The notes under the pieces were generated by a model that was given only the letters and a program-made list of their open reading frames with translations, was not told the origin of the DNA and made no database searches. A program made the translations under genes and the position numbers. 64,000 nt of DNA from Modestobacter altitudinis (GTDB lineage: Bacteria; Actinomycetota; Actinomycetes; Mycobacteriales; Geodermatophilaceae), in the NCBI RefSeq assembly GCF_005930475.1, contig NZ_SJEW01000012.1:1-64000 (forward strand), in the 5' to 3' direction. Below are positions 1 through 64,000 of the stretch, in pieces (position 1 is the stretch's first letter; every line of letters begins with the position of its first letter).

Positions 1-357
1 GGGGACTGGGGTGGGACGGTCACAGACAGAGAGGTCCTTCGCTGAGGGATCAGGCGGTGGGAGGTCGACGCGCGCGTACACGGACCTTCATGGATGTGGA
101 ACACCGCCGTCCAGCACATCATGCCCGATGAAGAGAGTGTGCTGGTTCCGACAGGATCGTAGGCACTTCTTGACCAGCGTGAAGGTACTGACGACTCACG
201 ATCGGGCGCTCCGCCTGTCGAACAGTGAACTGCTGTCATGTGCACAGGTGACGTCCGGTGGGGCGGCGCACCACTGCACGCCGACCCCGGCCCGTCGCGC
301 ACCCGCCGGGCGAGGCGGAGTCTGCTGCGGGTCGAGGCGCTAGCCTCTGTAGCGCCG
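1..357. other. No supportable gene upstream of tRNA-Ser
   Basis: I see no convincing coding region or RNA gene in this stretch. The open frames have arginine/serine-rich, low-complexity translations with no recognisable family. It probably contains the promoter region of the tRNA gene that follows, but no clear -35/-10 pair could be chosen. Confidence 0.4.
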
Positions 358-444
358 GGAGGGCTCGCCTAGTGGCCGATGGCGGCGGTCTTGAAAACCG
401 CTATGGGGTAATGCCCATCGTGGGTTCGAATCCCACGCCCTCCG
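358..444 (+). tRNA. tRNA-Ser (anticodon UGA)
   Basis: The 7-bp acceptor stem pairs GGAGGGC (358-364) with GCCCTCC (437-443), with discriminator G at 444. The anticodon stem GCGGT/ACCGC encloses a loop whose central triplet 392-394 is TGA, which reads UCA serine codons. A long variable arm (TGGG/CCCA, around 404-417) and a TTCGAAT T-loop confirm a class II serine tRNA. CCA is not encoded. Its 3' half is the integration site of the element to the right and is repeated at 14893-14948. Confidence 0.95.
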
Positions 445-447
445 CTC
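392..447 (+). repeat. attL-like direct repeat inside tRNA-Ser
   Basis: This 56-bp segment runs from the anticodon to just past the tRNA 3' end. It matches 14893-14948 at all but three positions, all in the variable-arm loop. The last 34 bp (414-447) are identical in both copies. Because the complete tRNA lies on this side, the incoming element supplied the 3' half and restored the gene. Confidence 0.9.
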
Positions 448-498
448 TGACCTGCGGTTTCCGTCTGTCTGGTCTGATGCAGGAGCCCCTGCGGGGGC

Positions 499-1643
499 TC
501 AGCGCCCCCGTCGTGCCCGCTGCGTGCCCGTACGGTTTCGGGTCGTGCCCGCCGCAAGGCGGCCCAGCCCGGCGGCCACCTCGGCGTCTCGTCGCTCTGC
601 AGCGTGCTGGTAGATCATGGCCGCGCGCGATGAGGAGTGGCCGGCGCGACGCATCACCTCGGCGAGCGTGGCTCCGCTCTGAGCGGCCAGCGTCAAGCCC
701 GCATGGCGGAGATCGTGCAGGTGGGCTCCGGGCAGGTCGGCCCTCCGGCGGGCCGTGCCCCAGGCCGCGTGGACGTGGTGGGCGCGCAGAGTGGTGCCGT
801 CCTGCCGAACGAACAGCCGGGCGCTCGGCAGCGCCGGACCGCGCAACCTCAGGTGTTAGTCCAGCGCCTCGTGCCCTGGGGAGGCAGGTGGACGGTCCGG
901 TGACTCCCGACCTTCGGCGGTCCCTCCTCGGGGCCCGTGTCAGTCTCGACGCCCTGACGTCGCACGGTCACCGTGCCCGCGTCCAGGTCGACGTCCTGGA
1001 TGCGTAGCGCGATGAGCTCCCCCAGGCGCAGGTGTCCCCAGAAGGCGAGCTCGACCAGGCCCCGGAGGTGAGCGGGCATCCTGGTGGCGAGTTGCTGGAC
1101 CTGCTCGAGATCCAGTAGTGGCCGCTCGTCCGTCCGCGCTTGCCCGGCGCCCGTGATGCGACACGGATTGCGGGCCAGGGCGTCGTCGGCGACAGCGGTG
1201 GAGAGGATCGCCCGCAGCACCGCATAGGCCTGTCGGGTCGCGGTAGGGCCCGTGGCCGCGCTGATCTTGGCGTGCCAGCTCCGCACGGCGGCCGGGGTGA
1301 TCCGATCGAGGGGCAGGCCGCCGAGGGTCGGCAACACCCAGCGGTCCAGGGAATGTCGGTACGTCTCGCGGGTTCGGACCGCCAGCGGGCGCCCGCGCAC
1401 CGAGCGCTCCGCGAGCCACGCCTGGCTGTACTCCCGGAGTGTGACGCCGCTGCGGTGCGGGGCGAGCCAGACGCCGCGCCCCATGTCGACCTCGGTGGCA
1501 GCGAGAAACCTGGTGGCATCGGTCTTGGTCGCGTACGTCGTCGGCGCTGCGCGGTCGTTGCCGTCCGGGCCTGGATACCGCGCTTGCCAACGGCCAGACG
1601 GCAGCTTGCGGACTCGACCGAACCGTCTCCTGCCGGCTGCCAC
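499..1643 (-). pseudogene. Tyrosine integrase, broken by frameshift and stop
   Basis: A site-specific tyrosine recombinase that would have inserted the element at tRNA-Ser. A GTG start at 1643 is preceded by AAGGAG at 1653-1658. The N-terminal part has an arm-binding and core-binding region, then the first catalytic arginine in LRLGELIALR and the lysine region PPKVGSHRTVHLPP. The reading frame is lost near 870-890 and runs to a stop at 849. The second frame resumes with HEALD, an in-frame TAA, then HLRLRGPALP, and carries HDLRH, AGHSSS and the tyrosine of MIYQHA. All catalytic residues survive but no single frame encodes them. The gene points towards the tRNA boundary and overlaps candidate arm sites. 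A sequencing error could explain the frameshift but is unlikely to explain the extra stop as well. Confidence 0.88.
511..552. repeat. Candidate integrase arm-type sites (left)
   Basis: A 23-bp sequence at 511-533 is repeated exactly, in the same orientation, at 14764-14786 near the other end of the element. Internally it holds two copies of CGTGCCCG separated by 3 bp. A further TCGTGCCCGC occurs at 543-552. Tandem short repeats next to the core site are typical of tyrosine-recombinase arm-binding sites. They overlap the last codons of the integrase. The binding role is inferred. Confidence 0.55.
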
Positions 1644-1822
1644 GGCTCCGGTCTCCTTCTCGATTGATGGCGGGGGTGCGATGGCACAACCCGGCCGCTG
1701 GGCCGGAGGAGGCCCCCTCCCAAGAACGACTTCTGCGTCGCTTGTGGGCCCGACGATGAGCCCTCGGCGGTGGCCGCACAACCATCGGCTCACGCCTCGT
1801 GGATGGTCCCGCAGGACCGATG

Positions 1823-2056
1823 TCAACGGTTGTTCATGGGTGGCGCCGTGGGTTCGACAGCACGGGCGTCGAGGTAGGCGTCGAGGTCGGTCTGCCAGAA
1901 GCGGAGCGAGCGGCCGGCGTAGGTGAACTTGACGCGCCGTTCGGCGACGAGGCGGTAGATGAGGCGGCGTCCGCAGCGGAGGTAGTCGGCAGCACTGTCG
2001 ACGTCGTGGAGGCGGTCGCCGGCATTGGCCGACGGTCGGGGGCTGGTCGCGGTCAT
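1823..2056 (-). CDS. Excisionase-like helix-turn-helix protein
   Basis: A 77-residue protein starting at ATG 2056 with GAGGAG about 7 nt upstream. The central segment DVDSAADYLRCGRRLIYRLV, followed by a basic turn and a short wing (FTYAGRSLRFWQTDLDAYL), is the MerR/excisionase DNA-binding fold seen in helix-turn-helix domain 17 proteins. It lies directly upstream of the integrase on the same strand, so its likely role is directing excision of the element. It is in the same frame as the relaxase remnant before it, with no stop between them, so a fused product is formally possible. The internal ribosome binding site argues for separate translation. Confidence 0.75.
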   Translation of the reverse strand: MTATSPRPSANAGDRLHDVDSAADYLRCGRRLIYRLVAERRVKFTYAGRSLRFWQTDLDAYLDARAVEPTAPPMNNR

Positions 2057-3166
2057 GCCGGCTCCTCTGTAGACGGTTGGCGCACCGGTGAACGAACGAG
2101 CTGTGACCCTCGGGTGCCACGACCAGCCACGGCCCGTACAGGCGTCGTTGGATGCAGTTCGGTGACACCTGGGGACGTGATGCGGCCCCGGGGCACCGCC
2201 GCGGTGGCGGGTGGGTTCACCGGCATGTCGAATGCTCGACGGTTGGCTCTCCAGCTGCCGATCAAAGGCCTCATGGTCGGGCAGGTGGGCGGCAAGAACC
2301 GTCTGCAACTGCGCGCGCACCTCGGGTGTGGGTGAGGCCTGTGGTCCGACCGGGTGGGGATGGTCGGCGTTGCCGGTGGCGGCGCGCCAGACGGCGAGCT
2401 GCCGGGCCAGGTCGGGGTCGGCTTGGCGTAGCTGGTCGGCCCAGGTGGTGTCGGGCAGGTGGTTGGCGTTGATGGTCGCGGCCAGGGCGTGGACGAGGTC
2501 GGCGCGTTGCTGGACGTACTCGGCCAGCTTCCCGCGGTCGGGCGCCGTCGGGTCAGGCTTGGAGATCGCCACATGGGTGTGCAAGTCCGGGTCGCCGTTG
2601 CGGGAGTCCCGATGCGTGAACGCCACCGCGAGTAGCCCGGTGACGTCGACCTGCCGCAGCCCACCGGCGCCCAGCCGGGTGTAGACGGCGGTGCGTTCCA
2701 GCCAGCCGATGGTGTCGGCCACCGCCGCGGCGTGCGCGGCCTCGACCTGCGCTGCGAGCTCGGGGGAGGCCAGCGCCCACAACGCCGAGACGCTTTTCAC
2801 CGGGGAGAAGGTCAGGTCATAGCCGGCCACCGACAACCGCGGCCCGGTCGTGACGAACGGCTTCCCCAGCTGCACTGACCCCCGGCCGCCACCGGGCTGC
2901 CCGGCCACACCGGTGACGGTGGAGGCGCCTGGGTGATGGCCGTGTCCGAACAGGGCGAGCATCTGCGCCTCGGTGACTGGATCCCTCGCTCGCGGGCCGC
3001 CGTCCAACGAGGCAAGGCCGACGCCGAGCCACACGCCGGGGGACTCGCCGCGCTGTTCGTAGTAGGCACCCAGCAATCCCCGGCCGCGGGCGGTGACATC
3101 CCCGGCGGCCACCTGCCGGGTCAGATACGTGTAGCCCGACCCGGCCGACAGCTTGTGCAACGACAT
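2057..3166 (-). pseudogene. MobF/TrwC-type relaxase remnant
   Basis: ATG at 3166, with GAGGAGG about 11 nt upstream, opens MSLHKLSAGSGYTYLTRQV, the N-terminus typical of actinobacterial TrwC/TraA conjugative relaxases. YDLTFSPVKSVSALWAL and the metal-binding motif HRDSRNGDPDLHTHVAI are present. Full-length family members run well over 1000 residues and carry a helicase domain. Here the text jumps soon after the HTH motif to what resembles the extreme C-terminal part (WADQLRQADPDLARQLAVWR), then degenerates and stays open into the excisionase gene. No Walker A motif is visible. I read it as a relaxase with a large internal deletion, unlikely to support conjugation. Confidence 0.75.
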
Positions 3167-3780
3167 CACCGTCGTCCACCTCCTCGCCGCCTCGCGTGCC
3201 GCCGGTCGCCGGCCTGGGCGAACCCGCGGTGGCCGGGTTGGGTCCGGCGATGCGCCCAAGGTGGCCGAGGAACGTTCAAGGCGACGTCACCCCGCAGGTC
3301 AGCGGCCTGGAGCCCTGCTTGGGGCTCGGCTGCGCGCCGGGAACGGGGCGCCCGACGTCGCGAGACTCGAGCTGGGGGTGACGAAGCGGTGGCACCACGG
3401 ACGAGCGCCCCCCCGCCGGCATGAGGGGCCCGCTCCCCGCCGCCCATGATCACCGCCGTGGGCGCCGCCGGAAGGGCGCTGCGCGTCCCTACGGGATGGG
3501 CCTACAGCGCCCTTCCCCCGCCACCCACGGCCGCGAGAGGGCAGCTACGGGAAGCCAGCCAGGATGTGGGAACGGTCCAAGAAGGTCAGCGCCAGGTCGG
3601 TCAACGTCGCCTTGACCGCGTTCTACAGCAAACCTCGGCGGGTGGCCGTGAGCAGCTGTGCCGCAGCTGGCGACGGAACCAAGCGCCCGCTGCGGGTCAG
3701 TGACCCACGGCTCAGCCCCGTGCTTTCTCGCTGTCCGGCGAGGCGTGACGCGCACCCGGTGACAGGGAAGAGTACGAGTC
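3167..3780. other. Gap, no supportable gene
   Basis: About 600 bp between the relaxase remnant and the first GAF-ANTAR gene. Open frames on both strands have arginine- and proline-rich translations without family features. The last 100 bp must hold the promoter of the GAF-ANTAR gene, but no convincing consensus could be assigned. The stretch may be debris from the deletion that shortened the relaxase. Confidence 0.35.
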
Positions 3781-4494
3781 ATGGCCGACCTGACCGCCCT
3801 GCACGAGGCCCTTTCCCGCGTTGTCCTCGTCGACCGGGACCTGGGCGACGCGTTGTGCGAGATCACCGAGATCGGCCGCCGGGCGATCCCAGGCTCAGAA
3901 AGTGCTTCAGTCACCCTCATCGGCGGCGGGAAGCCGCGCACCGCCGCGTTCCAGGGCCAGCTGGCGGTCGACGCCGAGGAACTGCAGTACGGGCTGGGCC
4001 ATGGTCCGTGCCTGGACGCCGGCCGCGCCGGCCTGGTCTTCCTCGTCTCGGACATGGGGACCGAGCAGCGTTGGCCCGACTACGCCGCGCCGGTGGTCGA
4101 ATGTGGTGTCCGGAGTTCCCTGACGGTCCCGCTCCCCTTCCTAGGAGCCACCATTGGGGCGCTGAACCACTACGCCACCCGGCCGGCCGCTTTTGACGAG
4201 GACGACGTGGCCCGCGGTGAGGAGATGGCTGGCTTCATCGCGGTCGCCGTGGCGAACGCTCAGCACAGCGCCCAGTCAGCCGAGGAGGCCGAGAACATGC
4301 GTCGCGCCATGGTGTCCCGGGCGATGATCGAGCAGGCCAAGGGCATCCTCATGGAACGGCACAAGATGACCGCCGATGCGGCCTTCACGGTGCTGTCGCA
4401 CGCATCTCAGAACAACAACCTCAAGCTTCGTGAGGTGGCCGATCACCTGGTCACGACAGGGGAGGTTCTGGGCCCCGTGCAGGGCGGCGCATAG
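3781..4494 (+). CDS. GAF-ANTAR antiterminator protein
   Basis: A 237-residue cytoplasmic sensor-regulator. Residues about 15-165 form a GAF domain with the landmark LGHGPCLDAGRAG and a predicted ligand pocket. Residues about 170-230 are an ANTAR domain (AMIEQAKGILMERHKMTADA, then LREVADHLV), which in characterised proteins binds paired hairpins in nascent RNA to prevent termination. The start has AGGGAAG a suitable distance upstream. It is closely similar over its whole length to the frameshifted gene at 9388-10079, which lies in inverted orientation, so the two are probably duplicates. The GAF ligand and RNA targets cannot be inferred from sequence. Confidence 0.9.
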   Translation: MADLTALHEALSRVVLVDRDLGDALCEITEIGRRAIPGSESASVTLIGGGKPRTAAFQGQLAVDAEELQYGLGHGPCLDAGRAGLVFLVSDMGTEQRWPDYAAPVVECGVRSSLTVPLPFLGATIGALNHYATRPAAFDEDDVARGEEMAGFIAVAVANAQHSAQSAEEAENMRRAMVSRAMIEQAKGILMERHKMTADAAFTVLSHASQNNNLKLREVADHLVTTGEVLGPVQGGA

Positions 4495-4862
4495 CACCCC
4501 CCCTATTCAAACGGTCCTGTTTCAGACCGGCAGTGGGAAGTTGGATCCGCCAGTGGCTGAGCGGTCCGTCGTGGAGGAACTTGCTGATGGCGAGGCGGCA
4601 GCCGAGTTGGCGCAGGCGCTTGGGGCGCTCGCTGCATCCGAGGCCCACGTCCAGGAACGAAGCGCCCCCTGCCAGCCAGGAAGGGCGCGCCCCGACCTGC
4701 CACGGGGGCGCAGGCCGCAACGCGATCAGGAGCGTGGCAGGTTCCATGGGCCGGTGGAAGGTGATGTCACCCGCCCGGTGACGCCCCCTTAGTCGCAGGT
4801 CGCGCCGGAGCGCACGGTTTACGCCGTAAGCTGCCGGCTCGTGCCCGGATGGCACCGAGGAC
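4495..4862. other. Gap, no supportable gene
   Basis: No plausible full gene is visible between the GAF-ANTAR gene and the small ANTAR gene. The frame of the ANTAR gene is closed by a TAA at 4827, so the missing N-terminal sensor domain cannot be recovered from this stretch by extending the start. It may be eroded sensor-domain DNA. Confidence 0.35.
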
Positions 4863-5072
4863 TTGGCGGCCGCCCTGTCTCGGTTGGACCAGCTTGAGCG
4901 GGCCCTGTCCTTGAGTCGGCAGATCGGCATGGCTCTGGGCATCCTGATCGAGCGGCACAAGATCACCGAAGCAGAGGCATTCCGCTTGCTCGTCGCTGCG
5001 AGCCAACGCGAGAACGTCAAGCTCCGCCACGTGGCCGGGCGCCTGGTGCTGACGGGCTCCTTGGCCGACTAG
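4863..5072 (+). CDS. Stand-alone ANTAR domain protein, possibly truncated
   Basis: Sixty-nine residues that are almost entirely an ANTAR RNA-binding domain: LSRQIGMALGILIERHKITE, then EAFRLLVAASQRENVKLRHV. TTG at 4863 is the only start available after the in-frame TAA at 4827, with GAGG just upstream. ANTAR-only proteins exist, but the missing GAF or receiver domain and the weak start make a truncated relic equally possible. It could still bind RNA and modulate targets shared with the neighbouring GAF-ANTAR proteins. Confidence 0.65.
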   Translation: MAAALSRLDQLERALSLSRQIGMALGILIERHKITEAEAFRLLVAASQRENVKLRHVAGRLVLTGSLAD

Positions 5073-5075
5073 CGC

Positions 5076-5120
5076 CGAGGCGGCCCCATCAGCCGGTGGT
5101 TGGACCGATGGAGCCTGACC
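5076..5120 (+). repeat. 45-bp interspersed repeat, copy 1
   Basis: A 45-bp sequence that matches 18181-18225 at 40 of 45 positions. Both copies lie on the same strand a few bases after the stop of a plus-strand gene (ANTAR gene here, TetR gene there). The segment around GGTTGGACC is partly self-complementary, better so in the second copy, suggesting an RNA hairpin such as a terminator. Confidence 0.55.
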
Positions 5121-5272
5121 CCGGCGACTCATGGTTCAGAACGCAGGGGCTGGCTAAGAGTGCGCTGTAGTAGCCGGGGCGGCTACCTGATGCACGACCG
5201 AGGCGAGCGCGACCTGCGCTCGCGCAGCCCCGCCACACCCTTCAGACGAGACTCGATCCCTGAGGTCACTGC

Positions 5273-5467
5273 ATGAGCAAGAAGTCGCTCGCAGACGCCC
5301 ATCGACGTGTCGGAGAGGCTGAGCGCGGTGTGGCCTGCCGTCTGCTCGACCACGCTGACAGGTTGCCCGACCCAGATGAGGTGCGTCGGAGAGCGCGAAG
5401 CCTGTCGGTCAACGCCCAGAAGCACCTCCGCGAGGCCGATCGCCTGGACTCAATCGCTGGCAGTTGA
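5273..5467 (+). CDS. Small hypothetical protein
   Basis: A 64-residue, strongly charged, probably helical protein with no family I recognise. ATG 5273 has GAGG about 6-9 nt upstream. Alternating basic and acidic residues (ADAHRRVGEAERG, RRRARSLSVNAQKHLREADR) resemble a short amphipathic helix bundle. It sits inside the integrative element next to regulators and may be cargo. Confidence 0.45.
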   Translation: MSKKSLADAHRRVGEAERGVACRLLDHADRLPDPDEVRRRARSLSVNAQKHLREADRLDSIAGS

Positions 5468-5582
5468 CGCCCCCTGGGGGCGTGGGCGCCGGGACTTCCA
5501 CCCGGCCGGCGGGAGTGGGGGCCCGCCTTAGCTCCCTCACGCGCATCGCTGGTGCTTCGGGTGGTGGTCGGGCACGCCGTCG

Positions 5583-5966
5583 ATGAACGAAGCGCCGCAT
5601 CCGGTCAACGCGCGTGCTTGCCGGCGCCCTGACGCAGAGACCGCCCCAGCTGATGCGGACCTGGCGGCCGCCGGTGAGTGCTTCGTGCCTAGGGTGGGTC
5701 GTGGCCGGCTATCGACTACTCGACATCTCAGGTCGGCAACAGGAGGCGTCCTGGAGACGTACTTCGTCGAAGATGGCGAGGACAGTGATCTTTTAGCTCT
5801 TGCTCAAGGTCGTTCGACGGCGCTGTCCTTCACCGACTCGGCGGGAACGCCGGGGGACGAGTCAGCCTGGCGATTCTTCGTCTTCCAGCGCCGCGATGGC
5901 GATCGCTGGCAGAACCTCGCGTCCTGGCGGCCCCGGCCCTATGGGCAGTTGCGCCGGCGGCCCTAG
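5583..5966 (+). CDS. Hypothetical protein
   Basis: Up to 127 residues with no recognised domain. The first 50 residues look random. The second half (LETYFVEDGEDSDLLALAQG, then FFVFQRRDGDRWQNLASWRP) has a protein-like mix of hydrophobic and acidic residues and may be the real part, in which case the start lies further in. No strong ribosome binding site is visible. It could be spurious. Confidence 0.3.
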   Translation: MNEAPHPVNARACRRPDAETAPADADLAAAGECFVPRVGRGRLSTTRHLRSATGGVLETYFVEDGEDSDLLALAQGRSTALSFTDSAGTPGDESAWRFFVFQRRDGDRWQNLASWRPRPYGQLRRRP

Positions 5967-6154
5967 CGGTACCGGCATCAGCCGGATCACTCGTCTCGGC
6001 CCACAGGGTGATCGGCCGGGAGTGCGTGCAGCTGGGAGTTAGTCTGGTGCCGTCGTGGTGGCTGATGTCGACGCGGCGTTGCTCCACCCGGCGTGCGGCC
6101 GGGCAAGGGTCACCGACCGGTCACCCGTTTCCATGGGACCCGGTTGGAGAGCAC

Positions 6155-7477
6155 ATGCCTGAGGGCGGCACCCAGAATGGGAGCGGGACGCCCGCAGCAC
6201 TGCTGGGCGGTGGTCGCGGCTTCGCGGACGCGCAGGGCCGGTCGCGGGTCGAGAGCCTCGGTGAGCGACTACTGGGCTCCCTGCTGGACAGGGCCCACCT
6301 CATGCCGGCCCGGCTGGTGGGTCCGCTGCTGGCCCAGGAGATCGCCGCGGTCGGCGCCTCCGATGTCAGCATCTGGCTGCAGGACTACGACCAGCGGACC
6401 CTGCAGCCCCTGAGCGGGTCAGGCCTGGTGGGTGAGCCGTCGCCGATCGACGGGAGCTGGCCGGGTCGCGCCTTCACGCAGGACGCCCGGATCGAGCAGG
6501 AGCTGCCCGACGGGTCGGTACGACTGTTCATGCCGATGCTCGACGGCTCGGACCGGATCGGCGTGCTTGCGTTCACCCTGTCCGCGGTGGACGACAACGA
6601 CCGGCGACTCGCCCAGCGTCTGGCCGGCCTGGCCGCGGACCTGATCGTCACCAAGTCCGACTACACCACCACCTTCGACCGGGTGCGCACCGCGGCCCCG
6701 ATGAGCCTGTCGGCGCACCTGCAGTGGCAGACGTTGCCCCCGCTGGTGATGACCACCCCGGACGTCGCGCTCGCCGGGATCCTGGAGCCGGCCTACGACG
6801 TGGGTGGAGACAGCTTCGACTACGCACTGGACTCCCACGTGCTCCACCTGGCGGTCTTCGACGCCATGGGCCACGGGCTGGAGGCGGCCACGATGGCGAC
6901 CATCGTGGTGGCCACCTACCGACACGGACGGCGGTCCAACGCGTCCCTACCGGACCTGTACGTCCACATGGATGATGTGCTCGCCGCGACATACCCCGGC
7001 CGTTTCGCCACCGCGCAGGTGGGCCGGCTGGACACCGAGACCGGCGTGCTCAGCTGGGTCAACGCCGGGCATCCCGCGGGCCTGTTGATCCACCCGTCCG
7101 GCGAGGTCACCGAACTCACCGGCCCGATCACCCGGCCAGTAGGTTTCGGCGGCGCCGCCCCGCTGGTGCAGACCGCGCAGCTGTCACCAGGGGACCGGGT
7201 GCTGTTCTTCACCGACGGCGTCGTGGAGGAGCGACTCGAGGACGGGCATCAGTTCGGCGAGGCACGCCTGCGTGAGCTCGTCGAGCAGACCAGCGTGGAC
7301 CAGGTGAGCGTGGCCGAGACCGTACGACTGCTCTCCCACAGCCTGATGGACGCCCGAGGCGGCCGAACCAGCGATGACGCCTCGCTGTTGCTGGTGGAGT
7401 GGCGCGGCCCGCCGCGGGATGACGAGCTGGCCCGCGGCATCATCGGCGGACTACCCGCCGGAGACATCGGCAGCTAG
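6155..7477 (+). CDS. GAF-SpoIIE PP2C-type serine phosphatase
   Basis: A 440-residue protein whose C-terminal half is a SpoIIE/RsbU-like manganese-dependent phosphatase: PAYDVGGDSFDY and FDAMGHGLEAA carry metal-binding aspartates, with FFTDGVVEE and a terminal DDASLLLV strand. The N-terminal half (about 40-220) is a GAF-like sensor. In partner-switching systems such enzymes dephosphorylate a STAS anti-anti-sigma protein and so release a stress sigma factor. The tandem-STAS and RsbW-like genes at 7682-9102 are natural partners, transcribed towards it. ATG 6155 was chosen because GGAGA lies just upstream and domain similarity begins after it. Confidence 0.9.
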   Translation: MPEGGTQNGSGTPAALLGGGRGFADAQGRSRVESLGERLLGSLLDRAHLMPARLVGPLLAQEIAAVGASDVSIWLQDYDQRTLQPLSGSGLVGEPSPIDGSWPGRAFTQDARIEQELPDGSVRLFMPMLDGSDRIGVLAFTLSAVDDNDRRLAQRLAGLAADLIVTKSDYTTTFDRVRTAAPMSLSAHLQWQTLPPLVMTTPDVALAGILEPAYDVGGDSFDYALDSHVLHLAVFDAMGHGLEAATMATIVVATYRHGRRSNASLPDLYVHMDDVLAATYPGRFATAQVGRLDTETGVLSWVNAGHPAGLLIHPSGEVTELTGPITRPVGFGGAAPLVQTAQLSPGDRVLFFTDGVVEERLEDGHQFGEARLRELVEQTSVDQVSVAETVRLLSHSLMDARGGRTSDDASLLLVEWRGPPRDDELARGIIGGLPAGDIGS

Positions 7478-7681
7478 GAAGCGGCTGACCTATGGCGTGG
7501 ACGGTCCGGATCGCGGCCCGTTTTGTCCACCACGTCTCGGTGCAGTCCAAGCCACCATGTCGTGCGTGCGTGGGCGGCGCGCTCGACGGCGCGCAAGCGC
7601 GCTCCATCTACACGACGGGAGCGAGCAGACGACGGGTAGCTGACCCATGGGTCGGCGACGTTGGCGCTGTCGACCGGGGCC

Positions 7682-8584
7682 TCATGCCGTCCGGGCGCCG
7701 GCCCGGGTAGAGGAAGCAGTTGTCGGGTGGCTGGCCGGGTCGAACAGATGGCGGTCCAGTCGTAGGCGGGTCAGTGCCTGATCCATCGCGGGTGAGGCTC
7801 CCCGCAGGGTGATCCGCCGGCCGTTGCGGAGCAGTCGCCGGTAGGCGGTGCCGATGGCCTTGATGCCGGCGTGGTCGACGACGGCGAGTGCGGTGATGTC
7901 GGCTGTCCACCGGTCGCAGTCGCTGAGGAGCAGTGCCGAGATGGTGTCGTGCAGCAGGTGCGCGTTCCCCCCGTCCAGTCGGCCGGTGAGCTGGAGCCTG
8001 CCCAGGCGGTAATCGACTGCGACCATCAGAGACGGATCGTCCCCGTCGGGAGATTGTGGTCGTGATTTCACCCGAACAGGTCGTCGGGCCTCTGGTCGCG
8101 AAGGAATCCGACGACCGTGTGCGGGGGGGCCGGGCGTGGTGCGCTGGGGACGGGCAGGCGCCGGGGGGAGGAACAGGTGGCTCAGTCCGACCAGGGTGAC
8201 CAGGCGCTGCACGCATCGGCTGCTGGCTGTGATCATCACATGGCTGCCGTGGTCTTCCGCCATGGTGGCTGCGGTGGCCAGCGCGCGAACGCCGCCCGCG
8301 TCGCAGTAGGTCACTTCTCCAGCGTCGATCAGCCAAGCCTGGTGGGACGTCTGGGTAAGGGCTGAGAGAGCCTTCAGTAAGTGCGGGGACTGCTCTCTGT
8401 CCAGTTCGCCGACTACGACAACCAGTCCCAGGGACGGGTCCACGAAGATCTCAAGGGTGGGCCCGACCTGGATCGGCGCTGAGGTCTGTGGTGCGACATC
8501 AATGGTCACAACGGCTTCCCCGCCGGCATCGGTGGACGGCGGGACAGCGAGCGTCCGAACATCCGAAGCCTGAAATTGGTGCAT
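7682..8584 (-). CDS. Tandem STAS-domain anti-sigma antagonist
   Basis: A 300-residue protein with two STAS-like domains. The first (about 45-140) is LEIFVDPSLGLVVVVGELDR followed by LIDAGEVTYCDAGGVRALAT, where the family usually has a phosphorylatable serine after the acidic residue; here the position reads CDAGG. The second (about 185-280) has LQLTGRLDGGN and DITALAVVDHAGIKAIGTAY, also without an obvious serine. The linker is proline-rich. Such proteins bind RsbW-like kinases in sigma-factor partner switching. It follows the kinase gene at 8650-9102 by 65 bp on the same strand. The missing serines suggest an unphosphorylated variant. Confidence 0.8.
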   Translation of the reverse strand: MHQFQASDVRTLAVPPSTDAGGEAVVTIDVAPQTSAPIQVGPTLEIFVDPSLGLVVVVGELDREQSPHLLKALSALTQTSHQAWLIDAGEVTYCDAGGVRALATAATMAEDHGSHVMITASSRCVQRLVTLVGLSHLFLPPAPARPQRTTPGPPAHGRRIPSRPEARRPVRVKSRPQSPDGDDPSLMVAVDYRLGRLQLTGRLDGGNAHLLHDTISALLLSDCDRWTADITALAVVDHAGIKAIGTAYRRLLRNGRRITLRGASPAMDQALTRLRLDRHLFDPASHPTTASSTRAGARTA

Positions 8585-8649
8585 TCGGGCCGGATCTTCG
8601 ACCGCTTGAAAGGTTACCGCGGGGGCGTGTGCTGTGCCACGCCACCGTG

Positions 8650-9102
8650 TCAGCGCTCCGGTGAGGCGAAGGCAACCTGGGCCCAGACATGCTTGCGGTC
8701 GCCGTCAACTTCCCACCCGTAGGCCGCGGACAGTCGTGCCACCAGATAGAGCCCCAGCCCGCCGTATGCGGGGTCCCGGCCGACGGCCAGTGCTGGTGGC
8801 TGGTCGGTCGCCGCGTCGCTGACGTCGAGCAGCCAGCCTGTGGGTGTGGTGCTGACGGCGACGTGAACCGGACTCTCGCCGTGGCGAAGGCCATTGGACA
8901 CCAGCTCCTCGAACACCAGGAGCATGTTCTCGATGGCGTCTTCCTGCGCCCGTTCTGGTCGGCTGCCGTCGTGCAGCGCGGCGCTCAGACCCCGGCGCTG
9001 GGCTGTCACTTCCACCGGGTTCGACGGCTCCCACCGCCACACGTTCGATGTGTCCAGCTCGGGCGCGGGCCGGCGATGTTGCGACCACATCGACCCGCTC
9101 AT
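8650..9102 (-). CDS. RsbW-like ATP-binding anti-sigma kinase
   Basis: About 150 residues of the GHKL/HATPase_c fold used by RsbW and SpoIIAB. The N-box reads VFEELVSNGLRHGE with the glutamate and asparagine needed for magnesium-ATP binding. The G2 box is GGLGLYLVARL. The G1 region, SDAATDQPP, is degenerate compared with the usual DxGxG. ATG 9102 has GGGGAG upstream; earlier in-frame codons translate to basic low-complexity sequence. With the tandem-STAS gene downstream and the SpoIIE phosphatase it forms a probable three-part partner-switching module. No sigma factor gene is in the window. Confidence 0.8.
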   Translation of the reverse strand: MSGSMWSQHRRPAPELDTSNVWRWEPSNPVEVTAQRRGLSAALHDGSRPERAQEDAIENMLLVFEELVSNGLRHGESPVHVAVSTTPTGWLLDVSDAATDQPPALAVGRDPAYGGLGLYLVARLSAAYGWEVDGDRKHVWAQVAFASPER

Positions 9103-9387
9103 CGGCCACGCTCCCCGTGCGCCGACGACGGTTCGGCACGTGGCTGCGTTCACGTGTTCGGGGTGGGTGGCTTTTCCTGCCCGATGAACCGGACGGACCC
9201 GCGCTGTTACAAGTCCGCCCACCACCGACGTCAGCCGCCCGCCGGCGACCTCAACCGGCCGCGCTACCAGTTGGCGCTTCGAGGGCACCGCATGGTCGGC
9301 GCCGGCTGAGCCAGTCGCCAACCCTGCCCCGCACCGGACGGTCCTCGACCGTTGACCAGATGGTCAGACGCGAACTGCCGCCGGCGG

Positions 9388-10079
9388 TCATTCTCGGCCG
9401 AGGAGCTGGCCGGTCTGGACCAGATGGTCGGCTACGTCCCGAAGCTCCACGTTGTTGCGCTGGGAGGCGTGGGTGAGCACGGTGAACGCCATGTCCGCGG
9501 TGACCTTGTGCCGCTCCATCAGGATCCCTTTGGCCTGCTCGATGGTCGACCGGGACTCCATGGCGCGGCGCATGTTCGCCGCGTCCTGGGCCGACTGGTG
9601 GCTGTGGCGGGCGTTGACGACAGCGACCGCGACGAAGTCGGCCAACTCCTCCCCGAGAGCCACGTCGTCCTCGTCGAAGGCGGCTGGCCGGGTGGCGTAG
9701 TGGTTGATCGCCCCGATGCTGGCGCCCTGGAAGGGGAGGGGGATCGACAGGCTGCTGTGCACTCCTCTGTCGACCGCCATGGCGGCGTAGTCGGACCACC
9801 GGGTTTCACTGCGCATGTCGGAGATGAGGAACACCAGGCGCGCACGGCCGGCATCCAGGCATGGGCCATGGCCCCGCTCGAACTGCAGCTCTTCGGAGTC
9901 TCTGGCCATCTGCCCGCGGTAGGCGGCGGTGTGGGGTTTCCCGCCGGAGATCAGCGTCACCGAGGCGGCTTCGGAGCGGGGATCGCCCGGCGGCCGAGCT
10001 CGGTGATCTCATCGAGGACATCAGCCAGGTCGCGGTCGACCAGGACGACGCGCGCGAGGGCTTCGTGCGCGGAGGTCAT
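9388..10079 (-). pseudogene. GAF-ANTAR protein gene with frameshift
   Basis: Start ATG 10079 encodes MTSAHEALARVVLVDRDLAD, matching the N-terminus of the 3781-4494 protein, but the frame ends at 9957 shortly after GRRAIP. The rest resumes in another frame at VTLISGGKP and continues through the GAF domain (RGHGPCLDAGRARLVFL) and the ANTAR domain (STIEQAKGILMERHKVTAD) to 9388. Comparison with the intact copy indicates loss of one base in the C-rich run near 9975-9982. The remainder is well conserved, so the lesion is recent or a sequencing error. If real, translation could restart only with loss of the first 45 or so residues. Confidence 0.85.
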
Positions 10080-10481
10080 CGGACACGACCGACACCCTTC
10101 CCTTCCCATGGGTTCGTGTCGACCACGGGCGGGCGGTGGTGCCTGCAGGCGCCAGGCCCGACGGACGCGCCTTTCCCATCTGGGGAAGCACTGAGCGGCT
10201 GCGGCGGCGGGCCAGTCGACTGATAGGTCAAGAGGGGGTGCTCGCATTCATCAACGGCTCGGCGGACGTCGGAACGGCTCGGGGGTCCCCGCGTCGCTGC
10301 GGTCACCGGCAGCTGACTGTTGCGCCTTTGTCCCTGGGGGGCCTGTGCGGCCGCCGATCGAAAGGCTGGTGGCCTGGGCGGTGTGCGGCGTCACTGGCGC
10401 TGGCTGGTCACTGGGATCGCTGATGGTGCCACTTCGTCGCCGCTGGGCCTCGCCGGACTCCGGACCGAGCGCCGGTGTCCC
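10080..10481. other. Gap, no supportable gene
   Basis: A stretch of about 400 bp between the divided GAF-ANTAR gene and the Crp/Fnr gene, both on the minus strand. It contains the promoter region of the former and the downstream region of the latter. Open frames have low-complexity translations. No clear hairpin terminator or repeat was found. Confidence 0.35.
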
Positions 10482-11198
10482 TCACCTGCTTGCCATCGCC
10501 TTGTCGGTGGCTTCGCGGATGACGTCGTAGCAGTCGCAGGCGCTCGAGCGCAGGCGCTGGGGTTCGGTGATGGTGATGCTGCCGCGGGTGTAGGTGATGG
10601 CGCCGTCGTCGGCCAGGGCTTGGGCGACCTCGCCCACGGAGGTGCGGCGGACGGCGAGCATCTGGGCGAGGAACTGCTGGGTGAGGGGGAAATTAGTTGC
10701 GTCCATGCGGTCTGCGGTCATCAGCAGCCAGCGGGCGGCGCGCTGGCGCACGGTGTGCACCCGGTTGCAGGCGGCGTTGCGGGACACCATCGTGAACAGC
10801 GCCTGAGCCGAGCGGCGGAGCATCGCGGTCAGCGGCCCATCGACGTCGGTGATGGCCGCGCGGAAGTCCTCGACGCTCATGGTGAGTGCGGAGCCGGCCA
10901 CCTGGACCTGGGATCGCTCGGTCGGGGTGTCCGTGCCGAGGAACACCGAGATTCCGACGATCCCCTCCCGCCCGATGGTGGCGGTCTCCACGACCTGGTC
11001 CCCGCCCAGGTCGGCGACGACGGACACCACACCGAGGAGGGGGAAGTAGACCGACTGGGCGGGCTGTCCCGCCTCGTGGAGGACGTCGCCGAGTTCGAGC
11101 GGCATCTGCGTCAGGTCGGGCAGGAGCGTGGTCAGGTCCTCGTCGGACAGACCGTCGAGGACGGCGTTGCGGCGGGCGGTGCTCAGAGCAGTTGCCAC
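10482..11198 (-). CDS. Crp/Fnr-family transcriptional regulator
   Basis: A 238-residue regulator. Residues about 10-130 form a cyclic-nucleotide-binding-like beta roll (GDVLHEAGQPAQSVYFPLLG, then TIGREGIVGISVFLG). Residues about 150-215 form the DNA-binding domain, with the recognition region LAQMLAVRRTSVGEVAQALA. The usual cAMP-contacting RxS motif is not evident, so another ligand or none is likely. GTG 11198, with GGAGA about 9 nt upstream, is preferred to the in-frame codon at 11258, which adds atypical residues. It diverges from the GAF-ANTAR gene at 11535, and the 336-bp gap may be shared regulatory DNA. Confidence 0.88.
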   Translation of the reverse strand: MATALSTARRNAVLDGLSDEDLTTLLPDLTQMPLELGDVLHEAGQPAQSVYFPLLGVVSVVADLGGDQVVETATIGREGIVGISVFLGTDTPTERSQVQVAGSALTMSVEDFRAAITDVDGPLTAMLRRSAQALFTMVSRNAACNRVHTVRQRAARWLLMTADRMDATNFPLTQQFLAQMLAVRRTSVGEVAQALADDGAITYTRGSITITEPQRLRSSACDCYDVIREATDKAMASR

Positions 11199-11534
11199 GG
11201 GTAGATCTCCGGTGTGTACCTGGTGCTGCGACCGTCGCGGCGAAGGGTAATTCCTCACCCGCGGTCAGGTGCTCGGGCGGAGACTTCCCGGTGAGGGGAT
11301 GGCCTCACCTTCCTCCGCCGTGTCAAGCCGACGTGGGAGTCCGCCGGGACGACGCCCGTCGGCAGCCGGCGTGGGGAGCGAAGTTCCACCCTTCCCAATG
11401 TCAGGTACCGTGCACAACAAGGGAGGCCTCAGGGTCAGTCGGCGTGGAGTGCTTCCCTCTCCCTCCCTTCCCTGGGGCGGACCGCCAACGGCCAGAACCC
11501 TCAGGGGCAGGTCGGGTTGGAAGGGCCAGCGTCC
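11199..11534. other. Divergent intergenic region with dyad
   Basis: A non-coding stretch between the divergent Crp/Fnr and GAF-ANTAR genes. It holds a 7-bp inverted repeat, GGTGAGG at 11290-11296 and CCTCACC at 11303-11309, around a 6-nt loop. This could be an operator or an RNA hairpin with a hexaloop, the class ANTAR proteins bind, but only one hairpin is seen and the loop GGATGG lacks the A at position 1 usually described, so I do not claim an ANTAR target. Confidence 0.3.
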
Positions 11535-12248
11535 GTGTCAGAACCCCGTGAAGGTCAGCGCCGCGAGGCGGCTCAGGCCGCATTGGACGAGCTCGCCTTG
11601 TTGATATTGGATGGGCAGTCCACCCAAACGGTGTTGCAGAAGGTCGTGGACCTGGTTGCGCGGGTGATGCCGGGAGTCTGGGACGTCTCGATGACGGTGG
11701 TGCGCAATGACCAGCCGACCACGGCGGCGTTCACAGGCCGGCGAGCGCAGGCGCTGGATGAGACGCAGCACCGGCAGGGGCGTGGCCCCTGCGTCGAGGC
11801 CGCGATCGGCGGACACGTCATCGAGATCAGCGATGGCCGGACCGAGACCCGGTGGCCGGACTACATGCCGGCTTTTCTGAACGCCGGTGCGCTCGGCTTG
11901 CTGGCAGTTCCGGTGCCGGCCGCGCAGCTGTCGGCCGGGCTCAACGTCTACGTCTCCGAGGTCGAGGCCTTCACCGAGGAGGACCGGCAGACGATCGCCC
12001 GGTTCGCCGACTTCGCCGCGGTCGCGCTCACCAACATCGACGCGCTTCAGGACGCCCGGGAACTGGCCGAGAACATGCGCAGCGCGATGGAGTTCCGGTC
12101 GGTCATCGAGCAGGCCAAGGGCATCCTGATCGAACGCCACAAACTCACCGCCGACCAGGCCTTCCGGTTGCTGGCCGAGGCTTCTCAGCGCGCCAACAGG
12201 AAGCTCCGCAACGTCGCTGAGGACTTGGTCCTCACCGGCGAACTCTGA
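11535..12248 (+). CDS. GAF-ANTAR antiterminator protein
   Basis: A 237-residue protein with a GAF domain (about 15-160; RQGRGPCVEAAIGGHVIEI) and a C-terminal ANTAR domain (SVIEQAKGILIERHKLTADQ, then LRNVAEDLVLTGEL). GTG 11535 is preceded by GGAAGGG at good spacing, preferred to the TTG 18 bp upstream. It differs clearly from the 3781 and 9388 pair, so it is a separate paralogue. It should act by sensing a signal through GAF and binding nascent RNA. It is followed by a second GAF-ANTAR gene 117 bp downstream on the same strand. Confidence 0.88.
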   Translation: MSEPREGQRREAAQAALDELALLILDGQSTQTVLQKVVDLVARVMPGVWDVSMTVVRNDQPTTAAFTGRRAQALDETQHRQGRGPCVEAAIGGHVIEISDGRTETRWPDYMPAFLNAGALGLLAVPVPAAQLSAGLNVYVSEVEAFTEEDRQTIARFADFAAVALTNIDALQDARELAENMRSAMEFRSVIEQAKGILIERHKLTADQAFRLLAEASQRANRKLRNVAEDLVLTGEL

Positions 12249-12365
12249 CGATCACGCCGATGACCACACCTAGGCCCGAGCCTGGGACCGCGTGCCGGAC
12301 ACGCCCCTGGGCCGGCTTGTGCATCCTCCACTGACAGCTGAAGGCACCACTGCGATGGGAAAGCC

Positions 12366-13136
12366 ATGACCCAGTCCACCGATCGCCCCGATGACCTTCC
12401 CTACGACGTCCCAGGTGCTCCGCCACTGGATCTGTCCGCGGCGCTGGCCCAGATGTCGGGGCTGATGCTGTCCCGGGAGACCGTCGACACCGCCCTGGAG
12501 CTGGTCACCAGCCTGGCCGCCACCACCACCGCCGGCACCCTGGGCGCCGCGGTCACCGTGGTCGACGAACACGGCAGACGTTCCAGGGCCGCCTCCAACC
12601 AGGCGGTGGAGCAGGCCGACACGCTGCAGTACGAGCTCGACGAGGGGCCGTGCCTGACCGCCTGGGCGACCCGCGAGCTGGTGCGCATCGATGACACCAC
12701 CACCGACGGCCGGTGGCCGCGCTGGAACACCGCCGTCCAGGCCTTGGGCGTGCGGTCGGTGCTCAGCGCGCCGCTGATCGTCGGCGGTGAGGCGATCGGG
12801 GCGATGAAGGTCTACTGCGAGCGTCCGATGAACTATGGGCCGCACGACGAGCACATCATGGGCCTGCTCGCCGAGCAGGCGGCCATCCTGCTGTCCAACA
12901 CCCAGAGCTTGCAGGAGGCTCGGCGGCTGAGCCGGGAGCTGACCGGGGCACTGGCCAGCCGGGACACCATCGCCCACGCTGTGGGCGTGCTGCTGGGTCG
13001 CGGGGCGGCCAGCGCGCACGAGGCCTTCGCGACGCTGGCCGATGCGGCGCGGCAGACCAATCGGCCGGTCGAGGAGATCGCGCGGGCTCTGCTCACCACG
13101 GTCCTCGCGCGCTCGACCGACTCCCAGCCGCGCTGA
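12366..13136 (+). CDS. GAF-ANTAR protein, divergent ANTAR domain
   Basis: A 256-residue protein with a GAF domain (about 35-180; LQYELDEGPCLTAWATREL and VRSVLSAPLIVGGEAIGAMK) and a C-terminal ANTAR-like region (SRDTIAHAVGVLLGRGAASA, then AFATLADAARQTNRPVEEIA). The ANTAR core differs from the usual IxQAKGxLMxR: the lysine and terminal basic region are altered, so RNA binding may be weakened or changed. It is followed 12 bp later by the small gene at 13149, suggesting one transcript. Confidence 0.85.
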   Translation: MTQSTDRPDDLPYDVPGAPPLDLSAALAQMSGLMLSRETVDTALELVTSLAATTTAGTLGAAVTVVDEHGRRSRAASNQAVEQADTLQYELDEGPCLTAWATRELVRIDDTTTDGRWPRWNTAVQALGVRSVLSAPLIVGGEAIGAMKVYCERPMNYGPHDEHIMGLLAEQAAILLSNTQSLQEARRLSRELTGALASRDTIAHAVGVLLGRGAASAHEAFATLADAARQTNRPVEEIARALLTTVLARSTDSQPR

Positions 13137-13148
13137 GACGGGCCCGTG

Positions 13149-13556
13149 ATGTCCACCGATGACCGGCATGTGTCCATGGAGGCCGCCCGAATCGGGTCGG
13201 GCCTGACCGTTCAGCAGCTGTGGCTGCGCTACGTGGCCCTCGGCGGGACCAGCGATGCCTTCGACATCGACGGCTACCTGCAGGGCCTCCTGCCCCTGGA
13301 CACCTTCCAGCAGGACGTGCTGGCCCAAACCGTCAACGAAGCGCTCGAGGAGTTCTCCCGCTCCCTGCGGGTGCCGCTCTCGGCGCCGAGTGCGGACGGC
13401 GCGGTGGACAGCGCCCTGTACGCCGTCATCGACCGGCTGCTCGCCGTCAGGCCGAGCGCCACCCGGCTGAGCGCACCGGACGCGGAAGTGACACCGCCCC
13501 GGGGCGAGGACCAGCCACCCGCTTCGCCGCCGCGATCACCGCCGAAGGCCAGCTGA
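13149..13556 (+). CDS. Small conserved actinobacterial protein
   Basis: A 135-residue protein with no named domain. The core LTVQQLWLRYVALGGTSDAF, followed by GYLQGLLPLDTFQQDVLAQT, resembles short proteins often encoded beside GAF-ANTAR genes in actinobacteria; this is recalled from family pattern, not searched. The C-terminus is proline-rich and probably disordered. ATG 13149 and the GTG at 13146 are both possible. It follows the GAF-ANTAR gene 12 bp downstream and likely shares its role, which is unknown. Confidence 0.6.
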   Translation: MSTDDRHVSMEAARIGSGLTVQQLWLRYVALGGTSDAFDIDGYLQGLLPLDTFQQDVLAQTVNEALEEFSRSLRVPLSAPSADGAVDSALYAVIDRLLAVRPSATRLSAPDAEVTPPRGEDQPPASPPRSPPKAS

Positions 13557-13856
13557 ATCGACATTCACAACCCACGACCATCGCGGGCTCGCGGTGGCCA
13601 CTGAGTGCGCCCGCGACCCCTGACCCTTGTTCGCGACATGAGCCGCCAGGACTCCTTGAGGAGGTCTGTGATGTCGCGCGAGGGAAGACGCGGCCGGACG
13701 TGTGCTCGGCAGCCGCACGTGGGGTGTGCACGGTTTGGGCCAACGCCTGCCGACAGGCCGCAGCACCACCCCGTCCCCCCGCGAGCGTGTCGAGGCCGCG
13801 GGGGCCTGAGACCGGTGCGATGGACGGGCCGAGAGCCTGCAGCCGCAGGGCGTCGG
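13557..13856. other. Gap, no supportable gene
   Basis: Three hundred bases between the small ANTAR-linked gene and the possible small minus-strand gene. I found no coding region, hairpin or repeat that can be defended. Confidence 0.3.
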
Positions 13857-14057
13857 TCAGGCCGGCATCCAGCTGAAAACCGGTCGCCAGCCGGCATCGG
13901 CCTCGCCCTCCAGGCAGAAGGTCGGGCGCATGACCGGATCACTTCGGTGGTCGTGGGCCACCGACAGGTGACGGCCGACGACCTGAGCGTCTTCGTCACT
14001 GACCGCCTCGAACACCTCAAGGGTCGTCTGCTCGCGGCTCAACCGATAGCGAGGCAC
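13857..14057 (-). CDS. Possible small protein, MPxYRxL type
   Basis: A 66-residue frame starting at GTG 14057 with PRYRLSREQTTLEVFEAVSD and a following alternation of acidic and hydrophobic residues. Short actinobacterial proteins with a similar opening (PRYR/F, a strand, then acidic DDEA/DEDA) are common but uncharacterised. The ribosome binding site is weak and there is no supporting neighbour, so this remains tentative. Confidence 0.35.
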   Translation of the reverse strand: MPRYRLSREQTTLEVFEAVSDEDAQVVGRHLSVAHDHRSDPVMRPTFCLEGEADAGWRPVFSWMPA

Positions 14058-14223
14058 GGCAGGCAACTTACGGCGTAACCAGGTGGGCGCCTATGCCTCC
14101 CTCGATTACGGTCAGGGAACTCGAGCGGCTCAGCGACTCGCGGCGCGCCGATGGTTCACCTATGTCGCGCTGGCGCGCGAACAGCCTCGTCAGCGGGTCG
14201 GCGGCCGTCTCGCTGCCAGCCGT

Positions 14224-14247
14224 GTCTCACTTCTGAGGAAGTGAGAC
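14224..14247. terminator. 10-bp perfect hairpin
   Basis: GTCTCACTTC at 14224-14233 is perfectly complementary to GAAGTGAGAC at 14238-14247, with a TGAG loop. There is no T-run after it on either strand. It may be a factor-independent terminator lacking the U-tract or a protein-binding palindrome in the right end of the element. Confidence 0.45.
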
Positions 14248-14763
14248 GGCCGAAGTGTCGGAGTCGTCGGTCAAGGGCGTCGCGACGGAGACGTAGCGGG
14301 ACCTGGGGCGGGAAGCGGCTCGTGCGCTGGCCGGCGCGGGCGCGACGTCACGATCGCGGCCCGAATCCAGTGGCCCTTGGCTGCCGCGCGAGGCCTGATG
14401 ATCCGCGCCGTGGGGACATCTCTTGGTCGGGGGCAGCGCCGAAGCCACGGGGTGTGGCGCTGTATCGCTTCCGCCGTGGCCTGAGCGGTGGGCGGCTGGC
14501 CGGGGAAGACCTCGGCCGCCGTCCACGGCTGTGTGTGGGCAACCATCCTCCGGAGCGGAGCTCGTGCAGCGCCGGCGTGTCTGGCTCGATCACGCGTGGA
14601 GCGCGCCGCCTGGCCGAAGGTCAGGCCCGCTCTGGTGTTCACCGACTGCGGTACCGGCGTCCGGTTGCCGTCTGTCGGATCGTGCACAGGGTTGCGGGCG
14701 GCGCGAAGCGTTGCCCGCCCATTTCGGTATCTGGATCGGCACGTCACAGCGGGTCGCCTTCGT

Positions 14764-14801
14764 TCGTGCCCGCTGCGTGCCCGTACAACGGGCACGCAGG
14801 G
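14764..14801. repeat. Candidate integrase arm-type sites (right)
   Basis: The exact second copy of the 23-bp sequence found at 511-533, again with two CGTGCCCG units. It is followed within 3 bp by the inverse ACGGGCACG, so this side also has a dyad. It lies about 105 bp inside the right boundary. Exact conservation at both ends of an otherwise decayed element supports a recombination role. Confidence 0.55.
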
Positions 14802-14892
14802 GGCAACGACGGTGACCCGCGGTCAGTCGTGGTCCCGCTTGACCTGCGGCCATATCGCCCCAGGCTGGTCAGGCTGCGTTGGGGATTGAACG

Positions 14893-14948
14893 TGAAAACC
14901 GCTATGGGGTCAAACCCATCGTGGGTTCGAATCCCACGCCCTCCGCTC
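14893..14948 (+). repeat. attR-like partial tRNA-Ser copy
   Basis: A 56-bp near-copy of 392-447, containing the 3' half of tRNA-Ser from the anticodon to past the acceptor stem. The 5' half of the tRNA is absent, so it is not a functional gene. It marks the right boundary of the element and is probably the original chromosomal 3' end displaced by integration. Confidence 0.9.
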
Positions 14949-15262
14949 CGACCAGTGGCTCGTGCGGGCCCGACGGGGCGCTGGGCCTCCTGTCGACGTG
15001 CCGTGACCCCGTCGCACCGGCCGAGGTGACCCTGGTCCTGACCCGAACCGTCCCGCGCCGGTGCCCGGCCTCCGGGTCGGGAGGAGGTCCTCGACACGCC
15101 GGCTGATGGGTCGACCGATGACTCCAGCCGGCCGTCGCAGTCGACCCTGTGTGCGCGACGCAGCAGGAATGGACCCTGACCGACCGGACGGAGCAGGCCA
15201 GGTCGTGGGTGACCGGCGGCACGAGGACGGCAGCCTGCCGGCCGCGAGGGGCGGGACCTGAC
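14949..15262. other. Gap, no supportable gene
   Basis: Chromosomal flank just outside the element. No gene or RNA feature is supported. The last part carries the promoter region and ribosome binding site of the YjbR-like gene. Confidence 0.35.
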
Positions 15263-15622
15263 ATGGCGGTGATCGAGGACGTCCGGCCGCTGGGCGCCGA
15301 ACTGGAGCGCTCGTACCAGGTGTACGTACGCGGCAGGCTGAAGTTCCGCGTCAGGCAGATCGTCTACGTGGCCTTCTCGCTGGACGAGAGCGTGATGGGC
15401 TTCGCGTTCCCCAAGGAGGAGCGGGAAGCGCTGGTCCGCAGCGAGCCGCACACGTTCCAACTGCCGGCGGCGTCGGACATGCGGTTCAACTGGGTCCACG
15501 CCGACCTCGCCGCGCTGGACCCGATCGAAGCCCGAGAGCTCGTCGTCGACGCGTGGCGCCTGGTCGTCCCGAAGAAGCTGTCGACCGCCTACGACCTCCT
15601 CCATCCCATGGACCCGGGCTGA
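15263..15622 (+). CDS. MmcQ/YjbR-family protein
   Basis: A 119-residue protein with the family pattern FSLDESVMGFAFPKEEREAL, then FNWVHADLAALDPIEARELV and a final WRLVVPKKL. YjbR-like proteins adopt a CyaY-like fold and are often annotated as DNA-binding, but their cellular role is not settled. ATG 15263 was preferred to the frame's first start because upstream residues do not fit the family. It is the first chromosomal gene after the integrative element. Confidence 0.8.
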   Translation: MAVIEDVRPLGAELERSYQVYVRGRLKFRVRQIVYVAFSLDESVMGFAFPKEEREALVRSEPHTFQLPAASDMRFNWVHADLAALDPIEARELVVDAWRLVVPKKLSTAYDLLHPMDPG

Positions 15623-15672
15623 AGCCCGGTCTCCGGACGATCGCGAGACCGCTCGGCGAGTCGCCAGCTTCT

Positions 15673-15735
15673 TCAACCCGCTGGTTGACCACAGCCTGGA
15701 GACAGAGCTAACCTCGTAGTCAACCGATGAGTTGA
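15673..15735 (+). promoter_or_regulatory. Promoter with two TCAAC dyads
   Basis: A -35-like TTGACC (15685-15690) and a -10-like TAACCT (15709-15714) are separated by 18 bp. Two inverted repeats flank them: TCAACC/GGTTGA at 15673-15688, overlapping the -35, and TCAAC/GTTGA at 15720-15735, just after the -10. Two similar dyads about 47 bp apart suggest a repressor that binds as paired dimers. The gene controlled would be the one starting at 15817. The regulator is unknown. Confidence 0.5.
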
Positions 15736-15816
15736 GGACGACCGGTGGACGCAGGTCGTCGTAGCTCCACCCGGTGTCCACGGCGCAGGCCGACCCGATC
15801 CGCGAAGGAACCTCAG

Positions 15817-16410
15817 ATGACATCCGCTCCCAGCAGTCCAGCCCGGCGACACGCCGACGACGCGGCCCGGTTCACCGAGTTGGTCGAGTCCGCCTCGGCC
15901 GGCGACTGGTCCCGACCCAGTCCGGTCGCAGGGTGGACGGCGCTCGACGTCGTGGAGCACCTGGTCGAGTGGTCCCGCGGCTTCCTCGGGGGTGCCGGGA
16001 TCCAGCTCCCGGCCCTGGACGTCGCGGCCGACCCGGTCGCCGCCTGGAAGCAGCACGTCGCCGACGTGCAGGCTGTCCTCGACGATCCCGCCGGTCGGGT
16101 GCTCAGCAACCCGCACACCGGCGACAAGCCGGTGGACGAGGCGATCGACCAGTTCTACACCGGCGACGTGTGGCTGCACTCCTGGGATCTCGCCGAGGCG
16201 CTCGGTCGAGAGCCCGACCTGGGGGAGGAGCGGTGCCGCGCCGCGCTGGCCGACATGGCGTCGATGGAGCAGCTCCTTCGCGACAGCGGGCAGTTCGGTC
16301 CCGCCGTGCCCGTCGACGACGACGCCTCCCCGCAGGACAGGCTCATGGCCTTCATCGGCCGCGACCCGGCCTGGCGACCCGGAGGCGGGTTGCCACGAGA
16401 GGCAGGGTGA
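15817..16410 (+). CDS. DinB/maleylpyruvate-isomerase-fold protein
   Basis: A 197-residue four-helix-bundle protein of the TIGR03086-like group. Family marks are WSRPSPVAGWTALDVVEHLV, with an early metal-ligand histidine, and FYTGDVWLHSWDLAEALG, with a later histidine. Related proteins use mycothiol and a divalent metal in thiol-transfer or isomerisation; the actual substrate here is unknown. GAAGGAA lies at good distance before ATG 15817. It is transcribed towards the NmrA-like gene. Confidence 0.8.
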   Translation: MTSAPSSPARRHADDAARFTELVESASAGDWSRPSPVAGWTALDVVEHLVEWSRGFLGGAGIQLPALDVAADPVAAWKQHVADVQAVLDDPAGRVLSNPHTGDKPVDEAIDQFYTGDVWLHSWDLAEALGREPDLGEERCRAALADMASMEQLLRDSGQFGPAVPVDDDASPQDRLMAFIGRDPAWRPGGGLPREAG

Positions 16411-16453
16411 GTCGGATCCTCCTCGGCTGCTGATCAGCGCAGCGCGTCACCGC

Positions 16454-17317
16454 TCAGGACCCCTGATGGGCGGGCTCGGCGAGCAGGTCGCGCACGGTCC
16501 GCGGCTCGCGGCCGAGCAGCTCGCCGAGCAGGGGGTCGACGCCGGCGAAGAACCCCTGGTCGGCCGCCTGGTACATGCCGAGGAGGAAGCGGGCGACGAA
16601 CTCCGGCTGCCCGGCCGCGACCTGGGCGGCGACCCACTCGTCGTCGCCGACCACCACCCGCTCGACCGTCCGCCCGCTCAGCTCGGACGCGAGCGCTGCG
16701 ACCTCCTCGAACGTCGGTGCCGCGCCGGCGGTGAGCGTGATCGGGCCGCCGTGGGCGCCGTTCGAGGCGAGGACGACGGCGGCGGCCTCGGCGACGTCCT
16801 CGCGCGCCGTCCACGACACGGGCCCGTCGGCCGGCACGGCGATGACCCCGGTCTCCCGCCACGGCCCCGTCAGCCAGCTGAGGCTGTGGGCGTAGAAGCC
16901 GTTGCGCAGCGAGGTCCACGGGACGCCGGACTCGGCGAGCAGCTGCTCGGTCGCGGCGTGGTCGCGCCCCGCGGGGAACGGCGTGCCGGGTGCCGCACCC
17001 TGGTGGCTGGTGTAGAGGATGCGCCCGACACCCGCGGCGACGGCGGCCTCGATCGCCGCCCGGTGCAAGGCCACCGCGTCTGCGGCCGGGTCGCTCGAGG
17101 AGACCAGCAGCAGCTGGTCGGCGTCGGCGAAGGCGCCGGGCAGCGAGGTCGGGTCGGCGTAGTCGCCGCGCCGGACCTCCACCCCGCGATCGGCGAACCG
17201 CTGGGCGCGGCCCAGGTCGCGCACGGCGACGGCGAGCTCGCTCGCGGGCAGGCGCTGCAGCAGGTGGTCGACGGTCGCGCCGTTCAGGGCGCCGGTCGCT
17301 CCGGTGATGACGATCAT
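16454..17317 (-). CDS. NmrA-like NAD(P)-binding reductase
   Basis: A 287-residue Rossmann-fold protein beginning MIVITGATGALNGATVDHLL, an atypical SDR glycine motif like those of NmrA and quinone-reductase QorB-type proteins. DADQLLLVSSSDPAA, ILYTSHQGAAPG and PWTSLRNGFYAHSL follow the family order. These proteins bind NADP(H) and act as redox sensors or quinone reductases. ATG 17317 is the first start compatible with the fold. It is divergent from the TetR gene at 17405, which probably represses it through the palindrome at 17372-17399. Confidence 0.85.
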   Translation of the reverse strand: MIVITGATGALNGATVDHLLQRLPASELAVAVRDLGRAQRFADRGVEVRRGDYADPTSLPGAFADADQLLLVSSSDPAADAVALHRAAIEAAVAAGVGRILYTSHQGAAPGTPFPAGRDHAATEQLLAESGVPWTSLRNGFYAHSLSWLTGPWRETGVIAVPADGPVSWTAREDVAEAAAVVLASNGAHGGPITLTAGAAPTFEEVAALASELSGRTVERVVVGDDEWVAAQVAAGQPEFVARFLLGMYQAADQGFFAGVDPLLGELLGREPRTVRDLLAEPAHQGS

Positions 17318-17371
17318 GGTCAGCTCGCTTCCGTATCGGTGGAAACACCTCAAGGCTAACCATGATAAACA

Positions 17372-17399
17372 CAACGATAGCAACACTGCGTTATCGTTG
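17372..17399. promoter_or_regulatory. Candidate TetR operator
   Basis: A perfect 8-bp inverted repeat, CAACGATA at 17372-17379 and TATCGTTG at 17392-17399, separated by 12 bp. It lies in the 87-bp gap between the divergent NmrA-like and TetR genes, ending 5 bp before the TetR start. Its position suits autorepression and joint control of both genes. Confidence 0.65.
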
Positions 17400-17404
17400 G
17401 AACC

Positions 17405-18163
17405 ATGGTCGATGCGCCCAGCCGCCGGAGCGACACGCGGTCCAAGATCGTCGACGTCGCGGCGCGGCTCCTCCAGGAGCACGGCCCGGCAGCGGTGACC
17501 ACCCGCGGGGTCGCCGAGGCGGCCGGGGTGCAGGCGCCGGCGATCTACCGCATCTTCGGTGACAAGGACGGCTTGCTGGACGCCGTCGCCGAGCACGTGA
17601 TGTCCACCCAGGTGTCCGGCAAGGCCGCGGTCGTGCAGGCAGCCTCGGCGGACGGCGTCGACCCGCTCGAGGACCTGCGCGCCGGCTGGGAGACGCAGAT
17701 CGACTTCGGCGTCGCGAACCCTGGTCTGTTCCGGCTCCTCAGCGACCCCGACCGGGTGGTGAACTCGCCGGCGGCGCAGGCCGGACGGCAGGTGCTGGCG
17801 TCGCGGGTCCACCGGGTGGCCGAGACCGGGCGGCTCCGGGTCAGCGAGCGGCGGGCCGTCGACGTCATCCAGGCCGCCGGGATCGGCACCATCCTCACGC
17901 TGCTGGCGACTCCGGTGGAGCAGCGCGACCCGGGCCTCGCCGACGCCATGTACGAGGCCGTCCTCACCCAGGTCCTCACCGACGTGCCCCCACCGGCCGA
18001 CGACGGGCCGATGGCCACCGCAGTCGCCTTCCGGGCGCTCGCGCCCCGGTTCGACGTGCTGAGCGACGGGGAGCAGCGACTCCTCGCCGAGTGGCTCGAC
18101 CGCGTCGTCGAGGCCCCGCGCCCGACCGCCGGTGACCAGGGGCGGACGCCCTCGACGGCGTGA
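17405..18163 (+). CDS. TetR-family regulator
   Basis: A 252-residue repressor-type protein. The N-terminal DNA-binding domain (about 10-55) reads IVDVAARLLQEHGPAAVTTR, then AEAAGVQAPAIYRIFGDKDG. The C-terminal domain is longer than average, with about 50 residues beyond the usual 200. ATG 17405 is the only sensible start, directly after the palindrome at 17372-17399. It is divergent from, and presumably controls, the NmrA-like reductase gene. The ligand is unknown. Confidence 0.9.
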   Translation: MVDAPSRRSDTRSKIVDVAARLLQEHGPAAVTTRGVAEAAGVQAPAIYRIFGDKDGLLDAVAEHVMSTQVSGKAAVVQAASADGVDPLEDLRAGWETQIDFGVANPGLFRLLSDPDRVVNSPAAQAGRQVLASRVHRVAETGRLRVSERRAVDVIQAAGIGTILTLLATPVEQRDPGLADAMYEAVLTQVLTDVPPPADDGPMATAVAFRALAPRFDVLSDGEQRLLAEWLDRVVEAPRPTAGDQGRTPSTA

Positions 18164-18180
18164 ACCTCGTCTCGGGTGGA

Positions 18181-18225
18181 CGAGGCGGCCCCGTCGGCCG
18201 TTGGTTGGACCGACGGAGCCTGGCC
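18181..18225 (+). repeat. 45-bp interspersed repeat, copy 2
   Basis: Second copy of the 45-bp sequence at 5076-5120 (40 of 45 identical). It begins 18 bp after the TetR stop. In this copy CCGTTGGT and ACCGACGG can pair around a 3-nt loop with one G-T pair, so a transcript hairpin is plausible. One copy lies inside the integrative element and one outside. Confidence 0.55.
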
Positions 18226-18382
18226 TGCACGATCTCCCGGGATCGACCGCGTGGCCTCCACCCAGTGTTCCCCTCGGAGCGGCGACCGGGCCACCCGGAC
18301 GGCACCCGGGTCCTCACCCGTAAGGGTCCGGTGTGGAACGGTTGTGCCCCAGCATCTGCGGACGCCTGCCGATCCAGTGGGC

Positions 18383-19423
18383 ATGCGGATCCCCCGGACC
18401 ATGAGGGCACGAGACCCTCAGGCAGCAGCCAGGACGGCGGTCCTGGTGCTGCTCGTCTGCGCCGTCACGCTGATGGTCTTCTCGCTCTTCGGACCCAACG
18501 CCGTGTCGTCGATCGGGATCACGGCGTCCTGGATCAGCGCGGGCGTGCTGGTGGCCCTCGCCGTGGCCTTCCAGTTCACGCCGCCGGAGCGGATCGACAG
18601 CCGCGGCGGCTACGTGCTGATCGCGGTCATCGGCGTCACCCTCTGCTGCGGGATGAACTGGATCACCAGCGACCCCTCGGCCGGCGCCCAGGCGTTCCTC
18701 GCCTTCCCCGTGCTGTGGGCCGGGGTGCACCTGTGCCGGGGCGCCGTCGCCCTCGTCACCGTCCTGGCTATCGGGGGCGACGGGATCGTGCTGTTCCACC
18801 TCGAGCCGGTCGGCAACGCCGTCACCGACCTCAGCTTCTTCGGCGCCGTGCTCGCCGTCATGGCGTTCATGCTGGCCCGCGCGGGGGAGACCCAGGACCG
18901 GCTGGTCGCGAGGCTCGAGCAGCAGGCCAGCGTCGACTCGCTCACCGGGCTGGTGAACCGCCGGGTGCTCGACGAGGCGCTGTCCCTCGCGCTCAGCACC
19001 CGGCCGACCGGGCACGGGACCGCGCTGGTGATCGTCGACGTCGACTCGTTCAAGTCGATCAACGACCAGCACGGCCACCCGGTCGGGGACGACGCCCTGG
19101 CGCACATCGCCGGGGTGCTCCGCTCGGTGGTGCGCGCCGGCGACGGGGTGCTCAGCCGGATGGGCGGCGACGAGCTGGCCGTGCTGCTGCCCGACTGCCC
19201 CGCCGACGTCGCGGTCCGGCGGGCCACGGACGTGCTGGACGCCGTCCGGGCCAGCCCGCTGGTCCTCCCGGACGGCGAGCTGCTCGCGATCTCGGTCAGC
19301 CTCGGCGTCGCCCACGCCCCCTCGCACGCCCTCGCCCTGGAGGAGCTGTACGCGGCTGCCGACGCGGCGCTGTACGCAGCCAAGCGCGGGGGGCGCGGCC
19401 GGGTCGCGGTCGCCGGCGCCTAG
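18383..19423 (+). CDS. Membrane GGDEF diguanylate cyclase
   Basis: A 346-residue protein with about six hydrophobic segments in residues 15-165, then a GGDEF domain (about 180-340). The domain has SVDSLTGLVNRRVLDEAL, VIVDVDSFKSINDQHGHPVG and the active-site loop RMGGDELAVLLP, which ends in leucine where phenylalanine is usual. The catalytic GGDE is intact, so cyclic-di-GMP synthesis is expected. The RxxD inhibitory site is shifted by one residue. The stop overlaps that of the convergent flavoprotein gene by 3 bases. ATG 18383 was chosen as the first start before the first membrane segment. Confidence 0.88.
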   Translation: MRIPRTMRARDPQAAARTAVLVLLVCAVTLMVFSLFGPNAVSSIGITASWISAGVLVALAVAFQFTPPERIDSRGGYVLIAVIGVTLCCGMNWITSDPSAGAQAFLAFPVLWAGVHLCRGAVALVTVLAIGGDGIVLFHLEPVGNAVTDLSFFGAVLAVMAFMLARAGETQDRLVARLEQQASVDSLTGLVNRRVLDEALSLALSTRPTGHGTALVIVDVDSFKSINDQHGHPVGDDALAHIAGVLRSVVRAGDGVLSRMGGDELAVLLPDCPADVAVRRATDVLDAVRASPLVLPDGELLAISVSLGVAHAPSHALALEELYAAADAALYAAKRGGRGRVAVAGA

Positions 19424-20535
19424 CAGAGCCGGCGGAGCGTGGCGGCGAGCGACCGCGCGGTCAGCCGGCCGTCGGCCAGGCCCAGGGCGACGACGTCGTC
19501 GAACACCCGCTGCTCCGCCACGGCCGCCCGCACCGCGGCGTCCATGAGCACCGGCCACCGGCTCAGCTGCGACGCGGTGCCCGACGACCGCAGGTGTGCT
19601 CCCAGCCGCTGGTCCAGCGCCCGCTGCAGCACCTGCCCGGCCTGCGCGCCGGCCGCCGACGCCGCCCCGGCGAGCGCCCCGGACAGCACCGCGTAGAAGA
19701 TCCCCTCACCGGTCAGCGGGTTGATCAGCGACTGTGCGTCCCCGGCCAGCAGCACCCGCCCGCCCGGCAGCCGGGGCCGGCCGGTCGACAGCGGCAGCCG
19801 GTGCGCCCGCAGCCCGGTCGGCTCGACCCCCGGCAGCATCCGGTGCAGCCCGGCGACGAGCTCCGCCCGGGTCACCCCACCGGAGACGAGCTCGCCGTAC
19901 CCCACGTTGGCCCGCCCGTCGCCGAGCGGGAACGACCAGGCGTAGGCCGGCCAGCGCTGCTTCGTCGTCGTCACCACCTGGACGCCGTCCATCCCGGGCA
20001 GCACGGGCGCGTAGCCGCGGATCGCGACCGCCAGCCGGTCCGGCCGGTTCGGCGGCACGCCCAGCGCCCTGCGGACGACCGACTCCGCGCCGTCGGCGCC
20101 GACCAGCACCGGCGCCCGGAACCGGCCGTCGACCTCGACGTGCGTGGGGTGGACGGCGACCGACCGCACCGTGTGCCGCTGGAACCGGGCGCCGCCGGCC
20201 AGCACTTGCTCGAGCAGCCGCCCGTCCAGCACCGCCCGGGGGACGACGACCGACGGGCGCGCCGTCTCCCGCTCGACCGTCGTCCCGCGCGGGCCGCGCA
20301 GCCGGAGCCGGGGGACGGCGGGGAAGCCGTCGGTCAGCGCGGCGACGTCGATGCCGAGGACGGCCAGCACGTCCAGCGCCTCGGGGGCGATCCCGTCGCC
20401 GCAGACCTTGTCCCGCGGGAAGGCGGCGCGGTCGAGCACCAGCACGTCGGCGTCCGGGCGGGTCCGGCGGACGGCGGCGGCGCACGCGGCGCCGGCCGGT
20501 CCACCGCCGATGACGAGGACGTCCGCGTGCTCCAT
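19420..20535 (-). CDS. Geranylgeranyl-reductase-family FAD protein
   Basis: A 371-residue flavoprotein. The N-terminal dinucleotide motif is VLVIGGGPAGAACAAAVRRT, followed by FPRDKVCGDGIAPEAL, a signature of geranylgeranyl reductases and related flavin monooxygenase-fold enzymes. GRVLLAGDAQSLINPLTGEG is the second FAD-contacting motif. Members reduce isoprenoid chains, including those of menaquinones. ATG 20535 overlaps the vicinity of the preceding LOG-family stop (20538), so the two are co-transcribed. A role in menaquinone side-chain saturation is possible, but menB at 37978 is distant. Confidence 0.88.
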   Translation of the reverse strand: MEHADVLVIGGGPAGAACAAAVRRTRPDADVLVLDRAAFPRDKVCGDGIAPEALDVLAVLGIDVAALTDGFPAVPRLRLRGPRGTTVERETARPSVVVPRAVLDGRLLEQVLAGGARFQRHTVRSVAVHPTHVEVDGRFRAPVLVGADGAESVVRRALGVPPNRPDRLAVAIRGYAPVLPGMDGVQVVTTTKQRWPAYAWSFPLGDGRANVGYGELVSGGVTRAELVAGLHRMLPGVEPTGLRAHRLPLSTGRPRLPGGRVLLAGDAQSLINPLTGEGIFYAVLSGALAGAASAAGAQAGQVLQRALDQRLGAHLRSSGTASQLSRWPVLMDAAVRAAVAEQRVFDDVVALGLADGRLTARSLAATLRRLC

Positions 20536-20537
20536 GC

Positions 20538-21107
20538 TCAGGCGGCCGGCGGGGTCCACTTGCGGGCCGGGTGCTCGTAGTCCTCGAGGAAGGCGAGCAG
20601 CTCGGCGGCGTCGTGCACCACGCCGAGTGCCTCGAGCCGGTGGGCGGCCAGGTAGCCGTCGTCGACCATGCGGCGCAGCTGGGTCAGCTGCGGCTGCCAG
20701 AACCCGTCGACGTCCAGGAACGCCGTCGGCTTGGCGTGCAGGCCGAGCATCCCCCAGGTCCAGGCCTCGAACAGCTCCTCGAGCGTGCCGGCGGCGCCGG
20801 GGAGCGCGACGAAGGCGTCGGCGAGCTCGGCCATCCGGGCCTTGCGCTCGTGCATCGTCTGCACGACCTCCATCCGGGGCACTCCCGGGTGCGCGAGCTC
20901 GTCGTCCACCAGGTGCTGCGGGATGACCCCGACCACCTCGCCGCCGGCGGCCAGCGCGGCGTCGGCGACCACGCCCATCAGCCCGACGTGCCCGCCGCCG
21001 TAGACGATGCCGACGCCGGCCCGGGCCAGCTCGGTGGCGAAGGTCGCGGCGGCCTGCTGGTGGGACGCCGGCCCCGCCTGGGACCCGGTGAAGACGGCGA
21101 TGCGCAC
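20538..21107 (-). CDS. LOG-family (TIGR00730) Rossmann protein
   Basis: A 189-residue protein resembling cytokinin riboside 5'-monophosphate phosphoribohydrolase. IAVFTGSQAGPASHQQAA opens the Rossmann fold and YGGGHVGLMGVVADAALAAG follows. The catalytic motif, normally PGGxGTxxE, reads PGAAGTLEE: the second glycine is alanine. MHERKARM is conserved. The enzyme family cleaves nucleoside monophosphates to free base and ribose phosphate. The glycine change may alter activity. It is immediately upstream of the flavoprotein gene in one operon. Confidence 0.85.
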   Translation of the reverse strand: MRIAVFTGSQAGPASHQQAAATFATELARAGVGIVYGGGHVGLMGVVADAALAAGGEVVGVIPQHLVDDELAHPGVPRMEVVQTMHERKARMAELADAFVALPGAAGTLEELFEAWTWGMLGLHAKPTAFLDVDGFWQPQLTQLRRMVDDGYLAAHRLEALGVVHDAAELLAFLEDYEHPARKWTPPAA

Positions 21108-21122
21108 GCCGCCGACGCTAGT

Positions 21123-21160
21123 GGAGTGCCAGGGACGCGGATTCCGCGCCCTGGCACTCC
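21123..21160. terminator. GGAGTGCCA-type hairpin, copy 1
   Basis: GGAGTGCCAGGG (21123-21134) pairs perfectly with CCCTGGCACTCC (21149-21160), and the inner CGCGG/CCGCG extends the stem with one bulged A. It lies between two minus-strand genes, downstream of the MaoC-like gene and upstream of the LOG gene. A hairpin of the same design is at 34176-34215. A terminator is the likely role, though no U-run follows. Confidence 0.65.
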
Positions 21161-21167
21161 GCTCACC

Positions 21168-21623
21168 TCAGGCGTAGGCGCGGGTGACCCACTCGGCGAT
21201 GCAGACCGGCTTGTCGCCGCCCTCGCGCTCGATGGTGACGGCGAAGACGATCTGCAGCCCGCCGGCGACCTCGTCGACCTCCTTGAGGGTGACCCGCGCC
21301 CGGACCTTCGAGCCGACCGGCACGGGTGCGGGGAACCGGACCTTGTTCAGGCCGTAGTTCACGCCCATCTTCTGGTCGGTCACCGTGTAGGTCTGGGAGA
21401 CCAGCGGCACGAGCAGCGACAGGGTCAGGTAGCCGTGCGCGATCGGGCCGCCGAACGGGCTCTCCGCCTTGGCCCGCTCGACGTCGACGTGGATCCACTG
21501 GTGGTCACCGGTGGCGTCGGCGAAGAGGTTGACCGCTTCCTGGGTCACCTCGTACCAGTCGCTGGTGCCGAGCTCCTGGCCCTTCAGCGAGGGCAGTTCG
21601 GCGAGAGTCGTGGTGGTGGTCAT
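21168..21623 (-). CDS. MaoC-like (R)-specific enoyl-CoA hydratase
   Basis: A 151-residue hot-dog-fold protein. The hydratase motif ATGDHQWIHVDVERAKAESP holds the catalytic aspartate and histidine, and GGPIAHGYLTLSLL follows as in MaoC/PhaJ. ATG 21623 overlaps the ligase stop by 4 bases. As last gene of a four-gene operon (SDR, amidohydrolase, acyl-CoA ligase, this gene) it probably hydrates an unsaturated acyl-CoA in a catabolic route. The specific substrate is unknown. Confidence 0.88.
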   Translation of the reverse strand: MTTTTTLAELPSLKGQELGTSDWYEVTQEAVNLFADATGDHQWIHVDVERAKAESPFGGPIAHGYLTLSLLVPLVSQTYTVTDQKMGVNYGLNKVRFPAPVPVGSKVRARVTLKEVDEVAGGLQIVFAVTIEREGGDKPVCIAEWVTRAYA

Positions 21624-23164
21624 GCGTCCTCCTCGGTGAGCACGTACGTGTGTCGTAGCGCTGGCTTGCGGATCTTGCCGGTCGCGGTCTTGGGCAGCTC
21701 GTCCACGTACCGGACCTGCTTGGGCACCTTGAACCCGGCGAGGCGTTGCCGCAGCGTGGCGCGCAGCGCGTCGCCGTCCTGGGGAGCGCCGGGGGCGGGG
21801 ACGACGACGGCCAGGCCGACCTCGCCCCAGTGCGGATCGGGCACGCCGATGACCGCGACCTCCTGCACCTCCGGGAGCTCGAGCATCACGGACTCGACCT
21901 CGGCCGGGTACACGTTCTCGCCGCCGGAGATGATCATGTCCTTGTAGCGGTCCCGGATGTAGAGGTAACCCTCCTCGTCGGTCGAGCCGGCGTCCCCGGA
22001 GTGGTACCAGCCGTCGACGATCGCGGCCGCGGTGGCCTCGGGGGAGTTCCAGTAGCCGGCCATGATGTTGGGGCCGGACAGCACGATCTCCCCGACCTCG
22101 CCGGGCGGGCACTCCGTCCCGTCCGGCCGGACGACCTTGACGTCGGTGAAGAACTGCGGCTTGCCGGCCGACCCCACGTGGCTCACCGCGTCCGCGCTGT
22201 CCAGCGACGTACCGGCCGGTGCCGACTCGGTCATCCCGTAGGCCTGCTGCACGGTGACCCCGCGGTCGAGCCAGGTCCGCAGCAGCGGCAGCGGCAGCGG
22301 TGCTCCGGCCGCGCCGATGGTGCGCAGCGCGGACAGGTCCAGGGTCTGGAAGCCGGGCTGGCGGCTGAGCGCGTCGAGCATCGTGGGGACGGCGAAGAAC
22401 GACGTCACCCGCTGCTCGGCGATCACCGCGAGCGTGGCCGGCGGGTCGAAGCCGCGGACCAGCACCCCGCAGCCGCCGCGCATCAGGGTCGGGTTGAGCG
22501 TCCCGTTCAGCCCGCCGATGTGGAACAGCGGCGCCAGCGCGAGGGTCCGCTCGTCCGGGGCGAAGTCGAACCCCAGCACCTGGCTCATGCACGACCAGGT
22601 CATGTTGCCGTGGGTCAGCACCGCGCCCTTGGGCCGGCCGGTGGTCCCGGACGTGTACATGATCAGGCAGACGTCGTCGAGGGTGACCGCCTCGTCGCGC
22701 TGCACCGGGTCGGCGTCGGCGAGCAGCTGCTGCCAGTCCAGCGAGCCGGCGCCGCCGGCCAGTGGCGGCTCGGCCGCGATCCACGCGCGGACGGCGGGCA
22801 GGGCGCTGCGCAGCGCGTCGGCCGTCGTCCCGTGCTCCCGGCCGTGCAGCACCAGCGAGGCACCGGAGTGGTCGAGCACGTACTCCGCCTCCGGCGCGGT
22901 GAGCCGGGCGTTGACCGGCACCCAGATCGCGCCGAGCTGGCCGCAGGCGTAGAGCATCTCCAGTCCGGCGGGGTGGTTGGCGCCGAACCAGGCGACCCGG
23001 TCACCGCGCTGCACCCCGAGCCCCGCGAGCGCTGCCGCGGCGCACCGGACCCGCAGCGCGAACTCGCCGTGGGTCGTCGTCGTCCCCTCGAACCACAGCG
23101 CCGGCTTGTGCGGCGAGCTGCGCAGGTGCCGCTCGGGCCAGGAGCCCAGGCCGGCGTTCCTCAC
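21620..23164 (-). CDS. AMP-forming acyl-CoA synthetase
   Basis: A 514-residue ligase of the ANL superfamily that activates a carboxylic acid with ATP and CoA. P-loop motif: IMYTSGTTGRPKGAVLTHGN. Further motifs: QAYGMTESAPAG (A5), WYHSGDAGSTDEEGYLYI (A7), RYKDMIISGGENVYPAEVES (A8) and the C-terminal catalytic lysine in KTATGKIRKP. GTG 23164 overlaps the amidohydrolase stop as GTGA. Substrate could be a medium-chain or aromatic acid; neighbours suggest an acyl-CoA catabolic operon. Confidence 0.92.
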   Translation of the reverse strand: MRNAGLGSWPERHLRSSPHKPALWFEGTTTTHGEFALRVRCAAAALAGLGVQRGDRVAWFGANHPAGLEMLYACGQLGAIWVPVNARLTAPEAEYVLDHSGASLVLHGREHGTTADALRSALPAVRAWIAAEPPLAGGAGSLDWQQLLADADPVQRDEAVTLDDVCLIMYTSGTTGRPKGAVLTHGNMTWSCMSQVLGFDFAPDERTLALAPLFHIGGLNGTLNPTLMRGGCGVLVRGFDPPATLAVIAEQRVTSFFAVPTMLDALSRQPGFQTLDLSALRTIGAAGAPLPLPLLRTWLDRGVTVQQAYGMTESAPAGTSLDSADAVSHVGSAGKPQFFTDVKVVRPDGTECPPGEVGEIVLSGPNIMAGYWNSPEATAAAIVDGWYHSGDAGSTDEEGYLYIRDRYKDMIISGGENVYPAEVESVMLELPEVQEVAVIGVPDPHWGEVGLAVVVPAPGAPQDGDALRATLRQRLAGFKVPKQVRYVDELPKTATGKIRKPALRHTYVLTEEDA

Positions 23165-24036
23165 CGCAGCCCCAGGGCCCGGATCGCGTTCTCCTTCATG
23201 ATCAGCGGCTTGACCTCGGGCTTGATGTCGAGGAGCTCGAAGTCGGAGATCCACCGCTCGGGGCGCAGCAGCGGGTAGTCCGAGCCGAAGAGCACCTTGT
23301 GCTTCAGCAGTCCGTTGGCGGCCTTGACCAGCTGCGGCGGGAAGTACTTCGGCGACCAGCCGGACAGGTCGATGTAGACGTTGGCCTTGTGGGTGGCCAC
23401 CGAGATCGCCGCGTCCTGCCAGGGCACCGAGGGGTGCGCCATGATGATCGTCAAGCCCGGGAAGTCGGCGGCGACGTCGTCGAGCAGCATCGGGTCGGAG
23501 AAGCGCAGCTTGATCCCGCGGCCACCCGGCAGGCCCGCGCCGATGCCGGTCTGACCGGTGTGGAACAGCGCCGGGACGCCGAGGTCCTGCAGCTCCTCGT
23601 AGAGCGGGTAGACGGCCGGGTCGTTCGGCTCGAACCCCTGCAGCGAGGGGTGGAACTTGAACCCGCGGACGCCGTGCGACTCCACCAGCTTGCGGGCCAG
23701 CCGGATGCCGGCCACCCCCCGGGCGGGGTCGACCGAGCCGAACGGGATGAGCACGTCGGGGTGCTCGGCGGCCAGGTCGGCGATCTCCTCGTTGGACAGC
23801 GCCGGCTGACCGGTGGCCATCTCGGTGTCGACGGTGAAGACGACGGCGGCCATGTTCTTCGCCCGGTAGTCCGCGGCGATGTCCGGGACGGTCGGGTCGT
23901 AGGGGTCGCCCTTGAAGTACTTCGCGGCCGCGGCGTTGAGCTCGTCGTCGAGGGCCAGGTGGCCGTGGGTGTCGGCGTGCACGTGGGTGTGCACGTCGAT
24001 GGCGACCAGCCCGTCCAGGTCCAGCTGCAGGCTCAC
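23161..24036 (-). CDS. Amidohydrolase-2 family metal enzyme
   Basis: A 291-residue TIM-barrel protein of the amidohydrolase 2 (ACMSD-like) family. VAIDVHTHVHADTHGH gives the N-terminal HxH metal site. GFKFHPSLQGFEPND, PALFHTGQTGIGAG, IIMAHPSVPWQDAA and LFGSDYPLLRPERW hold the remaining metal ligands, with aspartate in GSDYP. Family members decarboxylate or hydrolyse aromatic and ring-cleavage acids. GTG 24036 overlaps the SDR stop as GTGA. Likely a step in degrading an aromatic or related acid. Confidence 0.88.
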   Translation of the reverse strand: MSLQLDLDGLVAIDVHTHVHADTHGHLALDDELNAAAAKYFKGDPYDPTVPDIAADYRAKNMAAVVFTVDTEMATGQPALSNEEIADLAAEHPDVLIPFGSVDPARGVAGIRLARKLVESHGVRGFKFHPSLQGFEPNDPAVYPLYEELQDLGVPALFHTGQTGIGAGLPGGRGIKLRFSDPMLLDDVAADFPGLTIIMAHPSVPWQDAAISVATHKANVYIDLSGWSPKYFPPQLVKAANGLLKHKVLFGSDYPLLRPERWISDFELLDIKPEVKPLIMKENAIRALGLR

Positions 24037-24941
24037 TTGGGGGGCTCCGGCAGCTGCTGCCCGACCGTCTGCAGGGAGCCCTCGAAGGACTTCGGCCAGA
24101 CCTCGGCGATGGCGTCGGCGGACCACCCGGTGCCGTCGGCGAACTCGACGACGACCTCGCTGGGGTGCGACCACAGGGCCAGCCGGTCGCCACCGATGCC
24201 GACCGCCTGGCCGGTGATCCCGGCGGCGGCGTCGGAGGCGAGGAAGGCGACCAGCCCGGCGGCGTCCTCGGGGGAGCCGAAGCCGAGCTCCTGCCGGGCG
24301 AACGGCGGCAGCGGCTCCCCGGCCTGCAGGGCGTCGACGTAGGGCTTGAGGAACGGCACCGTCTCGGTCATCGCGGTGGCCGCGACCGGGACGATCGCGT
24401 TCACGGTGATCTGAGCGCGGGCCAGCTCCATCGCCCAGGTGCGGACCATGCCGACGATGCCGGCCTTGGCCGCGGCGTAGTTGGTCTGGCCGAAGTTGCC
24501 GACCTGACCGGTGGGGGAGCCGACGCAGATGACCCGCCCGCCCTCGCCCTGCTCCCGCATCCGGACGACGGCCGCCCGGGTGCAGGTGAACGTCCCGCGC
24601 AGGTGGGTGGTGATGACCGCGTCGAACTGCTCGTCGGTCATCTTCCACACCGTGGTGTCCCGGAGGATGCCGGCGTTGTTGACCAGCACGTCGAGCCGGC
24701 CGAACTCGCTCACCGCCCGGTCGACCAACGCCTGGGCGGCCTCGCTCGTGCCGACGGGCACGACCTCGGCCACGGCGGTGCCGCCCGCCTGCGTGATCGA
24801 GGCGACCGCGGCCTCGGCGACCGCCGCCTCGACGTCGTTGACCACGACCGCGGCGCCGCGGCGGGCCAGCTCAGTGGCGTAGGCGAGGCCGAGGCCCCGC
24901 CCGGATCCGGTGACGACGGCGACCTTGCCGGTCAGGTCCAC
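24033..24941 (-). CDS. Short-chain dehydrogenase/reductase
   Basis: A 302-residue classical SDR. VAVVTGSGRGLGLAYATELA is the cofactor glycine motif; VLVNNAGI and the active site with YAAAKAG are present, with serine in VGSPTGQVG. The acidic residue after the second strand (VNDVEAA) suggests NAD preference. It is longer than usual, with a 45-residue C-terminal tail (TGWSADAIAEVWPKSFEG). GTG 24941 has GAGGAG upstream and is the first gene of the operon, served by the promoter at 24977-25006. Confidence 0.9.
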   Translation of the reverse strand: MDLTGKVAVVTGSGRGLGLAYATELARRGAAVVVNDVEAAVAEAAVASITQAGGTAVAEVVPVGTSEAAQALVDRAVSEFGRLDVLVNNAGILRDTTVWKMTDEQFDAVITTHLRGTFTCTRAAVVRMREQGEGGRVICVGSPTGQVGNFGQTNYAAAKAGIVGMVRTWAMELARAQITVNAIVPVAATAMTETVPFLKPYVDALQAGEPLPPFARQELGFGSPEDAAGLVAFLASDAAAGITGQAVGIGGDRLALWSHPSEVVVEFADGTGWSADAIAEVWPKSFEGSLQTVGQQLPEPPK

Positions 24942-24976
24942 GGGTGCTCCTCATCGAGACAGGGGGTGGTCCGGGC

Positions 24977-25006
24977 AACGTAAGTGCGTATCGTGGAGAT
25001 TGTCAA
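24977..25006 (-). promoter_or_regulatory. SDR operon promoter with MarR-type dyad
   Basis: On the minus strand a perfect TTGACA (25001-25006) and TACGTT (24977-24982) are 18 bp apart, about 30-40 bp before the SDR start. An inverted repeat ATCGT (24990-24994) / ACGAT (25006-25010) overlaps the -35 and spacer. The divergent MarR gene starts at 25021. The arrangement fits repression of the operon by the MarR protein bound over its promoter. Confidence 0.6.
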
Positions 25007-25020
25007 CGATGGAGGTGTGC

Positions 25021-25449
25021 ATGGGTAAGCCTCTGGCCGACGACCTGGGCTTCCTGCTCTCCCGCGCCAGCGGGCAGGTCGTGCGGGCGACGAACGCCGC
25101 CCTGGCCGAGCACGGGCTGCGGGTGCGGTCGTACTCGGTGCTGGTGCTCGCCTGCGAGGCCGCCGACGGGCTCAGCCAGCGCGAGCTGGCCACCGTGCTC
25201 GGCCTGGACCCCTCGCAGGTGGTGCTGCTGGTCGACGAGCTGGTCGCCGCCGGGCTGGTGGAGCGGCAGGCGGCCGAGGCGGACCGGCGCACCCGGCTGG
25301 TCGTGCCGACGTCCGAGGGCCGGCGGGTCCGCGACGCCGCCGGCCGGGACGCCGACACCGCCGTCGAGACCCCGCTCGGCCTGCTCGGGGACGCCGAGCG
25401 CGACCGGCTCCGGGACATGCTCACCCGCATCTGGACCGCCACCGGCTGA
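25021..25449 (+). CDS. MarR-family regulator
   Basis: A 142-residue winged-helix protein. LSQRELATVLGLDPSQVVLL is the recognition region and ADRRTRLVVPTSEGRR the wing, both typical of MarR. ATG 25021 is preferred to ATG 25009 because GGAGGT sits between them at ideal spacing. It is divergent from the SDR operon and likely represses it until an aromatic or acyl ligand binds. Confidence 0.9.
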   Translation: MGKPLADDLGFLLSRASGQVVRATNAALAEHGLRVRSYSVLVLACEAADGLSQRELATVLGLDPSQVVLLVDELVAAGLVERQAAEADRRTRLVVPTSEGRRVRDAAGRDADTAVETPLGLLGDAERDRLRDMLTRIWTATG

Positions 25450-25453
25450 AGGA

Positions 25454-25499
25454 GGACCCCGCTGCCCCCCACGCTCGGCGCGGGCCCCTGCAGCGGGCC
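25454..25499 (+). terminator. GC hairpin, GGACCCC family, copy 1
   Basis: CCCGCTGC (25458-25465) pairs with GCAGCGGG (25490-25497), extended by GG/CC. It begins just after the MarR stop. The left arm sequence GGACCCC..CTGCCCCCCAC matches that of the hairpin after menB at 38874-38928, so the two form a terminator-like family placed directly after stop codons. Confidence 0.55.
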
Positions 25500-25513
25500 G
25501 CACGGGCCGGTTG

Positions 25514-26374
25514 CTAGCGGCCGTGGGCGCGGAGGCTGCGATCCAGGGCTGCCCGGGCGGCCGGGGCGAGGCCGTCGAAGACGCGCCGGTAGACCGCGCT
25601 GCTGGCCGCGGCGGGCCAGGCCGGGCCCAGCTGGGTGGCGGGCAGGCCGGGGTCGGTGCGCAGCAGGGACAACCAGTCCGCGCCGAGCAGCGTGAGCTGG
25701 GCCAGCGACCCGGCGACCCGGGGCGGACGGCTCCAGGTGTCGATGAACCAGGTGTGCGCCGTGCGCACGGCCGGCACGTCCCAGGCCCGGTGCACCAGCC
25801 GGTGCACGTCGGTCCCCGGCAGCGGCCGGCCGGCGAACGCGTCGGCCAGGCCGGCGACGTCGGCCAGGTCGGAACGGCCCAGGACGGCGACGACGTCGAC
25901 CGTCCCGGGGGCGATCCACAGCCCGTCCCGCAGGCCACCGAAGCCGGCCCAGGTCAACCGTGAGCGCACCCGGTGCCGCAGGTCGCGGCGGCTCTCCGGC
26001 ACCGAGTAGCTGAGCAGCGTCCACTCGCCGTCGGGGTGCTCGAACGGCGCCGCGGAGGCCACCCGGTCGGTGGCCCGGCGCAGCACGTCCTCGGCGAGCG
26101 GGGTGAGGGCGTACTCCGCCGTCCGGCCGACCTGCCCGCGGGTGAGCAGCCCGCGCTGGGTCATCCGCTTCAGGGTGGCGCGCGCCGCGGCCTCGGTGAC
26201 GCCGAGGTCGGCCAGCAGGTCGAGCAGGGTGGCCGAGGGCAGCGGCGGCAGGTCGGCGTCCACGACCAGGGCGCCGAAGAAGCTGAGCAGCAGCGACTGG
26301 GGCCGGTGCGCGGCGCCGGAGGCCGACGGTTCCTCGCCCTCGGGCCCGTCCTCGACGGCCGGCAGTGCGCTCAT
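25514..26374 (-). CDS. PaaX-family transcriptional repressor
   Basis: A 286-residue protein. RPQSLLLSFFGALVVDADLP opens the PaaX winged-helix domain, with LGVTEAAARATLKRMTQRGL as recognition helix and wing. The middle ESRRDLRHRVRSRLTWAGFG is the family's characteristic second domain, and WFIDTW-type residues occur near the C-terminal domain. PaaX represses phenylacetate catabolism and releases DNA on binding phenylacetyl-CoA; homologues control other acyl-CoA routes. GGGGAGG precedes ATG 26374. It diverges from the ABC transporter operon and is its likely repressor. Confidence 0.9.
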   Translation of the reverse strand: MSALPAVEDGPEGEEPSASGAAHRPQSLLLSFFGALVVDADLPPLPSATLLDLLADLGVTEAAARATLKRMTQRGLLTRGQVGRTAEYALTPLAEDVLRRATDRVASAAPFEHPDGEWTLLSYSVPESRRDLRHRVRSRLTWAGFGGLRDGLWIAPGTVDVVAVLGRSDLADVAGLADAFAGRPLPGTDVHRLVHRAWDVPAVRTAHTWFIDTWSRPPRVAGSLAQLTLLGADWLSLLRTDPGLPATQLGPAWPAAASSAVYRRVFDGLAPAARAALDRSLRAHGR

Positions 26375-26425
26375 GGGACCTCCCCGCTCCTGTCGCTGAT
26401 CCCAGCACAGCGGCTCAGGTGCATC

Positions 26426-26471
26426 AAAGCTAGACACTCTCTTGACGCACGTCGATACGTTCTCTAGCTTT
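26426..26471 (+). promoter_or_regulatory. ABC operon promoter with 9-bp inverted repeat
   Basis: TTGACG (26442-26447) and TAGCTT (26465-26470) are 17 bp apart, a good housekeeping promoter reading towards the transporter operon. A perfect 9-bp inverted repeat, AAAGCTAGA at 26426-26434 and TCTAGCTTT at 26463-26471, brackets it and covers the -10. The divergent gene encodes a PaaX-like repressor starting at 26374, so this is the probable operator. Confidence 0.7.
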
Positions 26472-26532
26472 TGCGTGACCTGGACCACGATGACGCGTGA
26501 TCGGGTCCTGCCGCCGAACCAGGAGGACGTCG

Positions 26533-28098
26533 ATGTCCCCGCCCCTGCTGACCGTCGAGCACCTCGACGTCGTCTACGACGGCACCATCAGCGCCCTGTC
26601 CGACGTCTCGCTGACCGTGGACGAGGGCCAGGTCGTCGCCGTCCTCGGTTCCAACGGTGCCGGCAAGACCTCGTTGCTGCGCGCGATCTCCCGGGCGCTG
26701 GACCCCTACGGCGGCACGGTCACCGGGGGCACCGTCCGGTTCGCCGGCGAGGACCTCGCCGGGCTCGACACCGCCGCCGTCGTCGGCCGCGGGCTGGTGC
26801 AGGTGCCCGAGGGGCGCCGGGTGTTCCGCGACCTGACGGTGGAGGAGAACCTGCGGGCCGGTGGCTACACGGTGCGCGACACCAAGGCCCGGGCCGAGGC
26901 CCGCGACCGGGTGTTCGACCTCTTCCCGATCCTGGCCGAGCGGCGGGACCAGCCCGGCGGCCTGCTGTCGGGTGGCCAGCAGCAGATGCTGGCGATGGGC
27001 CGGGCGCTGATGGTCTCGCCCCGGCTGCTGCTGCTCGACGAGCCCTCGCTCGGCCTGGCGCCGCTGCTCGTCGACCAGATCGGCGAGATCGTCACCGAGA
27101 TCAACCGGCAGGGCACCGCGGTGCTGCTGATCGAGCAGAACGCGGTGATGGGCCTGCGGGTCGCCGACGCCGCCTCGGTGCTGGAGGTCGGCCGGGTCAC
27201 CGCCGCCGGGTCGGCCGCGGAGCTCGCGGCCAGCGACGAGGTGCAGGAGCGGTACCTGGGGGTCGCCGTCCCGGTGGTGGCCACCGAGCCCGTGGTCGTC
27301 GAGGAGCCCGAGATCCCGAACGCCGAGCCGCCGCGGCAGCTGCGCGTCGAGGGGCTGACCGTCCGGTTCGGCGGCATCACCGCCCTGTCCGACGTCAGCT
27401 TCACCGTCGAGCCGGGCACCGTGCACGCCCTCATCGGTCCCAACGGGGCCGGCAAGTCCACCCTGGTCAACGTCCTGGGCGGCGCCTACCGGGCCACCGA
27501 GGGCACCGTCCACTACGGCGACGAGGAGCTCACCGCGCTGCCGGCCCACCGGGTGGCCGGGCTCGGCGTCGCCCGGACGTTCCAGAACATCTCCCTCGCC
27601 CTCGAGGACACCGTCGAGGACAACCTGCTCGTCGGCCGGCACCGGTTGATGCGGGCCGGTGTCGTGTCCGGGGCCTGGCGGACCCCGCGGGTCCGCCGGG
27701 AGGAGCGCCAGAACCGGGAGACCGTCGCCGGCATCGCCGAGCTGCTCGGCATCGGTCACCTGCTGCGGACGCCGGTGCACACGCTGGCCTACGGCGACCG
27801 CAAGCGCGTGGAGATGGGCCGGGCGCTGGCCGCCCGCCCCTCGCTGCTGCTGCTCGACGAGCCGGTCGCCGGGATGACCCACGGGGAGTCGCAGGACATG
27901 GCCGACACCATCCGCCAGGTCCGCCGGGACCTGGGCCTGTCGATCGTGCTGGTCGAGCACGACATGCCCTTCGTGATGGGGCTGGCCGAGCAGGTCACCG
28001 TCCTCGACTTCGGCAAGAAGATCGCCGAGGGCACGCCCGCCGAGGTGCAGCGCGATCCTGAGGTCGTCCGGGCCTACCTGGGGGCGGCTGCGGCATGA
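26533..28098 (+). CDS. Fused LivF-LivG ABC transporter ATPase
   Basis: A 521-residue protein containing two complete ABC ATPase domains. Residues about 5-240 are LivF-like: Walker A GSNGAGKT, signature LLSGGQQQM, Walker B LLLLDEPSLGLAP. Residues about 275-520 are LivG-like: Walker A GPNGAGKS, a degenerate signature region LAYGDRKRVEM and Walker B LLLLDEPVAGMTHGE, plus the long LivG insertion. A linker rich in valine and glutamate (VVATEPVVVEEPEIPNAEPP) joins them. These are separate genes in most liv systems. AGGAGG precedes ATG 26533. It energises the permeases encoded next. Confidence 0.92.
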   Translation: MSPPLLTVEHLDVVYDGTISALSDVSLTVDEGQVVAVLGSNGAGKTSLLRAISRALDPYGGTVTGGTVRFAGEDLAGLDTAAVVGRGLVQVPEGRRVFRDLTVEENLRAGGYTVRDTKARAEARDRVFDLFPILAERRDQPGGLLSGGQQQMLAMGRALMVSPRLLLLDEPSLGLAPLLVDQIGEIVTEINRQGTAVLLIEQNAVMGLRVADAASVLEVGRVTAAGSAAELAASDEVQERYLGVAVPVVATEPVVVEEPEIPNAEPPRQLRVEGLTVRFGGITALSDVSFTVEPGTVHALIGPNGAGKSTLVNVLGGAYRATEGTVHYGDEELTALPAHRVAGLGVARTFQNISLALEDTVEDNLLVGRHRLMRAGVVSGAWRTPRVRREERQNRETVAGIAELLGIGHLLRTPVHTLAYGDRKRVEMGRALAARPSLLLLDEPVAGMTHGESQDMADTIRQVRRDLGLSIVLVEHDMPFVMGLAEQVTVLDFGKKIAEGTPAEVQRDPEVVRAYLGAAAA

Positions 28099-28175
28099 GC
28101 GACGAGCGAGCGAGCATCGCAGCGAGCCCTGCGAGCGAGGAGCGGAACGAGCGCGGAGCGGGGGACTGGGCATGA
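28095..28175 (+). repeat. Junction insert encoding a 26-aa coupling micro-ORF
   Basis: The insert between the fused ATPase and LivH genes is an open frame of 26 codons. Its ATG (28095) overlaps the ATPase stop, and its TGA (28173-28175) overlaps the LivH ATG (28172). The product (MSDERASIAASPASEERNER and 6 more) is hydrophilic with no known domain. The DNA is built from GCGAGCGAG-like repeats and resembles repeat elements scattered through actinobacterial genomes, from memory. It probably keeps translational coupling intact across an inserted repeat. Confidence 0.55.
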
Positions 28176-29065
28176 GCTACTTCCTGGAGCAGGTGCTCAA
28201 CGGGCTGTCGTACGGCCTCGTGCTGAGCCTGATCGCCGCCGGCTTCGCCATCGTCTTCACCTCCACCGGGGTGCTGAACTTCGCGCACGGCTCGGTGGTG
28301 CTCCTCGGCGCCTACCTGGTCGCCGTGCTGCACGACACCATCGGGTTCTGGCCGGCGCTGCTGGTCGCGATGGCGGGGGCCGCGGTGGCCGGGGTGCTGA
28401 TCAACGCCCTGCTGGTGCGCCACCTGGCCGACAAGAACGCTGGTACGGCGGCGATCCTGATGCTCGGCGTGGACATCGTGCTGCTCACCGAGCTCACCCG
28501 GCGGATCGGCAACCAGGTGCTGACCCTCGGCGCTCCGTGGGGGGCCTCGGTGGTCCGGTTCGGCGACGTGTCGCTGCCCACCGGCCGGGTGGTCGCCGCC
28601 GGCGTGACCGTGGTGGCCTTCGCCGGGCTCTGGTACCTCTTCTCCCGCACCGACCTGGGTGTCGGCATGCGCGCGGCGGCCGCCGACGGGCCGACCGCCT
28701 CGCTGATGGGCATCCGGCTCTCCCGAACCGCGGCGACCGGCTGGGCGCTGGCCGGGGTGCTGGCCGCCGTCGCCGGCGTCTTCCTCACCTCCTTCCCCGC
28801 TCCCGGGGTGGCCCCGACCGTCGCGCTCAGCGCCTTCGCGGCGATCCCCGCCTGGGTGCTCGGCGGCTTCGACTCCGTCCCCGGCGCCGTCGTCGGGGGC
28901 CTGGTCATCGGGCTCACCAGCGCGCTGGTCACCGGCTACGAGAGCGACCTCGAGCAGTTCGTCGGCACCGGCTTCGGCGAGGTCGCGCCGTACGTCGTCA
29001 TGATCGTCGTCCTGCTCGTGCGGCCCTCGGGCCTGCTGGGCAGCAAGGAGGCCGTCCGTGTCTGA
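28172..29065 (+). CDS. LivH-type ABC permease
   Basis: A 297-residue inner-membrane protein with about eight hydrophobic segments. QVLNGLSYGLVLSLIAAGFA and GVLNFAHGSVVLLGAYLV are signatures of LivH branched-chain amino acid permeases, and the late GGFDSVPGAVVGGLVIGLTS is the family's cytoplasmic coupling region. ATG 28172 overlaps the preceding micro-ORF stop. The neighbours (PaaX, acyl-CoA ligase) suggest the cargo may be an aromatic or other organic acid rather than an amino acid. Confidence 0.92.
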   Translation: MSYFLEQVLNGLSYGLVLSLIAAGFAIVFTSTGVLNFAHGSVVLLGAYLVAVLHDTIGFWPALLVAMAGAAVAGVLINALLVRHLADKNAGTAAILMLGVDIVLLTELTRRIGNQVLTLGAPWGASVVRFGDVSLPTGRVVAAGVTVVAFAGLWYLFSRTDLGVGMRAAAADGPTASLMGIRLSRTAATGWALAGVLAAVAGVFLTSFPAPGVAPTVALSAFAAIPAWVLGGFDSVPGAVVGGLVIGLTSALVTGYESDLEQFVGTGFGEVAPYVVMIVVLLVRPSGLLGSKEAVRV

Positions 29066-30227
29066 GCTCCATGGAACTCGGTGGCGCAGCCGGATCGGCG
29101 GGCTGGTGCTCGTGCTGGTCGCCCTCACGCTGCCCCTGGTGCTGTCGGACTTCTGGCTGCAGACCGGCCTGTTCGTGATGGCCACGGCCATCGGTGCGGT
29201 CGGGCTGACCCTGCTGGTCGGGGTCGCCGGACAGCTGTCGCTGGGGCACGCGGCGTTCGCCGCGATCGGCGCCTACGTCTACGCCTGGTCCACCGGCGAG
29301 TCGACGACGACCGTCAGCGGCGCCGGTCTGCCCCCGCTCGCCGGACTGGTCCTGGCCGCGGTGGTCAGCGCGCTGGTCGGTGCGGCCTTCTCCCCGGTGG
29401 CCGGCCGGCTGCGTGGCATCTACCTGGGGCTGGCCACGCTCGGCCTGGTCTTCATCGTCCGGCACCTGCTGGTCAACCTCGACCAGTGGACCGGCGGGTT
29501 CACCGGCCGCTCGGTGGAGTCCTTCGCCCTCGGCGGCTTCAGCTTCAGCAACTCCGACCCGGACTACCTCGCCGTCGCGGGCGTGGAGTTCGAGGGGCTG
29601 CACCGGCTCTGGTACCTCTTCCTCGTCCTGGCCCTGGTCGCCTGCTGGCTGGCCGGGAACCTGCGGTCCGGCCGCACCGGCCGGGCCTGGGCGAACGTCC
29701 GGGACTCCGAGACGGCGGCAGCGGCGATGGGCATCGGCGTGGCCCGGGCCAAGGCGTCGGTGTTCGTCGTCTCCTCGGCCTACGCCGGGCTCGCCGGCGC
29801 CATGCTCGCGCTGGCCTACGGCCGGGTGGCCCCCGACGTCTTCAGCCTCACCGCGTCCGTGGACTTCCTGGTGATGATCGTGCTCGGCGGGCTGGGCTCG
29901 GTCGGCGGCGCCGTCGTCGGGGCGCTGTTCGTCACCGCCCTGCCGCTGGTGCTGGCCGAGTACAGCGGGTCGCTGCCGTTCCTGGCCGCGCCCGGCTCCG
30001 GCGGGCTGGACCCCTCGACGGCGTCCCGGATCGTCTACGGGCTGGCCATCATCGCCGTCCTGCTGTTCCTCCGCGGTGGGCTGGCCGGCGCCGCTCGCCG
30101 GCTCCGGCACCGCAGCTCCCGCAGCTCGCCCCCGGCGGGTCCCGCACCGCACGACCCGATCAGCACCGATGACGTCGGCCGCCCGGCCGCGGTCACTCCA
30201 TCACGGTCGAAGGAGACCACCCGATGA
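29058..30227 (+). CDS. LivM-type ABC permease
   Basis: A 389-residue membrane protein. GLTLLVGVAGQLSLGHAAFA is the LivM hallmark and SVGGAVVGALFVT in VLGGLGSVGGAVVG the coupling motif. About ten hydrophobic segments are followed by a hydrophilic 45-residue tail rich in serine, proline and arginine. GTG 29058 overlaps the LivH stop by 8 bases. It pairs with LivH to form the channel. Confidence 0.92.
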   Translation: MSELHGTRWRSRIGGLVLVLVALTLPLVLSDFWLQTGLFVMATAIGAVGLTLLVGVAGQLSLGHAAFAAIGAYVYAWSTGESTTTVSGAGLPPLAGLVLAAVVSALVGAAFSPVAGRLRGIYLGLATLGLVFIVRHLLVNLDQWTGGFTGRSVESFALGGFSFSNSDPDYLAVAGVEFEGLHRLWYLFLVLALVACWLAGNLRSGRTGRAWANVRDSETAAAAMGIGVARAKASVFVVSSAYAGLAGAMLALAYGRVAPDVFSLTASVDFLVMIVLGGLGSVGGAVVGALFVTALPLVLAEYSGSLPFLAAPGSGGLDPSTASRIVYGLAIIAVLLFLRGGLAGAARRLRHRSSRSSPPAGPAPHDPISTDDVGRPAAVTPSRSKETTR

Positions 30228-31492
30228 AGCACCTGCCCCGCGCCCGCGCCCTGACGCTGGCGGCCGCCACCGCGCTGGCGCTGGCCGCCTGCAGCACCAC
30301 CGACCCGGGCGAGTCCAGCAGTGCGGGGGGCTCCGGCTCGGACGAGGTGGAGACCGGCAACGGGGTCACCGACAGCGAGATCCACGTCGGCATGCTCACC
30401 GACCTGTCCGGGCCGTTCGCCGCGGGCGCCGCGGTGCAGGTCACCGAGACCAAGGCCTACTGGGACCAGGTGAACGCCGACGGCGGGATCTGCGACCGCG
30501 ACGTCGTCGTCGACGTGCAGGACCACGGCTACGACCCGCAGAAGGCGGTGACGCTGTACCGCAGCATGGCGCCCGACGTCATCGCACTGCAGCAGGTGCT
30601 GGGTGGCCCGACCAGTGCCGCGGTGCTCCCGCTGGCCGAGCAGGACGACGTGTACGTCGGCGGCGTCGGCTGGGCGGGCACGGCGCTGCAGTACGAGAAC
30701 AACCAGCTCCCCGGCGCCTCGAACGCGATCGAGGCGGCGAACGCCATCGACTACATGGTCGACGAGCTCGGCATGGCCGAGGGCTCGAAGGTCGGCGTCG
30801 TCTACTTCGCCGGGGACTACGGCGGCGACGCGCTGGCCGGTGCCGAGCACGCCGCCGACGAGCGCGGCGTGGAGATCGTCGCGCAGGAGATCACCTCCGC
30901 GACGACGGACCTGTCCGCGCAGGCCTCCGCGCTGGCCCAGGCCGGCGTCGCCGGCGTCGTGCTGGCCGCCGCGCCGACCCAGTTCGCCTCGCTGGCCGGC
31001 GTGCTCGTCTCCCAGGGGGCGAACGTCCCGATCATCGGGATGAACCCGACCTTCAACCCCTCGCTGCTGACGACGCCGGCGGCCGACGCGCTGCTGGCCA
31101 ACGCCTACAGCATCACCAGCATCGCGCCGTACGCCTCGGACTCCGAGGGGGTCAAGGCGGCCAACGACCTGTACGCCAAGGCCGACCCCGACGGCGCGAT
31201 CGGCTGGGAGGTGCCGCTGGCCTACGTGCAGGCCGAGCTGCTCAAGCAGTCGCTGGACGGCGCCTGCGAGTCGGGCAACCTGACGCCGGAGGGCGTGGTC
31301 GCGGCGCTGCGGGAGAGCTCCTCGGTCGACACCAAGGGCCTGCTGCCCGACGGGCTGGACTACTCGCAGGTGGGCCAGTCGCCGACCACGACCGTCTACC
31401 TGTCCAAGGTCGACGCGAACGCCCCGGCCGGGCTCGCGCTGGTGGACGAGCTCAGCGGTCCCAGCGCGGAGTCCTTCTCCTACGGGGGCTGA
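30224..31492 (+). CDS. Periplasmic-binding lipoprotein, Leu/Ile/Val-type
   Basis: A 422-residue solute-binding protein. The signal peptide ends in the lipobox LALAAC, so the mature protein is lipid-anchored at about Cys24. A serine/glycine-rich linker follows, then HVGMLTDLSGPFAAGAAVQV and repeated two-lobe features of LivJ-type proteins. ATG 30224 overlaps the LivM stop. It delivers ligand to the permease pair. Identity of the ligand cannot be read from sequence. Confidence 0.92.
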   Translation: MKHLPRARALTLAAATALALAACSTTDPGESSSAGGSGSDEVETGNGVTDSEIHVGMLTDLSGPFAAGAAVQVTETKAYWDQVNADGGICDRDVVVDVQDHGYDPQKAVTLYRSMAPDVIALQQVLGGPTSAAVLPLAEQDDVYVGGVGWAGTALQYENNQLPGASNAIEAANAIDYMVDELGMAEGSKVGVVYFAGDYGGDALAGAEHAADERGVEIVAQEITSATTDLSAQASALAQAGVAGVVLAAAPTQFASLAGVLVSQGANVPIIGMNPTFNPSLLTTPAADALLANAYSITSIAPYASDSEGVKAANDLYAKADPDGAIGWEVPLAYVQAELLKQSLDGACESGNLTPEGVVAALRESSSVDTKGLLPDGLDYSQVGQSPTTTVYLSKVDANAPAGLALVDELSGPSAESFSYGG

Positions 31493-31495
31493 CCG

Positions 31496-33049
31496 GTGCC
31501 CGCACTCGTGCTGAGCGAGCTGCGGGCGCCGGCCGCCGGCCCGGCCGACGGCGTCCTCGGGGACGTCCTCCGCCGGGCCGTCGGGCGTGGGCCCGCCGAC
31601 CTGCTGCTGTCCACCCCGGACACCGGGGAGTCCTGGACGGCGACCGAGCTGCTGGCCGACGCCGAGGCGGTCGCCGCCGGGCTGCTCACCCGGCAGGCCC
31701 CCGGCGCCCGGGTCGCCACCTGCCTGGGCAACGGGCCCGCGCCCGTGCTGGTCCAGCTCGGGGTCGCGCTGGCCGGGATGACCCTGGTCCCGGTCAACCC
31801 GCGGTCCCGGCCGGCCGAGGTCGAGCACGCGCTGCGGCTCTCCGGCGCCGTGCTGGCGCTGGCCGCCGAGGAGGTGGCGGGCAACCCGGTGGCCGACCTG
31901 TGCGCCGCCGTCGACGGCGTCGAGGTCGTGCGGGTCGGCACCGACTGGCGGGCCGCGCTGCCCTGGGCGACCCCGGGTGAGCTGCCCGTCGTCGACCCGA
32001 AGTCGCTGGCCCAGGTGCAGTTCACCTCCGGGACCACCGGGCGGGCCAAGGGCGTGCGGATCACCCACGCCGCGATGGTCGCGACCGGGACGGCGTTCGC
32101 CGAGCGGCTCGGCCCGGCCGCCGGGCGGGTGTGGTGCAACCCGATGCCGCTGTTCCACACCGCCGGCAACGTGCTCGGCGTGGTCGGGGCGCTCAGCGCG
32201 GGCGCCGAGCACGTCGTCCTGCCCTTCGCGCCGGAGCCGGTGCTGCGGGCGCTCGGGGAGCGCCGGGTGAGCATGCTGTCGGCGGCGCCGACGCTGCTGG
32301 ACCTGCTGGCCGCGGCCGGCCCGCCGGAGCTCCCCGACCTGCGGGTGCTGTTCACCGGCGGGATGACGGTGACGCCGGCGTTCGTCGACCGGGTGGAGCA
32401 GGTGTTCGGCGCCCGGCTGTCGATCACCTTCGGCATGACCGAGACCTGCGGCGCGGTCCTGCAGACCTCCCCGGAGGACCCCGACCCGGTGCGCCGGGAG
32501 ACCGTCGGCGCGCCGCTGGCCGGCACCGAGGTCCGGATCGCCGGCCCCGACGGCGCCGCCGTCCCGCCGGGGACGCCGGGGGAGCTGTGGGTGCGGGGCG
32601 CGCGGATCACCCGGGGGTACCTCGACGACCCGGTCGCCACCGCCGAGGCGATCGACCCCGACGGCTGGCTGCACACCGGCGACCTGGCCGAGATGTCCGC
32701 GGCCGGTGCCTGCCGGGTGGTCGGCCGGCTCAAGGACATGATCAAAACCGGTGGTGAGAACGTCTCCCCGGTGGAGGTCGAGGAGGTGCTGGTCGAGCAC
32801 CCGGACGTCGCCCGGGCCGCGGTGGTCGGGGTGCCGGACCCGCGGTGGGGTGAGCTGGTGGTGGCGTTCGTCGTCCCGGCGGGGGACCGGGACCCGAGCC
32901 CGGCGGAGCTGACCGGGTACTGCCGGGACCGGTTGTCGCCGTTCAAGGTGCCCCGGTCCTGGCGGGTCGTCGACGAGCTGCCGATGACGGCCTCGGCGAA
33001 GGTCCAGCGCGCGGAGCTGCGCCGGATGGCCGCGGCGGCGCTCGGGTGA
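31496..33049 (+). CDS. AMP-forming acyl-CoA synthetase
   Basis: A 517-residue ANL ligase. Motifs: QFTSGTTGRAKGVRITHAAM, SITFGMTETCGAV, GWLHTGDLAEM, RLKDMIKTGGENVSPVEVEE and the C-terminal lysine in MTASAKVQRAEL. GTG 31496 starts 3 bases after the binding-protein stop. Its place behind an importer operon suggests it activates the imported acid to a CoA thioester, which would also trap it in the cell and supply the PaaX ligand. Confidence 0.92.
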   Translation: MPALVLSELRAPAAGPADGVLGDVLRRAVGRGPADLLLSTPDTGESWTATELLADAEAVAAGLLTRQAPGARVATCLGNGPAPVLVQLGVALAGMTLVPVNPRSRPAEVEHALRLSGAVLALAAEEVAGNPVADLCAAVDGVEVVRVGTDWRAALPWATPGELPVVDPKSLAQVQFTSGTTGRAKGVRITHAAMVATGTAFAERLGPAAGRVWCNPMPLFHTAGNVLGVVGALSAGAEHVVLPFAPEPVLRALGERRVSMLSAAPTLLDLLAAAGPPELPDLRVLFTGGMTVTPAFVDRVEQVFGARLSITFGMTETCGAVLQTSPEDPDPVRRETVGAPLAGTEVRIAGPDGAAVPPGTPGELWVRGARITRGYLDDPVATAEAIDPDGWLHTGDLAEMSAAGACRVVGRLKDMIKTGGENVSPVEVEEVLVEHPDVARAAVVGVPDPRWGELVVAFVVPAGDRDPSPAELTGYCRDRLSPFKVPRSWRVVDELPMTASAKVQRAELRRMAAAALG

Positions 33050-33825
33050 TCGAGGGACTGCTGGCCGACCTGGAAGCCGAGGGCGCGGCGCTGGAGGAGC
33101 TGCTGGGAGCCCTCGGCCCGGGCGACTGGACCCGGCCCACCCCGGCCGCCGGGTGGACCGTCGCCGCGCAGGTGGCGCACCTGGCCTGGACCGACGAGGT
33201 GGCCCTGCTCGCGGCCACCGACCCGGACGCGTTCACCGCCCGGGCCGCGGCCGACCCCTCCGACGGCGGTGACCGCGGTGCCTCCGCGGCGGTCGGCGTC
33301 CGCCCCGCGGAGCTGCTGGAGCGGTGGCGGGCCGGCCGCCACCGGCTGGCCGACGCCCTGGTCGCCGTGCCCTCCGGGGTCCGGTTGCCGTGGTTCGGTC
33401 CGCCGATGAGCACCGCGTCGATGGCGACCGCCCGGCTGATGGAGACCTGGGCGCACGGGGTCGACGTCCGGGACGCGCTGGGTGTGCCGGTCAGGGAGTC
33501 CCGGCGGCTGGACCACGTCGCCCACCTCGGCGTCCGCACCCGGGACTTCGCGTTCGCCGCGCACGGGCTGCCCGCCCCGGGAGCGCCGGTCCGGGTGGAG
33601 CTGACCCGCGCCGACGGCTCACGCTGGTCGGCCGGCCCGGCGGACGCCGAGCAGCAGGTGAGCGGACCGCTGCTGGACTTCTGCCTCCGCGTGGTCCAGC
33701 GCCGCCCGCGCGCCGCCCTGCAGCTGGTCGCCGTCGGCCCGGACGCCGACCGGTGGCTGGACGTCGCGCAGGCCTTCGCCGGCGCCCCGGGCCGCGGCAG
33801 CGAGGGCCCACCCCCACCCGGCTGA
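33046..33825 (+). CDS. TIGR03084-like DinB-fold metal protein
   Basis: A 259-residue protein with the mycothiol-dependent maleylpyruvate isomerase N-terminal fold: WTRPTPAAGWTVAAQVAHLA includes a metal-ligand histidine, and the pair RLMETWAHGVDVRDALG supplies another. PWFGPPMSTASMATARLMET is typical of TIGR03084 members. GTG 33046 overlaps the ligase stop as GTGA. It probably serves a mycothiol- or metal-dependent step in the same catabolic operon. Confidence 0.85.
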   Translation: MIEGLLADLEAEGAALEELLGALGPGDWTRPTPAAGWTVAAQVAHLAWTDEVALLAATDPDAFTARAAADPSDGGDRGASAAVGVRPAELLERWRAGRHRLADALVAVPSGVRLPWFGPPMSTASMATARLMETWAHGVDVRDALGVPVRESRRLDHVAHLGVRTRDFAFAAHGLPAPGAPVRVELTRADGSRWSAGPADAEQQVSGPLLDFCLRVVQRRPRAALQLVAVGPDADRWLDVAQAFAGAPGRGSEGPPPPG

Positions 33826-33862
33826 GCAGCCCCTTCGCCGGAGGCTGCCTGTGGTGGAGGCG

Positions 33863-34159
33863 TCAGACGGCGGGGGAGGCGAAGCCGATCTCCATGGACG
33901 CGATGCCGGCCGGGAAGGTCTCGAACACCTGCGCCCGCTCGGGGCTGCTCAGGTAGGTCTCCTCGGCGGCCCGGAACGCCGCCTCGTCGCCGTCGTGCGC
34001 GACGGCCCAGGTGAAGGTCTGGTGCTCGTGCTCGGCCAGCGCGAACAGCACCCGGAAGCCGTACTGCTGACGGGTCGGGAGCAGGGTCGGGAACCAGGCC
34101 AGGAAGTCGGCCATCCGGCCGGGCTCCAGGACGTAGCGGCGCAGCTGCACGGTCTCCAT
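33863..34159 (-). CDS. NIPSNAP-family protein
   Basis: A 98-residue ferredoxin-like alpha-beta protein. METVQLRRYVLEPGRMADFL and the later WAVAHDGDEAAFRAAEETYL fit bacterial NIPSNAP domains, whose biochemical role is not well known. ATG 34159 follows the start of typical homologues. It is separated from the VOC gene by the hairpin at 34176-34215. Confidence 0.8.
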   Translation of the reverse strand: METVQLRRYVLEPGRMADFLAWFPTLLPTRQQYGFRVLFALAEHEHQTFTWAVAHDGDEAAFRAAEETYLSSPERAQVFETFPAGIASMEIGFASPAV

Positions 34160-34175
34160 GCCGCCATTGTGCTGA

Positions 34176-34215
34176 TGGAGTGCCACGGACGCGTTCTCCG
34201 CGCCGTGGCACTCCA
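34176..34215. terminator. GGAGTGCCA-type hairpin, copy 2
   Basis: TGGAGTGCCACGG (34176-34188) pairs perfectly with CCGTGGCACTCCA (34203-34215). An inner CGCG/CGCG pair follows a bulged A, exactly the plan of the hairpin at 21123-21160. It lies after the VOC gene and before the NIPSNAP gene on the minus strand. Confidence 0.65.
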
Positions 34216-34228
34216 CCGAGCGGTCAGG

Positions 34229-34579
34229 TCAAGACGGCGGCGCGTAGAACTGCAGGTCGTTGCCCTCGGAGTCCTTGAACGGCGCGATCCGGCCCCACGG
34301 GTGGTCGCTGATCCCGCCGGAGAACTCCACGCCCTTGCCCTTCAGCTCCTCCACCTCGGCCTCGATGTCGCCGTCGGGCTGGAAGGTGATGACGGCCCCG
34401 CCGTGCGAGTGGCCGGTGCCCTCGCGGGCGTTGAGCCCGATCATCAGGCCGTTGGCGTCGAACTCGCTCCAGTCCTCGGTGGTCTTCTGCTCGCTCAGGC
34501 CCAGGGTGTCCCGGTAGAACGCCCGCGCCCGGTCCATGTCGTCGACCGGGACCCACACACTCGCCACACCACTCGCCAC
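34229..34579 (-). CDS. VOC (glyoxalase-like) family protein
   Basis: A 116-residue protein with the beta-alpha-beta-beta-beta plan of vicinal oxygen chelate proteins: VASVWVPVDDMDRARAFYRD, then FDANGLMIGLNAREG and a C-terminal FKDSEGNDLQFYAP where the last metal-ligand glutamate normally lies. GTG 34579 has GAGGAGC about 7 nt upstream. It diverges from metY. Substrate unknown; could be a dioxygenase, lyase or resistance-type binder. Confidence 0.82.
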   Translation of the reverse strand: MASGVASVWVPVDDMDRARAFYRDTLGLSEQKTTEDWSEFDANGLMIGLNAREGTGHSHGGAVITFQPDGDIEAEVEELKGKGVEFSGGISDHPWGRIAPFKDSEGNDLQFYAPPS

Positions 34580-34690
34580 GTCAAGCTCCTCGTCCGTCGT
34601 CGGTTGTGTACGACCGGGTGCCCACCTCCCCCCTCCGGCAACCACCCGCCGCAGGGGGCAGACTCGGCACGAGCCGACGAGAGGACGACG

Positions 34691-35983
34691 ATGGCCGACC
34701 GCACCTGGGGGTTCCGCACGCGTGCCCTGCACGCCGGCGGGGCGCCCGACCCCACCACCGGCGCTCGCGCCGTGCCGATCTACCAGACGACGTCGTTCGT
34801 GTTCGACTCCGCCGACGACGCGGCCAACCTCTTCGCGTTGCAGAAGTACGGCAACGTCTACAGCCGGATCGCCAACCCGACGGTCGCGGCCCTCGAGGAG
34901 CGGATCGCCTCGCTGGAGGGCGGGCTCGGCGCGGTGGCGACGTCGTCCGGGCAGGCCGCGGAGTTCCTCACCTTCGCCGCGCTCGCCGGGATGGGCGACC
35001 ACATCGTGGCCTCGGCGTCGTTGTACGGCGGCACGATCACCCAGCTCGACGTCACGCTGCGCCGGTTCGGGGTGGAGACGACGTTCGTGCGCGGCAACGA
35101 CCCGGCCGACTACGCCGCGGCCATCACCGACCGCACCAAGTGCGTCTTCGCCGAGGTGGTGGGCAACCCGGGCAGCGACGTCGCCGACGTCCGCGGCCTC
35201 GCCGACGTGGCGCACGCCGCCGGCGTCCCGCTGGTGGTCGACGCGACCACGGCCACGCCGTACCTCTGCCGGCCGATCGAGCACGGCGCCGACATCGTCA
35301 TCCACTCCGCGACCAAGTTCCTCGGCGGCCACGGGACGACGCTCGGCGGGCTGGTCGTGGACGCCGGCACCTTCGACTGGGGCAACGGCCGGTTCCCCGC
35401 GATGACCGAGCCGAGCGACAGCTACGGCGGCATCCGCTGGTGGGACAACTTCGGCGAGTACGGCTTCCTCACCAAGCTGCGCAGCGAGCAGCTGCGCGAC
35501 GTGGGCGCCACCCTCGCCCCGCACAGCGCCTTCCTGCTGCTGCTGGGCATCGAGACGCTGCCGCAGCGGATGCGCGAGCACGTCGCCAACGCCCAGCGGG
35601 TCGCCGAGTGGCTGGACGCCGACGAGCGGGTGGCCTGGGTGCGGTACTCGGGGCTGCCCGGGCACCCCGACCACGCCCTCGCCCAGCGGTACCTGCCCGA
35701 GGGGCCCGGAGCGGTGTTCAGCTTCGGCGTCGTCGGCGGCCGGGACGCCGGGCGCCGGTTCATCGAGTCCGTCGAGCTGTGCAGCCACCTGGCCAACATT
35801 GGCGACGCCCGCACGCTGGTCATCCACCCCGGGTCGACCACGCACGGCCAGCTGTCGGTCGAGCAGCTGGAGACCGGCGGGGTGTCGCCGGACCTGATCC
35901 GTATCTCGGTCGGGCTGGAGGACGTCGAGGACGTGCTGTGGGACCTCGACCAGGCGCTGGCCGCGGCGGTGAAGGATGTCTGA
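34691..35983 (+). CDS. metY: O-acetylhomoserine sulfhydrylase (MetY-like)
   Basis: A 430-residue PLP enzyme of the Cys/Met metabolism family. [20 protein letters not shown] opens it; [20 protein letters not shown], then SSGQAA and SASLYGGT follow. The PLP lysine is in [34 protein letters not shown] and [11 protein letters not shown] are typical of MetY. It makes homocysteine from O-acetylhomoserine and sulfide. GAGAGGA precedes ATG 34691. It overlaps a CoA-binding protein gene by 8 bases, a pairing often seen for metY. Confidence 0.92.
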
Positions 35984-36476
35984 CGTGCGCACCTGGGAGG
36001 GCCCCAGCGCCCGCGAGCGGCAGGCGATCCTGGCCCGGACGACGACGGTGGCGATCGTCGGCGCCTCGGACAACCCGTCGCGGGCCAGCTACTTCGTCGC
36101 CACCTACCTGCTGTCGACGGCGCCGTACGAGATCTGGTTCGTCAACCCGCGGGCGAAGGAGATCCTCGGCCGACCGGTCTACCCGTCGCTGGCCGACGTC
36201 CCCGGCACCCCCGACGTCGTCGACGTCTTCCGCAAGCCCAGCGACCTGCCCGAGGTGCTGGACGAGACCCTCGCGGCCGGGGCCCGCACGCTGTGGCTCC
36301 AGCTCGGGCTGTGGGACGACGACGTCGCCGCCCGCGCGGAGGACGCCGGGCTCGAGGTGGTCATGGACCGCTGCCTGAAGATCGAGCACGCCCGGTTCGC
36401 CGGCGGACTGCACTGGGCCGGGTTCGACACCGGGGTGATCAGCTCACGCCGCAGCCGCGGCCTGCCCACCGCCTGA
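35976..36476 (+). CDS. CoA-binding (YccU-like) protein
   Basis: A 166-residue Rossmann-fold CoA-binding protein: TTVAIVGASDNPSRASYFVA, then WFVNPRAKEILGRPVYPSLA and ETLAAGARTLWLQLGLWDDD, ending with the CLKIEHARF region conserved in YccU-type proteins. ATG 35976 overlaps the metY stop by 8 bases. Function is probably CoA disulfide or acyl-CoA binding linked to sulfur metabolism, not proven. Confidence 0.85.
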   Translation: MSDVRTWEGPSARERQAILARTTTVAIVGASDNPSRASYFVATYLLSTAPYEIWFVNPRAKEILGRPVYPSLADVPGTPDVVDVFRKPSDLPEVLDETLAAGARTLWLQLGLWDDDVAARAEDAGLEVVMDRCLKIEHARFAGGLHWAGFDTGVISSRRSRGLPTA

Positions 36477-36940
36477 TGCTGCACCGCTCGCCGACGGACG
36501 GCTGGACGACCTGCGCGCTGGGTCACCGGCACTGGGGGCTGGCCGGCGCCGCGGGCCTGCTGCTGCACCGGGTCGGTGCGTCCGGCGTCGAGGTGCTGCT
36601 GCAGCTGCGGGTCGGCTGGTCGCACCACGGCGGCACCTGGGGCACGCCGGGTGGCGCGCTGCACCCCGCCGAGTCCGCCGTCGACGGCGCGCTGCGGGAG
36701 GCGGGGGAGGAGCTCGGCCTGCGCCGCGCCGACGTCGTCCTGGGGACCGAGTCCGTCGACGACCACGGCGGCTGGAGCTACACGACCGTGCTCGCCACCC
36801 CGGCCGGCGACCTGGAGCCGGGCGCCCTGGCGCTGAACGAGGAGAGCGTCGGGGTCGACTGGTGGCCGCTGGCCGCGCTGCCCGTGCTGCACCCGGGCTT
36901 CTCCGCCTCGCTGCCGACCCTCCGACCGCTGCTGTCCTGA
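36476..36940 (+). CDS. NUDIX hydrolase
   Basis: A 154-residue protein with a complete Nudix box: GGALHPAESAVDGALREAGE followed by ELGL, matching GX5EX7REUXEEXGU. It hydrolyses nucleoside diphosphate-linked compounds; substrate not predictable. Its ATG shares one base with the preceding stop, so it is the third gene of the metY operon. The 24-bp repeat array follows directly. Confidence 0.88.
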   Translation: MLHRSPTDGWTTCALGHRHWGLAGAAGLLLHRVGASGVEVLLQLRVGWSHHGGTWGTPGGALHPAESAVDGALREAGEELGLRRADVVLGTESVDDHGGWSYTTVLATPAGDLEPGALALNEESVGVDWWPLAALPVLHPGFSASLPTLRPLLS

Positions 36941-36954
36941 CGTCCCCTCCCGGA

Positions 36955-37066
36955 TTCGGCGCCGAACCCCGGCCCGGTTTCGGCGCCGAACCCCGGCCCG
37001 GTTTCGGCGCCCAACCCCGGCCCGGTTTCGGCGCCGAACCCTGACCCGGTTTCGGCGCCTGACCCC
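36955..37066. repeat. 24-bp tandem palindromic array, five units
   Basis: Five units of 24 bp, starting at 36955, 36979, 37003, 37027 and 37051. Each contains a version of the 12-bp perfect palindrome TTCGGCGCCGAA followed by CCCCGGCCCGG-like sequence; units 3 and 5 have one or more changes in the core. It lies between the convergent NUDIX and EEP genes. The same core and period occur at 48979-49040. Possible roles are a bidirectional terminator or protein-binding array. Confidence 0.85.
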
Positions 37067-37067
37067 G

Positions 37068-37862
37068 TCAGGGGGTGGTGACCGTCACGGTGGCCAGCCG
37101 GTGGTCACCGATCGCGAGCGGCCGGACCTCGGGGCGGGTGGCGTGCACCGTCGCCGGACCCAGCACGTGGTCGAACTGCACCCGTGGCGCGGCCGCGGGG
37201 TAGGTCGGCTCGCTGACCAGCCGCTGCCCGCCGAAGACCCGCGCCGGCACGGGGCCGACGAGGTTGAGGTCGCCGGCCAGCAGCACCGGTCCGGGCAGGG
37301 TGCCGGCCCAGCGCCGCAGCCGGACCAGCTGCCGGAGCGCGGTGTGCGGGGCGAAGGACAGGTGCGTGGCGATCACGGTGCACCCGTCGAGCTCCGCGGC
37401 GATCGCCAGCCGCGGCTCGTCGGGGAACCACCACCAGCGGGTCTTCCCGGTCCGCGGGTCCGGCGCCTGCAGCGGCAGCCGGGCCCGGCCGGCGCCCAGC
37501 GCGAGCACCGACCAGTGCCGCACCGGCACGCGGCTGACCAGCGCGATCCCGTAGTGCGGGCCGGCGAGCGTCTCCCAGGACCCGCGCAGCACCGGCGGGT
37601 CGACCGGCGTCCAGCTGCGGAACGGGCTGGGGGTGCCGGCGACGGCCGCGGCGAAGCGCCACTCGGCCGCACCGAGCGCGGCGGCCACGGCGGCGGGCTG
37701 GTCGACACCGCCGGAGCGGGGCTGGCCGACGTCGACCTCCTGGACGGCGAGCACGTCGGCGTCGACGTCGGCGAGGGCGGCGGCCAGCGAGGCGGCGTCA
37801 CCGGAGCGGCCCACCCCGTCCCGGCCGGAAGCGAGGTTGAAGGTCCCGACCCGCAGTTCCAC
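37068..37862 (-). CDS. Endonuclease/exonuclease/phosphatase family protein
   Basis: A 264-residue metal-dependent phosphoesterase: RVGTFNLASGRDGVG has the first active-site asparagine, VLAVQEVDVGQ the magnesium glutamate, LLAGDLNLVGPVP the DxN pair and a final GDHRLATV the catalytic histidine. GTG 37862 starts the fold at once. It could act on DNA, sphingolipid or inositol phosphates. It is divergent from menB, with the large hairpin at 37887-37927 between them. Confidence 0.88.
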   Translation of the reverse strand: MELRVGTFNLASGRDGVGRSGDAASLAAALADVDADVLAVQEVDVGQPRSGGVDQPAAVAAALGAAEWRFAAAVAGTPSPFRSWTPVDPPVLRGSWETLAGPHYGIALVSRVPVRHWSVLALGAGRARLPLQAPDPRTGKTRWWWFPDEPRLAIAAELDGCTVIATHLSFAPHTALRQLVRLRRWAGTLPGPVLLAGDLNLVGPVPARVFGGQRLVSEPTYPAAAPRVQFDHVLGPATVHATRPEVRPLAIGDHRLATVTVTTP

Positions 37863-37886
37863 GCCGCCATCAGACCAGTCCGGCGA

Positions 37887-37927
37887 CGATCGTGCTCTGC
37901 TGCCCGGCAGGCAGCAGAGCACGATCG
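37887..37927. promoter_or_regulatory. 18-bp perfect inverted repeat in divergent gap
   Basis: Eighteen bases at 37887-37904 pair perfectly with 37910-37927 across a 5-nt loop. It is in the 115-bp gap between the divergent EEP and menB genes, so it would be transcribed in the leader of one or both, or act as an operator. It is far longer and more exact than a usual operator half-site. Confidence 0.6.
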
Positions 37928-37977
37928 ACCCGGGAGCGGGTCGGCGGGAGGCGACCGCGGCGGCTAGGTTTCGGGCC

Positions 37978-38868
37978 GTGAGCGCACGCGCGGACGTCTC
38001 GGAGATCTTCGACGCATCGGTGTGGGAGCCCGTCCCCGGCCTCGAGGGGCTCACCGACATCACCTACCACCGCGCCGTGGACGCCGGGGTCGTGCGGATC
38101 GCCCTGGACCGGCCCGAGGTGCGCAACGCCTTCCGGCCGCAGACGGTCGACCAGCTGCTGGCCGTGTTCGAGCACGCCCGGCTGAGCACCGACGTCGGCT
38201 GCGTGCTGCTCACCGGCAACGGCCCGAGCGAGTCCGACGGCGGCTGGGCGTTCTGCTCCGGCGGCGACCAGCGGGTGCGGGGGAGGTACGGCTACGAGGC
38301 CGGTGACGGCGCGAACGGCAGGCTGCACATCCTGGAGGTGCAGCGGCTGATCCGGTTCATGCCGAAGGTCGTCGTCTGCGTCGTCCCCGGCTGGGCGGCC
38401 GGGGGCGGGCACAGCCTGCACGTCGTCGCCGACCTCACCCTGGCCAGCGCTGAGCACGCCCGGTTCAAGCAGACCGACGCCGACGTCGGCAGCTTCGACG
38501 GCGGCTTCGGCTCGGCCTACCTCGCCCGCCAGGTCGGCCAGAAGTTCGCCCGCGAGATCTTCTTCCTCGGCGAGGAGTACTCCGCCGAGGACGCGCACCG
38601 GATGGGCATGGTGAACCGGGTCGTGCCGCACGCCGAGCTGGAGGCGACCGCGTTGGACTGGGGTCGGCGGATCGTGGCCAAGAGCCCGACCGCGCAGCGG
38701 ATGCTCAAGTACTCGTTCAACCTGATCGACGACGGTCTGGTCGGCCAGCAGCTCTTCGCGGGGGAGACGACCCGGCTGGCCTACATGGCCGAGGAGGCCG
38801 TCGAGGGGCGCGACTCGTTCCTGGAGAAGCGTCCCGCCGACTTCTCCCGCTTTCCCTGGCACACGTAG
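37978..38868 (+). CDS. menB: 1,4-dihydroxy-2-naphthoyl-CoA synthase
   Basis: A 296-residue crotonase-fold enzyme. GGWAFCSGGDQRVRGRYGY, then VPGWAAGGGHSLHVVADLTL and ASAEHARFKQTDADVGSFDG are diagnostic for MenB, which closes the naphthoquinone ring from succinylbenzoyl-CoA. FPWHT at the C-terminus is typical. GTG 37978 fits homologue length. No other men genes are in the window. A terminator-like hairpin follows its stop. Confidence 0.92.
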   Translation: MSARADVSEIFDASVWEPVPGLEGLTDITYHRAVDAGVVRIALDRPEVRNAFRPQTVDQLLAVFEHARLSTDVGCVLLTGNGPSESDGGWAFCSGGDQRVRGRYGYEAGDGANGRLHILEVQRLIRFMPKVVVCVVPGWAAGGGHSLHVVADLTLASAEHARFKQTDADVGSFDGGFGSAYLARQVGQKFAREIFFLGEEYSAEDAHRMGMVNRVVPHAELEATALDWGRRIVAKSPTAQRMLKYSFNLIDDGLVGQQLFAGETTRLAYMAEEAVEGRDSFLEKRPADFSRFPWHT

Positions 38869-38873
38869 GGGAA

Positions 38874-38928
38874 GGACCCCCTCGCCCCCCACTGCTCGCG
38901 GGCTCGCAGCGGGCCCTGCGAGGGGGCC
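38874..38928 (+). terminator. GC hairpin, GGACCCC family, copy 2
   Basis: CCCCCTCGC (38877-38885) pairs with GCGAGGGGG (38918-38926), extended by GG/CC around a bulged A. It starts 5 bp after the menB stop. A related hairpin follows the MarR stop at 25454-25499. No U-run, as is usual for high-GC actinobacteria. Confidence 0.65.
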
Positions 38929-38973
38929 GTTCCAGGAGCGTCCAGGAGCCTGCACTCACGAGAGGAGACACAG

Positions 38974-39306
38974 ATGATCGTCGAGGTGATGGGTGGCACC
39001 GACGAGGTGCCGGAGGTGCGGGTCGTGGACGTGGACGAGCTGACCAGGCTGCACCTGGCCGTCGGGGCGGTGACCGACGACGAGGCGGACCAGGCGCTGC
39101 GGACCGCCGGGCTCGGCCGGCTGGTCGACGGGGACACCGGCGTGCTCGACGTCGCCGCCCTGCGCGCTGCGGCGGAGCCGCAGGCGACCGCCGCCGACTG
39201 GGGCGCGCAGTTCGACCGGATGGTCGCCGCCGCCGCCGACAAGGGGTGGACGGCGGACGACGGGGCCGGTCTGCAGGTGCACGTTGAGCCCGCGGCATCT
39301 GCCTGA
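38974..39306 (+). CDS. Conserved hypothetical protein
   Basis: A 110-residue acidic protein: VRVVDVDELTRLHLAVGAVT, then ALRTAGLGRLVDGDTGVLDV. No family I can name, but composition and a good GAGAGGAGA site before ATG 38974 support a real gene. Similar short acidic proteins occur in many actinobacteria. Function unknown. It follows menB on the same strand but is separated from it by the hairpin at 38874-38928. Confidence 0.65.
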   Translation: MIVEVMGGTDEVPEVRVVDVDELTRLHLAVGAVTDDEADQALRTAGLGRLVDGDTGVLDVAALRAAAEPQATAADWGAQFDRMVAAAADKGWTADDGAGLQVHVEPAASA

Positions 39307-39408
39307 TCTGTTCCGAAACGCCGATGAAACGGTACCGGCGAGCTGTGAAAGCGATGTGGATGCGCGCCCTTGTTGTGGTCGCTCCACTTTCTAGGGAACG
39401 ATTGCACG

Positions 39409-40035
39409 GTGACCACCACGGACGTGCCGCAGCGAACCTCCGGTGCCCGCCCCCCGGGTCGGCCGCTGTCCACCGAGCTGTCCGGGCAGCTGGTCGCTGT
39501 CGCGATGGACATCCTGGCCGACGAGGGCTGGGGTCGGCTCAACAGCGACCGGGTCGCTGCGCGCGCCCGGGCGGGCAAGGCCGGCATCTACCGCCGCTGG
39601 CCCACGATGGCCGCGCTCGCCCGGCACGCCCTGAGCACGACGACCCTGGTCGCCGTCCCGGAGGACGCCGGGTCGCTGCGTGCGGACCTGTGCGCGCTGC
39701 TCGGGCCCTGGACCCAGCCGCTCAACCGCGAGGAGCGGGCCGCCGCCAGCCTCGTGGGTGCCGCCCGGCACGACGAGGAGCTGCGCGCCGGGCTCGACGA
39801 GGCCCTGGTGCACCCGCTGGCCGCCGGGGTGCGCGAGCTCGCCGACCGGGAGGCCACCCGCGGGCGGGAGCTCCCCGACGAGCGGATCGCCCTGCTGGGG
39901 CAGGTGCTGCAGGCGCTGTGGTGGCAGCGCTACACCAGTTTCGGTGCCGCGCCGATGACCGCAGCCCAGGTCGAGCACCTGGTCGAGGACGTCCTGCTGC
40001 CGATCACCGACCCGGCCGCCGCTCCCGGACGCTGA
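39409..40035 (+). CDS. TetR-family regulator
   Basis: A 208-residue protein. Residues about 18-62 form the DNA-binding domain (LVAVAMDILADEGWGRLNSD, then ARAGKAGIYRRWPTMAAL); the second half resembles the TetR C-terminal domain type that includes WPTM-bearing members. GTG 39409 is the first start fitting the fold. It converges with another TetR gene with one base between stops. No target gene is obvious. Confidence 0.88.
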   Translation: MTTTDVPQRTSGARPPGRPLSTELSGQLVAVAMDILADEGWGRLNSDRVAARARAGKAGIYRRWPTMAALARHALSTTTLVAVPEDAGSLRADLCALLGPWTQPLNREERAAASLVGAARHDEELRAGLDEALVHPLAAGVRELADREATRGRELPDERIALLGQVLQALWWQRYTSFGAAPMTAAQVEHLVEDVLLPITDPAAAPGR

Positions 40036-40036
40036 G

Positions 40037-40726
40037 TCAGCCGGCCGGGTCGAGCAGCCGACCGGCCAGCGCGCGCGCACAGCGCTCGACCTCGGTCAGC
40101 GTGTCCGCCGTCGCCTCCCGGGCGGCGGACGGGCGGCGACCGTCCGGCTCGGACGTCAGCACGAGCCGGCGGTTCTCCAGGACCAGCGCGCGGCCGGCGA
40201 CGAGGAACAGGTCGGCGACGAGCCGGCTGAGCACGCGCGCCGTGGCCGGGTCGGTGGCCGGCGCCGCTGACCACTCGCCGTGCGCGATCGCCGTGGTGAG
40301 CGCCGCGGTGACCCGCTCGCCGGTCTGCTCGACCAGGGTCCGCTCGCGGGTCCGCAGTGACGTCGAGGCCTCCAGCGCCTCGACGTAGCCGCGGTTCTCC
40401 GGCCGCGACTCCCGCTCCAGCACGTTGACGAGGTCGCTCTCCAGGTAGGCCCGCAGGGCCGACACCGGGTCGGCGCCCGCAGCGCGCCCGGTGACGGCCG
40501 CGGCCGACAGCTCGACCCACGGGGTGCGCTCGTCGAAGAAGAGCGCCTCCTTGGTCTCGAAGTGGTTGAACACCGTCTGGACGGCGACGTCCGCGGCAGC
40601 GGCGACATCGGCGATGGTGACCGCGTCGAACCCGCGCTCGGCGAACAGCCGCTGCGCCGTCTCGCGCACGGCTGCCCGGGTCTGCGCCTTGCGGCGCTCC
40701 CGGCGGCCGCCGATGTCCGCAGTCAC
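40037..40726 (-). CDS. TetR-family regulator
   Basis: A 229-residue protein with basic lead RRERRKAQTRAAVRETAQRL, then ERGFDAVTIADVAAAADVAV and FNHFETKEALFF. GTG 40726 preferred over the frame's first codon at 40792, since the added residues are atypical. Downstream of the DUF5946-like gene on the same strand (31 bp gap), so possibly co-transcribed. Confidence 0.88.
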   Translation of the reverse strand: MTADIGGRRERRKAQTRAAVRETAQRLFAERGFDAVTIADVAAAADVAVQTVFNHFETKEALFFDERTPWVELSAAAVTGRAAGADPVSALRAYLESDLVNVLERESRPENRGYVEALEASTSLRTRERTLVEQTGERVTAALTTAIAHGEWSAAPATDPATARVLSRLVADLFLVAGRALVLENRRLVLTSEPDGRRPSAAREATADTLTEVERCARALAGRLLDPAG

Positions 40727-40757
40727 GCCGCACAATCTAGATGAAACCGTCCGTAAC

Positions 40758-41318
40758 TCATCGCGCTGCGTCCGGGCTGGGCAGTGCGGCATCCGCCGCA
40801 GCCCGGACGGCGGGGTGCGCCGCTCCCCAGTCGGTCCACACCGCGTCGGCCCAGGAACGGACCAGCGCGGGCAGGTCCACGACGTCGAGGTCGGCGGCCA
40901 GGTCGGCCACCGTCGTCGTCCAGCGGACCGGCCGGAACGGCAGCCGGGGTGCGGCGTCGTCCACCCGTCCGGCCAGCTCAGCGGCCCGCAGCGGGTCGGT
41001 GCCGCGCTCCAGCCACAGGCACAGCCGCACCGCGGCCGCGGCCGGTTCGCCGTCCACCGGGTGCTGGGCGGCGTACCCGTCAGTGGCCAGCTGCAGCAGG
41101 GCCGCGGTCGGCACGTCCTGCGCCGCGTCCTCCTGGAGCCCGCGGACGGTCACCTCGAACAGGCCCGCGCAGCTCGCCGAGGCACCGGGGGAACGGTTCC
41201 CCAGCCCGGGGACGGCGGCGGTCACCGCACCACACCCCGGACAGACCTCGGTCTCCGGCCACCCCGAGCCGGCGGGGTCGGCGGTCGCGGTGTCGGCACG
41301 GGTGTCGGCGTCGCTCAC
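40758..41318 (-). CDS. DUF5946-like zinc-ribbon protein
   Basis: A 186-residue protein. VCPGCGAVTAAVPG is a CxxC knuckle near residue 26, with only one further cysteine pair-like residue (SCAGLF, LCLWL). LATDGYAAQHPVDGEPAAAA matches the family region that follows. Function unknown. GTG 41318. It lies divergent from the alcohol dehydrogenase gene at 41455. Confidence 0.75.
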   Translation of the reverse strand: MSDADTRADTATADPAGSGWPETEVCPGCGAVTAAVPGLGNRSPGASASCAGLFEVTVRGLQEDAAQDVPTAALLQLATDGYAAQHPVDGEPAAAAVRLCLWLERGTDPLRAAELAGRVDDAAPRLPFRPVRWTTTVADLAADLDVVDLPALVRSWADAVWTDWGAAHPAVRAAADAALPSPDAAR

Positions 41319-41454
41319 GGTGGTCGATCGTGCCGCACCCGGCCGTCCGGTGCGCCGCGGCCGCCGTCAGGGCGGGGTCTGGCACCGGGTGTCAGGTGGG
41401 CGGGCGCAGCGCCTAGCGTGGTCCGGGTCACCCCTGCGGACCCGGAGACGATCG

Positions 41455-42561
41455 ATGAAGACGCACGGAGCTGTGCTGCGCGGGCCCGGCGACTGGGAGG
41501 TCGTCGAGCTGGAGGTCCTGGACCCGGCGCCGGGCCAGGTGCTGGTCGAGATGGCCTACGCCGGCCTGTGCCACTCCGACGAGCACCTGCGCTTCGAGAG
41601 CCAGCGGTACCCGATCGTCGGCGGTCACGAGGGGGCCGGCACGGTGCTCGCGGTCGGCGAGGGGGTGCGGACGGTGCAGCCCGGCGACCACGTCGTCACC
41701 TCCTTCCTGCCCGCGTGCGGGCACTGCCGGTGGTGCGCGTCGGGCCGGTCGAACCTCTGCGACCTGGGCGCGACGATCGGCACCGGGCAGCTCCCCGACG
41801 GCACCTGGCCGTTCCGGCTGGACGGCGCGGAGGTCGGTGGCTTCTGCATGGTCGGTGCCTTCGCCCAGCACTCGCTGCTGTCGGAGTTCTCCTGCGTCAG
41901 GATCGAGCCCCACCTGCCGCTGGACGTCGCCGCGCTGATGGCCTGCAGCGTGCCGACCGGCTGGGGCTCGGCGGTGAACGCCGGCCCGGTGCGGCAGGGG
42001 GACGTCGTGGTCGTCGTCGGCACCGGCGGGGTGGGCTGCAACGCGGTGCAGGGCGCGGCGATGGCCGGTGCCGCGCAGGTCATCGCCGTCGACCCGGTCG
42101 AGTTCCGCCGCGAGTTCGCCCGCACGGTGGGTGCCACCCACGCGGTGGCCGGCACCGGGGAGGCCGCGGCGCTGGCCAAGGAGCTGTCCCGGGGCACCGG
42201 CGCGGACGTCGTCGTCCTGGCCACCGGCACCACCAGCCCGGAGGTGACCGGCGGCGCGTACCGCTGCCTGGGCAAGGGCGGCACGCTGGTGCTCACCGGA
42301 CTGGCCGACCACACGATGGACACCACGGTCGCGCTGCCGGGCAACATCACCACCGTCTTCGAGCAGCGGGTGCAGGGCGCGCTCTACGGGATGTGCAACG
42401 CCTACCGCGACATCCCGCGGCTGCTCCGGCTCTACGAGCAGGGGACGCTCAAGGTCTCCGAGCTCATCACCCGCCGGTACGCCCTCGACGAGGTCAACCA
42501 GGGCTACCAGGACCAGCGCGACGGCACGATCATCCGCGGGGTCCTGCAGCACGAGCACTGA
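41455..42561 (+). CDS. NDMA-dependent zinc alcohol dehydrogenase
   Basis: A 368-residue medium-chain dehydrogenase. YAGLCHSDEHLR holds the catalytic zinc cysteine, GGHEGAGTV the histidine, and PACGHCRWCASGRSNLC the four structural-zinc cysteines. VVVVGTGGVGCNAVQGAAMA is the NAD site. The overall pattern (GTWPFRLDGAEVGGFC, then ALYGMCNAYRDIPRLLRLYE) fits the Rxyl_3153/NDMA-dependent group, which keeps its cofactor tightly bound and passes electrons to mycofactocin-type carriers. GGAGA precedes ATG 41455. Confidence 0.88.
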   Translation: MKTHGAVLRGPGDWEVVELEVLDPAPGQVLVEMAYAGLCHSDEHLRFESQRYPIVGGHEGAGTVLAVGEGVRTVQPGDHVVTSFLPACGHCRWCASGRSNLCDLGATIGTGQLPDGTWPFRLDGAEVGGFCMVGAFAQHSLLSEFSCVRIEPHLPLDVAALMACSVPTGWGSAVNAGPVRQGDVVVVVGTGGVGCNAVQGAAMAGAAQVIAVDPVEFRREFARTVGATHAVAGTGEAAALAKELSRGTGADVVVLATGTTSPEVTGGAYRCLGKGGTLVLTGLADHTMDTTVALPGNITTVFEQRVQGALYGMCNAYRDIPRLLRLYEQGTLKVSELITRRYALDEVNQGYQDQRDGTIIRGVLQHEH

Positions 42562-42566
42562 CAGCC

Positions 42567-42607
42567 GCCCGCGAGGGGCCATGTTGGCCAACATGGCCCC
42601 TGCGGGC
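42567..42607 (+). terminator. Strong hairpin with 26-bp palindrome
   Basis: A perfect 26-bp palindrome at 42575-42600 (GGGGCCATGTTGG and its complement) is extended by GCCCGC/GCGGGC on the outside. It begins 6 bp after the alcohol dehydrogenase stop, before the HAD gene. A terminator is the likely role. Confidence 0.7.
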
Positions 42608-42640
42608 GTGAGGTGGTGGTCGGTTGGGCACCTCACGGGC

Positions 42641-43306
42641 ATGACTGAACCGACCATCGCCGTCCTGGACGTCGATGGCACCCTCGTCGACTCCAACTAC
42701 CAGCACGCCCTCGCCTGGTACCGCGCCCTGCGCGCGATGGGCGAGACGTTCCCGATCTGGCGGCTGCACCGGCTGATCGGCATGGGCGGCGACCAGGTCA
42801 TCCTGAGCCTGGGCGGCGAGGAGCTCGAGGAGCGGATCGGTGAGGAGGCGCGCAAGCGCCAGGGCGAGGAGGTCGACGCGCTGATCGGCGAGGTCGCGCC
42901 GCTCCCCGGTGCCCGGGACCTGCTGCTCGCCATCAAGGAGCGCGGCCACCGGCTGGTGCTGGCCAGCTCCGGTCAGCCGCGGCACGTCGACATCGCGGTC
43001 GGCCTGCTGGACGCCCGGGAGATCGCCGACGCGATCACCTCCAGCGAGGACGCCGAGGCGACCAAGCCGGCGCCGGACCTGCTGCAGGTGGCGCGGCAGA
43101 AGCTCGGCGCCTCCGCGGAGACCCACAGCGTGATGATCGGCGACTCGGTGTGGGACATCGAGGCGGCGAAGAACGCCGGCATGCCGGCGATCGCCGTCCG
43201 CTCCGGCGGGTTCGGGGACGACGAACTGCGCAACGCCGGCGCGATCTCCATCCACGACACCCCGGCCGACCTGATGGCCGCGCTGGACGACTCCCCGCTG
43301 GCCTGA
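42641..43306 (+). CDS. HAD-family phosphatase
   Basis: A 221-residue hydrolase. VLDVDGTLVDSNYQHALAWY is motif I with the nucleophilic aspartate, VLASSG motif II, KPAPDLLQ motif III with lysine, and MIGDSVWDIEAAKNAG motif IV with acidic pair. A helical cap lies between. Closest to phosphoglycolate phosphatase-like members. The ribosome binding site before ATG 42641 is poor. Confidence 0.88.
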   Translation: MTEPTIAVLDVDGTLVDSNYQHALAWYRALRAMGETFPIWRLHRLIGMGGDQVILSLGGEELEERIGEEARKRQGEEVDALIGEVAPLPGARDLLLAIKERGHRLVLASSGQPRHVDIAVGLLDAREIADAITSSEDAEATKPAPDLLQVARQKLGASAETHSVMIGDSVWDIEAAKNAGMPAIAVRSGGFGDDELRNAGAISIHDTPADLMAALDDSPLA

Positions 43307-43315
43307 CGCTGGGCC

Positions 43316-44035
43316 TCAGGCCGGCTGCGGGGCCAGCCGTGCGGCGGCCTCGGCGGCGGTGAGGCCGCTGGGCAGCAGCGGGCCGGTCATCGCCCGCAGG
43401 CCCAGTGTGCCGACCCGGGTCGGCAGGTCCGGCGTCTCGACGTCAGCCGGGACCGTGGCGACCCAGCCCCCGACCTCGGCCGCGGAGGTGCCGCGCAGCA
43501 CGCGCAGGGCGTGGTCCGGCCCGCCGGTCGCGCCCAACGACACGACGACGGCGTCGAGCGGCACCTCGGTGGGCAGCCCGCCGAGGTGCGTCCCCGGGCC
43601 GGGGTCGGTCAGCACCAGGCGGACCCCGGCGTCGTGCACCGCCCGCAGGACGGGCGCGTGCCGCAGCAGCTGCTCGGGGAAGCAGAGCGCCAACCGCTCG
43701 GGGGAGAGCCCGCCGGCGGCCAGCGCGTCGGCCACGTCCTCGGCGAGGGTCTCGGCCACCGTGAGGTCGCCGGGCAGCCGGACGCCAACGCCCACCGTGG
43801 CCGGGAACGCGGCGGCGTCCCGGCAGGCCTGCGTCAGCAGCCAGCGGCGCAGCACGCCCTGCACCCCGGCCCGCTCGGCGGCGGACCAGGCGTCGTCGGC
43901 CGGGAGGTCACCCCAGGTGGGGTGCACCCAGACGACGTCGGCCAGCAGCACGACCAGCCGGCCGGTGCCGACGTCGCGGAGCGCGTCGTAGCGGAGCTGG
44001 ACCTGGTGGAGCACGGGTGCGGACAGGAGCCTCAT
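43316..44035 (-). CDS. Catalytically dead EAL-like protein
   Basis: A 239-residue protein with only an EAL-fold region. Where active enzymes have E-A-L it reads DVVWVHPTWGDLP. The DDFG motif is TDPGPGTHLG, and the catalytic lysine and glutamates are not recognisable. The C-terminal TGPLLPSGLTAAEAAARL matches TGPVLPSGLTAAQVAALL of the 50511-53117 protein, so the two share a family. It may bind c-di-GMP or protein partners but should not hydrolyse c-di-GMP. GGAG precedes ATG 44035. Confidence 0.72.
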   Translation of the reverse strand: MRLLSAPVLHQVQLRYDALRDVGTGRLVVLLADVVWVHPTWGDLPADDAWSAAERAGVQGVLRRWLLTQACRDAAAFPATVGVGVRLPGDLTVAETLAEDVADALAAGGLSPERLALCFPEQLLRHAPVLRAVHDAGVRLVLTDPGPGTHLGGLPTEVPLDAVVVSLGATGGPDHALRVLRGTSAAEVGGWVATVPADVETPDLPTRVGTLGLRAMTGPLLPSGLTAAEAAARLAPQPA

Positions 44036-44137
44036 GTCCGCTCCATCGACCGGCACCCGGGCCGTCCTGAGACCCGGCGCACCGGGTTCACCCGCCTGCG
44101 CACGCCGGTCACCTGTTAGGGGTCACCCCCGGCGGCA

Positions 44138-45127
44138 TCAGCCGACGATGCCCTCCTGGAGCAGGGTGTACTCCGCCACCGTCGCCATCGGCGGCCGCTG
44201 GTCGACGGCGACCGCGGTGCTCGTCGGGACGAACCGGTCGCCGTCGTGGCTGAACTGCGTGAGCAGGCCGCCGGGCTCCAGCCGGCGGCCGTGCCGGCCC
44301 CGCTCGGCCCGGGCCAGCAGGGTGTTCACGATCTGCCCGGCCATCGTGCCCAGCGCCTGATCGGTCTGGTGCGAGTGGGTGCGGGTGCCCAGGTCGACCT
44401 GGGCCAGCCCGGACAGGCCGCAGACCTGCAGCAGGTCGATCAGCAGCCCCACCTCGACGCCGTAGGAGGACACGAACGGCACCTGCTCCAGGGCCGACCG
44501 GCGCCCGGCGTACTCCCCGCCGAGCGGCTGCACGAAGCCGGCGAGCTCCGGCCACAGCGCGTTGAGCAGCGGACGGGCGGTGAGCTCGGTGACCCGGCCG
44601 CCACCGGCCGGCCGGTGCTCGCCGTCGATGCTCAGCGGACGGGTGTAGCAGCCCTTGACGTAGTCGACCCGGGGGTCGGTCAGCAGCGGGGTGAGCAGCC
44701 CGGGTACGTAGTGGCCGACGTGGCCGAGCAGGTCGGAGTCCATGAAGACGACGAGGTCGCCGGTGGTGGCGGCCAGTGACTTCCACAACGCCTCGCCCTT
44801 GCCGCGGCGGTCGCCGTGGGAGGGCAGGACGTCGGCCGCGGCGACGACGTCGGCCCCGGCCGCCCGGGCCACCTCCGCCGTCCGGTCGCTGGAGTTCGAG
44901 TCGATGACGACCACCTCGTCGACCAGGGGGACGCCCTGCACCCAGCGTTCGACGAGATCTCGGACGAGGACGCCGACGGTCGCCTCCTCGTCCCGGGCGG
45001 GCAGGACGACGCTGATCCGGTGCCCGCCGCGGCGCTTGGCCGACAGCAGGGCGGGGACGTCGATCTCGGCCAGGGAGGTGGCCGACGTGGTGCGGTGCTC
45101 GAACCATGCGCGGGCGTCAGGTCGCAT
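44138..45127 (-). CDS. gpgS: Glucosyl-3-phosphoglycerate synthase-like GT
   Basis: A 329-residue GT-A glycosyltransferase. ISVVLPARDEEATVGVLVRD opens the fold, VVVIDSNSSDRTAEVARAAG follows, and VVFMDSDLLGHVGHYVPGLL gives the DxD metal site. GKGEALWKSL and YVKGCYTRPLSIDGEH are typical of GpgS, which joins UDP-glucose to 3-phosphoglycerate for methylglucose polymer or glucosylglycerate synthesis. ATG 45127 chosen; a GTG 18 bp upstream is also open. Mannosyl transfer is an alternative. Confidence 0.82.
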   Translation of the reverse strand: MRPDARAWFEHRTTSATSLAEIDVPALLSAKRRGGHRISVVLPARDEEATVGVLVRDLVERWVQGVPLVDEVVVIDSNSSDRTAEVARAAGADVVAAADVLPSHGDRRGKGEALWKSLAATTGDLVVFMDSDLLGHVGHYVPGLLTPLLTDPRVDYVKGCYTRPLSIDGEHRPAGGGRVTELTARPLLNALWPELAGFVQPLGGEYAGRRSALEQVPFVSSYGVEVGLLIDLLQVCGLSGLAQVDLGTRTHSHQTDQALGTMAGQIVNTLLARAERGRHGRRLEPGGLLTQFSHDGDRFVPTSTAVAVDQRPPMATVAEYTLLQEGIVG

Positions 45128-45376
45128 CCGCCCACTGTCGGGCACGTCGGCCGCCCTCCGCGCGTCGCCGGGGCGTCGTTCACATGAACTTCACGCGCCC
45201 TCGCGGTCGGGGTGGCAGGTCCGGCCCGACCGCAGCCGACCACCCGCGCGGTGGACGGCTGCGGTGGGTGGGGCCGGTGGTTGCGGTGGGGCGCGACCGG
45301 GGCGCCCCTGCCGGGCCGGCCGGTCCCACCGTCCTAGGTTCCTGCCGACCGGACCGGACGACGCGGGAGCGACCAG

Positions 45377-46765
45377 ATGAGCACGACCTCTCCGGCCCGC
45401 CGCGCGCGGGCCCGGCTGGGCCGGTTGACCGCGCTGCTGGCCGTCGTGCTGGTCACCGTGGTCGGCCTCGGCGCGCCGAGCGCCTCGGCGACCGCGTACC
45501 CCTCGCCGGCCGGCGGGACGCGCCAGGTGATCGGCTCGATCCTCACCCACTACCAGGCCCTCGGGGGCCCCGGTGGCGTGCTGGGCGGGCCGCTCACCGA
45601 CGAGCTGGCGACGCCGTCGCGGTACGGCCGGTACAACCACTTCGCCGCAGGGTCGGTGTACTGGTCGCCGGCCACGGGTGCGTGGTCGGTCGTCGGCGCC
45701 ATCCGCGACCGGTGGGCATGGCTCGGCTGGGAGGCCGGGCCGCTGGGCTACCCGATCACCGACGAGGGCATGACGCAGGGCGGCCGCGGGCGGTACGAGC
45801 TGTTCCAGGGCGGGGCCGTCTACTGGTCGCCCGGCACCGGCGCACACCAGGTCGGTGGCTCGATCTTCGGTCGGTACGACGCGCTGGGCCGGGAGGGCTC
45901 GGTCCTCGGCCTGCCGACCACCGACGAACTGAGCACCCCCAACGGGCTCGGCCGGTACAACCACTTCCAGGGCGGCTCGGTCTACTGGTCGCCGGCCAGC
46001 GGGGCACACGGCGTGTACGGCGCCATCCGCGACCGCTGGGCCGCGGCAGGCTGGGAGAGCTCGGCTCTCGGGTTCCCGGTCAGCGACGAGTACGCCGTCC
46101 CCGGGGGGCGGGCGCAGGACTTCCAGCGCGGTTCGATCAGCTGGACCCCGACGGGCGGCACCGTCGTCGGCGGCGCGACGCTGCCGCTGGGCGTCACGCC
46201 GCCCGGCAACCAGGTGATCACCGTGGTGGCGCCCTCGGCCGGCTCCAGCACCGCCACGGTCACCGCGTGGCAGCGCGGCCCGGGTGGCTGGTCCGCCGTC
46301 CTCGGCCCGGTGCCGGCCCGGGTCGGCAGTGCCGGGGTGGGCGCGGCCAGCGAGTCGTCGACCCGGACCCCGGCCGGCACGTTCTCCCTCACCACGGCGT
46401 TCGGGCGGGCCGGCAACCCGGGGACGGCGCTGCCCTACCGGGTGGTCGACCGGTCCGACTGGTGGGTGTCCGACACCGGCAGCCCGCTGTACAACGCCCC
46501 TGCGCGGTGCGCGCCGGGCACCTGCCCGTTCGACGAGCGGGCGGGGGAGAACCTGTACGCGGCCGGCGCCGTCTACGACAACGCGGTGGTCATCGACTAC
46601 AACCGCGCCCCGGTCGTCCGCGGCGCCGGGTCGGCGTTCTTCCTGCACATCTCCAACGGCGGGGCCACCGCCGGCTGCGTGGCCGTCGACCGCGGCGTCC
46701 TGCAGCAGCTGATGCGCTGGCTGGACCCGAACGCCGCCCCGGTGATCAGCATCGGCGTCGGCTGA
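45377..46765 (+). CDS. LGFP-repeat L,D-transpeptidase
   Basis: A 462-residue exported protein. Basic N-terminus then LTALLAVVLVTVVGLGAPSA gives a signal peptide. Residues about 50-260 hold four LGFP-like repeats (for example LGWEAGPLGYPITDE and AGWESSALGFPVSDE), a cell-wall-binding module. The C-terminal YkuD-type domain has FFLHISNGGATAGCVAVDRG with catalytic histidine and cysteine. It should form 3-3 peptidoglycan crosslinks or attach proteins. GGGAGCGA precedes ATG 45377. Stop is convergent with the next gene by 9 bp. Confidence 0.9.
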   Translation: MSTTSPARRARARLGRLTALLAVVLVTVVGLGAPSASATAYPSPAGGTRQVIGSILTHYQALGGPGGVLGGPLTDELATPSRYGRYNHFAAGSVYWSPATGAWSVVGAIRDRWAWLGWEAGPLGYPITDEGMTQGGRGRYELFQGGAVYWSPGTGAHQVGGSIFGRYDALGREGSVLGLPTTDELSTPNGLGRYNHFQGGSVYWSPASGAHGVYGAIRDRWAAAGWESSALGFPVSDEYAVPGGRAQDFQRGSISWTPTGGTVVGGATLPLGVTPPGNQVITVVAPSAGSSTATVTAWQRGPGGWSAVLGPVPARVGSAGVGAASESSTRTPAGTFSLTTAFGRAGNPGTALPYRVVDRSDWWVSDTGSPLYNAPARCAPGTCPFDERAGENLYAAGAVYDNAVVIDYNRAPVVRGAGSAFFLHISNGGATAGCVAVDRGVLQQLMRWLDPNAAPVISIGVG

Positions 46766-46774
46766 CGCCCCGGC

Positions 46775-48919
46775 TCAGCCGTTCGGGGTGAGGACGCCGA
46801 CCTCGGCCGGCGTCCCGAGGGGCGCGGGGTGGCCCAGGCCGGTCAGCCAGCTTCGCAGCACCCGGTGCAGCTGCTCGGCGCCGACCACCTCGCCCGGGTC
46901 GCCGAACTCCCGCGGGTGCACCAGGAACCCGTGCTGCTGCGGGCCGCCCAGCGCACCGTGCGAGCCGACGTGCGGCTCGAACGGCGAGGCCTCGTCGGTG
47001 ACCGGGTCGTAGCGGCTGTTGACCACGACGTCGGGGCAGGTCCGGAACGACGACACCCGGGCGACCAGGGTGGCAGCGTGCTCGCCGTAGGCGGCCAGCG
47101 GGTCCTCGCCGATCACCACCCCGGTGCGCAGCCGGTGCAGCCCGTCCCGGCCGAGCACCACCGGGCCGAACTCCTCGGACTGCACGAGCAGGAACCCGAT
47201 GCCGGCGTGGTCGACGAGCGTGGGGAGCAGGTGCGGCCAGCGCCGCTCGATCGTCTCCAGCGGCACCCGGCCGGGCAGGTCGGCGAAGCAGACCTGCGCC
47301 ATGTGCCCGGACACGCTGACGACGACGCCGGGAGCGACCCGGGTGACCGCGCCGGCTACGCCCACCGGCGTGACCTCCTCGGCCGCACCGCCCGGGGAGA
47401 CCCGGTCGCGCAGCCGCCGGGCGATGAACCCGCTGCTCTCGGCGAGGGCGGAGGTCACCTGCCAGGACTCGGCCGGCCGCCGGCTGTCGCTCACCGGGGC
47501 GGGCGGGAGCAGGCCGAGCAGCCGGCGCCGCGGCTCCGGGGGAACGGCGCCGCACAGCCGCCCGACCAGCTGCTCGACGGTCTCACCGAACCGGTCGGCG
47601 AAGGTCTGGCCCTGGGTCTGCCCGTGGTCGGACAGGCACACCAGGTGGTAGGGGCGGGGGGCCAGCTGGGCCGCGCGGGCGAGCCGGCCGATCTGCTGGT
47701 CGATGTGGCGCAGCACCTCGAGGGTGTCGAACCGCTCGATCCCGGAGTGGTGGGCCACCTCGTCGTAGCCCACGAAGTCGGCGTAGACGACCGGCCGGCC
47801 GGCGAGCATGTCCTCCAGGACGGCGTTGACCACGACGTCCCGGATGAGCACCGTCGACCCGACCCGGGCCAGGGGGTAGATGCCGCCGCGCTTCACCCGC
47901 GGCCGGACGTCGGCCCGGCGCTGCCGGGCGGCGGCGGCCAGCTCGCGGTAGACCTCGACCAGCGCGACGCCGAGGGTGCGCAGCGCGTTGACCGGGTTGG
48001 CGAAGTAGGCGTAGTACCCGGCGCCGATCCGGTCCCGGCTGCGCCGCTCCCGCCGCGACCCCCGGCCGACGACGACCGCCAGCGAGCTCATCGTCAGCGA
48101 GACGTGCGCGGCGTCGCCGGTGAAGAGGTTGCCGCGCCCCGCGCCGTCCCCGGCCAGCAGCCCGCTGCCGTCGGAGTGCCGGCGTTCGATCTCGGCGGCG
48201 TCCTCGGGGTGGGAGACCGAGACGACCCGGTCGCGCTCCTTGTCGTACCAGCGGAACCCGACGATGCCGGAGTTCGAGCCCTGCAGGATGCCGGCCTGGC
48301 TGGCGCCGGTCTGCGAGCTCCAGTCGGTGTGCCAGGTGCGCAGCACGTGGGTGTCGGCGCGCAGCCAGGCCGCCAGGGTGGGCATCGAGCCGTCCCGGAC
48401 CGCGCGCCGGGCGACCGCGTGCCCCAGCCCGTCGATCTGCAGGAAGACCACGCCGTGCGGGAGCTCGCCGCTGCCGGCGCCGGCGCCGGCGCCGCGGCGG
48501 CGGGCGCGGCGGAAGAAGACCTCGTCCTCGTTGACCGCCAGCACGCTGCTGATCACCCCGGCGATGGCGGCCATGACCACCGCGACGACGACGCTGGTGG
48601 AGAACGAGTGCACCCGGACGCCGGGGATCGCGTAGAAGATCGCCAGCACACCCGCGCCCATGATCAGGAAGCTGCCCAGGCCGAGGGTGAAGAAGGCGAT
48701 CGGCAGCGCCACCCGCATGACCAGCGGCCAGCCGACCGCGGCGAGCACCCCGAGCAGCAGCGCGGCGACGGGGGGCTGCCACCACGAGGTCATCGCGAAC
48801 CCGGACAGCCAGTCGTCGAGGACGACCAGCGCGCCGGTGACGAAGGCCCACACCAGCACCACCCGGGCCAGCGTCCGGCCGGTCCGCAGCACCCGGCCGG
48901 GGGAGCGGGCCTCGCTCAC
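46775..48919 (-). CDS. Membrane alkaline-phosphatase-fold phosphodiesterase
   Basis: A 714-residue protein. About four hydrophobic segments (residues 15-135) precede a type I phosphodiesterase/nucleotide pyrophosphatase-like domain: GVVFLQIDGLGHAVARRAVR has the metal aspartate, THVLRTWHTDWSSQTGASQA the nucleophile region, and HLVCLSDHGQTQGQTFADRF the second metal site. YADFVGYDEVAHHSGIER adds the remaining ligands. GTG 48919 overlaps the DedA stop as GTGA. Last gene of the five-gene operon beginning at 55807. Substrate may be a lipid or cell-wall phosphodiester. Confidence 0.82.
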   Translation of the reverse strand: MSEARSPGRVLRTGRTLARVVLVWAFVTGALVVLDDWLSGFAMTSWWQPPVAALLLGVLAAVGWPLVMRVALPIAFFTLGLGSFLIMGAGVLAIFYAIPGVRVHSFSTSVVVAVVMAAIAGVISSVLAVNEDEVFFRRARRRGAGAGAGSGELPHGVVFLQIDGLGHAVARRAVRDGSMPTLAAWLRADTHVLRTWHTDWSSQTGASQAGILQGSNSGIVGFRWYDKERDRVVSVSHPEDAAEIERRHSDGSGLLAGDGAGRGNLFTGDAAHVSLTMSSLAVVVGRGSRRERRSRDRIGAGYYAYFANPVNALRTLGVALVEVYRELAAAARQRRADVRPRVKRGGIYPLARVGSTVLIRDVVVNAVLEDMLAGRPVVYADFVGYDEVAHHSGIERFDTLEVLRHIDQQIGRLARAAQLAPRPYHLVCLSDHGQTQGQTFADRFGETVEQLVGRLCGAVPPEPRRRLLGLLPPAPVSDSRRPAESWQVTSALAESSGFIARRLRDRVSPGGAAEEVTPVGVAGAVTRVAPGVVVSVSGHMAQVCFADLPGRVPLETIERRWPHLLPTLVDHAGIGFLLVQSEEFGPVVLGRDGLHRLRTGVVIGEDPLAAYGEHAATLVARVSSFRTCPDVVVNSRYDPVTDEASPFEPHVGSHGALGGPQQHGFLVHPREFGDPGEVVGAEQLHRVLRSWLTGLGHPAPLGTPAEVGVLTPNG

Positions 48920-49644
48920 GGCCGCTCGCAGCGCGCGTCGTCCCCGTGCACCTTCGCCTGCGAGAGCGCGTCGTCCTCCGGTTTCGGCGCCGAAACCGCA
49001 GCCGGGTTCGGCGCCGAAACCGCAGCCGGGTTCGGCGCCGGGACCGGGGCGGTCTTCTTCCTGCGGTGGGCGGAGACCAGGTTCAGCACGATGCCGACCA
49101 GCAGCACGAGCAGCGTCGCGATCAGCGTGGCGAGCAGCGGGGAGTCGAAGATGCCGCCGCTGACCACGCCGAGCAGCGCGTAGGCGACCGCCCAGACCAG
49201 CGCCGCGGCGAAGGACGCCGGCAGCAGCCGCCGCCACGGGTAGGCCAGCGCCCCGGCGGCCAGCAGCACCGGGATCCGGCCGGCGGGCAGCAGCCGGCCG
49301 ACGACGACGATCTGCCAGCCGTGCCGGCGGAACTGCTCGCGCACCTCGTCGATCCGGTCGGCGTGCTGGCCGCGGGCGACCCAGCGGACCGCTGCCGGGC
49401 CGCCGAACCGGCAGATGCTGAAGGTGATGACGTCGCCGGCGAAGGCGCCGAGCGTGGCCAGCAGGACGACGAGCGGCAGCGACAGGTGGTCGGTGGTCAG
49501 CGCGACCGCCGCCGCAGCGCCGACGACCGCCCCGGTGGGCACCACCGGGACGACGGAACCCAGCAGCACCCCGCCGAGGAGGACCGGGTAGCCCAGCGAG
49601 CTGCCGTCGGTCCAGCTCGCGGCCAGCACGGCCGGCGTGCTCAC
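48916..49644 (-). CDS. DedA-family membrane protein
   Basis: A 242-residue protein with about five hydrophobic segments. FAGDVITFSICRFGGPAAVR and VVVGRLLPAGRIPVLLAAGA are DedA/VTT marks; these proteins are implicated in lipid flipping. The C-terminal tail APNPAAVSAPNPAAVSAPKP is encoded by the 24-bp repeat array at 48979-49040, an insertion of repeat DNA into coding sequence. GTG 49644 overlaps the preceding stop. Confidence 0.85.
   Translation of the reverse strand: MSTPAVLAASWTDGSSLGYPVLLGGVLLGSVVPVVPTGAVVGAAAAVALTTDHLSLPLVVLLATLGAFAGDVITFSICRFGGPAAVRWVARGQHADRIDEVREQFRRHGWQIVVVGRLLPAGRIPVLLAAGALAYPWRRLLPASFAAALVWAVAYALLGVVSGGIFDSPLLATLIATLLVLLVGIVLNLVSAHRRKKTAPVPAPNPAAVSAPNPAAVSAPKPEDDALSQAKVHGDDARCERP
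48979..49040. repeat. 24-bp palindromic repeats inside dedA tail
   Basis: About three units with 24-bp spacing, each around TTCGGCGCCGAA or TTCGGCGCCGGG, separated by ACCGCAGCCGGG. The core and period match the array at 36955-37066. Because 24 is divisible by three, the units are read as an APNPAAVS repeat without breaking the dedA frame. Confidence 0.8.
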
Positions 49645-50501
49645 GCGGCGCCCCCGGAGTCCACCGGCGCCGGCAGCACCACCGCCGACCCGGGCGCGGT
49701 GAGCGCCACGTGCGTCGCCGGCGCGGCGGCGGTGACCGCGGCAGAGAACCGGCGCGGCGGCTCGGTCAGCAGCGCGCGCATCCGCGCCCGCCACGGGCTG
49801 GGCAGCGAGGTCAGCCCGGCGACGGCGAAGGTGCCCCAGTGCACCGGGACGGCGACCTCCGGGCGGAGCCGCTGCACCGCCGCGGCCGCCCCGGCGGGGT
49901 CCAGGTGCCCGGGGCCCAGCGAGGGACCCCAGCCCCACACCGGCAGCAGCGCGACGTCGATGCCCTCGGCGCCCAGGTCGGTCATGCCCGCGAAGAGGTC
50001 GGTGTCGCCGGCGGCGTACACGGTCGTCCCGTCGCCGGAGAGCAGGTGCCCGACCGCCGGGGCGTGCGGGCCGTGGGTGAGCCGCGGACCCCAGCGGTGT
50101 GCGGCGTGGTCGGCGTGGGTGGCGGCCACGGTGAGCCCGCCGTCGGTGAGGCTCTCGCCCGGAGCCAGCTCCTCCACCGCGGTGAAGCCGTGCCGGGTCA
50201 GCCACCGGCCGGCACCGCGCGGGACGACGACCGGGGTGCTCCGGCCGAGCAGCCGCAGCGAGCGCAGGTGCAGGTGGTCGTTGTGCAGGTGGGAGATGAG
50301 CACCAGGTCCACCCCGGCCCACGACGACGGGGTCAGCGGTGTCACCACCCGGCGCAGCGGGCCCAGCCGGACGGTGAGCAGCGGGTCGGTGAGCACGGTC
50401 TTCCCGGCCAGCTCCGCCCGCACCGTCGAGTGACCGAGGAAGTGCAGGCGCGGAGGGGTCACCGGCCCAGTATCGGCGCTGATCACGACCCTGGTCACCA
50501 C
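49641..50501 (-). CDS. Metallo-beta-lactamase-fold hydrolase (UlaG-like)
   Basis: A 286-residue protein: RLHFLGHSTVRAELAGKTVL, ISHLHNDHLHLRSLRLLG (metal HxHxDH), VYAAGDTDLFAG with the aspartate and PVHWGTFAVAG with the last histidine. Group members are lactonases, phosphodiesterases or N-acyl-phosphatidylethanolamine hydrolases. GTG 50501, 9 bp after the previous stop, is chosen; GTG 50462 also fits the fold. It lies between c-di-GMP proteins and DedA in one operon. Confidence 0.85.
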   Translation of the reverse strand: MVTRVVISADTGPVTPPRLHFLGHSTVRAELAGKTVLTDPLLTVRLGPLRRVVTPLTPSSWAGVDLVLISHLHNDHLHLRSLRLLGRSTPVVVPRGAGRWLTRHGFTAVEELAPGESLTDGGLTVAATHADHAAHRWGPRLTHGPHAPAVGHLLSGDGTTVYAAGDTDLFAGMTDLGAEGIDVALLPVWGWGPSLGPGHLDPAGAAAAVQRLRPEVAVPVHWGTFAVAGLTSLPSPWRARMRALLTEPPRRFSAAVTAAAPATHVALTAPGSAVVLPAPVDSGGAA

Positions 50502-50510
50502 TCGTCCGGC

Positions 50511-53117
50511 TCACACCTCGGCGCGGGGGCGCGGCACCGGGGACGCCGCGATCACGACCGCCGAGGGGTGCCGGAGCAGCGCGGCGACCTGGGCCGCGGT
50601 GAGCCCGCTGGGCAGCACCGGCCCGGTCACGGCCATCCGGCACTGCGCGCGGATCCGGTCGTAGAGCTCCGGGCTGCCCACCTCGCCGGCGAGGGTGTAC
50701 ACGTCGAAGGCGGCGGCGCTGGACTCGATGGCGGTCAGCACCTTCATCGTCCGCTCGTGGTCGTCGGGGGCCGCCAGCCCGCGCACGTCCACCCGCACGG
50801 TGTCCAGCGGGACCCGGGCCAGCTGGGACCACAGCGTGGAACCCATCCCGAAGTCGTTGAGGCACAGGTGCACGCCGGCGGCGCGCACCACGTGCAGCGC
50901 CGGGATCAGCCCGGCCGAGGAGGTCTGCAGCACCTCCTCGTCGAAGGCCAGCACCAGCTGGCGCGGGGCCATGCCGCTGACGGCCAGCGCGGCGGCGACC
51001 TCCCCGGCCAGCTCGTCGGCGCGTAGCTGGCGCGGCGGCAGGTCGAACCCGACCTGCAGCTCGCCGCCCAGCGCGGCCACCTCGGCGCAGGCCTGGCGCA
51101 GCAGCCACTGCTGCAGCGCGCCGTCCTGCCCCTGCCGCTCGGCGGCGGCCCACAGCTCCGGTGCCGGCAGCAGGCCCAGCTCGGGGTGCGCCCACACCGG
51201 TGCGGCGTGCACCCCGGTGATGAGCCCGGTGTCGCTGGTGGCGACGACGTCGTAGCGGAGCTGCACCTCCCCGTCGGCGAGCGCGGTGGCGACGTCGCTG
51301 GTGGCCGCGGCCTGGCCGCCCCGGTCCTCGCTGTGCACCCGCCAGCAGCCCTTGCCGGCCTGCTTCGCGGCGCGCAGCGCGGTGTCGGCCAGCCGGAACG
51401 CCAGCTGACCACCGCCGGGGTGCACCCGGCACAGTCCGACGCTGGCGCCGACGGAGAACGTCCGGCCATCGACGCGGTAGGGCTGGCCGAGCACGTCGAC
51501 GACCCGCTGGGCGGCCTCGGTCCCGGCCTCCTCGTCCCCGGTGATGAGCACGGCGAACTCGTCACCGCCGAGGCGGGCGACCAGGTCGTCGGTGCGCAGC
51601 AGGCTCTGCAGCCGCCGGGCGACCTCGACCAGCAGCAGGTCACCGAACTCGTGCCCGGCGGTGTCGTTGACCGCCTTGAAGCCGTCGAGGTCGAGCACCA
51701 GCAGCCGCCGCTCGGCGGCGGACGGCGCAGCCATCTCCTGGAACAGCATCGCCCGGTTCGGCAGCCGGGTCAGGTGGTCGGTGAAGGCCATCCGCTCCAG
51801 CTCGCGCTCGCGGCGGCGGCTGGTGGTGACGTCGCGCAGGTGCAGCACCCGGCGGCCGCTGCCGGGCCGCTCGTGGTGGGTGACCTCCAGCTCGCGGGCG
51901 TCGCCGTCGGCGTGCGGGACGCGCAGCTGCAGGGTGGGGGTGACCGCGCCGACCGCGCCGGTCAGCTCGAGCCGGACCCGCGGGCGGTCCTCCTCGTGCA
52001 GCAGGTCCAGCAGCAGCGGGTGCGGGTCGGGGTCGGCGACGCCGAGCAGCGTGCGGGCGGCGGGCGAGGTGAACTCCAGCCGCAGGTCGGCGTCGATGAT
52101 CGCGACGCCGTCGGAGCTGGCCTCGACCAGCCCGCGGAAGTCCTGCTCGCTGCGCACCAGGTCCTCGCGGACCCGGCCGGTGTCCCGGATCCGGACCACC
52201 ACGCGCAGCAGCAGCAGGGCGATGACGATCGCCGTCCCGGCGACCGCGCCGGCGTCCAGCGGCATGTCCCGGACCAGCGCGGTCACCAGCATGACGGGCA
52301 CACCGACCAGCGCGACGACGACGATCACGGCGCCGGCCGGGTTGACCGCGACGGCCGCGTCGGCCGCCGACGGCGCGGTGCTGCCGGCGGCGAGCTGGAC
52401 CACCCGCACGCCGGCGGCGAGGGCCAGCACGACGGCGACGTCGGCCGCCGCGGCCCAACCCGGCTCGGGCCGTGCGATGGCGGCGGCGAGCAACCCGGAG
52501 GCCAGGCTGAACAGGCCGGTCACCAGCACCATGCCGGTGGCCGAGCGGGTCACCGCCGTGGTCGTGACGGTGCACAGGGCACCGACGACGCCCATCACGA
52601 CGGCCGGGTAGAGGCCGTAGGCCAGCAGCAGCGGCTCCTGGTCGTCGGCGAGCGCGCCCGGGGCGAGCGCGGGGGAGAGCACCAGGACGTCGGCGACGAC
52701 GACCAGCGCCACGGTGGCCAGCAGCCCGTCGATCACCAGGATCGGCCAGCGGGCGCCGGACACCCGGCCGCCGAGCAGCGCCGAGCTGACCGTGGGGCCG
52801 AGCGAGGCCACCATGACCAGCGCGTCGCCGAGGCCCAGCCCGCCGAGCTGGCCACCGAGGCCCACGCCGGTGACCAGGCTGCCCGCGGCGAACACCAGCG
52901 CGCCGGTGCCCAGGACCTGGAAGGGCAGCCGGTCCCGACGGCGCATAGACCGGGTCAGCGTGCTGCAGCGCCAGGCCGCCCACGCCGCCGTCGCGGCCAG
53001 CACCAGGTCGTCCCACTGCGGCCGGGTGCCCACCGGGCCGACCGGCAGGGTGAGGAGGACGGTGGTCAGCACGGCCAGGGCGGTCAGCGCCGGCGCGGAG
53101 CGGCGCACGCCGGTCAC
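50511..53117 (-). CDS. GGDEF protein with degenerate EAL (active GGDEF)
   Basis: An 868-residue protein. Residues 1-305 hold about eight hydrophobic segments. A PAS-like domain (about 320-430; FRGLVEASSDGVAIIDADLR) precedes a GGDEF domain (about 440-600) with an intact RLGGDEFAVLI and an RxxD inhibitory site (RTDD) five residues earlier. The C-terminal EAL fold is degenerate: EAL reads HAA in VHAAPVWAHP, DDFG reads NDFG, and the catalytic lysine reads arginine in VRVDVRG. Expected activity is c-di-GMP synthesis only. GTG 53117 overlaps the upstream stop, coupling it to the partner at 53114-55807. Confidence 0.88.
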   Translation of the reverse strand: MTGVRRSAPALTALAVLTTVLLTLPVGPVGTRPQWDDLVLAATAAWAAWRCSTLTRSMRRRDRLPFQVLGTGALVFAAGSLVTGVGLGGQLGGLGLGDALVMVASLGPTVSSALLGGRVSGARWPILVIDGLLATVALVVVADVLVLSPALAPGALADDQEPLLLAYGLYPAVVMGVVGALCTVTTTAVTRSATGMVLVTGLFSLASGLLAAAIARPEPGWAAAADVAVVLALAAGVRVVQLAAGSTAPSAADAAVAVNPAGAVIVVVALVGVPVMLVTALVRDMPLDAGAVAGTAIVIALLLLRVVVRIRDTGRVREDLVRSEQDFRGLVEASSDGVAIIDADLRLEFTSPAARTLLGVADPDPHPLLLDLLHEEDRPRVRLELTGAVGAVTPTLQLRVPHADGDARELEVTHHERPGSGRRVLHLRDVTTSRRRERELERMAFTDHLTRLPNRAMLFQEMAAPSAAERRLLVLDLDGFKAVNDTAGHEFGDLLLVEVARRLQSLLRTDDLVARLGGDEFAVLITGDEEAGTEAAQRVVDVLGQPYRVDGRTFSVGASVGLCRVHPGGGQLAFRLADTALRAAKQAGKGCWRVHSEDRGGQAAATSDVATALADGEVQLRYDVVATSDTGLITGVHAAPVWAHPELGLLPAPELWAAAERQGQDGALQQWLLRQACAEVAALGGELQVGFDLPPRQLRADELAGEVAAALAVSGMAPRQLVLAFDEEVLQTSSAGLIPALHVVRAAGVHLCLNDFGMGSTLWSQLARVPLDTVRVDVRGLAAPDDHERTMKVLTAIESSAAAFDVYTLAGEVGSPELYDRIRAQCRMAVTGPVLPSGLTAAQVAALLRHPSAVVIAASPVPRPRAEV

Positions 53118-55807
53118 CGCGTGGGCCGGGGGAAGCGCGCGCCCACCGGGTGGGCGGGGTCGCCATTGGGCAGGTCGGCGCAGGGGGTCGGAGCGCCGTC
53201 GGCACCGATGCCGGGCAGCCGCGTCCCGAGCGCGGCGACGTCCATCGGGCGGGCGAGCAGGAAGCCCTGGATGAAGCGGTGCCCCATGTCACGCAGCAGC
53301 TGCAGCTCGGCCTGGGTCTCCACGCCCTCGACCACGACGGCCAGGCCCAGGCTGGTGCCCAGGTGCAGCACCGAGGCGCACAGCGCCCGGCGCTGCGGGT
53401 CGGTCTCGACGTCGGCGAGGAACTGGCGGTCCATCTTCAGCACGTCGATCGGCAGGCCCACCAGGTAGGCCAGCGAGGACCAGCCGGTGCCGAAGTCGTC
53501 GACCGCGATGCGGACGCCGAGCCGGCGCAGCAGCTGCAGGTCGGCGACCACGTGACCGTCGTCCAGCAGCACGGACTCGGTGATCTCCAGGACCAGCCGG
53601 GAGGCAGGCAGCCCGCTGGCGTCCAGGGCGGCCAGGACGTCGTCGACCAGCGCACCGCTGCGCACGTGCCGGGCGGAGACGTTGACCGCGACGCCGAGGT
53701 CGGGGTGCGGCAGCGCGACGACGGCCGCGGTGGCGCGGGAGAGCACCCAGCGGCCGATGTCGGTGATGAGCGAGGACTCCTCGGCCAGCGGGATGAACTC
53801 GGCGGGGGAGACGGCGCCGTAGACCGGGTGCTGCCAGCGGAGCAGCGCCTCGACCGACACCGTGCGGCGCAGGGCCAGGTCGACGACCGGCTGGTAGACC
53901 AGGTGCAGGCGGTCCGCGTGCAGGGCGTCGGCCAGGTCGGCCCGCAGCGCCTCCTGGCGGTCCTGGGTGATCCGCAGGGCGTCGGAGTGCCGGCGCACCT
54001 GGCCGGGTCCGGCGCCGCGCGCGCTGCGCAGCGCCAGGTCGCCCCAGCCCAGCACCTCACCGGCGTCGACGTCGGTGGAGAGCCCGCTGACGCCGGCCGC
54101 GGCGGTGAGCCGCAGCGTCGCCCCCGGGCCGCTGGCGACCGGCTCGACCGCGGCGACCAGCCGCGCGGCGACGGTCTCGGCGTCGGCGATGCCGCCGTCG
54201 ACGACCACGGCGAACTCGCTGACCCCGGAGCGGGCGAGCCAGTCGTCCCCGCGCAGCGCCCGGCTGAACCGGGTGGTCAGCTCGCGGAGCATCGCGGCGT
54301 CGTCGCCGTCGGCGAGACCGTCGACCCCCAGCACCACCAGCGAGGTGGCGGACACCCAGGGGGCGCGCAGCACGGTGGCCAGCCGCTGGGTGAGGGCGGA
54401 CCGGTTCGGCAGCCCGGTGGCCGGGTCGGTGGTGGCGAAGGCGAGGTCGGTCACCACCGGCAGCGGGGCGGTGGCGGTGACGTCACGGCAGTACAGCACC
54501 AGGGCGCCCACGTCGGGGTCGCTGCGCAGGTCGCGCACCTGGGCCTGGAGGAGCCGCCAGGTGCCGTCGCAGTGGCGGACCCGGGCGCTGCGGGTCCGGA
54601 CCTCCTCGTCGTGCGGAGCGGCCAGCGCCGCCACCAGGCCGGCGGCGTCGTCCGGGTGCACCGCCTCGGCGACGGGGCGCCCGGCGATGCGCTGCGGCTC
54701 GACGCCGAGCAGGCCGGTGATGGCCGGTGACACCCAGCTGACGGTCAGCTGGTCGTCGAGGATCACCACCGGGTCGGCGCTGCCGCGCACGAGGGTGCGG
54801 AAGTAGGCCTCGCTGCGCTGCAGGTCCCGGGTGAGCCGCCCCTGGGTGCGCCAGGACACCGCCTGGTGGGCGAACAGGGCGCCGAGGGCCAGCACGCCCA
54901 GCGTCGTGCCGAAGACGGTGAGCGTGCCGGTGACCGGGACGCTGAGCAGCAGCAGCGAGCCGCCGGTCATCGCGGTGGCGTGCGGCAGCAGCGCGCCCAG
55001 CGTGGAGCCGTCCGCGGACCGCCGGTCGGGAGCCGGGCGGGACCGGTCGGTCGCGCAGGCCACGGCGAGCAGGGTGAGCCCCAGGATGCTGGTGGCGCAG
55101 GCGAGGTACTGGACGACCCCGGGGCCGGTCGCGATCGAGGACCAGGCGCCGGCCTGCGCGGTGGCCACCTGGGAGGCGAACAGCAGCCAGCCGACGCGGC
55201 GCTGCTCGGCGGCGCAGACCGCGATGAGGACGAGGGAGAACCCGGTGCCGATCGCGATGCTGAACAGCAGGGCGAACAGCGCGATCGTCTGGTCCAGCGA
55301 CAGGACGCCGGACCGGGCGATGGTGAGGTGGTAGAGCGTGTGCACGGTCAGCAGGTCGGCGACCACGAACAGCACGAGCATCGAGGTGATCCGGGCCCGG
55401 GCACCCCGCAGGGACGAGCGGTCGAGCATGCGCACGATGGCCACGACCACCAGCAGCTGACCGGGGACGCTGCCCAGCGCCGTCTGCCCCCAGGGCAGCC
55501 AGGCGCCGGCCACCAGGGCACCGGCGGCGCTCGTGGCCACCGAGATCGCGTACCAGCGCCACCCGGCCGGGTGGGCGCTGCGCCGTCCGGAGCGGACCAG
55601 CAGCGCGAGCACGACCACGACGGCCAGGAAGTTGACGGTCACCGCCACGCCGACCGACCAGCTGTCGGGCAGCAGGGCGGCGGCCAGCGGGAGGAACGCG
55701 GCGAGGACGGCGAGGAGCAGGTGCCGACGCAGGGCGGGGGCGGCCGAGCCGCCTGGGGAGGAGGCGGACACGGCCGGCGTCGGAGCGGCGAGGGGTCCGG
55801 TGGTCAC
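53114..55807 (-). CDS. EAL phosphodiesterase with degenerate GGDEF
   Basis: An 897-residue protein with about eight to ten hydrophobic segments (residues 20-330), a PAS-like domain (about 345-460; FRTLVRGSADPVVILDDQLT), a GGDEF-fold domain whose active loop reads RSGVSEFAVVV instead of GGDEF, and a complete EAL domain: VEALLRWQHPVYGAVSPAEF, VNVSARHV, EITESVLLDD, VDDFGTGWSSLAYL, KMDRQFL and EGVETQ. The RxxD site (RGDD) before the dead loop remains, so it may sense c-di-GMP. Expected activity is c-di-GMP hydrolysis. GTG 55807 chosen; GTG 55771 is also possible. First gene of a five-gene operon. Confidence 0.87.
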   Translation of the reverse strand: MTTGPLAAPTPAVSASSPGGSAAPALRRHLLLAVLAAFLPLAAALLPDSWSVGVAVTVNFLAVVVVLALLVRSGRRSAHPAGWRWYAISVATSAAGALVAGAWLPWGQTALGSVPGQLLVVVAIVRMLDRSSLRGARARITSMLVLFVVADLLTVHTLYHLTIARSGVLSLDQTIALFALLFSIAIGTGFSLVLIAVCAAEQRRVGWLLFASQVATAQAGAWSSIATGPGVVQYLACATSILGLTLLAVACATDRSRPAPDRRSADGSTLGALLPHATAMTGGSLLLLSVPVTGTLTVFGTTLGVLALGALFAHQAVSWRTQGRLTRDLQRSEAYFRTLVRGSADPVVILDDQLTVSWVSPAITGLLGVEPQRIAGRPVAEAVHPDDAAGLVAALAAPHDEEVRTRSARVRHCDGTWRLLQAQVRDLRSDPDVGALVLYCRDVTATAPLPVVTDLAFATTDPATGLPNRSALTQRLATVLRAPWVSATSLVVLGVDGLADGDDAAMLRELTTRFSRALRGDDWLARSGVSEFAVVVDGGIADAETVAARLVAAVEPVASGPGATLRLTAAAGVSGLSTDVDAGEVLGWGDLALRSARGAGPGQVRRHSDALRITQDRQEALRADLADALHADRLHLVYQPVVDLALRRTVSVEALLRWQHPVYGAVSPAEFIPLAEESSLITDIGRWVLSRATAAVVALPHPDLGVAVNVSARHVRSGALVDDVLAALDASGLPASRLVLEITESVLLDDGHVVADLQLLRRLGVRIAVDDFGTGWSSLAYLVGLPIDVLKMDRQFLADVETDPQRRALCASVLHLGTSLGLAVVVEGVETQAELQLLRDMGHRFIQGFLLARPMDVAALGTRLPGIGADGAPTPCADLPNGDPAHPVGARFPRPTR

Positions 55808-55883
55808 CCCAGGGTTGTCGGGACCGGCCCGGCCGCTCTGCAGACCAGCGGCGCAGCCCTCACCCCAAGGAGGGCGGGCAGCC

Positions 55884-57521
55884 GTGGCAGCATCCCGTCT
55901 CGTGCAGCGGGGGCCGGACGGCGTGGTCGGCCCGCGCGCGGCCGACCGGGTGGTGGTCGTGGGGCTGGTGCTCGGCTTCGCCGCGGCGTCCGCGGCGCTC
56001 GCCGCCGGGACCGGCGCCTGGGGGCTCCCGCACAACGACGACTGGGCGATGCTGCGGATCGCGCAGCGGCTGGCCGACACCGGCGAGGTCCGGCTGGTCG
56101 GCTGGAACCGGATGTCCCTGGTCGGACAGAGCGTCCTGGGGGCCGGGGCCCTCCGGCTGACCGGCGGCGGTGTGGCGACCCTGCAGGCCCTGGACGTGGG
56201 AGCGGCCGCACTGCTGCCCGCGGTGGCCTACGCGCTGCTGCGCCGGTTCTCACCGCCCGGCCGGGCCGTGCTGGGTGCGCTGACCCTGGTCGGCACGTGC
56301 GAGCTGTGGCTGCTGTCCACCTCGTTCATGACCGACGTCCTGGCTGCCCTGCTGGTGCTCGGGTCGGTGCTGCTCGGCGTGGCCGCCGTGCGGGCGCCGG
56401 GTCGCCGCGCCGCTCGGCTGCTGCTGATCGGGGCCGTGGGGGTGGGGCTGTGGGCCTTCACCGTCCGCGAGGGTGCGCTGGCCGCGCCGGCCGCGGTGCT
56501 GATCGCCGCCGTGGCGACCCGCCGCGACCTGCGGGCACCGGCCTGGGCGTCGGCGGCGGTCGGCGTGGTGGCCGTGGTGGCGTTCGAGTGGTGGCGGCGG
56601 TCGCTGGCCGGTGACGACCCGCCGGTCCTCGCCGTCGACCTGGTGGCCACCGCCGCGCACGGAGCCGAGGCGCTGTTCTGGACCGGCCTCGTGCTGAGCC
56701 CGCTGACGCTGTTCCTCGGCCGCTGGTGGCGGCGGGGCCGGTCCTGGCTCGCCGTCGGCCTCGCCGGGTGCGGAGCCGTCGCGGTCTCGCAGGGTCTGGA
56801 CCGGCCGCTCTTCCCGGCCAACTACCTGAGCCAGCGCGGCGGCTACTCGACCGCGGAGCTGGGCAGCCGCGCGGTGCTGGTGCCCGACGCCGTCTGGGCG
56901 GGGGTGTGCGGGGTCGCCGTGGTGTCGGCCGGGGTGCTGGTCGAGCGGCTGGCCGACCGGCGGAGCCGGCCGCTGGCGGCGCGCGCCGACCCGGCCGCGC
57001 GGGTGCTGAGCTGGTTCCTGGCGCTGACCGTCGCCGGGCTGCTGGTGCAGGACCTGGTGGGCCAGACGACGTACTCCCGGTACCTGCTGGCGCTGCCGCC
57101 GGTGCTCGCCGTCCTGGTGCTGCAGTCGGTGCCCCCGGCCGGGACCGCTGCCGCGCCGCCCCGTCTGGCGTGGCTCGGGTCGGGGGCGCTGCTCGCGGCG
57201 TGCTGTGCCGTCGCAGTCGTGCTGACCGCCGGCACCCTGCGGTCGGACACCGCCCGGTGGACCGCCGCCCAGGACCTGTTCGACGCCGGGGTGGACCCGA
57301 TGTCGATCGCCGCCGGGCAGGAGTGGTCGGGCTGGCACACCGCCGTGGCCGCGGCGCACGCCGGCCGGGACGCCCCGGGCGACCAGGGCTGGTGGACCGG
57401 GATGTTCAGCGACGCGTCGGAGTGCTGGCTGGTGGCCGTGGACGACCGCGAGCGGGAGGGATACCGCCTGGTGGAGGCGGGGTCCGGCGTCTGGGTGTCC
57501 CGCGCCGAGACGGCCTGCTGA
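55884..57521 (+). CDS. GT-C-like membrane glycosyltransferase
   Basis: A 545-residue protein with about eleven hydrophobic segments. GLPHNDDWAMLRIAQRLADT in the first extracytoplasmic loop carries the acidic pair of GT-C enzymes (ArnT/PMT-like) using polyprenyl-phosphate sugars. The C-terminal 60 residues are hydrophilic (GVDPMSIAAGQEWSGWHTAV). GTG 55884 has AAGGAGG upstream. Divergent from the c-di-GMP operon, sharing a 76-bp gap. Substrate unknown; a role in cell-envelope polysaccharide is plausible. Confidence 0.72.
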   Translation: MAASRLVQRGPDGVVGPRAADRVVVVGLVLGFAAASAALAAGTGAWGLPHNDDWAMLRIAQRLADTGEVRLVGWNRMSLVGQSVLGAGALRLTGGGVATLQALDVGAAALLPAVAYALLRRFSPPGRAVLGALTLVGTCELWLLSTSFMTDVLAALLVLGSVLLGVAAVRAPGRRAARLLLIGAVGVGLWAFTVREGALAAPAAVLIAAVATRRDLRAPAWASAAVGVVAVVAFEWWRRSLAGDDPPVLAVDLVATAAHGAEALFWTGLVLSPLTLFLGRWWRRGRSWLAVGLAGCGAVAVSQGLDRPLFPANYLSQRGGYSTAELGSRAVLVPDAVWAGVCGVAVVSAGVLVERLADRRSRPLAARADPAARVLSWFLALTVAGLLVQDLVGQTTYSRYLLALPPVLAVLVLQSVPPAGTAAAPPRLAWLGSGALLAACCAVAVVLTAGTLRSDTARWTAAQDLFDAGVDPMSIAAGQEWSGWHTAVAAAHAGRDAPGDQGWWTGMFSDASECWLVAVDDREREGYRLVEAGSGVWVSRAETAC

Positions 57522-57538
57522 CCGTCAGCGGCGCGGGG

Positions 57539-57751
57539 TCACCAGCGCAGCGGGCTCTTCGAGCGGGAGTCCGCGGTGCGGCAGGCCCGGCAGTGGCCCC
57601 AGGTCGCGATCCGCTGCGGGCTGCTGGGCTCCCCGCACTCGGGGCAGTCGACGGTCGACTCCGACGTGGGTCGAGCAGTCGGGACCTGTGGCGCGTGGTC
57701 TCCGTCCTGCGGACGGCCGTGGGTGGGATCGGTGCTGCCTGCGATGTCCAT
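57539..57751 (-). CDS. Small zinc-ribbon protein
   Basis: A 70-residue protein with VDCPECGEPSSPQRIATWGH, then CRACRTADSRSKSPLRW: a CxxC...CxxC zinc knuckle. ATG 57751 is the only start before it. Function unknown; small zinc ribbons often bind nucleic acids or partner proteins. It converges with the membrane glycosyltransferase gene. Confidence 0.6.
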   Translation of the reverse strand: MDIAGSTDPTHGRPQDGDHAPQVPTARPTSESTVDCPECGEPSSPQRIATWGHCRACRTADSRSKSPLRW

Positions 57752-57817
57752 GGGGATGGCGTGCCTCCTGAGGTGTTGCCGAGAACGCTACTCAGCAGCA
57801 CCAGGGCCCGCCGGTCG

Positions 57818-57991
57818 TCAGCTGCTGCGGGGGAGCCGGTGGTAGCCCAGGACATCCCGGGACGGCGCGGGGTCGACCCACTGGAAGCTCGAGCACCGGC
57901 AGGCGTCGTAGGCCACGCACGCCGGGGCGTGCTCGTGGTAGCTGTGCCCGCAGCGGTGACACGAGACGGCCTCGGCCTGGTCCTCGCGCAC
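57818..57991 (-). CDS. Small cysteine/histidine-rich protein
   Basis: A 57-residue protein starting at GTG 57991 with a near-perfect GAGGAGG 7 nt upstream. VSCHRCGHSYHEHAPACVAY, then DACRCSSF, gives at least five cysteines and three histidines, consistent with a zinc- or metal-binding fold. Longer open frame upstream is ignored because this start is strong. Located between the zinc-ribbon gene and the formate dehydrogenase operon. Confidence 0.65.
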   Translation of the reverse strand: MREDQAEAVSCHRCGHSYHEHAPACVAYDACRCSSFQWVDPAPSRDVLGYHRLPRSS

Positions 57992-58312
57992 GGGTCCTCC
58001 TCGCGGCCTCCGGCAGCAGGGCGCTGCGCGGGCGGTGCAGCGCAGGACCAGGAGCAGGGTGGCCCGGCGGCGGCTCCCCCGGTCGACCGACCGACGGGGG
58101 GACCCTGACCGCGCCGACCCGGGGGATCGGACGCAGGCTGCGCACATGGTGGCCGAACGGTCCCCGCTCGGCCAGCCGACCCAGCGGACCGGCCGCTCGC
58201 GAGCAGCGCACCGCCGGGATCGGTCGTCCGCGCTCACGCCTGCGGGCACCGCGCCGCGACGCGGCGCGGGGTGGACGCGCGTGGCGGGCGATCGGGTGGC
58301 AAGCTCCCGATC
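57992..58312. other. Gap before formate dehydrogenase operon
   Basis: About 320 bp between the divergent small protein gene and fdhA. It should contain the fdh operon promoter, but no clear -35/-10 was assigned. No tRNA or coding region is seen. The dyad at 58289-58313 is its last part. Confidence 0.4.
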
Positions 58313-58313
58313 G
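58289..58313 (+). promoter_or_regulatory. 8-bp inverted repeat at fdhA start
   Basis: CGATCGGG (58289-58296) is the perfect complement of CCCGATCG (58306-58313), separated by 9 nt. Its last base is the first base of the GTG start. It could be an operator dyad or an mRNA hairpin that limits access to the start codon; the purine-rich GGTGGCAAG lies across the 5' arm and loop. Confidence 0.55.
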
Positions 58314-61300
58314 TGAAGACGTGGCTCGACTCCTGGCCGGTGTTCCGGCAGCTCACCGGCGCGGACCCGCTCGGCCGGGGGGTGGCTGCGCGCAGCAAGG
58401 CCACCGAGCAGGTGGTCAGCCGGACGGCGACCGCCGACCGGGTCGTGAAGTCCGTCTGCCCGTACTGCGCGGTCGGCTGCGCCCAGCGCGTGTTCGTCAA
58501 GGACGAGAAGATCGTCCAGATCGAGGGCGACCCGGACTCACCGATCAGCCGCGGCCGGCTCTGCCCCAAGGGCAGCGCGAGCAAGCAGTTGGTCACCAGC
58601 CCGACCCGGGTCACCACGGTCAGGTACCGCCGTCCGTACGCCACGGACTGGGAGGACCTGGACCTCGACACGGCGATGGAGATGATCGCCGACCGCGTCC
58701 TGGAGGCCCGCGAGAAGGGCTGGCAGGTCGAGGACGAGGGCAAGCGGGTCAACCGCACCATGGGCCTGGCCAGCCTGGGCGGCGCGACGCTGGACAACGA
58801 AGAGAACTACCTGATGAAGAAGCTGTACAGCGCCCTGGGCGCGATACAGATCGAGAACCAGGCCCGCATATAGCACTCTTCGACGGTCCCCGGTCTGGGG
58901 ACCTCGTTCGGCCGTGGTGGCGCGACCAACTTCCAGGAAGACCTGGCGAACTCCGACTGCATCGTCATCGAGGGTTCGAACATGGCCGAGTGCCATCCGG
59001 TGGGCTTCCAGTGGGTGATGGAGGCCAAGGCCCGGGGGGCCAAGGTCATCCACATCGACCCGCGGTTCACCCGGACCAGCGCGGTCGCCGACCTGCACGT
59101 CCCGCTGCGCATGGGCACCGACATCGCGTTCCTCGGTGGGCTGATCCGGTACGTCCTGGACAACGACCTGTACTTCAAGGAGTACGTGGTCGCCTACACC
59201 AACGCCGCGGCGCTGGTCGGCGAGGAGTTCGTCGACACCGAGGACCTCGGCGGCCTGTTCTCCGGCTTCGACCCTGAGCACGGCCACTACGACACCGGCA
59301 GCTGGGCGTATGAGTTCGCCGACGAGCCGCACTCCGGCGCCGACGACCCGCAGGGGTCCGCCGAGCAGGAGGCCGTCGGCGACGACCACGACGTCAAGTC
59401 CGCCGACCAGGCGCAGTCGCTGGGCAGCGGTGGGGCGTCCATCCCGGCCAAGCCCCTGCGGGACGAGACGCTGCAGCACCCGCGCAGCGTGTTCCAGGTG
59501 CTCAAGCGGCACTTCGCCCGCTACACCCCGGAGATGGTGGCCGAGGTCTGCGGCATCGAGCCGGAGGTCTTCGAGCAGGTCGCGAAGTGGGTCACCAGCA
59601 ACAGCGGCCGCGAGCGGACGACGGCGTGGGTCTACTCCGTGGGCTGGACGCAGCACAGCGTCGGCGCGCAGTACATCCGCAGCTGCTCGATCCTGCAGAC
59701 GCTGCTGGGCAACATCGGCCGGCCCGGTGGCGGGATCCTGGCGCTGCGCGGGCACGCCAGCATCCAGGGCTCGACCGACGTCCCGACGCTGTACAACCTG
59801 CTGCCCGGCTACCTGCCGATGCCGCACGCCGCCCAGCACTCCACGGTCGACGAGTACGTGGCCGACGCCGCCGGCAAGGCGGGCTTCTGGGGCAACAAAC
59901 GCGCGTACACCGTCAGCCTGCTCAAGGCCTGGTTCGGCGATGCGGCGAGTGCGGAGAACGACTTCCGGTTCGACTGGATCCCCAAGATCAACGGCGACCA
60001 CAGCTCCTACCGGACGATCGCGGACATGATCGCCGGGAAGGTGCACGGCTACTTCCTGGTCGGCGAGAACCCCTCGGTCGGGCACCCCAACGGCAAGATG
60101 AACCGGTTCGGGCTGGCCAACCTGGACTGGCTGGTCGTCCGTGACCTGCAGATGATCGAGTCGGCGACCTTCTGGAAGGAGGGCCCGGAGATCGAGTCCG
60201 GCGAGATGGCGCCGGAGACGATCGGCACCGAGGTCTTCTTCATGCCGGCGGCGACGCACACGGAGAAGGAAGGCACCTTCACCCAGACGCAGCGGGTGCT
60301 GCAGTGGCGGCACAAGGCGGTCGAGCCGCCGGCCGACGCCCGCAGCGACCTGTGGTTCTACTTCCACCTGGGCCGCATCCTGCGGAAGCGGCTGGCCGGG
60401 TCAACGGACCCACGCGACCAGGCGCTGCTGAACCTGACCTGGGACTACCCGACGATCGGGGAGACCGCCGACCCCGACGCGGCGGCGGTGCTGCGCGAGA
60501 TCAACGGCGTGGGTCCCGACGGCAGGGCGGTCAACGGGTACCTCGAGCTCAAGGACGACGGGTCGACCAGCAGCGGGTGCTGGATCTACTCCGGTGTCTA
60601 CGCCGACGAGGTCAACCAGGCCGCGCGGCGCAAGCCGCGTCGCGAGCAGGGCCCGGTCGCGCTGGAGTGGGGCTGGGCCTGGCCGCTCAACCGCCGCATC
60701 CTCTACAACCGTGCCTCCGCCGACCCCGACGGCAAGCCGTGGAGCGAGCGCAAGAAGTACGTGTACTGGGACGAGGCCGCCGGGAAGTGGACCGGTGACG
60801 ACGTGCCGGACTTCGAGGCGGACAAGCGGCCGGACTACGTGCCGCCGGAGGGTGCCCGGGCGCAGGCCGCGATCGGCGGGGCGGACCCGTTCATCATGCA
60901 GATGGACGGCAAGGCCTGGCTGTACGCACCGTCCGGTCTGGTCGACGGTCCGATGCCGACGCACTACGAGCCGGCCGAGTCGGTCGTGGAGAACTTCCTC
61001 TACGACCAGCAGTCCAGCCCGACGATCGAGCGCATCGCCGGGCCGTGGAACCGGGAGAACCCCTCGCTCAGCGAGGTCTTCCCGTTCCAGGTGACCACCT
61101 ACCGGCTCACCGAGCACCACACCGCCGGTGGGATGAGCCGCACGCTGCCCTACCTGTCCGAGCTCCAGCCGGAGTTCTTCGTCGAGGTCAGCCCGGAGCT
61201 GGCGCAGCTGCGCGGTCTGGTCAACGGCGAGTTCGCCACGCTGGTCAGCGCCCGGACGGCGATCGAGGCGAAGGTGCTGGTCACCGAGCGGATCCGGCCG

Positions 61301-61606
61301 GTCAAGCTGCGCGGCGGGCAGGTGGTGCACCAGATCGGCATGCCCTACCACTGGTCCTACAGCGGGCTGTCCACCGGCGACAACGCCAACGACCTGCTGG
61401 GCATCGTGCTGGACGCGAACACCCACATCCAGGAGGACAAGGTCAGCACCGCCGACATCGTCCCCGGACGCCGTCCGCGCGGGCCGGAGCTGCTGGAGTT
61501 CGTCGAGTCCTACCGGACCCGAGCCGGGGTCGGGTCGGGGAAGGTCGGCGTCAACGGCCGGGCACCGGACCAGGACCCGAGCGCGATCGAGGAGACCGGC
61601 GCATGA
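58313..61606 (+). CDS. fdhA: Formate dehydrogenase alpha, UAG-selenocysteine
   Basis: A 1097-residue molybdopterin oxidoreductase that oxidises formate. A [4Fe-4S] site, VCPYCAVGC and CPKG (Cys49, 52, 56, 84), is followed by the active site at residue 187. There, between QARI and HSSTVPGLGTSFGRGG, where this family has selenocysteine or cysteine followed by histidine, the codon is TAG (58871-58873). The frame continues without shift or further stop to 61606. A hairpin with loop GGTCT begins 11 nt after the TAG, as in E. coli fdhF. UAG-encoded selenocysteine in FDH is reported for Geodermatophilus and Blastococcus. No twin-arginine signal is visible. GTG 58313; automatic callers will split this gene. 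Confidence 0.9.
58871..58903 (+). promoter_or_regulatory. UAG codon plus SECIS-like hairpin
   Basis: TAG at 58871-58873 is followed by an 11-nt spacer and a perfect 7-bp stem GGTCCCC (58885-58891) / GGGGACC (58897-58903) with loop GGTCT (58892-58896). In E. coli fdhF the UGA is likewise followed by 11 nt, a 7-nt 5' arm and a GGTCT loop recognised by SelB (from memory). The GGTCTG codons encode Gly-Leu at the same place in both proteins. E. coli has a bulged U that is not evident here. Confidence 0.82.
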
Positions 61607-62676
61607 CCACTGTCAGCTCAGCGAGCCCGGGTCTCAGCAAGGACACCGGCGTCGTCTCGGGGAACCGGCTGTACGGGCCACTGCCCGACGTCCAGGGTGA
61701 GGCGGGGTACGAGACCGACCACCCGGCGCGGGTCGGGTTCTTCACCGACACGTCGGTCTGCATCGGGTGCAAGGCCTGCGAGGTGGCCTGCAAGGAGTGG
61801 AACACGCTCCCGATGGACGACTCGCACGGCACGAAGGACGCCATGGGGCTGTCCGGCATGTCCTACGACAACACCGGCCAGCTCGGCGCGAACTCGTGGC
61901 GGCACGTGGCGTTCATCGAGCAGAGCCGCGCCGTCGACCTCCCGATGCCGGTGTTCGGCCGGCCGGGCGATGACCGGCAGGACATCGGGCAGCCGGTCAA
62001 CCCGATCACCCCGACGGCCGACAGCACGCTGAACGCGCAGACCAGCGTGCTCAACGCCGAAGCGCTGAGCGAGTTCGACCCGCAGACCGGGCAGAGCGGC
62101 AGCGACAAGCAGATCCGCTGGCTGATGTCCTCCGACGTCTGCAAGCACTGCACGCACGCCGGCTGCCTGGACGTCTGCCCGACCGGTGCGCTGTTCCGCA
62201 CCGAGTTCGGCACCGTCGTCGTCCAGGGCGACATCTGCAACGGCTGCGGCTACTGCGTGCCCGCCTGCCCCTACGGCGTCATCGACAAGCGCGAGGACGA
62301 CGGCCGGGTCTTCAAGTGCACGATGTGCTACGACCGGCTGACCGACGGGCTGCAGCCGGCCTGCGCCACCGCCTGCCCGACCCAGTCGATCCAGTTCGGC
62401 GACCTCGACGAGCTGCAGGCCCGGGCCGACGCCCGGCTCGCGACGCTCAAGGGGCAGGGCGTGGAGACGGCGCGGCTCTACGGCCGGGACGAGGCCGACG
62501 GCGTCGGTGGCGTCGGCGCCTTCTTCCTGCTGCTCGACGAGCCCGAGGTCTACGGCTTCCCGCCGGACCCGATCGTCACCACCCGCGACCTGCCGTCGAT
62601 GTGGAGGGCCGCGGCGACCGGCGCGGCGGTCATCGTCGGCGTCGTCGCCTCGGCCTTCGTGGGGCGCAAGCGATGA
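61603..62676 (+). CDS. fdhB: Formate dehydrogenase iron-sulfur subunit
   Basis: A 357-residue electron-transfer subunit with four [4Fe-4S] cysteine groups: CIGCKACEVACKEWN, CKHCTHAGCLDVCPTGAL, CNGCGYCVPACPYG and CTMCYDRL with CATACPTQSI. A C-terminal hydrophobic helix (AAATGAAVIVGVVASAFV) anchors it in the membrane. It takes electrons from FdhA to the NrfD-like subunit. ATG 61603 overlaps the fdhA stop as ATGA. Confidence 0.93.
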   Translation: MTTVSSASPGLSKDTGVVSGNRLYGPLPDVQGEAGYETDHPARVGFFTDTSVCIGCKACEVACKEWNTLPMDDSHGTKDAMGLSGMSYDNTGQLGANSWRHVAFIEQSRAVDLPMPVFGRPGDDRQDIGQPVNPITPTADSTLNAQTSVLNAEALSEFDPQTGQSGSDKQIRWLMSSDVCKHCTHAGCLDVCPTGALFRTEFGTVVVQGDICNGCGYCVPACPYGVIDKREDDGRVFKCTMCYDRLTDGLQPACATACPTQSIQFGDLDELQARADARLATLKGQGVETARLYGRDEADGVGGVGAFFLLLDEPEVYGFPPDPIVTTRDLPSMWRAAATGAAVIVGVVASAFVGRKR

Positions 62677-62762
62677 GCCACGACCACTCGCCAAAAGCAC
62701 GCCTTTGGCGACCGGAGCCCTCGCCGAAGGCGTGCTCCTGGCGACAGGAGGTGGCGGCGTGA
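62673..62762 (+). repeat. Junction insert encoding a 29-aa coupling micro-ORF
   Basis: Between fdhB and the NrfD-like gene, an open frame of 29 codons starts at ATG 62673, overlapping the fdhB stop, and ends at TGA 62760-62762, overlapping the next GTG (62759). CGCCAAAAGCACGCC (62689-62703) and GGCGTGCTCCTGGCG (62729-62743) are inverted copies with two mismatches, so it forms a hairpin and looks like a REP-type repeat. It has the same coupling-preserving design as 28095-28175. Confidence 0.6.
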
Positions 62763-63931
62763 GCGAGCAGCCGACGAGCGGGAACGAGCCGGCCGGTGAG
62801 GCGCCGCTGACACCCGGCGCCGGCTGGCACCGGGCCGGCGGGGAGGACCTCACCAAGCCGCGGCGCAAGCGCCGCCGCGGTGGTGGCGGCTGGGGAAGTG
62901 GTAACCGCGAGGCGGCCATGGTGCCGGACGCGGAGTTCAGCTCCTACTACGGCCGGCAGATCATCAAGTCGCCGACCTGGAAGAACCCCGAGGTCCCGAT
63001 CTACTTCTTTATGGGGGGCGCGGCCGGCACCTCGTCGGTGATCGCCGCGCTGGCGGAGTTCACCGGCCGGCCGAAGCTCGCCCGCAACGCTGAGTACGCC
63101 GCGGGGGTCGGTGCGCTGGCCTCGGTCGTGCTGCTGATCGACGACCTCGGCCGGCCGGAGCGGTTCCTGCACATGCTGCGGGTGTTCAAGCCGACGTCGC
63201 CGCTGTCGGTGGGCTCCTACATCCTGTCGCCGTTCAGCGCGCTGGCCTCCGCGGCGGCCGCGGTGCGGCTGCTGGACCTGAAGCCGGTGTACGGCCTGGC
63301 CACCCGGGTGCTGCCGTTCCTGCCGTCGATCTCGGGTGCGTTCCCGGTGCTGCGCAAGGCCTCGGCGGTGGGCGCGGCTGCGTTCGGCGGGCCGATGGCG
63401 ACCTACACCGCGGTGCTGATCGCGAACACCGCCGTCCCGTCGTGGCACGCGCCGTACGACGAGCTGCCGTTCGTGTTCGCCGGGTCGGCGATGGCCGCCG
63501 GCGGTGGCGTCACCATGGCGCTGACCCCGGTCGACGAGGCCGGGCCGTCGCGCAAGGTGGCGCTGACCGGCGTGGCCCTCGAGCTCGCGGCGATGCACCG
63601 GGTCGAGCACGGGCACGGCATCGTCAGTGAGCCGTACTCCATCGGCAAGGCCGGGAAGCTGCTCCGGGCGGCCAAGACGGCGACCGTGAGCGGGGCCGGG
63701 GTGACCGCGCTGCTCGGCCGGACCCGGGCCGGCTCGGTGGTCGGCGGCGTGCTGCTGGCGACCGGTTCGCTGCTGACCCGGATGGGCGTGTTCGAGGCCG
63801 GCATGGCCAGCGCCAAGGACCCGAAGTACACGGTGATCCCGCAGCGTGCGCGGCTCGAGGCCCGTCAGGCCGAGGCCGCTGCCCGGGCCGGCACCGACGA
63901 CCCGCACGAGGCGAAGTCCGTCGTCCGCTGA
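62759..63931 (+). CDS. nrfD: NrfD-like membrane quinone subunit
   Basis: A 390-residue polysulfide-reductase NrfD-family protein. After a basic, glycine-rich 60-residue N-terminus, IYFFMGGAAGTSSVIAALAE opens the membrane region of about eight segments, with LLIDDLGRPERFLHMLRVFK the family's conserved DLGRP motif that lies near the quinone site. It passes formate electrons to menaquinone. GTG 62759 overlaps the micro-ORF stop. Third gene of the fdh operon. Confidence 0.9.
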   Translation: MSEQPTSGNEPAGEAPLTPGAGWHRAGGEDLTKPRRKRRRGGGGWGSGNREAAMVPDAEFSSYYGRQIIKSPTWKNPEVPIYFFMGGAAGTSSVIAALAEFTGRPKLARNAEYAAGVGALASVVLLIDDLGRPERFLHMLRVFKPTSPLSVGSYILSPFSALASAAAAVRLLDLKPVYGLATRVLPFLPSISGAFPVLRKASAVGAAAFGGPMATYTAVLIANTAVPSWHAPYDELPFVFAGSAMAAGGGVTMALTPVDEAGPSRKVALTGVALELAAMHRVEHGHGIVSEPYSIGKAGKLLRAAKTATVSGAGVTALLGRTRAGSVVGGVLLATGSLLTRMGVFEAGMASAKDPKYTVIPQRARLEARQAEAAARAGTDDPHEAKSVVR

Positions 63932-63963
63932 CGTCGGGCGCCAGGTCAGCGGCGCGCGCCGCC

Positions 63964-64000
63964 CTACCGGATGACCCGGCCGCCGCCGACGCTGAGCGCG
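63964..64000 (-). CDS. Possible 3' end of a minus-strand gene (partial)
   Basis: The last 37 bases, read on the minus strand, give ALSVGGGRVIR and a TAG stop at 63966-63964. This could be the C-terminus of a gene beginning outside the window and convergent with the fdh operon. Too short to identify; selenium genes would be of interest here. Confidence 0.25.
   Translation of the reverse strand, partial: ALSVGGGRVIR

Follow-up and report, generated by a model that had tools for sequence, protein, structure and literature searches.

Introduction

Mukai and colleagues (2016) reportedly used 75Se labelling or mass spectrometry to confirm that UAG, rather than UGA, serves as a codon for selenocysteine (Sec) in Geodermatophilus and Blastococcus. 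For the family Geodermatophilaceae, the available parts of the Secmarker paper describe a tRNA-Sec with the anticodon CUA, UAG in formate dehydrogenase (FDH) and, for the AhpC of Blastococcus saxobsidens, a bSECIS located 3′ of the codon (PMC5330540). UAG is mentioned as a natural Sec codon in the accessible portions of two further papers (PMC10778597; PMC8124441), natural Sec is discussed with UGA only in the accessible portion of a 2026 review (PMC13188914), and an excerpted table row places Geodermatophilus obscurus in a pyrrolysine survey (PMC3639795). In the literature searched we found no paper on a Modestobacter selenoprotein.

Here we analyse a formate dehydrogenase gene, fdhA, in a stretch of 64,000 nucleotides from Modestobacter altitudinis (G000:C33:1-64000, hereafter the window), which belongs to a genome of 5.18 Mb in 161 contigs that is 99.5% complete. 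A preliminary description of the window had proposed that the gene uses UAG for Sec and is one of the cases already reported for this family, and the latter agrees with the parts of PMC5330540 on Geodermatophilaceae that are available. We compare the locus with its relatives in the family and beyond, and conclude that fdhA is almost certainly a selenoprotein gene in which Sec is encoded by UAG, an interpretation supported at the level of sequence by the tRNA, the sel genes and a covarying hairpin.

Results

An in-frame UAG at the selenocysteine site

The features of the locus are collected in Table 1. Translation of fdhA over 1098 residues confirms that a single TAG is the only internal stop, flanked by IENQARI on one side and HSSTVPGLG on the other; the terminal stop is TGA and the remaining 1096 codons are open, with G or C at 96% of third positions. 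The start is provisional, the frame being open from a GTG at 58271. On the profile NF041513 (formate_DH_Act) the part before the TAG matches positions 2-185 (338.5 bits) and the part after it positions 187-1066, which leaves position 186 for the TAG; the downstream part alone scores 1535.1 bits, above the cut-off of 1400. In an alignment with E. coli FdnG (1kqf_A), the upstream part ends at residue 195 and the downstream part starts at residue 197. Residue 196 of FdnG is, we take it, Sec, and the TAG thus lies at the Sec residue of a selenoprotein family, where the preliminary description had placed it. Annotation had also been expected to split the gene, and this held as far as the mechanical open reading frame list (table 11) is concerned, in which fdhA appears as 58271-58873 and 58982-61606. 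The start of fdhB overlaps the stop of fdhA as ATGA (61603-61606).

Table 1. Features of the fdhA locus, in window coordinates
Feature	Position	Strand	Remarks
fdhA, formate dehydrogenase alpha subunit	58313..61606	+	one in-frame TAG (predicted Sec); 1098 codons including both stops
ATA codon	58868..58870	+	directly 5′ of TAG
TAG codon, predicted to be read as Sec	58871..58873	+	residue 187 counted from 58313; Sec-site alignment, family conservation
SECIS-type hairpin (predicted)	58885..58903	+	7-bp stem, 58885-58891 with 58897-58903; loop GGUCU, 58892-58896
fdhB, iron-sulphur beta subunit	61603..62676	+	Fer4_11 86 bits (cut-off 26.2); TIGR01582 171.8 bits, below cut-off 334.7
NrfD-type membrane subunit, start provisional	62843..63931	+	PF03916 55.4 bits (cut-off 25.8); without NCBIfam match

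A covarying hairpin just 3′ of the codon

A SECIS-type hairpin is predicted just downstream of the UAG from the fold and from compensatory changes; it begins 12 bases past the codon, with 11 bases between the TAG and the stem. Across 54 distinct UAG sequences, 98.7% of cells are paired in the true register, against 30-59% for versions slid along the sequence. Three of the seven stem pairs are altered on both sides, and one pair is seen as CG, GU, GC and UA. None of 500 shuffles matched the observed percentage paired, the number of cells changed on both sides or the covariation score, whilst the two weaker of the five measures, pairs changed on both sides and further pair types, were reached by 7 and 57 of the 500, respectively. 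The folding energy is unremarkable for a sequence so rich in GC (z -1.40, -1.97 and -1.04 over three spans), and support from the consensus fold is limited to the apical hairpin and does not extend to a longer SECIS. The same hairpin is present in 32 distinct copies of the gene that carry UGA (95.5% paired), and codon +7, which lies in the loop, is GGT in 102 of 103 UAG copies.

Decoding machinery

Two matches to the tRNA-Sec model in this genome exceed the gathering score of 47 bits. The stronger one, at G000:C128:104909-105000, matches the Rfam tRNA-Sec over its full length (66.9 bits), and its anticodon loop, CTCTAAA, holds the anticodon CTA. The other (48.7 bits, C33:357-444) is a tRNA-Ser(tga). 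Genes for SelA (TIGR00474, 416.9 bits, cut-off 267.9) and SelB (TIGR00475, 271.2 bits, cut-off 242.25, profile positions 2-338 of 581) lie 3′ of the CUA gene on the same strand, and selD (TIGR00476, 378.3 bits, cut-off 125), by eye the Cys form, adjoins it in divergent orientation. The genome-wide searches for tRNA-Sec CUA and for selA, selB and selD that the preliminary description had called for were thus successful throughout.

UAG retains its ordinary meaning elsewhere. The release factor RF1 is present (472.5 bits, cut-off 423.25), and the four TAG-ended genes that had been named as examples out of at least six, at 4494, 7477, 19423 and 38868, all have Pfam domains above cut-offs (GAF/ANTAR, SpoIIE, GGDEF and enoyl-CoA hydratase, respectively). 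Decoding of UAG in this genome therefore appears to depend on context, as was originally suggested.

The program ARAGORN labels the CUA gene as tRNA-Pyl, which would favour pyrrolysine at the UAG, or decoding by an ordinary amber suppressor. We consider this exceedingly improbable, given that the gene matches the Rfam tRNA-Sec over its full length, that the UCA tRNA-Sec genes of related genomes (genus labels g6-g8) are close to it in sequence, that the UAG occupies the Sec site of FDH and that the four UAG-ended genes checked are normal. In addition, PylS (TIGR02367) gave no match in the genome at an E value of 0.001, in a search whose control rose above the cut-off in 1 of 14 genomes. A further ARAGORN call, a tRNA-Ala(ggc) of 91 bases at 45410-45500 of the window, is without an Rfam match at gathering scores and is thus probably spurious.

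Distribution in the family and beyond

When 112 genomes of the family were searched with exact flanking patterns, TAG was found at the fdhA site in 98 and TGN in none. A tRNA-Sec was matched in 108, and the 110 matched genes comprise 102 with the anticodon CUA and eight with UCA. Codon and anticodon go together: a CUA gene is present in 101 of the 108 genomes with tRNA-Sec, and 96 of these also have the TAG. Of the five that do not, four are incomplete assemblies and one is G080, in whose copies the stretch concerned is missing. UCA genes are confined to seven genomes of the genus labels g6, g7 and g8, plus G059, where one occurs alongside a CUA gene. The 14 genomes without TAG are nine of g6-g8, four that are incomplete (G034, with its fdhA copy cut at a contig end, G035, G094 and G096) and G080. 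At an E value of 1e-40, the nine g6-g8 genomes (G067-G075), seven of which have tRNA-Sec UCA, yielded no relative of this FdhA. Despite the TAG, tRNA-Sec was not found in G097 and G098, assemblies that are 72% and 80% complete. In G080 (genus label g9), the stretch that would hold the Sec codon and hairpin is missing from both fdhA copies (L277 on C12 and L278 on C4), which are shifted in frame there, and tRNA-Sec CUA is present; double loss at one spot suggests assembly drop-out at the hairpin, or a real loss.

These data bear on two further explanations of the UAG. If fdhA were a pseudogene, or the sequence in error, the TAG would be a true stop and the enzyme dead or split. The frame does end at 58873 under table 11, and G080 provides two copies without the Sec-codon stretch, but 98 of 112 genomes have TAG at this codon, which makes a sequencing error very unlikely; protein identity downstream of the TAG is 69-77% in five scored matches from other genomes, the hairpin covaries, and all other codons are open. 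With such conservation this explanation has hardly any probability left. Alternatively, the UAG might be read at low efficiency as some other residue by a near-cognate tRNA, without SelB, giving a partly active enzyme. The bases flanking the codon, A before and C after, are of a kind thought to weaken termination and so lend this some plausibility; it is nonetheless very improbable in view of the agreement between tRNA anticodon and codon across the family, the conserved hairpin and the retention of the sel genes. UAG read as Sec remains by far the best account of the gene.

Outside the family, the TGA form of the site pattern was found in 86 of 394 genomes of the class; 34 such places were read and 33 accepted as fdhA (L195 was dropped). 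A scan of 84,980 species genomes for TAG or TAA at the site returned 107 stretches. UAA was rejected as a Sec codon at this site: the 101 stretches that are fdhA all have TAG, and the remaining six (L052, L079, L083, L088, L093 and L104) are unrelated. All but three of the fdhA records are named as Geodermatophilus, Blastococcus, Modestobacter, Klenkia, Goekera, Trujillonella or ‘Geodermatophilaceae bacterium’. Two of the three coincide in place with genomes of the family, a ‘Frankiales’ MAG (L039) with G061 and ‘Bacillus sp. AZ43’ (L095) with G030. The third, a Marmoricola MAG contig (L092) without a match to the family genomes, may be misbinned. L052, L057 (cut at a contig end), L088 and L093 were dropped from the UAG counts; L079, L083 and L104 carry TAA and had no place in that set to begin with. 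Among the 103 UAG copies counted are that of the window and those of L267 and L276, of which L267 repeats L099 and L276 repeats L064.

The codon preceding the UAG

In counts that are not independent, because the copies share ancestry, every one of the 103 copies read, two of them repeats of others, has ATA directly 5′ of the UAG; elsewhere in the same reading frames, ATA accounts for only 72 of the 3523 Ile codons (2%). The third base of this codon is A in all 79 distinct UAG rows. Before UGA, in the 33 copies read and subject to the same shared ancestry, the codon is ATT in 18, ATA in 14 and GTT in one, and never ATC, the codon that accounts for 927 of 969 Ile codons elsewhere in those frames. 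From codon -12 to codon +19, the UAG copies have just two codons without a G or C at the third position in any copy, the one preceding the UAG and loop codon +7. A separate oddity is Arg codon +14 (58913-58915 in the window), for which 84 of 103 UAG copies have CGT, an uncommon choice in such GC-rich genes; CGC is dominant at this position in the UGA relatives (24 of 33).

Two explanations for the constant AUA fared poorly. A role in a lower SECIS stem found no support, as swapping the codon in silico barely lowers the predicted hairpin probability: for 84 distinct UAG sequences this is 0.414 with the natural codon, 0.431 with AUC, 0.425 with AUU, 0.401 with AUG and 0.390 with GUC, and for 33 UGA sequences 0.481 with the natural codon and 0.591 with AUC. 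The third base of AUA is, moreover, unpaired in the consensus fold; the base with which it might pair, at the third position of codon +14, is T in only 66 of the 79 distinct rows. Pausing at a rare tRNA is weakened by the use of AUU (18 of 33) and GUU (one) besides AUA (14) in the UGA relatives.

Codons such as AUA, AUU and GUU are expected to be read through a non-Watson-Crick pair at the wobble position. We tentatively suggest that the recoding signal may have an upstream part outside the hairpin, such that the codon occupying the P site during reading of the UAG would have to end in A or U, and that, as a joint and equally tentative proposal, the choice could have been narrowed to AUA when the group moved from UGA to UAG. 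Such a non-Watson-Crick wobble pair at the P-site codon might slow RF1 or favour SelB. A narrow literature search found no report of an upstream context rule for Sec codons.

Two types of tRNA-Sec

Among the tRNA-Sec sequences compared, the closing pair of the anticodon stem is C-G in those with CUA and U-A in those with UCA. Of 36 stretches given for a SelA tree, 27 had a SelA match (the exceptions are L124, L126, L127, L130, L133, L143, L149, L154 and L155), and omission of L125 (from the genome of L157) and L268 (from the genome of L135) left 25 rows. A single branch with support 100/100 divides the 22 CUA rows from the three UCA rows, in a tree that is unrooted and covers three of the seven UCA-only genomes. 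The split fits a single codon change within the family, as judged from these sequences.

G059 carries both types, the CUA gene on C11 (L156) and a UCA gene at G059:C17:1173-1263 on the minus strand (L154/L124). The latter differs in its middle part and lies in a contig stretch with open reading frames that look transposase-like by eye. The search for a neighbouring selenoprotein found three hairpin candidates in 40 kb of that contig, none of them convincing by eye, and the one candidate in L157 of G071 was similarly unconvincing. G059 could read two Sec codons, or the extra UCA gene could be a stray mobile gene.

Other candidate UAG-Sec genes in this genome

The search for further UAG-Sec genes covered the GGUCUGG-type loop, AhpC/TSA and UGSC. 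UAG followed by 12-22 bases and GGUCUGG occurs at 26 places in the genome, compared with 117 for the pattern read backwards, so the UAG-loop pattern is not enriched, and among these places only fdhA has a stem of at least six pairs (seven; the next are five and four). All eight AhpC/TSA matches in the genome are without an inside stop. UGSC gave no match in the genome, and since the control genomes were likewise without a match this is no evidence of absence.

Discussion

By analogy with the known bacterial Sec pathway, serine-charged tRNA-Sec CUA would be converted to Sec-tRNA by SelA using selenophosphate from SelD, and SelB would bring the Sec-tRNA to the ribosome and bind the hairpin 12 bases past the codon. 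With SelB bound there, we propose, the fdhA UAG would be read as Sec in competition with RF1, and UAGs without the hairpin would still terminate proteins.

The gene, with a full set of decoding machinery, is a clean example of Sec probably encoded by a stop codon that is not UGA and that still serves as a stop elsewhere. Such genes are easily missed, as the open reading frame list ends fdhA early and ARAGORN reports a tRNA-Pyl. The map of the family, with TAG in 98 of 112 genomes and UCA tRNA-Sec in g6-g8, forms a natural series in which to study a change of Sec codon, and the constant AUA beside the UAG points to a context rule that can be tested.

The FdhA described here is homologous to E. 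coli FdnG (1kqf) and to the Sec-containing FDH alpha subunits 6sdr, 8cm4 and others, but distant from them in sequence; in FdnG, the TAG takes the place of the one residue that separates the matches of the two FdhA parts. In all of these enzymes Sec is presumably encoded by UGA. Closer relatives are the UGA-Sec FDHs of other Actinomycetes (NF041513), which share the site, its flanking residues, the position of the hairpin and a loop of the GGUCU or AGUCU type, but have UGA preceded by AUU (18), AUA (14) or GUU (1) in 33 copies, where the UAG genes have AUA only. The closest described system is that of the Geodermatophilaceae themselves, which, as far as the available parts of PMC5330540 go, is alike in family, in tRNA-Sec CUA, in the UAG within FDH and in a hairpin 3′ of the codon, described there for the AhpC of B. 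saxobsidens. The present case differs in coming from a further genome (genus label g1), in which FdhA is the only such protein found and AhpC is without an inside stop. UAG-Sec is thus already known for the family and this fdhA is a clean further case of it; to this we add a map of the Sec codon across the family, the AUA rule, a division into CUA and UCA groups, and one genome that has tRNA-Sec genes of both kinds.
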